A stretch of DNA of 35,419 nt, from contig NZ_BSOS01000066.1 of NCBI RefSeq assembly GCF_030160635.1, positions 1 through 35,419 of the forward strand, written 5' to 3'. The translations under genes and the position numbers were made by a program. This document shows, piece after piece, positions 1-35,419 of the stretch; position 1 is the first letter of the stretch, and every line of letters begins with the position of its first letter. The notes below the pieces were generated by a model. The model searched no databases, was not told the origin of the DNA, and saw only the letters and a list, made by a program, of their open reading frames with translations. This DNA is from Acidocella aquatica (GTDB lineage Bacteria; Pseudomonadota; Alphaproteobacteria; Acetobacterales; Acetobacteraceae).

Positions 1-78
1 CGTCCCGAAGCCTTCTCTTGCCTCAAAACGGGGAATCATATTCCATATCTTCTGGGAAGAAGGGCCATCGAGCACCGC

Positions 79-706
79 TTACAGCGTATCCACGGCGATG
101 CCAGGATAAGCATTCTCGAACCAGGTACCCCGACATCGGCATTCTTCTCGCCGATGATAAAGGGAAACCCGGCTTCCTTCAGCTTCGCACCCAGGGCGAT
201 GCCGGAGAAGCCGGCGCCGATTACCAGAACATTGAAGTGATCGAGATGCCGTCTCGGCACCGGCTTGCGCCAGCGCACGGTTTTGGCATCGGTCCGATCG
301 AAGTTCAGCTCTTCGGCCACCATCGGCAAGTATTCGAAAGGAACCGGGCGGCCAACCGCCACGTCGCACATACGCTGCAGCAGCGCCGTCGGCGGCGTAC
401 CAGGCAACACGCGGCCCTCATCGCGATAGGCCTTGAACACATGCACCAGCGATTGCCGCAGATCTTCCTGCAGCTGCGCGGGCGCATCGACCTCGAAGAC
501 CCAGGCCCCGTTGATTCAGGGAGCAAAGGCGTCGAGCCAAGTTTCATCGCTGGTCAAATGCGTGTGTACGAGGAGCAGCGGAACAATGTCCAGTTCACGA
601 AGACTGCGAAGCAGTAAAGCCTCGTCTTTGAGCGGCGCCGGAAAGCGTCGTCGAGAAATTCGGGCCTGATAGGCGTTCGCTTCGTTTCGTTGGCCTTCGG
701 AATCAC
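79..706 (-). pseudogene. Baeyer-Villiger monooxygenase (4-hydroxyacetophenone-type), 5' remnant
   Basis: Conceptual translation on the minus strand gives the N-terminal part of an FAD/NADPH Baeyer-Villiger monooxygenase, which would insert oxygen next to a ketone. Visible are the alpha-helical extension typical of 4-hydroxyacetophenone monooxygenases, the FAD motif VLVIGAGFSG near 230 and, in another frame, GTWFENAYPG near 100. At least three lesions separate these parts: a frame change near 640, an in-frame TGA at 518-516 where the family would be expected to carry Trp (AP-stop-INGAW), and a single-base loss near 133 between ADVG and GTWF. After VDT (about 85) the homology stops at a TAA, so the catalytic body is absent. 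GTG at 706 preceded by GAGGTGG is the likely ancestral start. What lies in bases 1-78 is not recognised. Confidence 0.8.
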
Positions 707-719
707 GAGTCCACCTCAT

Positions 720-1038
720 TGCTCGGCATTAAGGCTCCGTCAGGGAGCACTGCCGCTAATGTTTTGAACATCTGATTCCAAAGGCTTGTATTCTTTGATT
801 TGGATCAAATCTGAGGCCTGCCCTTAACGACATCGCCTTCATGATCATATATGGCAAGCTGCCAGTTACCTTGCAGACGTCAACCGGTGCAAAAATTGCC
901 TGTAACCGTGATCCCGCCATTACGGCCGATCACAGGATCGCGCTACGCAAATGCCATACGCGGAAACCAGAACGAATTTGACGCAATGGCACACGTCAGC
1001 GCGCTGCTGCGCGACGACGCACGATGCGGACTGATCAG
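720..1038. other. intergenic region, no gene seen
   Basis: This 319-base stretch lies between the upstream side of the broken monooxygenase gene and the 3' end of the TetR gene. Only short shadow reading frames occur. It holds a 15-base interrupted palindrome at 797-811, listed separately. No RNA gene was recognised. Confidence 0.5.
797..811. promoter_or_regulatory. interrupted palindrome, possible operator
   Basis: GATTTG and CAAATC form perfect 6-base arms around a 3-base GAT spacer, about 90 bases upstream of the GTG start of the monooxygenase remnant. Position and symmetry suit a dimeric regulator such as the TetR protein encoded next door. No second copy was noticed in the window, so the role is inference. 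Confidence 0.3.
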
Positions 1039-1794
1039 CTACTTACCTTCATGACTGGGCTTGTTAATGTCCCGCTGGTGCCGCACGATCAAAGCGATGA
1101 GGTCGGCCTCTGTCTCAATCAAATGATCGATATAATCTGGCTCATCGGTAACACCGGAGTTTCGGGCGGCCGTATGAAATGTCGGATTGGTCACCACTGT
1201 AGCGATACGTTCAAACCAGGTCAGAAGTAACGTCGCAATATATCCATTCGGCGTGACATGCGATTGAGGCTGACCATCCATCTGAAAAATAAGAAAATTA
1301 ATTAGTGGCGTAGAGACCTGGCCCCGATACTTAAGGAAACGGACATCCCCTGCATCTGCATAGCTATTGCGCATATGCAAAATGCGCGCATGAGCCCGCC
1401 AGAACGCAAAATGTGCATGCAGAAACTTAGAGCAGCTTTCCCGCAGCGATTGGTCGGGCCACCTCTTCCTGAGTTGGTCCGTGAATGCCGAATCCGCCGC
1501 GTCCATTACCCGGTTTAAAACGGCGAGAACCAGATCGCCGAGATCCGGAAAGTAGAGATAGAGCGTCGTCATTCCAACCGACACATCCCGGGCAACGCCA
1601 GAGAGTGTGATCGGCGCATCATCCGACGATTCAATTATCCTCAGAGCCGCGGATAGTATTTTCTCCCGCGTTGCTTGCCCCTTGCGGCCTATACGCTGGC
1701 CAACAAGATTGTAAGCTTTTTCCGATTCAGCCCGCTTCAACGCAGACACTTGTGCCAAATTCGTCGTCCTATCACCTTGTACCAAGCAGCCCAT
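1039..1794 (-). CDS. TetR/AcrR-family transcriptional regulator
   Basis: A one-component DNA-binding regulator of up to 251 residues. The TetR helix-turn-helix domain lies at roughly residues 40-85, with ATREKILSAALRIIE, then VARDVSVGMTTLYLYFP, the classical recognition-helix region. The remainder is the variable helical ligand-binding and dimerisation domain. The N-terminal tail of about 35 residues before the HTH is long for the family, and the ATG at 1794 has no good ribosome-binding site, so the true start may be internal. Its promoter region lies next to an inserted IS (1854-3097), which separates it from the aldehyde dehydrogenase gene. A consensus TTGACA lies at 1834-1829 on this strand. 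Target genes are unknown; the neighbouring catabolic genes are the obvious candidates. Confidence 0.85.
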   Translation of the reverse strand: MGCLVQGDRTTNLAQVSALKRAESEKAYNLVGQRIGRKGQATREKILSAALRIIESSDDAPITLSGVARDVSVGMTTLYLYFPDLGDLVLAVLNRVMDAADSAFTDQLRKRWPDQSLRESCSKFLHAHFAFWRAHARILHMRNSYADAGDVRFLKYRGQVSTPLINFLIFQMDGQPQSHVTPNGYIATLLLTWFERIATVVTNPTFHTAARNSGVTDEPDYIDHLIETEADLIALIVRHQRDINKPSHEGK

Positions 1795-1843
1795 AGACCG
1801 GCCAAAGGTACGCTATCCTCCTAATGAGTGTCAAAGGGTTCGC

Positions 1844-1853
1844 ATAGCCCCCC
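1844..1853. repeat. 10-bp target-site duplication, left copy
   Basis: ATAGCCCCCC immediately outside the left inverted repeat is repeated exactly at 3098-3107 outside the right one. A 10-base duplication fits the 8-10 bases known for the ISAs1 family and shows that both element ends are original. Confidence 0.9.
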
Positions 1854-1870
1854 CAGGGCAATCGGGTGAA
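1854..1870 (+). repeat. left inverted repeat of the ISAs1 element
   Basis: CAGGGCAATCGGGTGAA matches the right end in inverse orientation with 16 of 17 bases. Confidence 0.9.
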
Positions 1871-1939
1871 GAACTTCGTGACAAGCTGTTAAAAGTCTGA
1901 ATCTGTACGAACCCTCCGATTCGTTAACGGAGGAATTTC

Positions 1940-3076
1940 ATGGAAGAGTTGGCAACGACGCCGGGTGCTGGTTACGCGACACTTGTATTTCTTGAGTATT
2001 TTGAGGATTTGCCGGACCCGCGCCAGCGCGGCAAGGTGATGTATCCGCTGGACGAGGTGTTGCTTTTAGCCCTGCTAGCGGTGCTGGCGGGGGCCGAGAC
2101 CTTTGTTGATATCGCGCGGTTTGGCACCAAGAAGCTTCCTCTTTTGCGCCGGTTTCGGCCGTTTTTGGATGGCACGCCCTCGCACGACCACCTGGGCGAC
2201 ATCTTCGCGAGCCTCGATGCCGAGCAATTCCAGCGCTGCTTTGTGGCCTGGGTGACCGCCCTGACCGGTGCGCCGGCCGAGGTGATTGCCATTGACGGCA
2301 AAACCTCCCGCCGATCGAAGGGCGCGAATGCGGCGATCCACATGGTCTCGGCCTTCGCGGCGCGCCAGCGGCTGGTGCTTGGCCAGGTGAAGGTTGCTGA
2401 AAAATCCAACGAAATTATCGCCATCCCCAAACTGCTCGACAGGCTGGCCATCGAGGGGGCGATTGTTACCATCGATGCGATGGGGTGCCAGCGCGACATC
2501 GCGCAAAAAATTGTCGACAAGAAAGCTGATTACGTGCTGGCGCTCAAAGGCAACCAAGGAACGCTGCGCGAGGATGTTGAGCTATTCGCCACCGAGCAAA
2601 AGGGCCGCCGCTTCGCCGACAGCAAAATCAGCCAGGATACCACGGTTGACGGCGATCACGGCCGGATTGAGACTCGCGAAACCACCGTCCTCCAGAATGT
2701 CGATTGGCTGCAAGAGCGACATAACTGGCCCGGCCTGAAGGCCGTCGTGATGGTCGAGAGCACGCGCGAAATTCAGGGAAAAATCGAGAAGGAAACAAGG
2801 TTTTATCTCACCTCGCTGGTCATGGTCGCAACGCTTATGGGCCCCGTCATCCGCAGCCATTGGGCAATTGAAAACAGCCTACATTGGGTGATGGGCATAG
2901 TCTTCCGCGACGACGAATGCCGGGTCCGAACCGAAAACGCCCCCGCCAACTTCACCACCATCAAGCACATGGCCCATAATCTGATCCGAAAGACACCCGG
3001 CAAGGATTCACTGCGCCTCAAGAGAAAGGTTGCAGCTTGGGACGACGACTTCCTCGCCAGCATCATATCAGCGTAA
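1940..3076 (+). CDS. ISAs1-family transposase
   Basis: A 378-residue DDE transposase of the length usual for ISAs1 (H-repeat-associated) elements. The N-terminal DUF4338/DDE_Tnp_1-associated part contains YFEDLPDPRQRGK. The acidic residues fall in AIDGKTSRRS, in IVTIDAMGCQRDIA and in HWAIENSLHWVMG. GGAGGA sits five bases before the ATG, giving a secure start. The stop lies four bases before the right inverted repeat, as expected for a compact IS. No frameshift or internal stop is present, so the protein is probably functional. It differs clearly from the broken ISAs1-type gene at 11954-12788. Confidence 0.95.
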   Translation: MEELATTPGAGYATLVFLEYFEDLPDPRQRGKVMYPLDEVLLLALLAVLAGAETFVDIARFGTKKLPLLRRFRPFLDGTPSHDHLGDIFASLDAEQFQRCFVAWVTALTGAPAEVIAIDGKTSRRSKGANAAIHMVSAFAARQRLVLGQVKVAEKSNEIIAIPKLLDRLAIEGAIVTIDAMGCQRDIAQKIVDKKADYVLALKGNQGTLREDVELFATEQKGRRFADSKISQDTTVDGDHGRIETRETTVLQNVDWLQERHNWPGLKAVVMVESTREIQGKIEKETRFYLTSLVMVATLMGPVIRSHWAIENSLHWVMGIVFRDDECRVRTENAPANFTTIKHMAHNLIRKTPGKDSLRLKRKVAAWDDDFLASIISA

Positions 3077-3080
3077 AACT

Positions 3081-3097
3081 TTCACCCGATTCCCCTG
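3081..3097 (-). repeat. right inverted repeat of the ISAs1 element
   Basis: TTCACCCGATTCCCCTG is the reverse complement of the left repeat except for one base. It starts four bases after the transposase stop codon. Confidence 0.9.
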
Positions 3098-3107
3098 ATA
3101 GCCCCCC
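3098..3107. repeat. 10-bp target-site duplication, right copy
   Basis: Exact copy of ATAGCCCCCC at 1844-1853. Part of it overlaps the left arm of the neighbouring hairpin. Confidence 0.9.
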
Positions 3108-3143
3108 GGTTTGAACGCCCTGAACAAGCGGCCAAACCGGGGG
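3103..3143 (-). terminator. GC-rich hairpin after aldehyde dehydrogenase gene
   Basis: CCCCCGGTTTG at 3103-3113 and CAAACCGGGGG at 3133-3143 form a perfect 11-base stem with a 19-base loop, starting six bases past the stop codon of the minus-strand aldehyde dehydrogenase. No U-run follows, so it may be a weak or Rho-assisted terminator or an mRNA-stabilising 3' structure. The IS inserted at its distal foot. Confidence 0.5.
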
Positions 3144-3148
3144 CTTCA

Positions 3149-4612
3149 CTACAATCCGACGCCGATCACCTTGGTTTCGAGATATTCATCGAACCCCTCT
3201 TGACCCCATTCTTTGCCGATACCACTCTGCTTGTACCCACCAAACGGCAGGTCCACGGCTATGGACATTCCACCATTGACACCAACTGTGCCTGTGCGGA
3301 TGCGCTTGGCAACTTTCATGGCTCGATCCAGGTCGCCCGAGCGAACGCCGCCAGACAAGCCGTAATCGCTATCGTTGGCGATGCGGACAGCATCGTCTTC
3401 ATCCTCGAACGGAATGACGACCAGCACGGGCCCGAAGATTTCCTCACGGGCAATCTTCATGTCGTTCGTGACATCCACGAAGCAGGTCGGCTCGACAAAG
3501 AAGCCGTTGCCCTTGTCCTTTGCTATATGGCCGCCGGCGAGCAAACGCGCGCCCTCGTCAATGCCGGACTGGATATAGCTCATCACACGGTCGCGCTGTC
3601 TGGCGGAAATGAGCGGCCCCATTACATTCGTCGGCTCGTTCGGGTCGCCCCACATCTGAGAATAAGCGGAATAGGTCGCCTCCAGCACGGCTACCGCTTC
3701 CTGGTAGCGGCTCTTTGGGACCAGCAGTCGTGTTATGGTGGCGCAGCCCTGGCCGGCATGGAAGCAGACCACCGATTGCGATACGGCTTCGGCGAAGTTC
3801 GGGGTATCCTCCAGAATGATCGCCGCCGACTTGCCTCCCAGTTCCAGGAAGAGGCGCTTAAGCGTGGGAGCGCCCTTTTCCATGATCCGCTTACCGACGC
3901 CGGTGGAGCCGGTGAAGGAGATCAGGTCGACGCGCTTATCCGTGACCAGCATTTCTCCAAGCAAAACCGGGTCGCTGCCACAAACCACATTAAGGACGCC
4001 TGGTGGCAAGCCCGCTTGCGCCGACGCTTCGCCCACCATTGTGCTGAACAGCGGCGTGTCCGGCGCGGGCTTGATGACAACAGTACATCCAGCAAGCAAA
4101 GCCGGGATGACCTTGCCGATCGTAATGTAGAACGGCACGTTCCATGGCGTGATGACACCGACGACCCCAGCCGCTTCTTTCACTAGGATGCGGTTGCTGG
4201 TGGAACCCCACCCAAACCGTTCGCCCATCGGTTTTTCCCAGTGGATCTCATCGAAAATCTTAAGCAACTCATCAATGGAAGCAAGCGGACCATCAACCTG
4301 CACGGCATACACCGCGCCCATCGCCGAGCCGACCTCCTTCTGCGCAATCTCCGCGAGGCGATCACGGCTTGCCCTGAGCTTCTCACCCAGCTTCACCACC
4401 ATCGCGCGGCGCAAGGTCAAATTTGTAGACCAGTCGGTCTCGTCAAACGCATGACGAGCAGCGGCAATCGCCTCATCCATGTCCACGGCGGAAGCGTCGG
4501 CCGCATAACCGATGATCTCGCCGGTCCAGGGATTAATATCTTCATATTTGGCGCCCCCTGCAGCTTCACGAAGTTCGCCGTTGATGTAGAGTTTGCCATC
4601 CGGAAACATCAT
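3149..4612 (-). CDS. NAD(P)-dependent aldehyde dehydrogenase
   Basis: A 487-residue cytosolic aldehyde dehydrogenase, full family length, oxidising an aldehyde to the carboxylic acid with NAD(P)+. The Rossmann-fold signature FTGSTGVGKRI, the general-base glutamate in LFLELGGKS and the nucleophilic cysteine in HAGQGCATITRLLVP are all present, as are ITPWNVPF and the C-terminal FGGYKQSGIGKEWG. The order of motifs matches the ALDH superfamily class that accepts aliphatic and aromatic aldehydes. It lies 64 bases downstream of an SDR gene on the same strand, suggesting an alcohol-aldehyde-acid sequence. The 3' end is followed by a hairpin and then by the ISAs1 insertion. Substrate unknown. Confidence 0.95.
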   Translation of the reverse strand: MMFPDGKLYINGELREAAGGAKYEDINPWTGEIIGYAADASAVDMDEAIAAARHAFDETDWSTNLTLRRAMVVKLGEKLRASRDRLAEIAQKEVGSAMGAVYAVQVDGPLASIDELLKIFDEIHWEKPMGERFGWGSTSNRILVKEAAGVVGVITPWNVPFYITIGKVIPALLAGCTVVIKPAPDTPLFSTMVGEASAQAGLPPGVLNVVCGSDPVLLGEMLVTDKRVDLISFTGSTGVGKRIMEKGAPTLKRLFLELGGKSAAIILEDTPNFAEAVSQSVVCFHAGQGCATITRLLVPKSRYQEAVAVLEATYSAYSQMWGDPNEPTNVMGPLISARQRDRVMSYIQSGIDEGARLLAGGHIAKDKGNGFFVEPTCFVDVTNDMKIAREEIFGPVLVVIPFEDEDDAVRIANDSDYGLSGGVRSGDLDRAMKVAKRIRTGTVGVNGGMSIAVDLPFGGYKQSGIGKEWGQEGFDEYLETKVIGVGL

Positions 4613-4676
4613 TTTAAAATTGTCCTCAATATCATCAGGTCAAACAGGCCGCTATTTTATTAAGCAACACCATCGA

Positions 4677-5417
4677 TCAGTCAGCAACACGGCCATGAAA
4701 CGCTATCGTTCCCACATGAATATCTGGGGACAAATCCACCAGCGCGCGGAAAACTTGCGTCGCCGATTGGTATTGAGTCATCCCGCGGGCCATCAAATTC
4801 AGCCCGCGCTTCATCGCAGCCTCGAACAAGCGTTGACCGGCAACAGGGTCCATCTCCGATGACGTCCCTTCGCCCATCATTTGACCGGCCCGGACAACCG
4901 TCACGCGAATACCTAGCTCCTCCAATTCGCGGCTCAAATGTCGCGAGAAGGTTTCCAGGCCACCCTTTGTGCCTTGGTACAGAGTGAAATGAGGAAACGC
5001 CTCGTCAACCGATTCCGTGCTCAGATTGATGATGTGACCGCCCCGGTTCAGCACGGGAATCGCAGCACGCGCGCACAGCATCGGGCCCGCCAGGTTGGTC
5101 AGCACGGCGTTCATGATCTGCGCATCTGTCGCTTCAGCAAGCAGCGTCGGCTGAAAGATCGCCGCGTTATTGATGAAGACATCAATTTTCGAATGTGTGG
5201 CCGCAATGGTCGCGAAGGCCGAGCGCACCGAATTCGGTACGGTCACGTCGCACGCCACGGCGAGGGCTGTACCGCCAATCTCGTCCGCAATCACCTGTAC
5301 CTTGGCAAGTGAGCGGCCCAGAAGCACAACATGATCACCGTCTGCAGCAAAGCGCCGGGCAAGAGCGCGCCCAAGGCCGCCATTCGCTCCTGTTATCGCA
5401 ATCACTTTTCCTGACAT
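4677..5417 (-). CDS. SDR-family NAD(P)-dependent oxidoreductase
   Basis: A 246-residue classical short-chain dehydrogenase. TGANGGLG binds the nucleotide, NNAA stabilises the fold, the catalytic serine lies in INLSTESV and YQGTK gives the Tyr/Lys pair. The C-terminus lacks the usual VDGG strand and ends instead in VGTIAFHGRVAD, a divergent substrate loop. The start is placed at ATG 5417 because GAGGA lies five bases upstream; an upstream in-frame extension to 5609 has no homology to SDRs and would delay the nucleotide-binding motif. About 242 bases without a gene precede it, so it may have its own promoter. Confidence 0.88.
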   Translation of the reverse strand: MSGKVIAITGANGGLGRALARRFAADGDHVVLLGRSLAKVQVIADEIGGTALAVACDVTVPNSVRSAFATIAATHSKIDVFINNAAIFQPTLLAEATDAQIMNAVLTNLAGPMLCARAAIPVLNRGGHIINLSTESVDEAFPHFTLYQGTKGGLETFSRHLSRELEELGIRVTVVRAGQMMGEGTSSEMDPVAGQRLFEAAMKRGLNLMARGMTQYQSATQVFRALVDLSPDIHVGTIAFHGRVAD

Positions 5418-5659
5418 ATCCATCCTCGCCCAATAGCTGTACAATTCCGCACGACATGACATCCGGGTGCATTGCGCGGCAATACCCAGACCATCGCTAC
5501 GGCGATAACTGATTGAAGATTTTGCAGGGACAATCTCTCTTGCGTCTAACACGTTAACTTTTCTGCATTTAGCCGGCGAGCTTAACATCCAACGTGGAGC
5601 GCATGACACCAGATCGTATTCGACGGCAGCAGTCTGCTAAAGCGATCAACCCATCCGGA

Positions 5660-6502
5660 TTAGCCGCCCATGCTCCGCACCACTGCCGTACCACCGCCAT
5701 CCACGCGCAAATCGCAGCCCGTAATGAAGCTCGCCTCGTCGCTAGCCAGGAACCGTGCCGCGAACGCGATATCCGTCGCAACGCCTGCCCGCCCTGCCGC
5801 TGCAATGTCGATCAATTGCGCGGCACCCACTGTCTCGGCAATTTCCCTGCGCCCCATCGGCGTCAGGATCATGCCCGGAGAGATGGAGGTTATGCGCGCG
5901 CCGCGCTGTCCCCAGGTCAAAGCCCGCCGCTCCACCAGCCCGATAACCGCCTGCTTGCTTAGCGAGTAGCTGGTGCCCGGCGCCCCCGCCGGCGCATTAA
6001 CAGACAAAGCGTCCACCAGCGCCATAATTCTATCCATAAAATCATCAGCCAGCGGATCGGCCATGATCTCCATCGCATCGGGGATCGGCGGCATCATATG
6101 CCCCGCAATGGAAGCGATAAGCACAGCGACAGAGCCCGGGCTCAAAAGCGGCTCGATCGCATTCAGCAACTTGACAGTCGCCACCAAATTCACCGCCATG
6201 ATAGGCCGCGCCGCCGCTTGGGCAGGGGAAAGTCCGGCTGTATGGATCAGCGTTAAAGGCAGCTCGCCAGCCACATCTGCCATTAGGGCCGACATCAGGC
6301 TTTCGCTGCCAAGATCACCAGCCCGCGCGCTGACCACGGTGTAGCCTTCGGCTTCAAGTTCGCCGGCAAACTGCGCCAGGCCCGGCTCAGCCGCATCGGT
6401 CAGCACCAGATCGTGGGTTGCTCCGAACAATCGCGCACAAGCTCGGCCCATTCCACCTGCGGCCCCCGTAATGAATGTCTTTCGGCGTAAGATTGCAGTC
6501 AT
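5660..6502 (-). CDS. SDR-family oxidoreductase (MGR-type subfamily)
   Basis: A 280-residue short-chain dehydrogenase with TGAAGGMG for nucleotide binding, the serine region IASIAGHM and the YSLSK catalytic pair. The C-terminal FITGCDLRVDGGG is conserved. The sequence around SISPGMILTPMGR places it in the same subgroup as the SDR at 32307-33134 and the pseudogene at 22910-23652; all three carry an insert between the Ser region and the Tyr motif and reduce or oxidise an unknown carbonyl/alcohol. It starts 24 bases after the stop of the upstream SDR gene and is probably co-transcribed with it. Confidence 0.9.
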   Translation of the reverse strand: MTAILRRKTFITGAAGGMGRACARLFGATHDLVLTDAAEPGLAQFAGELEAEGYTVVSARAGDLGSESLMSALMADVAGELPLTLIHTAGLSPAQAAARPIMAVNLVATVKLLNAIEPLLSPGSVAVLIASIAGHMMPPIPDAMEIMADPLADDFMDRIMALVDALSVNAPAGAPGTSYSLSKQAVIGLVERRALTWGQRGARITSISPGMILTPMGRREIAETVGAAQLIDIAAAGRAGVATDIAFAARFLASDEASFITGCDLRVDGGGTAVVRSMGG

Positions 6503-6526
6503 CCTGTGCGTTCCCTTTCTAAGTCA

Positions 6527-7261
6527 TCAGTACCATGAAAACCCGCCATCGACTGGAAGCACGGCACCTGTCGTGAAGCCCGAATCCTCGGTCGAGAAAA
6601 ATAAAGCGGCACGTGCCACGTCTTCGGTTTCACCAAGCCGCTTCAGCGCCACCCGGTCTTCCGCGCGCGCCGTATGGGCGGGATTCTCCCACAAATAGCG
6701 GGTCATCTCGGTCTTAATCACGCCAGGGCAGATGGTATTGGAGCGAATTTTGGGCCCCAGATCCATCCCCAGGCACTTCGTCAACATCACCAGCCCTGCC
6801 TTGCTCGCGGAGTAGCCGCTGGTTCCAGGCATCGGCATCACGCCGCTGGTAGAAGCAATGTTGACGATGGTCGCCCGCTCGGCCCGCTGCAGAAACGGCA
6901 GCGCGGCTTTGATAATGTTGAACGGCCCGGTGAGATTGACCGCAATCATCCTGTCCCAGCTTGCCATTTCAAGGTCGGCGAAGGGCGTGATGTCAAGGAT
7001 GCCGGCGGCATTCACAATACCATCCAACCCGAAGACCCTTGCCGCCATGACGACAATTTCGCCAACCTCGGCGCGGGCGCTCACATCGCAGCCATATCCT
7101 TGAACGCCAAGCTCCACGGCTATAGCTGCGACACCCTCCGCATTGCGGTCCAGCAACACCAAAGACGCGCCTTCACTCGCGAACAGTCTGGCAATTTTCT
7201 GGCCCTGCCCGCTCGCAGCACCGGTGATCAAAATCCGCCGACCCTTGAGTTTGTCAGACAT
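6527..7261 (-). CDS. SDR-family oxidoreductase
   Basis: A 244-residue classical SDR, typical FabG-like length. TGAASGQG, the NAAGI motif, the serine in NIASTSGVMP and YSASK are all present, followed by PGVIKTEMTRYLW and the C-terminal PVDGGFSWY. It would interconvert a secondary alcohol and a ketone using NAD(P)(H). It lies 12 bases after the E2-core gene stop and 24 bases before the next SDR gene, so E2 core, SDR and SDR form one transcription unit. No feature defines its substrate. Confidence 0.92.
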   Translation of the reverse strand: MSDKLKGRRILITGAASGQGQKIARLFASEGASLVLLDRNAEGVAAIAVELGVQGYGCDVSARAEVGEIVVMAARVFGLDGIVNAAGILDITPFADLEMASWDRMIAVNLTGPFNIIKAALPFLQRAERATIVNIASTSGVMPMPGTSGYSASKAGLVMLTKCLGMDLGPKIRSNTICPGVIKTEMTRYLWENPAHTARAEDRVALKRLGETEDVARAALFFSTEDSGFTTGAVLPVDGGFSWY

Positions 7262-7273
7262 TTTCCAAATACC

Positions 7274-7984
7274 TCACAAAGTCCACTGTGTCAGGGCATG
7301 CGCGATATGCTTTACGAATCGTGCCGCATCGGCACCATTGATCACGCGATGATCATAGCTCAGAGAAAGCGGCAGCATCTGCCGGGGCGCAAACTCGCTA
7401 CCATTCCAAACCGGCTTCGTCTGGATGCCCGAGACGCCCAGAATCGCCACGTCAGGGGAATTAATGATTGGAGTGAAATAAGTGCCGCCGATCCCACCCA
7501 AGGAAGAGATGGCAAAGCAGCCACCCAACATCCGATCTAGCGGCAGACCTTTGGCCCGCGCCAAAGCGGACACCTCTTTCAGCTCGGCGGCAAGGGTAGG
7601 AATTTCCTTCTGGTCGCAATCGCGCAGCACCGGCACCAGCAGGCCGAGCGGGCCGTCCACGGCGATTCCGATGTGGAAATATTTCTTAAGGACCAAGGTC
7701 TCGCCATCCGGCGTAAGCGAGGCGTTGAACTGCGGAAACGCCTGTAATGCCGACACTACCGCCTTGATTAGGAAAATGAGTGGGGAAGCCTTGATCTCCC
7801 GAGGAAGTGATTTCCGGTAGGCTTCCAGCGCTGTAACATCGGCATCGTCATGATGCGTCACGTGCGGAATCGTGCTGGCGTTCGTCGTCATGGTTTTCGC
7901 CACGACCTTCTGGAAGCGGGTCCGCTTCACTGTCGCTACCTCACCGAATTGCGCGAAATAAGCCTCTGGTGTCGTCTCGCTCAC
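7274..7984 (-). CDS. AceF-like E2 acyltransferase catalytic core without lipoyl domain
   Basis: A 236-residue protein matching only the catalytic (chloramphenicol-acetyltransferase-fold) domain of 2-oxoacid dehydrogenase E2. It begins with AYFAQFGEVATVKRT, equivalent to the FAKYGEIE start of the AceF core, and runs through GGCFAISSLGGIGGTYFTPI to the active-site SYDHRVINGADAARF; the Asn in place of Asp also occurs in some AceF proteins. Lipoyl and peripheral-subunit-binding domains are absent. The start is GTG 7984, with AGGGAG seven bases upstream. A 25-residue upstream extension to 8059 is not E2-like, and the DNA back to the neighbouring gene encodes no lipoyl domain. The likely partners E1-alpha, E1-beta and a free lipoyl domain lie at 29238-31485. 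It might instead act as a lone acyl-CoA acyltransferase. Confidence 0.9.
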   Translation of the reverse strand: MSETTPEAYFAQFGEVATVKRTRFQKVVAKTMTTNASTIPHVTHHDDADVTALEAYRKSLPREIKASPLIFLIKAVVSALQAFPQFNASLTPDGETLVLKKYFHIGIAVDGPLGLLVPVLRDCDQKEIPTLAAELKEVSALARAKGLPLDRMLGGCFAISSLGGIGGTYFTPIINSPDVAILGVSGIQTKPVWNGSEFAPRQMLPLSLSYDHRVINGADAARFVKHIAHALTQWTL

Positions 7985-8143
7985 GCATAGTCTCCCTGAA
8001 TCTGGCTGCGGAATAGTCTCCGGCAGGTCCTGGCGGTCAAGCTGCCCGGCCCGCGACATCGCCGGGGCGCTAGAGCCCGACCGTCTGGAGGAGACGCGCC
8101 TTGCGCGGTAGCCAAGGGCCTGGATCAGTCACTTATCAAATGC

Positions 8144-8515
8144 TCAGAAGGCATTGGCTGGAACAAAGAATCCGGCACGGTCGATATATTCGTCAACCCG
8201 CGTAATCAGCCCGTCGGCGATTTTGGCCACAATGCAGACGTACCACGCCTTGCGGTCGCCAGCCTGCGTATGAACCACGAAAACATGCTGCTGCACCAAC
8301 CCCTCGGCCGTGACCAAACTATGGACATCCTGGATCCAACGCTCCGCCGTGTAGCCGATCAGCCCTTCCATGCTGCAGAGAAAGTCTTCCACGTTAAGGG
8401 CGATGCCGTCAAAGCCGTGCCAGATCACCGCCTCGGGACTGAAACATGCCCGGACCGCGGCAATATCGCCTTTGGCCAACCCATCGAACAGGCGAAGCAG
8501 AGGAGTCTCGCTCAT
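8144..8515 (-). CDS. SnoaL-like / NTF2-fold protein
   Basis: A 123-residue protein of the nuclear-transport-factor-2-like fold, as in SnoaL cyclases and ketosteroid isomerase relatives. The opening helix and ACFSPEAVIWHGFDG, then a GLITRVDEYID strand near the C-terminus, are typical. The start at 8515 (MSETPLL) has GGAGAG seven bases upstream; an earlier in-frame ATG at 8530 is poorly spaced. Such proteins may isomerise, dehydrate or cyclise small ketones, or serve only as binding proteins. It is separated by 159 bases from the E2-core gene on the same strand. Confidence 0.8.
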   Translation of the reverse strand: MSETPLLRLFDGLAKGDIAAVRACFSPEAVIWHGFDGIALNVEDFLCSMEGLIGYTAERWIQDVHSLVTAEGLVQQHVFVVHTQAGDRKAWYVCIVAKIADGLITRVDEYIDRAGFFVPANAF

Positions 8516-8559
8516 TTTGTTACTCTCCAAGGGATACTTATGAAATCAAACCAGTGCGC

Positions 8560-8928
8560 CGGCAGGCGTCAAGAGCCTGAGCTCAGCCATGCGGCCGAGC
8601 CATCGCCGCAGACTTTCGACACTATCCCTGCAGGCGGCAAAACCAGCCTGCCGAATTTTGATTGTGCTGAGCAACACGGGTATGTGTGGACGGCCCGCTG
8701 GGTTCAAGTAGAATTTTGCAAAATCTGGTGGCGGTTCGAATGCGGTCATGTGTCCGGCACGGTGAGATCGACAGCAGCATGCGTGAATGCGCAATCCGCG
8801 GCGGTCACCGGGCGGCGGCGAGACAGCGCTGTGACCTTCAATCCAGGAAGGCGCGTAAAATGCTCGACCGCCGCAGAGCCGATCACGCCGCTTGCGCCGG
8901 CGATGAGTATATGCCCCGACACCGCCAT
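8560..8928 (-). pseudogene. PRISE-type (progesterone 5-beta-reductase-like) reductase, internally deleted
   Basis: The first 60 residues are a Rossmann nucleotide-binding domain starting ILIAGASGVIGSAAVEHF with the NADP-specificity segment TALSRRRP. They end at an early stop. In the following DNA, in another frame, the extreme C-terminus of the same family appears: IKIRQAGFAACRDSVESLRR and WLGRMAELRLL, which resemble the closing helices of PRISE enoyl/enone reductases. These enzymes are normally about 350 residues, so about 250 central residues, including the catalytic Tyr, are gone. The remnant lies between the EthD-like and SnoaL-like genes. Confidence 0.7.
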
Positions 8929-8937
8929 AACCCCCTG

Positions 8938-9273
8938 TTATCCTATGGCCGCGATCGGGTGCCCAATAACCTGGATCATGCCGGATTTATCCAGCGCATC
9001 TGTCGACGGCATTGCCGTCGAACCGAGCAGTACGCGAATACCATCCACCGTTGCCACCGGATCCTCGGTTTCAAGCTCGTAAATAGCGATCAGGCAGTAT
9101 TGCGGCGGCCCAAGATCATAATCCTTCTGCCAGTCCTGCGAAAACAACCGGCCATTCACCACGCCCGGCAGGCGGGCGACGTCGGCAAGATGCTGGTCCC
9201 GATACCAGCGGACATATTCCTCCTCCTGGCCGGCTTTCGCCCGGCTGAGGATGACGTATTGATACCGTGCCAT
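8938..9273 (-). CDS. EthD-like dimeric alpha/beta-barrel protein
   Basis: A small 111-residue protein with the pattern of EthD / dimeric ferredoxin-like barrel proteins: an initial YQYVILSRAKAGQEEEY strand-helix, then WYRDQHLADVARLPGVV (the recurring Y..xH...v...pGv motif) and a second half containing CLIAIYELE. Members often accompany monooxygenases or ring-degrading enzymes; the exact reaction is usually unknown. GAGGA lies seven bases before the ATG. It is the first gene of the minus-strand group reaching to 3149 and is divergent from the SDR at 9435. Confidence 0.75.
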   Translation of the reverse strand: MARYQYVILSRAKAGQEEEYVRWYRDQHLADVARLPGVVNGRLFSQDWQKDYDLGPPQYCLIAIYELETEDPVATVDGIRVLLGSTAMPSTDALDKSGMIQVIGHPIAAIG

Positions 9274-9434
9274 GGCTGCTTCCTCTTATTCTGCCTGGGT
9301 ATTCCCGGGCGATGAGCCGGATGCAACAGCCGGCGCCGCAGCATCGTGCTGGCGATGACGGCAAATCCTGCTTGCATTGCGGGTAACATGGCGCGACGAG
9401 TTGATTATACGAAAATTGTCGGGGAGCTTCGTCT

Positions 9435-10214
<780 letters not shown>

Positions 10215-10329
10215 GGGCCTGAGCCCTAACAAGAGATTCGGAAGAAAAGAACCGGGTTTAGGTTAAAAACACAACAAACGAATTCGGAAAGCCGGGTTAT
10301 TTTGAGGTGATATCGGCTATCCTGCTCGC

Positions 10330-11283
10330 ATGATCGATACCTCTGCCATTGCCGCCCGCTTTGACGCTCTGTCCCCGCTCCTGAACGAGAAGGAACGGCG
10401 CCTTTTGGTTGCCATTGAAGCAAGTACGGCTGGCCGGGGCGGTGTGGCGGCGGCCTCACGCGCGACGGGCGTTGCCCGCAGTACCATTGGTCGGGGCCTG
10501 TCTGATCTGCGCGATGGCGCGGAGCGGCTAGGCCAGCGGGTTCGTCGGGTTGGTGGCGGAAAAAAAATCGGCGATTGCGTTGCAGCCTGAGCTTTTGTTG
10601 GCCCTGAACGATCTCGTGGAGCCTGCGATTCGTGGCGACCCTGAGGCCGCCATGCTGTGGGTCAGCAAGAGCCAGCGCTATTTGTCTGCGGCGTTGGCTG
10701 AGCGGGGCTTCACCGCGGGTCAGAAGTTGGTCGGGCGCCTGCTCAAGCACCTCGGCTTCAGCCTACAGGCCAACAGCAAGACGCGTGACGGGGCGAGCCA
10801 TCCTGATCGCAATGCCCAGTTCGAGCACATCAACGCCGACGTGAAAGCGTTTCAAGCTGCTGGCGAACCCGTGATCTCGGTCGACACGAAAAAGAAGGAG
10901 CTAGTGGGCAACTTCAAGAATGGCGCCCGCTAACTGCGCCCAAAGGGGCAACCTGAGCCGGTTCGTGTGCATGACTTCATGATCCCTGAACTCGGTAAGG
11001 CCGTGCCTTACGGCGTCTACGACATCGCCGCGAACACAGGATGGGTCAATCTCGACATCAACCATGATACGGCGGCCTTCGCCGTCGAGAGCATCCGCCG
11101 CTGGTGGTCTGAACTTGGCAGCCCCCGTTATCCGGTCGCAACCCGTTTGCTGATCAATGCCGATTGCGGCGGCAGCAACGGCGCACGGGTGCGCCTGTGG
11201 AAACGCGAGTTGCAAGTCCTGGCAAACGAACTCGGCATCGCCATTACCGTTTGCCATCTGCCTCCGGGCACCAGTAAATGGAA
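10330..11283 (+). pseudogene. ISAzo13-family transposase, broken and 3'-truncated
   Basis: Three pieces in sequence make up an ISAzo13-type DDE transposase: an HTH region (RATGVARSTIGRGLSDLRDG), a middle part with VSVDTKKKELVGNFKNG-like sequence and a last part with VYDIAANTGW and LLINADCGGSNGARVRL. The first break is a frame change at an A8 run (10560-10567). The second is an in-frame TAA at 10931-10933. The gene then stops at HLPPGTSKWN, where the family normally continues with its last catalytic Glu region, because the next element begins at a TA dinucleotide (11285-11286). The protein cannot be functional as encoded. Confidence 0.88.
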
Positions 11284-11286
11284 CTA

Positions 11287-11953
11287 GTGCCGTCCGTCAT
11301 TGATTTTACGGACAATATCTGATTCGATATCTCTGTAACAACAGAGATATCCCGTGACCACGAAACAACCGTCCATAAAGAAATATGTTGTACAACTCAG
11401 TGCTGAGGAGCGTGCGCAGCTTATCTCATTGATTCAAAAAGGAAATCATCCAGCACGGCAAGTTTTGAAGGCGCGAATTTTATTGAAGGCCGATGCGTCG
11501 GATGGCGGTGATGGATGGAGTGACAGCCAGATCGCGGCCGCTTTGGAAACCAGCACTGACACCGTGGCGGTCACCCGCCAGCGTCTGGTGGAGGAGGGGC
11601 TGGAGGGGGCGCTGACGCGCAAACATTCGTTGGCCTCGGCCAGGCAGCGGATTTTTGATGGCGCCGCCGAGGCCAAGCTGATTGCGCTGGCCTGTTCGGA
11701 GCCGCCAAAAGGTCGCGCCCGGTGGACGCTGGAACTGTTGGAAGAAGCCGTGGTGGAATTGAAAATTGTTGCGCGCGCCAGCGACAATACCATTGGCCGG
11801 ACGCTAAAAAAATGCGCCCAAGCCTCACCTCAAAAAACAATGGGTCATCCCGCCGGAGGCCAACGCCAACTTCGTGAGCAGCATGGAGGACGTGCTGGAA
11901 GTCTATCAGCGGCCGCACGATCCGGCCCGCCCGGTGGTCTGTCTGGACGAGTG
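11287..11953 (+). pseudogene. IS630-family transposase, frameshifted and 3'-truncated
   Basis: From GTG 11354 the translation gives an IS630-type N-terminal HTH half (LSAEERAQLISLIQKG, VLKARILLKADAS, RWTLELLEEAVVE). At an A7 run (11806-11812) the homologous frame changes and continues KPHLKKQWVIPPEANANF to PVVCLDE, the first acidic residue of the DDE triad. There the element ends and unrelated ISAs1 sequence begins, so the second and third catalytic residues are missing. The left edge at 11285-11287 is a TA followed by GTGCCGTCCGTC, consistent with IS630 insertion into TA. A reading frame running from 11354 to 12322 is an accidental fusion of two elements. Confidence 0.85.
11326..11351 (+). 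promoter_or_regulatory. strong hairpin covering the transposase ribosome-binding region
   Basis: GATATCTCTGT and ACAGAGATATC form a perfect 11-base stem with a 4-base AACA loop. It ends two bases before the GTG start of the IS630 transposase, so in mRNA it would bury the translation-initiation region. It may limit transposase synthesis from read-through transcripts; that role is inference. Confidence 0.55.
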
Positions 11954-12788
11954 ATGGCGGATAACGGTGATGACCGCCATATTGCCATAGACGGCAAGAC
12001 ATTACGGGCAAGCAAGGACGCAAATGGCCGCGCCGAGCACGTGCTGTCAGCTTTTTGCGGCGGCCTGCAGACGATCCTTTCGCATGAGGCGTCACGCGGC
12101 AAGGGGCTGGAAATTCCCGATGCACTGAAGCTACTGGCCAGGCTTGATTTGCACGACCGGATCGTCACCGGTGATGCAATCTTCTGCCAGAAGTCGATTA
12201 CGCAGGCCGTGGTTTACGGTGGCGGAGACTACCTTCTTCCCATCAAGAACAACCAGAAGACATTACGAGAAAATATTGAAACGGCCTTCGCGGAGCCGGT
12301 TTTCCCCCCTCGCTACCTTTGATAGCGGTGCAACCAAGGCGCATGGGCGCATCGAACAGCGCAGGATCGAAGTGTTACCGGTCCAAGCTGCTGGCATCAC
12401 GCAGGATTGGCCAACCGTCAGCCAGATATGTCGCGTGACCCGTTCACGCCAACGCAGGGTGAAGGGCATGTGGCAGGAGCCACAACAGGAAACCGCGTAT
12501 CTCATCACCAGCCTGACCAAAGACGAAGCATCGCCTGAAGACCTTCTCAACCTCAACCGCCAGCATTGGGGCATCGAGATCATGCATCGAAACAAAGACG
12601 TCATGCGCGGAGAAGATGGCTACACCAACCGGCACGACAACGCACCACGAAATGTATTCTCACTCACCGGCCTCGCTCTCAAAGTCCTGCGCTGCGTCTC
12701 ACCTTCACCCACAAGGGCAATCGAGCATTTCCAGGACAACCGAAGCCGAGCCACACAAATGATCGCAGCCGTTTAATGAATCGCCCTG
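11954..12788 (+). pseudogene. ISAs1-family transposase, 5'-truncated and frameshifted
   Basis: The C-terminal two thirds of an ISAs1 transposase: HIAIDGKTLRASKD (first Asp), RIVTGDAIFCQKSI (second Asp) and, in another frame after a C6 run at 12304-12309, GRIEQRRIEVLPV and LNRQHWGIEIMHRNKD (Glu). The N-terminal third is absent; sequence switches from IS630 to ISAs1 at about 11953. The right end TGAATCGCCCTG (12777-12788) resembles an inverted ISAs1 terminus and abuts IS5 coding sequence, showing insertion into that IS5 gene. It is a different element from the intact copy at 1854-3097. Confidence 0.85.
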
Positions 12789-13435
12789 ACCGATGCCGAA
12801 TGGGCGCTGCTCGCGCCTTTTATGCCGGCACCGGCGCCCAGCGGACGGCCCCGCTCTGTATCTCTGCGCGTGATTGTTGAAGCGATTTCCTACATGTTGA
12901 CGACTGGCTGTCAGTGGCGGCAAATCCCCAGGGAGTTCGCCCCCTTCACCACGGTGCAGGCATATTTCTACCGCTTCAGCCGTGACGGTACGCTCGCACG
13001 CATCAACCAAGCCTTGGTTGCGATGGCGCGGGAACGGGCTGGACGCTCGGCATCGCCAACCGCGGGCGTGATCGACAGCCAGTCGGTGAAAACGACTGAG
13101 GCGGGCGGGCCGCGCGGGTTCGATGCGGGCAAGAAGATTAAGGGCCGCAAACGGCACATTGTCACCGATACGCTCGGGAACCTGGTCGGGCTTGTTATCC
13201 ATCCCGCCGATGTTCAAGATCGCGACGGCGCCCCCGACGTGCTCAAATCCATCCGCAGGAAATACCCGTCCCTGCGGCATGTCTTCGCCGATGGGTCGTC
13301 GAGAGAACCTTCGCCTGGCTCAGCCGATGCCGCCGACTCGCCAAGGATTTCGAGGCAACAATCGCCAGTGCAACCGCATGGGTCCTGCTCGCCAATATCC
13401 GAATACTCACGCGCAAAATCGCACGTCAAAGTTAG
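12786..13435 (+). pseudogene. IS5-family transposase, 5'-truncated with internal deletion
   Basis: Translation begins without a start codon at LTDAEWALLAPFMP, the usual IS5-group N-terminus, cut off by the ISAs1 right end. It continues through MLTTGCQWRQIPREF, GVIDSQSVKTTEAGG and GRKRHIVTDTLG (catalytic domain) to HVFADG near 13295. From there about 30-40 residues are missing and the gene resumes in another frame with VVERTFAWLSRCRRLAKDFE, ending at a TAG at 13435. The element's right end probably lies near 13440-13460, where GAAAGG/CCTTTC and AGAGTC/GACTCT palindromes occur, right at the 3' end of the CoA-transferase gene. Confidence 0.85.
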
Positions 13436-13453
13436 AAAGGCTACCTTTCAGAG

Positions 13454-14764
13454 TCAGACTCTAAATTCGTCTACGAGCAACGCATTGTCCGCACCGAGCG
13501 AGCGAGCAACTCCTACCGCGTCACGCAAGTTATAGAGATCTCCACCATCTGCAACGGCAAGCGCTTGCCAGATCCGGGTCTCGGCCGGTCCCGCCTGCTG
13601 CAGTTGGCAAGCATGGGCGACGACCCGCGACAAAGCCAGCGAAATGAGCTGGCCGCCGCCTGACCGCCAGCTCGCCCACCCAGCAAGAGCTGCGGTAATG
13701 CCTGTGAGCGGATCGGCAATCGCATCGCCAGCAAACAACGCGTTACCCCAGCCCTGCTGCATCGCGCTCGCCAGCCCGCCCGCCACGGCGGCGTCATCGC
13801 CATAACCAATCCAGTCGCCTGCCTCCCCATCACGCCCATGCGCGGTGATCGAGATCCAGGTACTGCCGCGCCGGACCATCTGCGTGGCGTCGAGCCCTAA
13901 CCCGGCCAATGCCCGAGGGCGCGCACTTTCGATCACGATATCAGCGTTAGCGGCCAAATATCGCAATTTTTGTATATCTGCGAGATCGCTGAAATCGAGC
14001 ACGATGCTCGCTTTGCCGGCATTGAGCAAATCGAAAAACCCCGAGTGGCCACCGCGTGCGCCATCCGGGCGGCCCGTGCTTTCGACCTTGAGCACCCGCG
14101 CCCCCGCAATCTGCAGTAGCAACCCGGCCAGCGGGCCAGCCCAGAGTGAGGAGATATCCAGCACCAGCGGCCGGCTGGCCTTATGGCAGGGCGAAGCTAA
14201 ACGCTCGATTGCGAATGGAAAACTGCCCGGCGCAATAACAGCCGATGCGACTTCGACCGGTGCGATTGCTAGGCCAAGCAACCTCCCCTGCTCCACCAAA
14301 GTGGCACAGTTCTGTTTGGCGGCTATGCGCTGCACACCGGCCCAGCCGGAGACCGCTTCACCGAACAAGGCAGGCACTAACTCCCAATCGGTGGCTCGCG
14401 GCAGGTTCAGAGCGATCTGCCCATCCTGGGCGCGCAGCAGGCGGCAACTCCCGTTGGCGGACACCGCGCCGCGCCGCGCCAAACCAAGCAGCCGCGCCCG
14501 CTCACCCAGTAGTAGCGCGCCATTGCGCGGCAGTTTTGCCAAAGGGGCGATAGCCTGCAACGCCGCCAGCGCGCCGTCGGCGGCGGCTGTGAGCGCCACA
14601 GGCGCCACCAGTCCAGGTCCATCTGCACGGCCGGTCACCGCCATCAGCCCAGCCCTGCGCCAAGCAAGGGCGGGGTGATCAGCGTTGACTGTCACATGGC
14701 CGGCCATGCCCAGTCCCGCGAGCAATGTGTGGGCATATGAAGCTGCCAGGACGTCGGTCTCCAT
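13454..14764 (-). CDS. family III CoA-transferase (CaiB/BaiF-like), atypical layout
   Basis: A protein of about 436 residues that would move CoA between acyl groups. The CaiB signature LDISSLWAGPLAGLLLQ, with ARVLKVESTGRPDG and LNAGKASIVLDF, begins near residue 200 rather than at the N-terminus. The segment before it contains WRRAGLMAVTG, resembling a motif normally found later in the fold, so the chain looks rearranged or partly duplicated. A candidate active-site region is GYGDDAAVAGGLASAM. The last residues (DEFRV) are encoded by sequence bordering the IS5 remnant, so the C-terminus may be slightly altered. ATG 14764 (METDVLAA) is preferred; in-frame starts at 14785 and 14833 are possible. 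Divergent from the crotonase gene. Confidence 0.8.
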   Translation of the reverse strand: METDVLAASYAHTLLAGLGMAGHVTVNADHPALAWRRAGLMAVTGRADGPGLVAPVALTAAADGALAALQAIAPLAKLPRNGALLLGERARLLGLARRGAVSANGSCRLLRAQDGQIALNLPRATDWELVPALFGEAVSGWAGVQRIAAKQNCATLVEQGRLLGLAIAPVEVASAVIAPGSFPFAIERLASPCHKASRPLVLDISSLWAGPLAGLLLQIAGARVLKVESTGRPDGARGGHSGFFDLLNAGKASIVLDFSDLADIQKLRYLAANADIVIESARPRALAGLGLDATQMVRRGSTWISITAHGRDGEAGDWIGYGDDAAVAGGLASAMQQGWGNALFAGDAIADPLTGITAALAGWASWRSGGGQLISLALSRVVAHACQLQQAGPAETRIWQALAVADGGDLYNLRDAVGVARSLGADNALLVDEFRV

Positions 14765-14850
14765 ACGCAACAGCCCGTTACGCATCGCCGCCACGCTTGC
14801 GATACTTCGCGTGCTTGCCGCACTTTGTTGCACTACGTAAGCTCAGTCCG

Positions 14851-15831
14851 ATGGAAGATTGCCAACTCAAGCCCTGGATGCTGCGCCAGGATTGGCGCGA
14901 GGACCGCCGGCCCTGGCTACTCGTTGATCTCCACAGCTGGCCTGCGGATGAGCCCCTCGGGCCGCTGCCTCCGGTACCCGTGCTGGCCGTCGGCCCAGCC
15001 GACCACCGGCAAGCCGCACGGGCTGATATTCTGGTCGAGGATACCATTCCTCTGGCGACACTCACCGCGGGCATCGCCCAAACGCCACGCGCCGCTGCCA
15101 CCGTGGCACAGCTTCTTCGCGCCACTGAGAACCTGCCGCCCGAGCGGGCGCTGCCGCTGGAATCCTTCGCCATGGCGATGCTCCAGTCGGGCGCCGAGCA
15201 CGCTGCCTGGCTGGCGCGCCAACCTCGCACCATACCGCTCGCGCCCGGAACGCTGCATCTGCGCCGGGTCGGCGCGACGCTGCATATGCTCATGGACCGG
15301 CCTGCTTCATACAACGCCATCGACCGCGCCATGCGCGATGCCTTGTACGAGGCATTTTCCTTGCCTCTGCTGGATACGGACATCGCCCATGTCACGTTCC
15401 GCGCCCGCGGGCGCTGCTTCAGCATGGGCGCAGATCTCGCCGAATTTGGCACAACTCTGGACCCGGTGGAGGCCCATGCCATCCGGGCCCGGACGCTGCC
15501 CACGCATCCAATGGCGCAACGGGCGGAAATCTTCGACATCCACGTCCATGGTGCGTGTGTTGGCTCCGGACTGGAAATGGCGGCTTTCGCCGGGCGCCTC
15601 ACGGCCGCGCCGAATGCTTGGTTCCAGCTACCCGAGACCGGCATGGGCATTTTGCCGGGGTTCGGCGGCTGCGTGTCCGTGCCGCGCCGCATCGGCCGCC
15701 AGCGCGCCGCAGCTTTGATGCTTTCAGGCAGGCGCATAGGCGCCGCAACCGCCTTGCAATGGGGGTTGATCGACGCGATCGTCGATGAGCCGGCCGCCGA
15801 TGATGGTGGCACAAACATGCTTGGCGGATAG
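14851..15831 (+). CDS. enoyl-CoA hydratase/isomerase-family protein with long N-terminal extension
   Basis: A 326-residue crotonase-fold protein. The oxyanion-hole segment RCFSMGADLAEF, the helix GACVGSGLEMAAFAG with the first catalytic Glu, and FQLPETGMGILPGFGG with the second Glu are all present, so hydration of an enoyl-CoA is plausible. These lie in the C-terminal 190 residues. The first 140 or so residues show no crotonase similarity and I do not recognise them. ATG 14851 is chosen because the preceding 42 in-frame codons run back across the divergent CoA-transferase start. The 3' end overlaps the convergent amidohydrolase gene by about 108 bases. Confidence 0.88.
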   Translation: MEDCQLKPWMLRQDWREDRRPWLLVDLHSWPADEPLGPLPPVPVLAVGPADHRQAARADILVEDTIPLATLTAGIAQTPRAAATVAQLLRATENLPPERALPLESFAMAMLQSGAEHAAWLARQPRTIPLAPGTLHLRRVGATLHMLMDRPASYNAIDRAMRDALYEAFSLPLLDTDIAHVTFRARGRCFSMGADLAEFGTTLDPVEAHAIRARTLPTHPMAQRAEIFDIHVHGACVGSGLEMAAFAGRLTAAPNAWFQLPETGMGILPGFGGCVSVPRRIGRQRAAALMLSGRRIGAATALQWGLIDAIVDEPAADDGGTNMLGG

Positions 15832-17148
15832 GGTCTCACGCACCGCGCGCCAGGGTTTGGCCAGCAGGCATAAATCCGCCGCCTCTCCCATCGCCACAAT
15901 ACGTGTCCCGCTCAACGCAGCGGGATCAGCCAGGAACAGATTCAACGCCGCTTCAGGCGTCAGCGCCTCGCGCAGGCCGAGCATCTGGCCACCCGCGGTA
16001 GAGCGAGTGACGGCAGCCCGCATGACCGCCCAGGGGTCAAGATCACCGAACGGCGTGTCGCTGCCGCCCGCCAGGGCAACGCCAGCCGCGAGAAAACTGC
16101 GCAACCGGTAGAGATCCGGCCAATCATCCGCCGGAATATCCGCCAGATACGCGTCGCCCCGCTCCGCCACGAAATGCGGCTGCACAACCACTGCGATCCC
16201 CTGCGTCGCAATTTCCTGCAACTGCGCATCGGGCGTTACCGACGCATGCTCGATCCGGTCGCCAGGCGCGACCCCCGCATCACGCAGGGCTGCGAGGGTG
16301 AAGACCAGCTCAGCTGCCGTTACACAATGCACGGCGACGGCACGCCTCTGGCTGTGCGCCGCTTCAATCGCCGCAACAAAAACCTCGAATTCTGGCAAAT
16401 GCGCTTCATGTAAATGGAATTTCACGGGGCCCAGCGAGACGCCAGGCGCGAGGATAGCGAGGTCCGGCGCTCCAGCCAGCACCACACGCTGCGGCAGCGC
16501 GCCGCTTGCATGTTCGCGCGCGAAATGCGCCGCCGCCGCTGCGCCATTGCCAGGCGTCATGTCGGTGACACCGGTCACCCCGCAGCGCGCATAGGCTGCA
16601 CCGATTGCGGCAAAGCCAGGCGCCCGGCCGCCGAGGGCGCGCCGGGCCCAGCCGTCCTCATCGAACAGCCTGCCAGTCTCGCTGTCCAGCCCCGCAGGCG
16701 GCTGCAGGCCCGTTGCACGCAGGGCTGCCAACCCCGCTGAATTGAATATCCATAAGCGCCCTGTGCGGTGTTGCACCCGCATTGGCCGTTGCGGCGCAAA
16801 CCGGTCCAGCCAGTGCCGGTCGATCAATGCTCCTGTGACGCACTCATGGTAGCCTACACCGCGCAGCCAGCCTTGGCCGGGTACAGCCAACGCGGCCTCC
16901 AGTTCCCGGGCGTTCATGACATCCGGCGGCCCGCAGCGGACGGAATTCCTGGCCGCTGCGGTGGCAGCAATATGAGCATGGTGGTCATGCAGGCCGGGCA
17001 ACAGCAGGCCGCCGGCCGCGTCAATCACCGTCTCCGCATCATCATGGAGCTGAGGGGCCAATGCCGCGATGTGCCCGTGCTCGATCCGCACATCGACAAT
17101 CCGCCCATCAAGCAGTTCTGCACGGCGGAGCAGCAGCGCGCGGGGCAT
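15724..17148 (-). CDS. amidohydrolase-family metal-dependent hydrolase
   Basis: A 474-residue amidohydrolase of the cytosolic YtcJ/imidazolonepropionase-like type. The small beta-sandwich domain begins with LLLRRAELLDGRIVDV, followed by the metal motif LLPGLHDHHAHIAA. Further metal ligands fall in AVAVHCVTAAEL, GDRIEHASVTP and the Asp in ALAGGSDTPFGDLDPW. Such enzymes hydrolyse cyclic amides, amides or esters. It lies nine bases after the stop of the acyl-CoA synthetase gene, so the two are probably co-transcribed. About 108 bases at its 3' end overlap the crotonase gene on the other strand; the family usually ends around IIGGRLI, so the last 20 residues may be read-through tail. Confidence 0.9.
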   Translation of the reverse strand: MPRALLLRRAELLDGRIVDVRIEHGHIAALAPQLHDDAETVIDAAGGLLLPGLHDHHAHIAATAAARNSVRCGPPDVMNARELEAALAVPGQGWLRGVGYHECVTGALIDRHWLDRFAPQRPMRVQHRTGRLWIFNSAGLAALRATGLQPPAGLDSETGRLFDEDGWARRALGGRAPGFAAIGAAYARCGVTGVTDMTPGNGAAAAAHFAREHASGALPQRVVLAGAPDLAILAPGVSLGPVKFHLHEAHLPEFEVFVAAIEAAHSQRRAVAVHCVTAAELVFTLAALRDAGVAPGDRIEHASVTPDAQLQEIATQGIAVVVQPHFVAERGDAYLADIPADDWPDLYRLRSFLAAGVALAGGSDTPFGDLDPWAVMRAAVTRSTAGGQMLGLREALTPEAALNLFLADPAALSGTRIVAMGEAADLCLLAKPWRAVRETLSAKHVCATIIGGRLIDDRVDQPPLQGGCGAYAPA

Positions 17149-17157
17149 AGTCTGAAC

Positions 17158-18654
17158 TTAGCCCGCGGTCTGGAGCAGGCGCCGGACCTCGAGGCGGAGC
17201 AGCTTGCCCATCTCGTTATACGGCAGGGTTTCCACGACCAGAATCCGTTCCGGCACGCGCGACGAGCGTAACCGGTCACGGATCAGGGTTTTGATCTCGG
17301 CATCGCCGGGATGTTCGCCCTTTAGCGAGATGACCACAGCTACAGCCTCGCCCCATTCGGTTGAGGGCACGCCGACGGCAGCCGCATCAGCGATCGAAGG
17401 GTGGGTCAGCAGCACATCCTCGATTTCGCCGGGCGAAATATTCTCGCCGCCCCGGACGATCACATCATCGGCGCGGCCTGACAGAAACAGGTAACCATCC
17501 TCATCAAGAAACCCGGCATCGCGCGTCGGAAACCAGCCGCCATGGATCAGCGCGCTGCGATCACGATACTCGCCGGAAACCTGGTCGCCGCGCACATAAA
17601 TCTCGCCCGCCTCACCGGGTGGCAGCACCTTGCCGTCCTCGTCACGAATTTCCAGCTCGATGCTCGGCAGCGGCTTGCCCACCGATGCCAGCCGCGCACG
17701 AATTTCTGGGTCTTCCGAGCCATACGCTGCACGATGCTCGTCCGGGCCAAGCAGCGCGACGGTTGAGCTTGTTTCGGTCAGGCCATAGGCATTGGTGAAG
17801 TTTGTGTCAGGGAACAACTCCAGCGCGCGGGTGATCAGCTCGATCGGCATGCGCCCGCCGCCATAGGCAATGGCGCGCAGATGCGTCAGATCGGGTTTGT
17901 TACTAGCCGCATCGAGCATCTCCACAATGCGCGACAGCATGGTCGGCACCACGAAGGCATTGGTCGCCTTCTCCCGGGCGCAGAGATCGATCCAGGTTTG
18001 CGGATCGAACGCAGGCAGCAGAATAATGCGCCGCAGCGCGTAGATGGAGCTGAGCAGCGCCGCGATTCCGGCGATATGGTATGGCGGCACGCTGACAAGC
18101 GCTGCTTCCGCTGGCTCAGCCGCGCCGAACTCCACCGTGCCAAAAATATAGGAGACAAGATTGGAATGCCGCAGGATCGCGGCTTTCGGGGCAGCCGTGG
18201 TGCCGCTGGTGAAAAGCTGCACGGCGATGCTTTCGCCCTCGCCCGCCTCGCGGTCCGGCACTGCGGCCTTCTCGGCCAGTGTCACAAAATCGTAGCGAGA
18301 AAAAACTGTATGGCCGCTGTTCGGCGCCAGCTTCTTCACGCGGTCCACGTCGCCGATGATGAAGGCCGGCTCGATGCGTGTCAGCAAGGCAGCCAGATCG
18401 GCATCCGCCAGACGGTAGTTGAGCGGGCAGTAGGGCATGGTTGCCAGCGCCGCACCGATCAGCGCAATCGGCGCCGCCTCGCTGCCAGTATCCAGCAATG
18501 CCACATGGCTGCAGCCGCTTGCAGTGATCTCGACCGCCGCACCGGTTGCCGCTGCCCATAGCGCGGCATAGGTCCAATGCCGGCCATCGCAGGTTAGCCC
18601 CACGCGATGCGGCTCAGCATCGGCCGCCATTTTCAGGATGAGCGAGATATCCAT
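17158..18654 (-). CDS. AMP-dependent acyl-CoA synthetase / CoA ligase
   Basis: A 498-residue ANL-superfamily ligase, activating a carboxylic acid to its CoA thioester through an acyl-adenylate. The P-loop VQLFTSGTTAAPKAA, the adenine-binding YGLTETSS, the hinge region RDAGFLDEDGYLFLSGRADD with GGENISPGEIE, and the catalytic lysine in NEMGKLLR are all in place and in the usual order. Length and motifs indicate a complete enzyme of the fatty/aromatic acid ligase group; the acid is unknown. It starts eight bases after the stop of the small gene at 18663 and is followed after nine bases by the amidohydrolase. Confidence 0.95.
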   Translation of the reverse strand: MDISLILKMAADAEPHRVGLTCDGRHWTYAALWAAATGAAVEITASGCSHVALLDTGSEAAPIALIGAALATMPYCPLNYRLADADLAALLTRIEPAFIIGDVDRVKKLAPNSGHTVFSRYDFVTLAEKAAVPDREAGEGESIAVQLFTSGTTAAPKAAILRHSNLVSYIFGTVEFGAAEPAEAALVSVPPYHIAGIAALLSSIYALRRIILLPAFDPQTWIDLCAREKATNAFVVPTMLSRIVEMLDAASNKPDLTHLRAIAYGGGRMPIELITRALELFPDTNFTNAYGLTETSSTVALLGPDEHRAAYGSEDPEIRARLASVGKPLPSIELEIRDEDGKVLPPGEAGEIYVRGDQVSGEYRDRSALIHGGWFPTRDAGFLDEDGYLFLSGRADDVIVRGGENISPGEIEDVLLTHPSIADAAAVGVPSTEWGEAVAVVISLKGEHPGDAEIKTLIRDRLRSSRVPERILVVETLPYNEMGKLLRLEVRRLLQTAG

Positions 18655-18662
18655 GGTTTATC

Positions 18663-18956
18663 TCAGTCGGATGAAGGCAATGGCTTGGCGTCCTTCAAAT
18701 GTAGCGCCACGCCATCCAGCGCCAGCGACCCAGTCCCCGGCTTGATGCAGAGCAACTCCAGCGTTCCTGCCGCATCAGTGTATCGTTTGCCCATCTTGGT
18801 GCCATCGGCAAAAGCGGGGTCCACCGCTCCCTTGCCGCCCGTGCGGGCTTCAACCAATGGCGCCCCGCCACAGGATACAACGCCCGCGCCCCCGGCCTTG
18901 ATGACCAGGACCTCGGTGTCGCACACGGCACTTTTCAGTTTGATTCCGGGTTTCAA
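18663..18956 (-). CDS. small conserved-looking protein of unknown function
   Basis: A 97-residue protein, LKPGIKLKSAVCDTEVLVIK followed by a CGGAPLVEA segment, GKRYTDAAGTLELLCIKPG and a SLALDGVALHL end. It looks like a small beta-rich domain with two cysteines, no signal peptide and no membrane segment. I do not recognise a function. TTG 18956 is the likely start because GGAG lies eight bases upstream and the conserved-looking sequence begins there; an ATG at 18995 would add 13 residues. It sits tightly between a CoA-transferase gene and an acyl-CoA synthetase gene, so a role in CoA-ester metabolism is inferred. Confidence 0.65.
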   Translation of the reverse strand: MKPGIKLKSAVCDTEVLVIKAGGAGVVSCGGAPLVEARTGGKGAVDPAFADGTKMGKRYTDAAGTLELLCIKPGTGSLALDGVALHLKDAKPLPSSD

Positions 18957-19008
18957 AACTATAACTCCAAACTCGTTTGCAGCATCATAGCCCATTCAGG
19001 CGATAACG

Positions 19009-20238
19009 TCAGGCGATGGCGCCCGCCGCCTTGAGGGATTCGATCTGGTCCCATTCCATACCGAGTTCCATCAGGAAGGTCTCGGTGTGCTCGGAAGCCT
19101 GCGGTGCGCGGGTGGTGACAACAGGGGCATGGTCAAACTGCACCGGGTTGCGCACGAGCTTCAGCGGCACCCCGCCATCGCTGGCCTCGACCTCGATGAT
19201 CATGTCGTTGGCGAGGGCCTGCTCGTCATTGACCAGATCCAGCATGGTCTGCGCCGGCGCCCACTGCCCGGTATAGGTTTTAAGGTGGTTTGCCCAATAG
19301 CTGAACGGCTTAGCGGCAATGGCTGCCGCGATCAGGTCGCTGGCCTCCTTCCAATTGGTCATAAGCTGCCGGACATCCGAGAAACGCTGATCATCCGCAA
19401 GCTCGGCCAGGCCAAGATGGTTGAACATGTCACGCGCGTAGGGCCCCGGCGTTAATGTGCACAGATTGATCGTCCTGCCGTCAGAGGTGAGGTAGTTGCC
19501 CAGGAAGGGGTTTCCGGGCGATCCGCCGGAAGCGGGCATCCGCGCACGCGGCGAAATACCGGATTCAATGCCCATGTCGATAGCAGTCCCGCAGGCCCAC
19601 CATGCCGTGCTGAGCAACGAGACATCCAACTCTGCCGCGTGGCCGGTCCGCTCACGGTTCAACAAGGCCGCGGCGATACCGCCAGCGATGAACATGCCAC
19701 CAATGGAGTCGCCAAACGCGGCGATCGGCTGCATGACGACGCCACCCTCAATGCCTTCCGGCGTCATGGTGTGGGCAATGCCGCTGCGCGTCCAGAAGGC
19801 CGTTCCGTCAAACCCGCCGACATGACGCTCCGGACCTTTATCACCAAAGGCCGAACCGCGTGCGTAAATGATGTTCGGGTTAACAGCGCGAATATGCTCG
19901 ATGTCGAATTTGAGTTTCTGCCGCACGGAAGGCAGATAATTCGTTAAGAAGACATCGGCGGTCTTGGTGATTTCATAGATCACCCGCTGCCCTTCCGGGG
20001 TCGAAATATCAACGCCGACGCTGCGCTTGCCGCGATTAGGATGCTCGATCATGCCGTTACGCAGCGGGTCCACCGCCACGCCACCGATGTTGATGAAGCC
20101 GCGCTGCGTATCGCCACGCACGGGATGTTCTATCTTGATGACGTCGGCGCCCCAATCGGCGAGCACCGCTCCTGCTGCAGGCACGAAGGTGAATTGCGCC
20201 ACCTCCAGTACACGTATACCCTTCATCACTTGCGTCAT
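19009..20238 (-). CDS. family III CoA-transferase (CaiB/BaiF)
   Basis: A 409-residue full-length family III CoA-transferase. The N-terminal [20 protein letters not shown] with [15 protein letters not shown] is the CaiB signature. The active-site aspartate is expected in [14 protein letters not shown], and [18 protein letters not shown] belongs to the C-terminal lobe. It would transfer CoA between an acyl-CoA donor and a carboxylate generated by the pathway, without ATP. ATG 20238 (MTQVMKG) is preferred over 20265 because an AGGG lies upstream at workable spacing and the signature follows closely. First gene of the operon continuing to the small protein, CoA ligase and amidohydrolase. Confidence 0.92.
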
Positions 20239-20499
20239 CCGAACCCAACCCTGACAAATCATCACTTTAAACTGGAACCCAGCATCGACTGAGCACCACG
20301 TATCCCGCTCAGGTTAAATGTAAGCTTGCCGCTGGGATAGCGCCGCTTGTGAAGGTCGGGGGAGTTATCGCGGCGGCGATACAGAAAGGCAAAGGCAAAA
20401 ACCTGTTTGCTGCTGGCCTCGATATCGTTTTTACGCTCAGTCGTTAATGCTGCACGGTGATCGGCGGAGCTTTTCACCGCCAATTCGGGGGGACAATAA

Positions 20500-21573
20500 A
20501 TGCCATCCAATACAGCAGATGTCCGCCAGGACACCAAAGGGCGCCGCTGGACGATACGGCCCGAGGGCTCCAATTGGGGTGAGTTCGGGCCAGATGATCA
20601 GACTGGCCGGCTGAACCTCATTACGCCCGCACGCCGCCGTGCGGCCGCTACCGAAGTTCACGAGGGCATCGCCTTCTGCCTGTCCTTGCCGCTCGACATA
20701 CCGCGCGTCACCCTCAATCCTCGCCGTTTTCCGCCAGCGCTCGGCTTTTCCATGCGTCGAGATGACCCGGTCTTCAACTACCCGATGGATAAGGTTAACC
20801 CGGGCCAGACCGATATCGTCTGCGACGACCGGGTGAGCATGAGCCTGCAGTTCTCCACGCAGTGGGACGCATTCTGTCACATGGGTTGCCAGCACGACGC
20901 TTTTGGCGACGGCAAGATGCGCGCCACCTACTATAACGGGTTTCGCGCCTGTGAGGAGGTGCGCGGGCCGTTTGACTATCTGAACGACCGTGCGCCCATG
21001 GATGGACCCTATGGAGCGCACGCCCTTGGCATCGAACGTATCGCTGAGACAGCGTTGCAGGCGCGGGGCGTTATGATCGATCTGCATGCCCATGTCGGGC
21101 TCAGCCGGATAGCAGTGGGGTATGACGCGTTGATGCGGATATTGGAGGCCGACAAGGTCGTGGCGGAGCCAGGAGATATCCTTTGCTTTCGCACCGGGTT
21201 CGATCGTGCCTTGCTCGGCCAGGCGGCTGACCCGTCTCGCGCGTTCGACCAACATAACTGTGCCGGGCTGGACGGTGGCGACCCCTTGTTGCAGCGTTGG
21301 ATCGCCGATAGCGGCGTAGCCGCATTGGTTTCGGATAACGAAGCGGTTGAGTTATTGCCGGACATGGCGGCCATGACCAATCACGGCACGCGCATTCCGC
21401 TGCACAATCTGTGCCTGTTCAAACTCGGCATGCCGCTGGGCGAGATGTTCCTTCTCAGCGAGTTGGCCGACTGGCTTCGCGCCAACAGCCGCTCGCGCTT
21501 CCTGTTCACTGCCCCGCCATTGCGCCTGCCCGGGGCCGCTGGGTCACCGGTCACAGGCGTCGGAACGGTATGA
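20500..21573 (+). CDS. cyclase-family (kynurenine formamidase-like) hydrolase
   Basis: A 357-residue protein of the putative cyclase family (PF04199), whose members hydrolyse cyclic or N-acyl substrates with a metal ion. SNWGEFGPDDQTGRLNLITP near the start, the metal-site variant STQWDAFCHMGCQHDAF, GVMIDLHAHVG and the C-terminal PLHNLCLFKLGMPLGEMFLL match larger family members. The usual HxGTHxD motif is altered to QWDAFCH, as in the subgroup of about 330 residues. GGGGGGAC lies five bases before the ATG. It is transcribed divergently from the CoA-transferase and is followed after 129 bases by the thiolase, so both may share a transcript. Confidence 0.88.
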   Translation: MPSNTADVRQDTKGRRWTIRPEGSNWGEFGPDDQTGRLNLITPARRRAAATEVHEGIAFCLSLPLDIPRVTLNPRRFPPALGFSMRRDDPVFNYPMDKVNPGQTDIVCDDRVSMSLQFSTQWDAFCHMGCQHDAFGDGKMRATYYNGFRACEEVRGPFDYLNDRAPMDGPYGAHALGIERIAETALQARGVMIDLHAHVGLSRIAVGYDALMRILEADKVVAEPGDILCFRTGFDRALLGQAADPSRAFDQHNCAGLDGGDPLLQRWIADSGVAALVSDNEAVELLPDMAAMTNHGTRIPLHNLCLFKLGMPLGEMFLLSELADWLRANSRSRFLFTAPPLRLPGAAGSPVTGVGTV

Positions 21574-21702
21574 AACCTGGCCGCCTGCTGCGGCCACACG
21601 CACCGCCCCCGCGATAATTCATTCATGACGGAGGCCATGACACTTACAAACGCAATGGCGGCATGACTACATCCCTGCAACTTTGTTCAGGGAGATATGC
21701 CT

Positions 21703-22875
21703 ATGTCCTCAGCCGTGATCGTCAGCGCGGTCCGCACCGCCGTCGGCACCGCCCGCAAGGGTTCGCTTGCCAACACGTTGCCGGAACGACTCGCGGCCAT
21801 CGTGGTGGGCGAAGCCGTGGCACGCTCAGGCTTCGCTCCGGGCCGGATTGACGATGTGATCCTGGCTGAATCCCTGTATGGTGGCGGCGCTGTCGCGCGC
21901 CATGCGGCGGTCGAACTAGGCATGATGGGAGCCGGCGGCATGGCGCTTAACCGGCATTGTGCCGGTGGCCTTTCCGCGATCGGCGTTGCCGCCGGTGCCA
22001 TCCTGGCTGGCATGGAGCAGATCATCATCGCTGGCGGCGTCAATGGCGGGTCGATGATGCCGCGCATGAGCCAGCGCGACCCGGAAACCGGCGAGTGGCA
22101 TGATTGGTGGATCCCGCCGACCCATCCGGACAGCCCCGAGGCGCCGAACCGCGACATGTCGATCACCGTCGGTTGGAACGCCGCCAGGGAAGTTGGTCTG
22201 ACTCGCGAGGAGATGGATGCCTGGGCCCTGCGCTCGCACCAGCGCGCCATCGCCGCGATCGATGCCGGCCGCTTCGAGGCCGAGATCGTGCCGGTGCGCG
22301 TGAAGAATGCCGAAGGCGTTGAGTATGACTTCAAGGTCGACGAACATGCGCGGCGCGGCGGCAGCATGGAAAAGATGGCGACGCTTGCCGTGCTCCACCC
22401 AGAGATCGAGGGCTTCTCGATTACGGCTGGCAATTCCAGCGGCCTGAACGATGCCGCTTCGGCGCTGGTGATTACCAGCAGCACCTTGGCGCAAGCCGAG
22501 GCCAAGCCAGTGCTTGCCACGATTCTTGGCTGGACTTCCATTGGCGTCGATCCGGCGCGAACCGGCACCTCGGTGCCCGCCGTGGTTCAGAAGCTGCTGT
22601 TGCGCACTGGCGTGAAGCTCCACGACATCAAGCTCTGGGAGATTAATGAGGCATTCGCCGCCGTGCCGCTCGCCGCTTGCCGTGTGATGGGCCTCGACGA
22701 GGAAAACGTGAACATCTCAGGGAGCGGCTGCTCCATCGGTCACCCGATTTCGGCTTCCGGCGGCCGCATGGTGATCACATTGATCAACGACCTCAAGCGC
22801 CGTGGCGGAGGCTATGGCATTGCCACCATGTGTGCCGGCGGCGGTCAGGCCGGTGCCGTGCTGATCAAGGTTTAA
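21703..22875 (+). CDS. thiolase-family acyl-CoA acetyltransferase
   Basis: A 390-residue degradative-type thiolase that cleaves a 3-ketoacyl-CoA with CoA. The nucleophilic cysteine is Cys86 in NRHCAGGLSAIG. The later motifs are NEAFAAVPLA, the histidine in CSIGHPISASGGRM and the second cysteine in MCAGGGQAGAVLI. All catalytic residues are therefore present. ATG 21703 (MSSAVIV) is preferred over 21697 because GGGAG then lies eight bases upstream. The gene lies alone downstream of the cyclase-family gene and would complete beta-oxidation-like chain shortening with the crotonase and SDRs in the window. Confidence 0.95.
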   Translation: MSSAVIVSAVRTAVGTARKGSLANTLPERLAAIVVGEAVARSGFAPGRIDDVILAESLYGGGAVARHAAVELGMMGAGGMALNRHCAGGLSAIGVAAGAILAGMEQIIIAGGVNGGSMMPRMSQRDPETGEWHDWWIPPTHPDSPEAPNRDMSITVGWNAAREVGLTREEMDAWALRSHQRAIAAIDAGRFEAEIVPVRVKNAEGVEYDFKVDEHARRGGSMEKMATLAVLHPEIEGFSITAGNSSGLNDAASALVITSSTLAQAEAKPVLATILGWTSIGVDPARTGTSVPAVVQKLLLRTGVKLHDIKLWEINEAFAAVPLAACRVMGLDEENVNISGSGCSIGHPISASGGRMVITLINDLKRRGGGYGIATMCAGGGQAGAVLIKV

Positions 22876-22909
22876 GCCTCCCAAAAAGTAGAGGCTAACA
22901 CGTGGGCGT

Positions 22910-23652
22910 TTATTTTCTCGACATGAGTTTTAATGGCCCACCCACGGCTTCGATGCCGGCAACCGTACCGCCATCGACCAGAATATCCGTCCTCGAGATA
23001 TAGCTCGCGGCAGGTGAAACGAGAAACGCAACGACAGACGCGATCTGGTCAGCGCGGCCAAACCGCGCGAGCGGTGTGACCGAAATCATTTTGTCCATCT
23101 CTGGACCGGCCTTCTGTTCCAGACGCCCCATATCCGTGTCGATTATCCCCGGTGACAGGGAAACGATGCGGGCGCCGGCTTGACCAAAGCTCGGTGACAT
23201 GGCTTTGGCGTAGAGCTGCACGGCGCGCTTGGAAAGCGGATAAGCGGTTCGCGGACTGCGCAGCAAAAGCCGGCTAAGCAGCGTGACCTTCCCTTTGAGC
23301 AGTATTTTTACGGCTCTGTCGATAATTGCCCCCGCAAAAAGTTGCCCGAATTGGACGCAATCAGCACCGCGGCACCGCCTAGCGCCATGTTAGGTAAAAG
23401 CGCCTCAACCAGGGTTTTCGTCGCCGTAAAGTTGATCGCGAACACACGCTTGCCGTTTGTCATGGACGGTGAAACCCCCGCGGCATGTACGAGGGCTCCG
23501 ATTTTTTTTGTGCCGAGCGCCGCGAGCGGCTCCTCGTGCAGATCACTCAGCACAAGTGGCCAGCCTTGTTTGGCAAAGGCGCGCGCTATCGCTGAACCCA
23601 TGCCGCCAGCCGCCCCTGTGACGATTGCAGCGTGCTCTTTGAAACTTTCCAT
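22910..23652 (-). pseudogene. SDR oxidoreductase (MGR-type subfamily), frameshifted
   Basis: Two frames together make an SDR related to those at 5660 and 32307. The 5' frame carries TGAAGGMG, VHAAGVSPSM and IASNSGNF; the 3' frame carries YPLSK, SLSPGIIDTDMGR and ILVDGGT. A single frame change in a run of five C (23329-23333, G on the coding strand) joins them without loss. In addition, the stretch after DLHEEPLAAL is about 20-30 residues shorter than in relatives, pointing to an in-frame deletion in the second beta-alpha unit. Without repair or slippage, only an inactive N-terminal fragment would be made. Confidence 0.85.
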
Positions 23653-23785
23653 TATATCGTGCGCCTATCATTGTGGCCTCCTCCCGAAACAAAATGGAAA
23701 CAATGCTTCCGTCATCCCGGGAGCAAGGTCGCTATTCTCGAAATGCCTTAGTGGAGGTGCAATTTTTCTCGTGCTACCCTGTAAG

Positions 23786-24679
23786 TTATAGGGTGAGCGC
23801 GGCCAACCCTTCAAGTTGCTCGAGGTAATGGCCGGTTGATGTTGCGCTGAAGCTCAGGGTCAACTTTGTTGCTCCGGCCGCGAACATAGCGCGGATGGTG
23901 TCCGCCGCCTGCCCGGGCCTGGCGACCGGATCGATCCGCTCGGGCGGCGGCAGGACGAAGTCAAGCGGCTTCGTAAGCTTGGCCCAGGCCGGCGTCGTAC
24001 GGGCGAAGGCAATCATCTTCGCCATTTCCTCGATGCTCAGGCCGAACGGCATCCAGCCATCGCCAAGTTCGACCGCACGGCGCAACGAACGGCCAGTACG
24101 GCCGCCTATCCAAAGCGGAATGTGATGCTGGACTGCACAAGGATCAATCGTGAGTCCCGAAAAATCGTAATAGGGCCCATGATATTCGGGCTTGCTCTGG
24201 CCGAGCGAGGCTCTGAGTGCGCACAGCGCGTCATCGGCACGGGCGCCGCGCTCGGTAAACTCAGCACCACCAAGCCCGAGAAGGTCAAACTCTTCCTTCA
24301 ACGTGCCAACGCCAAGGCCGAGATTGAGGCGCCCCCCGCTGACGGCATCCAGCGTACCGTAGCGCTTCGCGATCTCGAGGGGATGGTGATAACCGAGCAC
24401 AAGCACAGCGGTGGTGAAGCGGATTTTGGTGGTGATCGCGGCGAAATAGCCGAATGTTGCAAGCGGGTCGTAATAGCGTGTCCCGCGGCGGTCTGCTTCG
24501 CCGCTCGGCACGCCGATATGTTCGGCGCAGGAGACGTGATCATAACCAAGCCGATCAGCAACGGTCACGATCTGGGCCATTTCGTTGAACGGAATATTTC
24601 GGATCCACTCGCCGTCCAATGATGGCGTGAGCGATGTACCAGGGGCAACGATGCCGAATTTAGAAATTTCGAGCGACAT
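23786..24679 (-). CDS. LLM-class (luciferase-like) flavin-dependent oxidoreductase
   Basis: A 297-residue TIM-barrel protein of the bacterial luciferase-like superfamily, of the subgroup usually annotated TIGR03619 F420-dependent. Typical segments are YDHVSCAEHIGVP, YYDPLATFGYFAAITTKIRF, LGYHHPLEIAKRYGTLDAVS, GRLNLGLGVGTLKEEFDLLG and IPLWIGGRTGRSLRRAVELG. These enzymes use FMNH2 or reduced F420 for monooxygenation or hydride transfer. No partner flavin reductase or F420 biosynthesis gene occurs here, so the cofactor is unresolved. It lies on the same strand as the SDR pseudogene and the SnoaL-like gene. Confidence 0.9.
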   Translation of the reverse strand: MSLEISKFGIVAPGTSLTPSLDGEWIRNIPFNEMAQIVTVADRLGYDHVSCAEHIGVPSGEADRRGTRYYDPLATFGYFAAITTKIRFTTAVLVLGYHHPLEIAKRYGTLDAVSGGRLNLGLGVGTLKEEFDLLGLGGAEFTERGARADDALCALRASLGQSKPEYHGPYYDFSGLTIDPCAVQHHIPLWIGGRTGRSLRRAVELGDGWMPFGLSIEEMAKMIAFARTTPAWAKLTKPLDFVLPPPERIDPVARPGQAADTIRAMFAAGATKLTLSFSATSTGHYLEQLEGLAALTL

Positions 24680-24802
24680 TATTTATCACTTTCGTAACTG
24701 CAGCAGGCCTTTCGGAGTACCGGCACGGGGCGCACTCATGCCGCTGCAGAAGACCATTAACTGGTATCGATGATAGGTTTTACTGATGAAACAGCCTACC
24801 AC

Positions 24803-25261
24803 TCAGGGCTGAAGAACGCCCTTAGTGCCCGCTGACGTTAGGACATGCGTTCGCTTCAACTGACGGCTCGTGAAAAGCCACTTGCCGTCGCGCTTTTCAT
24901 AGGTCTCGTGATAGAATCCAAAGCCGTGCAGCCAATGGTCTTCGTCGCCCTGTTTCCAAAAAATGTTGTCTTCCATTGCCCAAATGCCTTTTGCTTTGAC
25001 CGGCGACTCAAAGGTAATTTCTGGCGTGTGGGAGTGATGTACTGAGATCTTGGTCTCGTCGAGGAGTTTTTTGACGTTGCTGATCATTTCTTGAGCATTG
25101 TTCCAACGCTCATATCCGTCATTATGCGAGACATGGTCGGGCGCATGAAGCGAGAGATATAAATCCCAATCTTTGGTGTCGACCGCGCGGTCGCGCCGCG
25201 CCTTAAGCAGTTTGATTTCTTCGAGGGCCAGTAGCTTCTCGATACCGGAGAATTCAGTCAT
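24803..25261 (-). CDS. SnoaL-like / NTF2-fold protein
   Basis: A 152-residue protein of the SnoaL/NTF2-like fold. The helical start GIEKLLALEEIKLLKARRDR, the DLYLSLHAPDHVSHNDG region and the C-terminal WLFTSRQLKRTHV strand match the family that includes polyketide cyclases and ring-hydroxylating dioxygenase small-subunit-like proteins. It may isomerise or dehydrate a pathway intermediate; no catalytic residue can be assigned with certainty. ATG 25261 (MTEFSGIEK) is chosen because the further 45 upstream residues to 25396 lack similarity to the fold. It is divergent from the KstD-like gene at 25628. Confidence 0.8.
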   Translation of the reverse strand: MTEFSGIEKLLALEEIKLLKARRDRAVDTKDWDLYLSLHAPDHVSHNDGYERWNNAQEMISNVKKLLDETKISVHHSHTPEITFESPVKAKGIWAMEDNIFWKQGDEDHWLHGFGFYHETYEKRDGKWLFTSRQLKRTHVLTSAGTKGVLQP

Positions 25262-25624
25262 CTCGTGAACCTTGTTCTTTTGATCATGGGCCTGGGAGAT
25301 CCAGACTCTTAGGAATCTCTCGTCTCTTAACATCGAACGAAATAAAGCGGGATAACTCATCCTCACTATCGCCGGGGCGATGGTGGCTTCGTCCAAACGC
25401 GGATCATTCTCAGCGTAAGTGCATTTGATATCGATTTTGCTTACTTCTTACATCGGATCGCCGGCATTTAAGGTAGCGAATTGACGAGTCTTTTACCGCC
25501 AAAGTTAACCAGCTGCGTTTCACAATTCATCATGTCTCATTGCTGGATTGTACCCGATAGCCTACAATACGAGGAAATGAAGTAAATGAAAAACCAATGT
25601 AATGAGGGGCCGACCGGAAGGCAT
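25262..25624. other. divergent intergenic region
   Basis: These 363 bases separate the minus-strand SnoaL-like gene from the plus-strand catabolic operon and should hold promoters for both directions. A plausible sigma-70-like promoter for the plus operon is listed separately. No convincing gene, RNA or long palindrome was seen. Confidence 0.5.
25540..25568 (+). promoter_or_regulatory. putative sigma-70 promoter of the KstD-to-SDR operon
   Basis: TTGCTG at 25540-25545 and TACAAT at 25563-25568 are separated by 17 bases, matching the consensus at 4/6 and 5/6 positions. It lies about 60 bases before the ATG at 25628. A GAGGA and two-codon frame ATG-AAG-TAA follow at 25571-25585. Confidence 0.4.
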
Positions 25625-25627
25625 ATG

Positions 25628-27298
25628 ATGACCGAATTCAACGAGCTTTTCGATTTTGTCGTAGTTGGCAGCGGCGGCGGATCAATGTGCGCCAGTTTGA
25701 TCATGCGCGAGGCCGGCAAGTCGGTGTTGATCCTGGAAAAAACGCCGCTGATCGGCGGTACCACGGCCCGCTCTGGCGGCGTGATGTGGATTCCAAACAA
25801 TCGCTTCATGAAGCGCGACGGAATTGAAGATAGCCTCGAAAAAGCAACTACCTATTTGGACAATGTCGTTGGCGACCACAACGACACGCCCGGCACCTCG
25901 CGCGAACGGCGCCATGCCTATTTGACCCAGGGGTCTGAAATGGTTGATTTTCTGGTCAAGCAAGGGATAAAGTTGACCCGGGTCAATTATTGGCCGGATT
26001 ATTATGATGAACGCCCTGGCGGATCTGAACAGGGCCGTACTGTGGTGGCCGAGTTGTTCAACGCCAACGAATTGGGAGAATGGAAGCAGAAGCTCCGTCC
26101 CAATTTCATTTCTATGATGAGTACGCTTGATGAAATGCTCAAGCTGAGGTTCCTGAAGCAATCCTGGGAGGCCAAGCGTATTGCGGTCAGGTTCGCGTTG
26201 CGCACGGTGTTTGCGAAGCTAACGGGCAAACATTACGTCACGGCCGGCGCAGCGCTACAAGGGCGGATGTTCCAGGCGGCGCTGAGGTCAAATGTTGAGT
26301 TCCGTACTGAATCTCCGGTCACCGAATTGATCGTCGAGGACGGCGCTGTAAAAGGCATCGTTACAATTAAAGATGGGCGCCCACACCGGGTTGGTGCGCG
26401 GCTCGGCGTCCTCGTGAACGCCGGCGGGTTCGCACAAAATCAGGCAATGCGCGATAAATATCAGCCCGGCACGTCGGTCAAATGGACAAATACGATTGAA
26501 GGCGATACCGGCGAAATGATCCTGGAGATGATGCGCCACGGTGCGGCGATTGCTCAAATGGAAGAAATGGTCGGCAACCAGATGTCGATTGCACCGGGTA
26601 CAGAGGACAATGCCGTGAAGGAGGTTGTTCAGGGCGTAACCGCTGCCCCTCACGCGATCCTGGTTGACCAAACGGGGCAGCGATACATGAACGAGGCCGG
26701 CTCTTACATGACCTATTGCCAGGGTATGCTGGAGCGAAATCGCACGGTTCCGGCAATTCCGAGTTGGGCAATCTTTGATAGTCAGTTCATTCGCAAATAT
26801 ATGCTCGCCGGGACCATGCCCGGTGCAAATAAACCGGCCCGGTGGTTTACAGATGGGTTTCTCAAAAAGGCCGATATGCTGGAGGAGTTGGCCGACATGG
26901 TACAAATAGAACCTGCGGCGCTGCAAGCAACGGTAGAAAGGTTCAATGGTTTTGTCGCAGCCGGCCATGACGCGGACTTTAAGCGCGGCGACCGCGCTTA
27001 TGATCGTTGGCTGGGCGACCCGTTCCACCAGCCCAGCGCATCCCTCGGAGATATCAAGGAGGCGCCGTTTTACGCTATGCCTGTGGTTCCGGGCGATGTA
27101 GGGACTTATGGCGGCGTGGTCACAGACGCCAATGCGCGTGTGCTCCGCGAGGATGGTTCCGTTATCCCCGGGCTTTACGCCACCGGCGTCTCCACCGCCT
27201 CGGTCATGGGACGCGCCTATCCCGGTGCGGGCTCCAGCGTGGGTCCATCTTTCGTCTGGGGTTACGTCGCAGGCAAGCATGCCCTGACCACCTCATAA
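25628..27298 (+). CDS. FAD-dependent 3-ketosteroid-delta1-dehydrogenase-like oxidoreductase
   Basis: A 556-residue flavoprotein of the KstD / fumarate-reductase-like family, which removes two hydrogens next to a ring ketone. FDFVVVGSGGGSMCA binds FAD, followed by GGTTARSGGVMWIPNN, characteristic of KstD. The C-terminal VMGRAYPGAGSSVGPSF keeps the Tyr-Pro-Gly-x-Gly motif that in steroid dehydrogenases carries the tyrosine and glycine binding the substrate 3-keto group. ATG 25628 has GGAAGG six bases upstream; ATGs at 25586 and 25625 are alternatives. First gene of the plus-strand operon. A diverged paralogue is encoded at 33209-34918 on the other strand. Substrate could be a steroid, terpenoid or other cyclic ketone. 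Confidence 0.88.
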   Translation: MTEFNELFDFVVVGSGGGSMCASLIMREAGKSVLILEKTPLIGGTTARSGGVMWIPNNRFMKRDGIEDSLEKATTYLDNVVGDHNDTPGTSRERRHAYLTQGSEMVDFLVKQGIKLTRVNYWPDYYDERPGGSEQGRTVVAELFNANELGEWKQKLRPNFISMMSTLDEMLKLRFLKQSWEAKRIAVRFALRTVFAKLTGKHYVTAGAALQGRMFQAALRSNVEFRTESPVTELIVEDGAVKGIVTIKDGRPHRVGARLGVLVNAGGFAQNQAMRDKYQPGTSVKWTNTIEGDTGEMILEMMRHGAAIAQMEEMVGNQMSIAPGTEDNAVKEVVQGVTAAPHAILVDQTGQRYMNEAGSYMTYCQGMLERNRTVPAIPSWAIFDSQFIRKYMLAGTMPGANKPARWFTDGFLKKADMLEELADMVQIEPAALQATVERFNGFVAAGHDADFKRGDRAYDRWLGDPFHQPSASLGDIKEAPFYAMPVVPGDVGTYGGVVTDANARVLREDGSVIPGLYATGVSTASVMGRAYPGAGSSVGPSFVWGYVAGKHALTTS

Positions 27299-27442
27299 TA
27301 TCGAACGGGCGATATGTTTGCCGATCGCTCTGAAAATCACTCGCCGCAATCGCGTGTTTAGGCCCATTGCGGGCAATGACCCCGGTATCAAAGCGCCGAC
27401 AAATCGCCGGTGGGCTACAAAATAGTCGAGTGGAAACGTTGC

Positions 27443-28327
27443 ATGACCGCCATAACCCGCATCCTAGATATTGATAACTACCTCGGCGAAACGCCAATCT
27501 GGTCGGCCACGGACCAGGCGCTGTGGTGGGTGAACTGCGACCAGCCACCGGAACTGCATCGCTGGTCGCCCGAAACCGGGGCGCATAATGTTTGGCCCAT
27601 GCCAAAGCGCATCGGCGGCTTTGTTCATAAAGACGATGGTAATCTGTTGCTCGCCCTTGCAGATGGTCTGTACGAATTTGATGTTGCAACAGGCGAGATG
27701 CCGTTGCGGGCCGCTTCGCCATTGCCCGAGCATGTGATGCTGCATGAGTGCCATTGTGACCGGCAGGGCCGGTTCTGGATCGGCGCCTATGATCATCATT
27801 ATCCGGCAGATAGAAACACCGCAGGTGCTGCCTATTTCCGCCTCGATGGGAATACCCTTACGCCCGTCATCACCGGCATTGCCGTTGCCAATGGGCTAGC
27901 ATTCAGCCCGGATGGCCGGACCTTGTATGCTTCGCTCTCCCCGAAGAGGCAGGTGGCGGCATACGACCTCGCTCCGGAAACTGGAGCGCTCGCTAACCCT
28001 CGTATCTTCATTGAACTTGCTGCAGGTGGCCGCGGACACATCGATGGCGCGACGGTGGATAGCGAAGGTGGCTATTGGCTCGCTGTCGTCGGGATCGGCG
28101 AATTACACCGTTATTTGCCGGACGGCAGTCTGGACCGGGTCATCGCTCTGCCGTTCTCCAACCCGACCAAGCCGGCATTCGGCGGGCGGGACATGGGCAC
28201 ATTATATGTGACATCGACGAAGATGAAGATTAACCCCGACCTGCCAGGCGGCGATGCAAATGGCGGATTGTTTGCCCTGAGGCCCGGTGAACACGGTGTG
28301 GCCGAAACGCCGCTGGCCGTATTTTGA
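27443..28327 (+). CDS. SMP-30/gluconolactonase-family lactonase
   Basis: A 294-residue six-bladed beta-propeller of the SMP-30/gluconolactonase/LRE family, hydrolysing lactones with a divalent metal. The metal ligand Glu in NYLGETPIWS, the HECHCDRQGRFWIGAYD strand, the Asn in ANGLAFSPDGRTLYAS and the Asp in GATVDSEGGYWLAVVG are in the usual order. ATG 27443 is taken as the start since LGETP then falls about 15 residues in, the family norm. It lies 144 bases downstream of the KstD-like gene and 61 bases before the aldolase gene. A lactone formed by a Baeyer-Villiger step would suit it, although the only such gene here is broken. Confidence 0.9.
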   Translation: MTAITRILDIDNYLGETPIWSATDQALWWVNCDQPPELHRWSPETGAHNVWPMPKRIGGFVHKDDGNLLLALADGLYEFDVATGEMPLRAASPLPEHVMLHECHCDRQGRFWIGAYDHHYPADRNTAGAAYFRLDGNTLTPVITGIAVANGLAFSPDGRTLYASLSPKRQVAAYDLAPETGALANPRIFIELAAGGRGHIDGATVDSEGGYWLAVVGIGELHRYLPDGSLDRVIALPFSNPTKPAFGGRDMGTLYVTSTKMKINPDLPGGDANGGLFALRPGEHGVAETPLAVF

Positions 28328-28388
28328 CGAGTTACTCTCTGTCTTGGACACGTGGGGTGCGGCTCCCTTCACAAGCAAAAGGTTTGAT

Positions 28389-29174
28389 ATGAATCCGATA
28401 TGCAAGGCTTTGAGTGACTCCAGCGTCTCCCTAGGCAGCTGGTATGGCATCCGGTGCAACCTGGTTGCGGAGCGTTTTGGTGCGGTCGGGTTTGATTGGG
28501 TAATCGTCGACCTGCAACATGGAACGGCAAGCTGGGATGGATTGCTCTCAATCCTGCAATCGCTACAGCTGGGGGGAACCTTTTCGCTTGTTCGTGTTAC
28601 CGGCCATGATCCAGCCGAAATCGGCCGGGCGCTGGATATCGGGGCGATCGGCGTCGTCATCCCGATGGTCTCCACCCCGGAGCAGGCGCGGCTTGTGGCC
28701 GGCGCCACCCGCTATCCACCGCGCGGCATACGTTCCATCGGGGCGGCACGAAATACGTTGGGAGGCAAGGCGCTAGACCAAGATCCGTTCTGTGTCGTGA
28801 TGATCGAAACTGTCGAAGGTATGCGTAACCTGGATGCGATCGTCGCGACGCCTGGTGTCGATTGCGTATTGCTGGGTGGTGGCGACCTCGCTGTAAGCAT
28901 GGGCCTGCGCCCTGACGAGATCTATTCGGCCTTTCCGGCGCCACCGATCATCGAGGCGATGGAGCAACTGGTGGCAGCGTGTGAGCGGCATGGGAAGATT
29001 GCCGGCAATGCCGCGGTCGATGCCGCAGATGCAAGAACATTGATCGCGCGCGGCATCCGCTTCATACCAATCGGTGCCGCCGCAGTGTTCCTGACGAACG
29101 CCGCAAAGCGTGAGTTGACCGCGTGCCGCAGCGTTGCGGCTGAATTGAGACCACCCACGAAAGCTGATACATGA
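28389..29174 (+). CDS. HpcH/HpaI-family aldolase
   Basis: A 261-residue class II pyruvate-type aldolase of the HpcH/HpaI family. WVIVDLQHGTASWDGLLS is the active-site loop and base region, RYPPRGIRSIGAARN the substrate-phosphate/carboxylate segment, and MIETVEGMRN with LLGGGDLAVSMGL carries the metal-binding Glu and Asp. Family members cleave 4-hydroxy-2-oxoacids to pyruvate (or another 2-oxoacid) and an aldehyde. ATG 28389 has an AAGG upstream and starts directly before the conserved N-terminal helix. Genes for 2-oxoacid dehydrogenase E1 follow after 63 bases, so its 2-oxoacid product may feed that enzyme. Confidence 0.92.
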   Translation: MNPICKALSDSSVSLGSWYGIRCNLVAERFGAVGFDWVIVDLQHGTASWDGLLSILQSLQLGGTFSLVRVTGHDPAEIGRALDIGAIGVVIPMVSTPEQARLVAGATRYPPRGIRSIGAARNTLGGKALDQDPFCVVMIETVEGMRNLDAIVATPGVDCVLLGGGDLAVSMGLRPDEIYSAFPAPPIIEAMEQLVAACERHGKIAGNAAVDAADARTLIARGIRFIPIGAAAVFLTNAAKRELTACRSVAAELRPPTKADT

Positions 29175-29237
29175 TGTCCATGCCCATTGATTATGGCCGG
29201 TACCCTTTGGCGGCCCATACTGTTCACGGAGAATGCT

Positions 29238-30242
29238 GTGAGTGATCGCCCCAACGACCTGAGCCTTGAAAAATTCCGGAGGATGGTGCGCATCCGCGAA
29301 TTTGAAACCGTCGCCGAGGCAATACACGCCGCCGGTGAAGTGCCCGGCGCATTGCATACCTATACTGGCCAGGAAGCCACCGGCGTCGGCGCCTGCATCG
29401 CACTGCGCTCGGATGATTATATGGTAGGCAACCACCGGAGCCATGGCCACCCAATTGCCAAAGGGGCAAAACTTCGTCCGCTGATGGCGGAACTCCTGGG
29501 CAAGGTGACTGGCGTTTGCAAGGGCAAAGGCGGATCCATGCATCTTTCGGATTTTTCGGTCGGCAGTTTGGGTGAAACCAGTATCGTCGGCTCTGGCATC
29601 CCCGTTGCGGCAGGTGCGGCTCTTGGTGCGAAACTGCAACGTAACGGCCGAGTCTCGCTCTGCTTCTTTGGCGACGGCGCCAGCAACGAAGGCGCATTCC
29701 ATGAGGGGCTGAACCTAGCCGCCGTGTGGAAACTGCCAGCGATTTTCCTGTGCGAAAATAATGGTTACGCGGTCTCAACACCCGTCAGCGGGTCAATGGC
29801 GATCGTCAATATAGCTGATCGCGGCAGGGCGTATGGCATTCCGTCAGCGATCGTCGACGGGCAGGACGTGGACGCGGTGGAGGAGGCTGTCGCAGCGGCC
29901 GTCGACAGGGCTCGCGCCGGCGGCGGTCCGACCTTGCTGGAGTCAAAAACCTACCGTTATGCGGACCATGCCGTGAACATGGGGCGGCTGACGCTTAACC
30001 GCGGCCCCGAGGTTGAGGTATGGCGCAAACGCGATCCTATTTTGATGTACCGAGCGCGTTTGCTGGAGGGCGGGATCGCGGCTTCAGTGCTTAACGCGAT
30101 TGTTGAGGAAGTAAAACTGGAGGTGCAGGACGCGCTGGCATTCGCCCGCGAGAGCGCTTATCCGAGCCAGTTGGAAGCCTTCGACGATGTCTTTGTCGAA
30201 CGGCTGCCAATCCCCGCATGGTTGTCGGAGGACATTATCTGA
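29238..30242 (+). CDS. 2-oxoacid (acetoin-type) dehydrogenase E1 alpha subunit
   Basis: A 334-residue thiamine-diphosphate-binding E1-alpha. LHTYTGQEATGVGACIAL, NHRSHGHPIAKGAK, GVCKGKGGSMHLSD and the ThDP/Mg motif beginning FFGDGASNEGAFHEG and ending CENN are all intact; YRYADH is the phosphorylation-loop histidine region. It decarboxylates a 2-oxoacid (or cleaves acetoin) and reductively acylates lipoyl groups together with E1-beta. GTG 29238 has GGAG six bases upstream; the earlier in-frame ATG 29187 would add an unrelated 17 residues. The stop overlaps the E1-beta start by one base (TGATG), indicating translational coupling. Confidence 0.93.
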   Translation: MSDRPNDLSLEKFRRMVRIREFETVAEAIHAAGEVPGALHTYTGQEATGVGACIALRSDDYMVGNHRSHGHPIAKGAKLRPLMAELLGKVTGVCKGKGGSMHLSDFSVGSLGETSIVGSGIPVAAGAALGAKLQRNGRVSLCFFGDGASNEGAFHEGLNLAAVWKLPAIFLCENNGYAVSTPVSGSMAIVNIADRGRAYGIPSAIVDGQDVDAVEEAVAAAVDRARAGGGPTLLESKTYRYADHAVNMGRLTLNRGPEVEVWRKRDPILMYRARLLEGGIAASVLNAIVEEVKLEVQDALAFARESAYPSQLEAFDDVFVERLPIPAWLSEDII

Positions 30243-31246
30243 TGGCAAGAGCCACCTATCTTGAGGCGATCCGCCAGGCTCAAATGGAGGAGATGCAGCG
30301 TGACAGCCGCGTCTTTATCATGGGCGAGGATATCATCTGCAACGTTTTTGGCACAACCACGGGGTTTGTCGATATGTTCGGCGCCGAGCGTGTGCTCGAC
30401 ACGCCAATTTCGGAAAACGGCTTCATTGGTGCGTCTGCCGGTGCCGCGATGGTCGGCGCGCGGCCGATCGTTGACGTTACCATCTCGTCCTTTTTGTATC
30501 CCGCCATGGACCAGATCATCAGCATCATCGCCAAGTCCCGCTATATTTATGGCGGGCAAGCCAGACTACCTCTGGTGATCAGATGTTGTCTTTTCTACGG
30601 TAACTCGAACGCCGCACAGCATAGTGACCGCCCCTATTCCATGTTCATGAACGTGCCTGGTCTGAAAATCATCGTGCCTTCTGACCCGGTTGACATGAAA
30701 GGAATGTTGAAGGTGGCAATTCGCGACGACGATCCTGTGCTTTGCTTCGAGGATAGCACTTGCTGGTCCTCGAAGGCCGATCTCCCGACTGATCCGGATT
30801 TTTTGATCCCGCTCGGAAAGGGCGACGTTAAACGTGAAGGAACGGATGTTTCGGTGATCGCCGTTGCCGGCGCCGTGCCGCTTGCGCTGAAAGCGGCCCA
30901 GAAGCTTGCAGGGCTTGGCATTTCTGCTGAGATCATTGATCCGCGCAGCTTGGTGCCGCTGGATCGCGACCTCATCCTTAAATCGGTTCGAAAGACCGGC
31001 CGGGCGATCACGGTTGATCCGGCGCACCAGACATGCAGCGCAGCGAGCGAGATTTCCGCAATGATTGCAGAGTTTGCTTTTGACGCGCTTCGCGGCCCCG
31101 TGCTGCGCGTGGCAACGGCCGATACGCATCTGCCGTTCAGCCCTGCTATAGAAAAATCGCTCTATCCCTCCGTCGACAGGATTGTCACGGCCGCTTGCCG
31201 GCTGGTTGGCGTAGAGCACTTCGATTCAGCTCAAGGAACCGTATAA
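30242..31246 (+). CDS. 2-oxoacid (acetoin-type) dehydrogenase E1 beta subunit
   Basis: A 334-residue E1-beta. The ThDP-facing Glu lies in LDTPISENGFIGASAGAAM, and RYIYGGQARLPLVIR, NAAQHSDRPYSMF and VPGLKIIVPSDPVDMKGML follow; the C-terminal transketolase domain contains DPRSLVPLDRD. It completes the E1 heterotetramer with the preceding gene. The segment after VIR (CCLFYGNSN) lacks the glycine-rich GPNG-type loop usually seen before AQHS, so substrate access may be unusual. ATG at 30242-30244 overlaps the E1-alpha stop and its own stop TAA (31244-31246) overlaps the ATG of the lipoyl gene, so three genes are coupled. Confidence 0.93.
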   Translation: MARATYLEAIRQAQMEEMQRDSRVFIMGEDIICNVFGTTTGFVDMFGAERVLDTPISENGFIGASAGAAMVGARPIVDVTISSFLYPAMDQIISIIAKSRYIYGGQARLPLVIRCCLFYGNSNAAQHSDRPYSMFMNVPGLKIIVPSDPVDMKGMLKVAIRDDDPVLCFEDSTCWSSKADLPTDPDFLIPLGKGDVKREGTDVSVIAVAGAVPLALKAAQKLAGLGISAEIIDPRSLVPLDRDLILKSVRKTGRAITVDPAHQTCSAASEISAMIAEFAFDALRGPVLRVATADTHLPFSPAIEKSLYPSVDRIVTAACRLVGVEHFDSAQGTV

Positions 31247-31485
31247 TGGCCAAGATTAAGGTATTGCTCCCACAATTCGGCATGGGCATGCAGGACGGCG
31301 AAATTGTCCGCTGGCTGAAAGCTGTCGGCGATAAGGTCGAGGTCGGCGAGATGCTGCTCGAAGTCGAGGCGGCCAAGACCACCGTTGAGATTCCGGCCCC
31401 CGGCAGCGGAACATTGATCGAGATCTTGGTGGAGGAAGGCAACACCACCGCCGTTCGTAATCATATCGCAACGCTCGAGACTTAG
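31246..31485 (+). CDS. stand-alone lipoyl (biotinyl/lipoyl-attachment) domain protein
   Basis: A 79-residue protein that consists of a single lipoyl domain: PQFGMGMQDGEIVRWLKAVG, VEVGEMLLEVEAAKTTVEI and APGSGTLIEILVEEGN. The modifiable lysine is Lys44 in EAAKTT, at the tip of the expected hairpin; the usual DKA is replaced by AKT, while a biotin-type MKM is not present. No linker, subunit-binding domain or acyltransferase follows; the chain stops after ATLET. It overlaps the E1-beta stop by one base. It probably serves as a mobile acyl carrier between E1 and the separate E2 core at 7274-7984. Biotinylation is the alternative. Confidence 0.9.
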   Translation: MAKIKVLLPQFGMGMQDGEIVRWLKAVGDKVEVGEMLLEVEAAKTTVEIPAPGSGTLIEILVEEGNTTAVRNHIATLET

Positions 31486-31506
31486 TTTGCAATCGGCTCT
31501 TCGAGG

Positions 31507-32304
31507 ATGGGCTTCACGTTGAGATTCCAGGACAAGGTGGCAATCGTTACAGGTGGATCATCAGGGATCGGTGCCGCTACCGTTCAGCGGCTGGTGCGCG
31601 AGGGCGCGCGCGTTTTAATCGCAGATCTCAATCCGCCGCAGGAGACCAGTGATGCTGTCGCATTTCACCGCACCGACGTGACATCGCCGACCGATGCCAC
31701 GGCGATGGTGGAGGCCGCGGTGGCGCTGTTCGGCCGTGTCGATGTGCTTGTGAATAATGCTGGGATCGGCTGCCTGGATGAAACGCCGGATCTTGACCCG
31801 GTGGTTTGGAACCGGGTGTTCGACGTCAATGTCTCGGCCGTTTTCTATGTGTGCCGGGCCGCCATCCCGGTGATGGCGCGACAGGGGGGGGCCATTGTCA
31901 ACATCGCCTCGGTATCGGGGCTCGCAGGCGATTATGGTTTCACCGCCTATAACGCATCCAAGGCGGCTTTGATAAATTATACACGCTCGCTGGCGCTCGA
32001 TTGCGCGCATGACGGTATCCGCGTGAACGCCCTTTGCCCTGGCACGGTTGCCGGTACGGCGATGGGTGTTGGTGCACATGGCTCGGCCGCTGATCGTCAG
32101 GCATGGCTTGACCCAATTCCGCTTGGCCGCATGGGCACAGTCGAGGAAATGGCCAATATCATTGCTTTCCTCGCTTCAAACGAAGCCTCGTATATGACCG
32201 GCTCGATCGTCGTCGCCGATGGCGGCACAACGGCGCATACCGGGCAGCCCAACATCATCGCCCAGCGCGCGCGGCGCCGGGAAGAGGCGGCGGGTAAGGT
32301 CTGA
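31507..32304 (+). CDS. SDR-family oxidoreductase
   Basis: A 265-residue classical SDR: TGGSSGIG for nucleotide binding, LVNNAGIG, the serine region NIASVSGLAGDYG and YNASKAAL, with VADGGTTAHTGQP at the end. The 20-residue Arg/Lys-rich tail beyond the usual terminus is an odd extra. It would oxidise a hydroxyl or reduce a ketone of a pathway intermediate. It lies 21 bases after the lipoyl-domain gene and closes the plus-strand operon. Its stop is two bases from the convergent stop of the next SDR gene. Confidence 0.92.
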   Translation: MGFTLRFQDKVAIVTGGSSGIGAATVQRLVREGARVLIADLNPPQETSDAVAFHRTDVTSPTDATAMVEAAVALFGRVDVLVNNAGIGCLDETPDLDPVVWNRVFDVNVSAVFYVCRAAIPVMARQGGAIVNIASVSGLAGDYGFTAYNASKAALINYTRSLALDCAHDGIRVNALCPGTVAGTAMGVGAHGSAADRQAWLDPIPLGRMGTVEEMANIIAFLASNEASYMTGSIVVADGGTTAHTGQPNIIAQRARRREEAAGKV

Positions 32305-32306
32305 CG

Positions 32307-33134
32307 CTAAGCCTGGGCCTGCACTGCGCGGGCCTGGGCCACCTGGAAGGCAGCAATTTGGCCGCCATCAACCTGAATATCGCAGCCCGTGATAAAGCTG
32401 GCTCCAGGCGAACAGAGGAAGGCCACGACTTCCGCGACCTCTTCCGCACGGCCCAGCCGGGGCAGCGCACCGCCGGCGATAATGCTTTGCAACGCCGGCG
32501 CGGCGCTATGCTCGGCATGGCCCATCGGCGTATCGATGATCCCGGGTGAAATCGAGATGATCCTGGCCCCTACAAGCCCGAAGGCCACGGCCTCGCGCCG
32601 TACCAGCAATTGCACGGCCCGTTTGGACATTGAATACGCCCGCTCCGGCCGGTCGGCATATTTGTTCAGCGCCGAGACGTCGTCTGCCTTTGTCACATCA
32701 TTGAGCAAATTGTCGAAAGAGGTGCCCAGATAATGACCGCCGGATGAGGATAGTAGCACCGCAGCCGAGCCTGGTGCCATAAATGGGCGCAACGCCACCA
32801 CCAAAACGAGCGTACCGCCCAAATTGACTCGCAATATGCGTGCAGGATCCGCCATCGTGGCGGAGATACCGGCGCAATGGACGAACGCCGCAACAGCTCG
32901 GCCCGCAAGCGCCACGACCAGCCGCGATGCAAAGCCGGCATCGCTGACATCACCGCCCAGGAACGTAATGTCAGGCACATCATCACCGGTCGACCAATTC
33001 CTGCGCAACTTGGCCTCATCCAGGTCGCAGAGCATGAGCGGGGAATCGCGAAGCGACAGACGCTTGGCGACGGCAGCCCCCATGCCCGAGCCCGCGCCGG
33101 TCACAATGGCAACCGGCGCTCTAGCAGTGCTCAT
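32307..33134 (-). CDS. SDR-family oxidoreductase (MGR-type subfamily)
   Basis: A 275-residue short-chain dehydrogenase with TGAGSGMG, FVHCAGISATM, the serine region LLSSSGGHYLG and YSMSKRAVQLL. SISPGIIDTPMGH and FITGCDIQVDGGQ resemble the SDR at 5660 and the pseudogene at 22910, so the three are paralogues. ATG 33134 is preferred; a GTG at 33140 would add two residues. It is separated by 68 bases from the KstD-like gene upstream and is probably co-transcribed with it. A dehydrogenase/KstD pairing is common where a hydroxyl must first become the ketone that KstD requires; that link here is inferred. Confidence 0.92.
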   Translation of the reverse strand: MSTARAPVAIVTGAGSGMGAAVAKRLSLRDSPLMLCDLDEAKLRRNWSTGDDVPDITFLGGDVSDAGFASRLVVALAGRAVAAFVHCAGISATMADPARILRVNLGGTLVLVVALRPFMAPGSAAVLLSSSGGHYLGTSFDNLLNDVTKADDVSALNKYADRPERAYSMSKRAVQLLVRREAVAFGLVGARIISISPGIIDTPMGHAEHSAAPALQSIIAGGALPRLGRAEEVAEVVAFLCSPGASFITGCDIQVDGGQIAAFQVAQARAVQAQA

Positions 33135-33208
33135 GGCCACAATTCGTTGCTCACAAGGTTGGCCAGCAAATCGGCTTTACCCAACAACATGGCCCCAGCC
33201 ACTTGTTG

Positions 33209-34918
33209 TTACTCAATTATGTTCCCCGCGTTTGCCGCGTGCTTGGCAGCGACATAGCCCCATGTGAAAGACGGGCCTATACTGGCGCCCGGACCCACGG
33301 CATACCTCCCCATAACCGAGGCCGTGCCGGTGCCTGTGGCATACAAACCGGCGATGGGCCGGCCGTCTTCGCGGAGTACGCGGGAGTATTCGTCGCAGAC
33401 GACACCACCGCATGTTCCGACATCGCCTGGGACCATAGGAACGGCGTAGAAGGGCCCCTGCTCTATTGTGCCCAAAGTTGCGGAAGGTTGGTGGAACTGA
33501 TCCCCGAGCCAGCGGTCATATGCGCGGTCGCCGCGGTGGAACTGTGTGTCCTTCCCCGCCTGAACGTCTGCATTGAACTTGTTGACTGTCGCCTTCAGCG
33601 TCACAGGTTCGAGGTTGCAAGCCGCGGCCAGGCCCTCTATGGTCTCGGCGCGCTTTAGCCATCCGGTATCATACCATTCCTGTGGCTTTTTGGAGCCCGG
33701 CATGGTGCCGCAGAACATGTAGTTCTTCATGTATTGCGCATCCATGATCCACCAACTCGGAATCGCCGGTACAGTGGCGTGCCGCTTGCGCATGTTCATG
33801 CAGAATTCAGAGTATGAGCCGCCTTCATTCATGTAGCGTACGCCGGATTGATCAACGAGGATTGCGTGTGGCTTAGCAAGTTCCATCTGGCCCCCAACGC
33901 CGCCAATTTCTATGCCTTTGCCAGTGGTGTTGCCGCGTCCGGGCGGAATTGCCATCTGGCTGCCCATGGTTTCGTCCATCTGGGCTATGTCGGCGCCGAG
34001 CAACATCATCTCACGCAGCATTTCGCCCGTGTCTCCCTCCCGAGCGCCGGTCCATTCCGCAGAGGTATGGGGAATATATTTGTCCCGCATCTCCTGGTTC
34101 TGCGCAAAACCGCCAGCATTCACCAGCACACCGAGTCGCGCACCGATGCGCCACTCTTTGCCTTCCTTGACCGTGACGACGCCCTTGACCGCGCCCTCGT
34201 CCAGAATCAATGATTTGACAGCGGAATCGACACGGATTTCGGTCTTCGCCTTCAGGGCGGCTTGCAGCATGCGGCCCTGAAGAGCCGCACCGGCGGTGGC
34301 CCAGTGCTTACCGGTTAGTTTTGCCATAATGCCGCGGAACCCGACCTTAGCGAGTGTGCGCTTGCCCGCCCAGGAGTTCTTGAACGTGGCGAGCGAAAAC
34401 AGTTCATCGAGGGAAGCTGGAAGCGGCAAGAAATTAGGCCGCAGCTTGGGGACCCAATCTTTTGGCAATTCATTGAGGTTGAACAACTCAGCAACTACCG
34501 TCCGCCCGGGCTCTGAACCGCCTGGACGCTCATCATAATAATCGGGGTAATAGCCGATCCGCCGCAGCTTGATACCCTGGTCAACGAGGAAGTCCACCAT
34601 CTTCGGCCCTTCTTGCAAATAGGCTGCCCGCCGAACCGGGGCCGCGCCGGGCGCATCCTCGGACTGGCCGACTGTCGCGTCCATGTAAGCAGTGGCCTTC
34701 TCGTAACTATCATCGAGCCCCGCTTCGGCCATGAAGCGATTATTAGGAATCCACATGACGCCGCCAGAGTATGCGGTCGTGCCGCCAACCAAATCGGTCT
34801 TTTCGAGAATGACGACGCTTTTGTTTAATGTCCGCATCAGCAAGGCGGCGCACATTGAGCCACCCCCGCTGCCAACAACAACAAAATCGAATGTCTCGTC
34901 GTAGTGCTGTTCACTCAT
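33209..34918 (-). CDS. second KstD-like FAD-dependent oxidoreductase, altered active-site motif
   Basis: A 569-residue flavoprotein clearly paralogous to the one at 25628: FDFVVVGSGGGSMCAALL, GGTTAYSGGVMWIPNN and PFYAVPMVPGDVGTCGG are shared. The C-terminal motif reads VMGRYAVGPGASIGPSF rather than RAYPGAG, so the residue aligned with the catalytic Tyr of 3-ketosteroid delta1-dehydrogenases is Ala, with a Tyr one place earlier; the later Gly is kept. It may therefore act on a different cyclic ketone or in the reverse direction. ATG 34918 (MSEQHYDE) matches the paralogue's N-terminal length. Probable promoter lies in 34919-35000, and the SDR gene follows. Confidence 0.88.
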   Translation of the reverse strand: MSEQHYDETFDFVVVGSGGGSMCAALLMRTLNKSVVILEKTDLVGGTTAYSGGVMWIPNNRFMAEAGLDDSYEKATAYMDATVGQSEDAPGAAPVRRAAYLQEGPKMVDFLVDQGIKLRRIGYYPDYYDERPGGSEPGRTVVAELFNLNELPKDWVPKLRPNFLPLPASLDELFSLATFKNSWAGKRTLAKVGFRGIMAKLTGKHWATAGAALQGRMLQAALKAKTEIRVDSAVKSLILDEGAVKGVVTVKEGKEWRIGARLGVLVNAGGFAQNQEMRDKYIPHTSAEWTGAREGDTGEMLREMMLLGADIAQMDETMGSQMAIPPGRGNTTGKGIEIGGVGGQMELAKPHAILVDQSGVRYMNEGGSYSEFCMNMRKRHATVPAIPSWWIMDAQYMKNYMFCGTMPGSKKPQEWYDTGWLKRAETIEGLAAACNLEPVTLKATVNKFNADVQAGKDTQFHRGDRAYDRWLGDQFHQPSATLGTIEQGPFYAVPMVPGDVGTCGGVVCDEYSRVLREDGRPIAGLYATGTGTASVMGRYAVGPGASIGPSFTWGYVAAKHAANAGNIIE

Positions 34919-35239
34919 TCTACGTTCCCGTCTTCGCTAAGCATTTCTTGTTTCATATTTTGCAACGGTCTCGGCTCCGGCCATCCCTCAACTCGCGTGC
35001 AACTCCAGCAACCTAGATACGCGAAAATGGCACCTGCGGCAGAGCCAGCTACTCAACCGGCGGCTTCTAAACGCCCAGGGCGACTTATTCACCTTATTTC
35101 GGAACTTCTCGCTGCGGACTTGTCCACATCAACGTCGCTCAGTTTAGCCTGAATCTCGTATATTACTCCAGTGTCCGAGACTAAAGATCGCCCGGACGAA
35201 CTATGCGATGAGCAACTTTGACTATCCGCTGATGGCTTA

Positions 35240-35269
35240 GTGATGCCATGATGTTTTTCACGGCATCAC
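35240..35269. repeat. inverted repeat / hairpin
   Basis: GTGATGCCATG and CACGGCATCAC pair at 10 of 11 positions around an 8-base T-rich loop. It lies about 30 bases past the stop of the possible minus-strand remnant and could be its terminator, though no U-run follows. Confidence 0.4.
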
Positions 35270-35298
35270 CGGGCGGCCTCACATCACTTCTACAAAAC

Positions 35299-35366
35299 CT
35301 AGCCACGCCGCTCGAACAAGGCCTTCACATCCGGCAAGCTGATCTTAAATGTGTGGCTCTTATAGC
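35299..35366 (-). pseudogene. possible 3' coding remnant, unidentified
   Basis: On the minus strand the last codons before a TAG read RYKSHTFKISLPDVKALFERRG-like sequence (final 18: HTFKISLPDVKALFERRG), which looks like a genuine protein C-terminus. The same frame is interrupted by stops a few residues upstream (WGHINK-stop). I cannot name the family. Confidence 0.25.
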
Positions 35367-35419
35367 GTTATTTGTTGATATGGCCCCAATCCGATGGATC
35401 CGAGGATCAAAGCCTGCGG

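Follow-up and report, generated by a model that had tools for sequence, protein, structure and literature searches.

The classic example of a swinging arm on a tether is provided by the 2-oxoacid dehydrogenases, whose very large core normally carries the lipoyl arm as part of the E2 chain. Departures from this design are nevertheless known. A C-terminal 3-10 helix joins E2 trimers to one another, and in actinobacterial E2p, where this helix is displaced, the C-terminal change reduces the protein to a trimer and OdhA takes the lipoyl group in trans (PMC10415282, in the portion of the text available). Free one-domain lipoyl proteins serving several enzymes are represented by GcvH of glycine cleavage and LbpA of sulfur oxidation (PMC6067878, in excerpt), and archaeal single-domain lipoyl proteins have been recognised by comparative genomics (PMC3904984, in excerpt). 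In open-licence full text, where subscription journals are mostly absent, no paper describing a bare E2 core together with a free lipoyl protein was found.

Such a core is encoded in the stretch of DNA analysed here, 35,419 nucleotides of an Acidocella aquatica contig (NZ_BSOS01000066.1; the window hereafter). The gene lies at 7274-7984 on the minus strand, a detail added here to an initial annotation that was silent on strand. Translation from a GTG at 7984 yields 236 residues with the C-terminal end ...LPLSLSYDHRVINGADAARFVKHIAHALTQWTL. The single Pfam family in the protein is PF00198 (252.6 bits against a cut-off of 23, residues 16-234), the peripheral-subunit-binding domain PF02817 being absent, and PF00198 also stands alone in the entire stop-to-stop frame (7277-8128, 284 codons), in which Pfam detects neither a lipoyl nor an E3-binding domain. 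The claim that this is an E2 core devoid of lipoyl and subunit-binding domains is therefore borne out. Against the NCBIfam equivalog TIGR01348, a model of the full-length chain, the protein scores 318.3 bits, below the cut-off of 552.1. The proposed start likewise stands: an AGGGAG ribosome-binding site lies at 7992-7997 on the minus strand, 7 bases 5' of the GTG, and the position of the GTG is supported because the stop-to-stop frame of one orthologue (L050) comprises just 236 codons, its first codon being the Val codon that matches the GTG. In L046-L049 the same Val start codon is kept and is preceded by unrelated codons. With dS near saturation, dN/dS amounts to 0.06-0.10 against four orthologues at 82-85% identity and to 0.19 against one at 69%; the gene is under purifying selection and is not a chance ORF. 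Its neighbours are two SDR genes, one beside it at 5660-6502 on the minus strand, present at 65-67% identity in four of the five Acidocella-like loci (L047-L050), and a divergent one at 9435-10214 on the plus strand, present at 73-75% in three of the five (L047-L049).

The relatives of the core were considered as the best 80 of 515, the window's own genome possibly left out; in 71 of these 80 the frame also encodes a lipoyl domain, and nine are bare. The initial annotation had looked to a lipoyl domain fused in close relatives as the sign of a local truncation; the seven top-ranked of the 80, at 65-85% identity, are all bare. Two further bare relatives among them, at 61 and 63%, are interspersed with fused E2s from Rhodanobacter (reaching 64% identity to the core) and its kin (up to 65%). 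The records closest to the core are acid-environment MAGs, one of them titled Acidocella sp. Local truncation is ruled out by the bare orthologues and the low dN/dS, and the bare core architecture is real, conserved and unusual.

Further, a tree built from 49 cores groups 21 bare ones in one clade nested among fused AceF-type E2s with a support of 90/99, which falls below the program's own 95/80 mark; their unity as a clade is thus moderately supported. The active-site motif HRVING occurs in all 21 bare cores and in none of the 23 fused AceF-type rows of the tree, every one of which reads HRVIDG, and a C-terminal RR..LL-type tail is found in 0/21 bare cores versus 23/23 fused rows. A 22nd bare member (L244), found later and standing outside the tree, bears the same motif and tail marks. 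The core itself reads DHRVING, so that the HXXXDG/NG motif is kept, with His212, Asn216 and Ser161 as the predicted catalytic residues; the retention of the active site, as claimed at the outset, holds for the core and, through the shared HRVING, for all 21. The Asn at the motif position is also present in the fused Azotobacter enzyme, where PDB titles name Ser558, His610 and Asn614 as residues studied for catalysis, and Asn in place of Asp is for this reason not diagnostic of bare cores.

Since the C-terminal tail that joins trimers in fused E2s is lost, the core would probably work as a plain trimer, and the bare cores as a group are probably trimers. Structure prediction of the core alone, envisaged in the initial annotation, returned a monomer model (pLDDT 82.5, pTM 0.84, residues 164-177 under 50) whose best PDB matches are the E2p cores of E. 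coli and Azotobacter, at 51-52% identity and TM 0.72-0.75, with a poor overall rmsd of 12.7 A on superposition upon the best of them. The model is of moderate quality and adds nothing beyond sequence. A more distant bare E2 was also encountered (L221; G346, 6782-9718), a 270-codon frame immediately preceded by a divergent E1 and a lipoyl gene of its own. It lies outside the bare-core clade, on a very long branch of the 49-core tree, and hints that the split between E2 and lipoyl domain arose more than once. Several other candidates were rejected as bare cores: the short E2 frames L217, L219 and L220 (in G444, G381 and G382) run off contig ends, the frame in G021 (L040/L045) reaches a contig end, the match on pADP-1 belongs to a truncated AceF that shows HRVIDG and retains the C-terminal tail, that in Cupriavidus is a 621-codon frame with HRVIDG, and those in Aminobacter and Phaeobacter are full-length E2s. 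A search of viral contigs and phages yielded nothing useful.

A gene for a free lipoyl protein is adjacent to seven of the 22 bare cores. The gene order is E1-alpha, E1-beta, free lipoyl and bare E2 in Paraburkholderia sprentiae, Diaphorobacter sp. HDW4B and Paraburkholderia sp. PGU19; G145 presents E1-beta, lipoyl and E2, the row starting at the contig end; and in Azospirillum B510, in G068 and on contig C5 of the window's own genome a lipoyl gene lies directly 5' of the bare E2. Such a row of genes looks like a split 2-oxoacid dehydrogenase, and the relatives suggest a conserved split design rather than a broken gene. With the lipoyl gene directly 5' of the core in relatives, the idea of a dismantled complex with a separately made carrier, one of two offered by the initial annotation, gains support. 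Another seven bare cores have a free lipoyl gene and a type A E1 (type A being the label for the E1 proteins of these bare-core and free-lipoyl sets) on the same contig, 8-42 kb off. For the other eight no linked lipoyl gene was seen on the stretch or contig: the window itself, L046, L049, L052 and L229 (these with type A on other contigs), L048, a 2.1-Mb genome in which no type A E1 was found, L044, of which 16.6 kb were seen, and L126, a plasmid only, with a partial gene list. Nor is the free lipoyl gene always a neighbour of type A E1: it adjoins one in 36 of 41 assessable places (two more places are cut), the exceptions being C5, L181, L185, L247 and L248, and three of the 36 lipoyl genes sit in frames of 182, 318 and 763 codons that may be fusions.

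The window's genome, searched as an assembly of 4.03 Mb in 137 contigs, holds three sets of E1 with a free lipoyl protein and two bare cores. One set lies in the window on the plus strand and is here termed type B: E1-alpha at 29187-30242, E1-beta at 30218-31246 and, at 31246-31485, a free lipoyl carrier of 79 residues with a predicted lipoyl-lysine at Lys44. This small protein, pointed out in the initial annotation, is real (PF00364, 65.7 bits). No E2 lies beside the module (29187-31485) in the window. Between the type B E1-alpha and the type A proteins identity is 37-42%. The module is kept in Sphingobium RAC03, in Croceicoccus and in four further genomes, and in all seven places the lipoyl gene stands behind E1-beta and an adjacent E2 in none. 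The two type A sets are found on the 3.6-kb contig C55 (E1-alpha, E1-beta, lipoyl, SDR) and on C5, where the E1 is about 16 kb from the lipoyl-E2 pair. Two lipoamide dehydrogenases (E3) exceed the cut-off in this genome, on C88 and C99, neither beside the bare core; a free-standing E3-binding domain over the cut-off is absent from it, PF02817 occurring only inside three fused E2s.

Gene order in relatives bears on where C55 belongs. The type A lipoyl gene of G151 and G154 lies about 8 kb from the core, beside an orthologue of the 3-ketosteroid-dehydrogenase-like flavoprotein encoded at 33209-34918 on the minus strand of the window, and by this order C55 would be expected to the right of the window; in L047 and L050 the flavoprotein orthologue is located some 6 kb from the core and comes after type A lipoyl, E1-beta and E1-alpha, all four in one orientation. 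These arrangements suggest that C55 adjoins the window. No shared words were found between the window end and the C55 end. At the other C55 end (L024 3517-3582) lie 66 bases that match window 12723-12788 at 98%, beside a transposase gene, and a copy of this transposase-linked element is probably where C55 broke off. Pfam marks three DDE-type transposase genes or remnants in the window, at 1940-3076, 11354-12322 and 12822-13535, and the island looks repeatedly rearranged. It contains two ketosteroid-dehydrogenase-like flavoproteins, at 25586-27298 and 33209-34918, the second of which is syntenic with type A E1 operons in relatives. The neighbouring genes, which encode Rieske oxygenases, ketosteroid-dehydrogenase-like flavoproteins, P450s, CoA ligases and acyl-CoA dehydrogenases, would, as gene context, point to the catabolism of steroid- or terpenoid-like compounds.

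Type A E1 is also found on plasmids of tomato-root Sphingobium strains; a term search of the main text of PMC10653915, which concerns tomato-root Sphingobium, gave no match in the portion available. On the plasmid of Sphingobium sp. TomMM7A (L247) the type A E1 is annotated as acetoin:DCPIP oxidoreductase and has no adjacent lipoyl gene. On a plasmid of Streptomyces sp. NBC_00564 (L250) a type A E1 pair and a free lipoyl gene stand behind a Rieske oxygenase and a flavoprotein; as this host is an actinomycete, the E1-lipoyl module crosses phyla.

Which carrier accompanies the core can be asked of the genomes that hold it. Among the nine genomes with the closest homologues of the core, eight carry type A E1, five of them on the core's own contig, and one carries type B; the ninth, a 2.1-Mb MAG, yielded neither type A nor type B E1. 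In a draw of 346 Sphingomonadales genomes (core match threshold E 1e-50) the core occurs in four, G155, G449, G488 and G491, bare in each. Type A E1 at a minimum of 54% identity is present in nine of the 346, namely in 4/4 genomes with the core and 5/342 without it. Leaving out G155, the centre of the draw, which was picked for its core, the comparison is 3/3 against 5/342 (Fisher p 8e-6, related genomes being treated as independent). Type B is present in six of the 346 (three at 73-74%, three at 52-56%), none of which has the core, and it is absent from all four core-bearing genomes. The initial annotation had taken the carrier at 31246-31485 to be exactly the one that a bare core would need; it belongs to the type B E1, which only one of the nine closest-core genomes carries, and is probably not the core's main partner, or at best a second one. 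The co-occurrence that it had envisaged holds in part: core and type B meet in the window's genome, in G158 and on one Croceicoccus plasmid, but in none of the 346 Sphingomonadales genomes drawn. On these counts a type A lipoyl protein, that of C55 or that of C5, is the likeliest main carrier for the core in this genome.

The tie between the core and type A is looser in the other direction. When type A E1 is counted at a minimum of 50% identity it appears in 23 Sphingomonadales genomes, 19 of which lack a core match at E 1e-50; the E1-plus-lipoyl module therefore does not need the core, and the case for core and type A E1 as an obligate pair is weakened. Three of the core-less type A genomes (G459, G426 and G304) gave no bare E2 of any kind in a PF00198 search, and in a fourth (G382) the only E2 frames were fused or cut by a contig end. 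In two core-less sphingomonad genomes the gene behind the free lipoyl gene is not an E2, being in one of them a LuxR-type regulator. For such stand-alone type A modules it may be, as a guess, that the housekeeping E2 takes the acyl group of the carrier.

Overall, it is fairly probable that the core belongs to a dismantled 2-oxoacid dehydrogenase as its acyl-transferring (E2) component, what is usually one E2 chain being made as two proteins, a bare catalytic core and a free lipoyl carrier of about 76 residues. The bare architecture, the motif, the selection, the single clade and the operons of relatives are read from sequence, and from these we infer the activity, the partner, the trimer, the shared E3 and the substrate. 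In this scheme the free carrier would receive its acyl group from E1-alpha/beta, through decarboxylation of a 2-oxo acid (or cleavage of an acyloin); the loaded carrier would diffuse to the core, which would hand the acyl group to CoA by the AceF mechanism through His212, Asn216 and Ser161; and reoxidation of the carrier would fall to a housekeeping E3. The type B protein at 31246-31485 would be a possible second client of the core.

Three other readings have to be set against the split dehydrogenase. That the core works with the carrier of its own window, in one complex with the E1 at 29187-31246, is favoured by the presence of both on one 35-kb contig and by their meeting in G158 and on the Croceicoccus plasmid; the type B E1-lipoyl pair, with no E2 adjacent in any of its seven places, must borrow one, and sharing is plausible in a genome with three E1-plus-free-lipoyl sets and two bare cores. 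The distribution speaks the other way (type B in one of the nine closest-core genomes and in none of the four Sphingomonadales genomes with the core, the core in none of the six with type B), and the type B carrier shares just 34-42% identity with carriers encoded next to a bare core or a type A E1, which leaves this pairing unlikely.

Still less probable is a free acyl-CoA acyltransferase for which lipoyl thioesters have ceased to be substrates, the other idea in the initial annotation. In its favour, none of the loci seen from the subclade of the window's core (12 tree rows) has a lipoyl gene directly beside the core; yet the AceF active-site residues are retained throughout this subclade, type A E1 accompanies the closest homologues in eight of nine genomes, and a lipoyl gene adjoins the core in six of nine tree rows of the sister subclade, to which the PGU19 operon adds. 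It is these operons in relatives that make the reading less likely. A decaying or truncated AceF fragment deserves hardly any credence. Insertion elements do crowd the window, and the remnant on pADP-1, with HRVIDG and an RRIVM tail, is a genuine instance of a truncated AceF; the core, however, combines low dN/dS with a conserved start and ribosome site, it has bare orthologues in several genera, and the motif and tail differences that run through its clade are absent from the pADP-1 fragment.

A wider picture may also be drawn, to which we give somewhat less than even weight: a fully untethered 2-oxoacid dehydrogenase in which a separate E1, carrier, trimeric E2 and shared E3 would meet by diffusion, in the manner of glycine cleavage, with neither cubic core nor subunit-binding domain. 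It would have a single AceF-type origin, both arms and the trimer-joining tail having been lost, would have spread on plasmids and catabolic islands, and one core would perhaps be shared by the carriers of several E1 modules. A conserved lineage in which the arm is separate and the core probably trimeric would allow a direct test of what tethering and the cubic core are for. Moreover, it would draw attention to an enzyme module that recurs in catabolic clusters still uncharacterised, with a Rieske oxygenase, a ketosteroid-dehydrogenase-like flavoprotein and a CoA ligase, the chemistry of which is now annotated piecemeal.

Finally, the parts of the system are familiar one by one. NCBI annotation already names a 'lipoyl domain-containing protein' and a '2-oxo acid dehydrogenase subunit E2' singly on plasmids, and is silent on the E2 being bare and on the set forming a split complex. 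With the AceF-type E2p of E. coli (4n72/7b9k) and Azotobacter vinelandii (1eaa) the core shares its catalytic domain, at about 51-52% identity in the structure search, the active-site His and Ser and, with the Azotobacter enzyme, the Asn; unlike them it has no lipoyl domain, no subunit-binding domain and no C-terminal RR..LL-type tail. The glycine cleavage system that GcvH serves is not known to have an acyltransferase core or an acyl-CoA product. As a one-domain lipoyl protein the free carrier may be likened to GcvH and LbpA, and the LbpA system differs from a split E2 in having no acyltransferase core and no acyl-CoA product (PMC6067878, as far as the excerpt goes). The archaeal single-domain proteins resemble the free carriers in being lipoyl-only, and the excerpt of PMC3904984 ties them neither to bare E2 cores nor to an E1-E2 operon. 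With actinobacterial E2p and OdhA the proposed split system would share a trimeric E2 that arises through a C-terminal change and a lipoyl group supplied in trans; that change is an insertion in the actinobacterial protein and a lost tail in the bare cores, and the actinobacterial carrier is still a domain of full-length AceF, whereas here it is a separate one-domain protein (PMC10415282, in the portion available).
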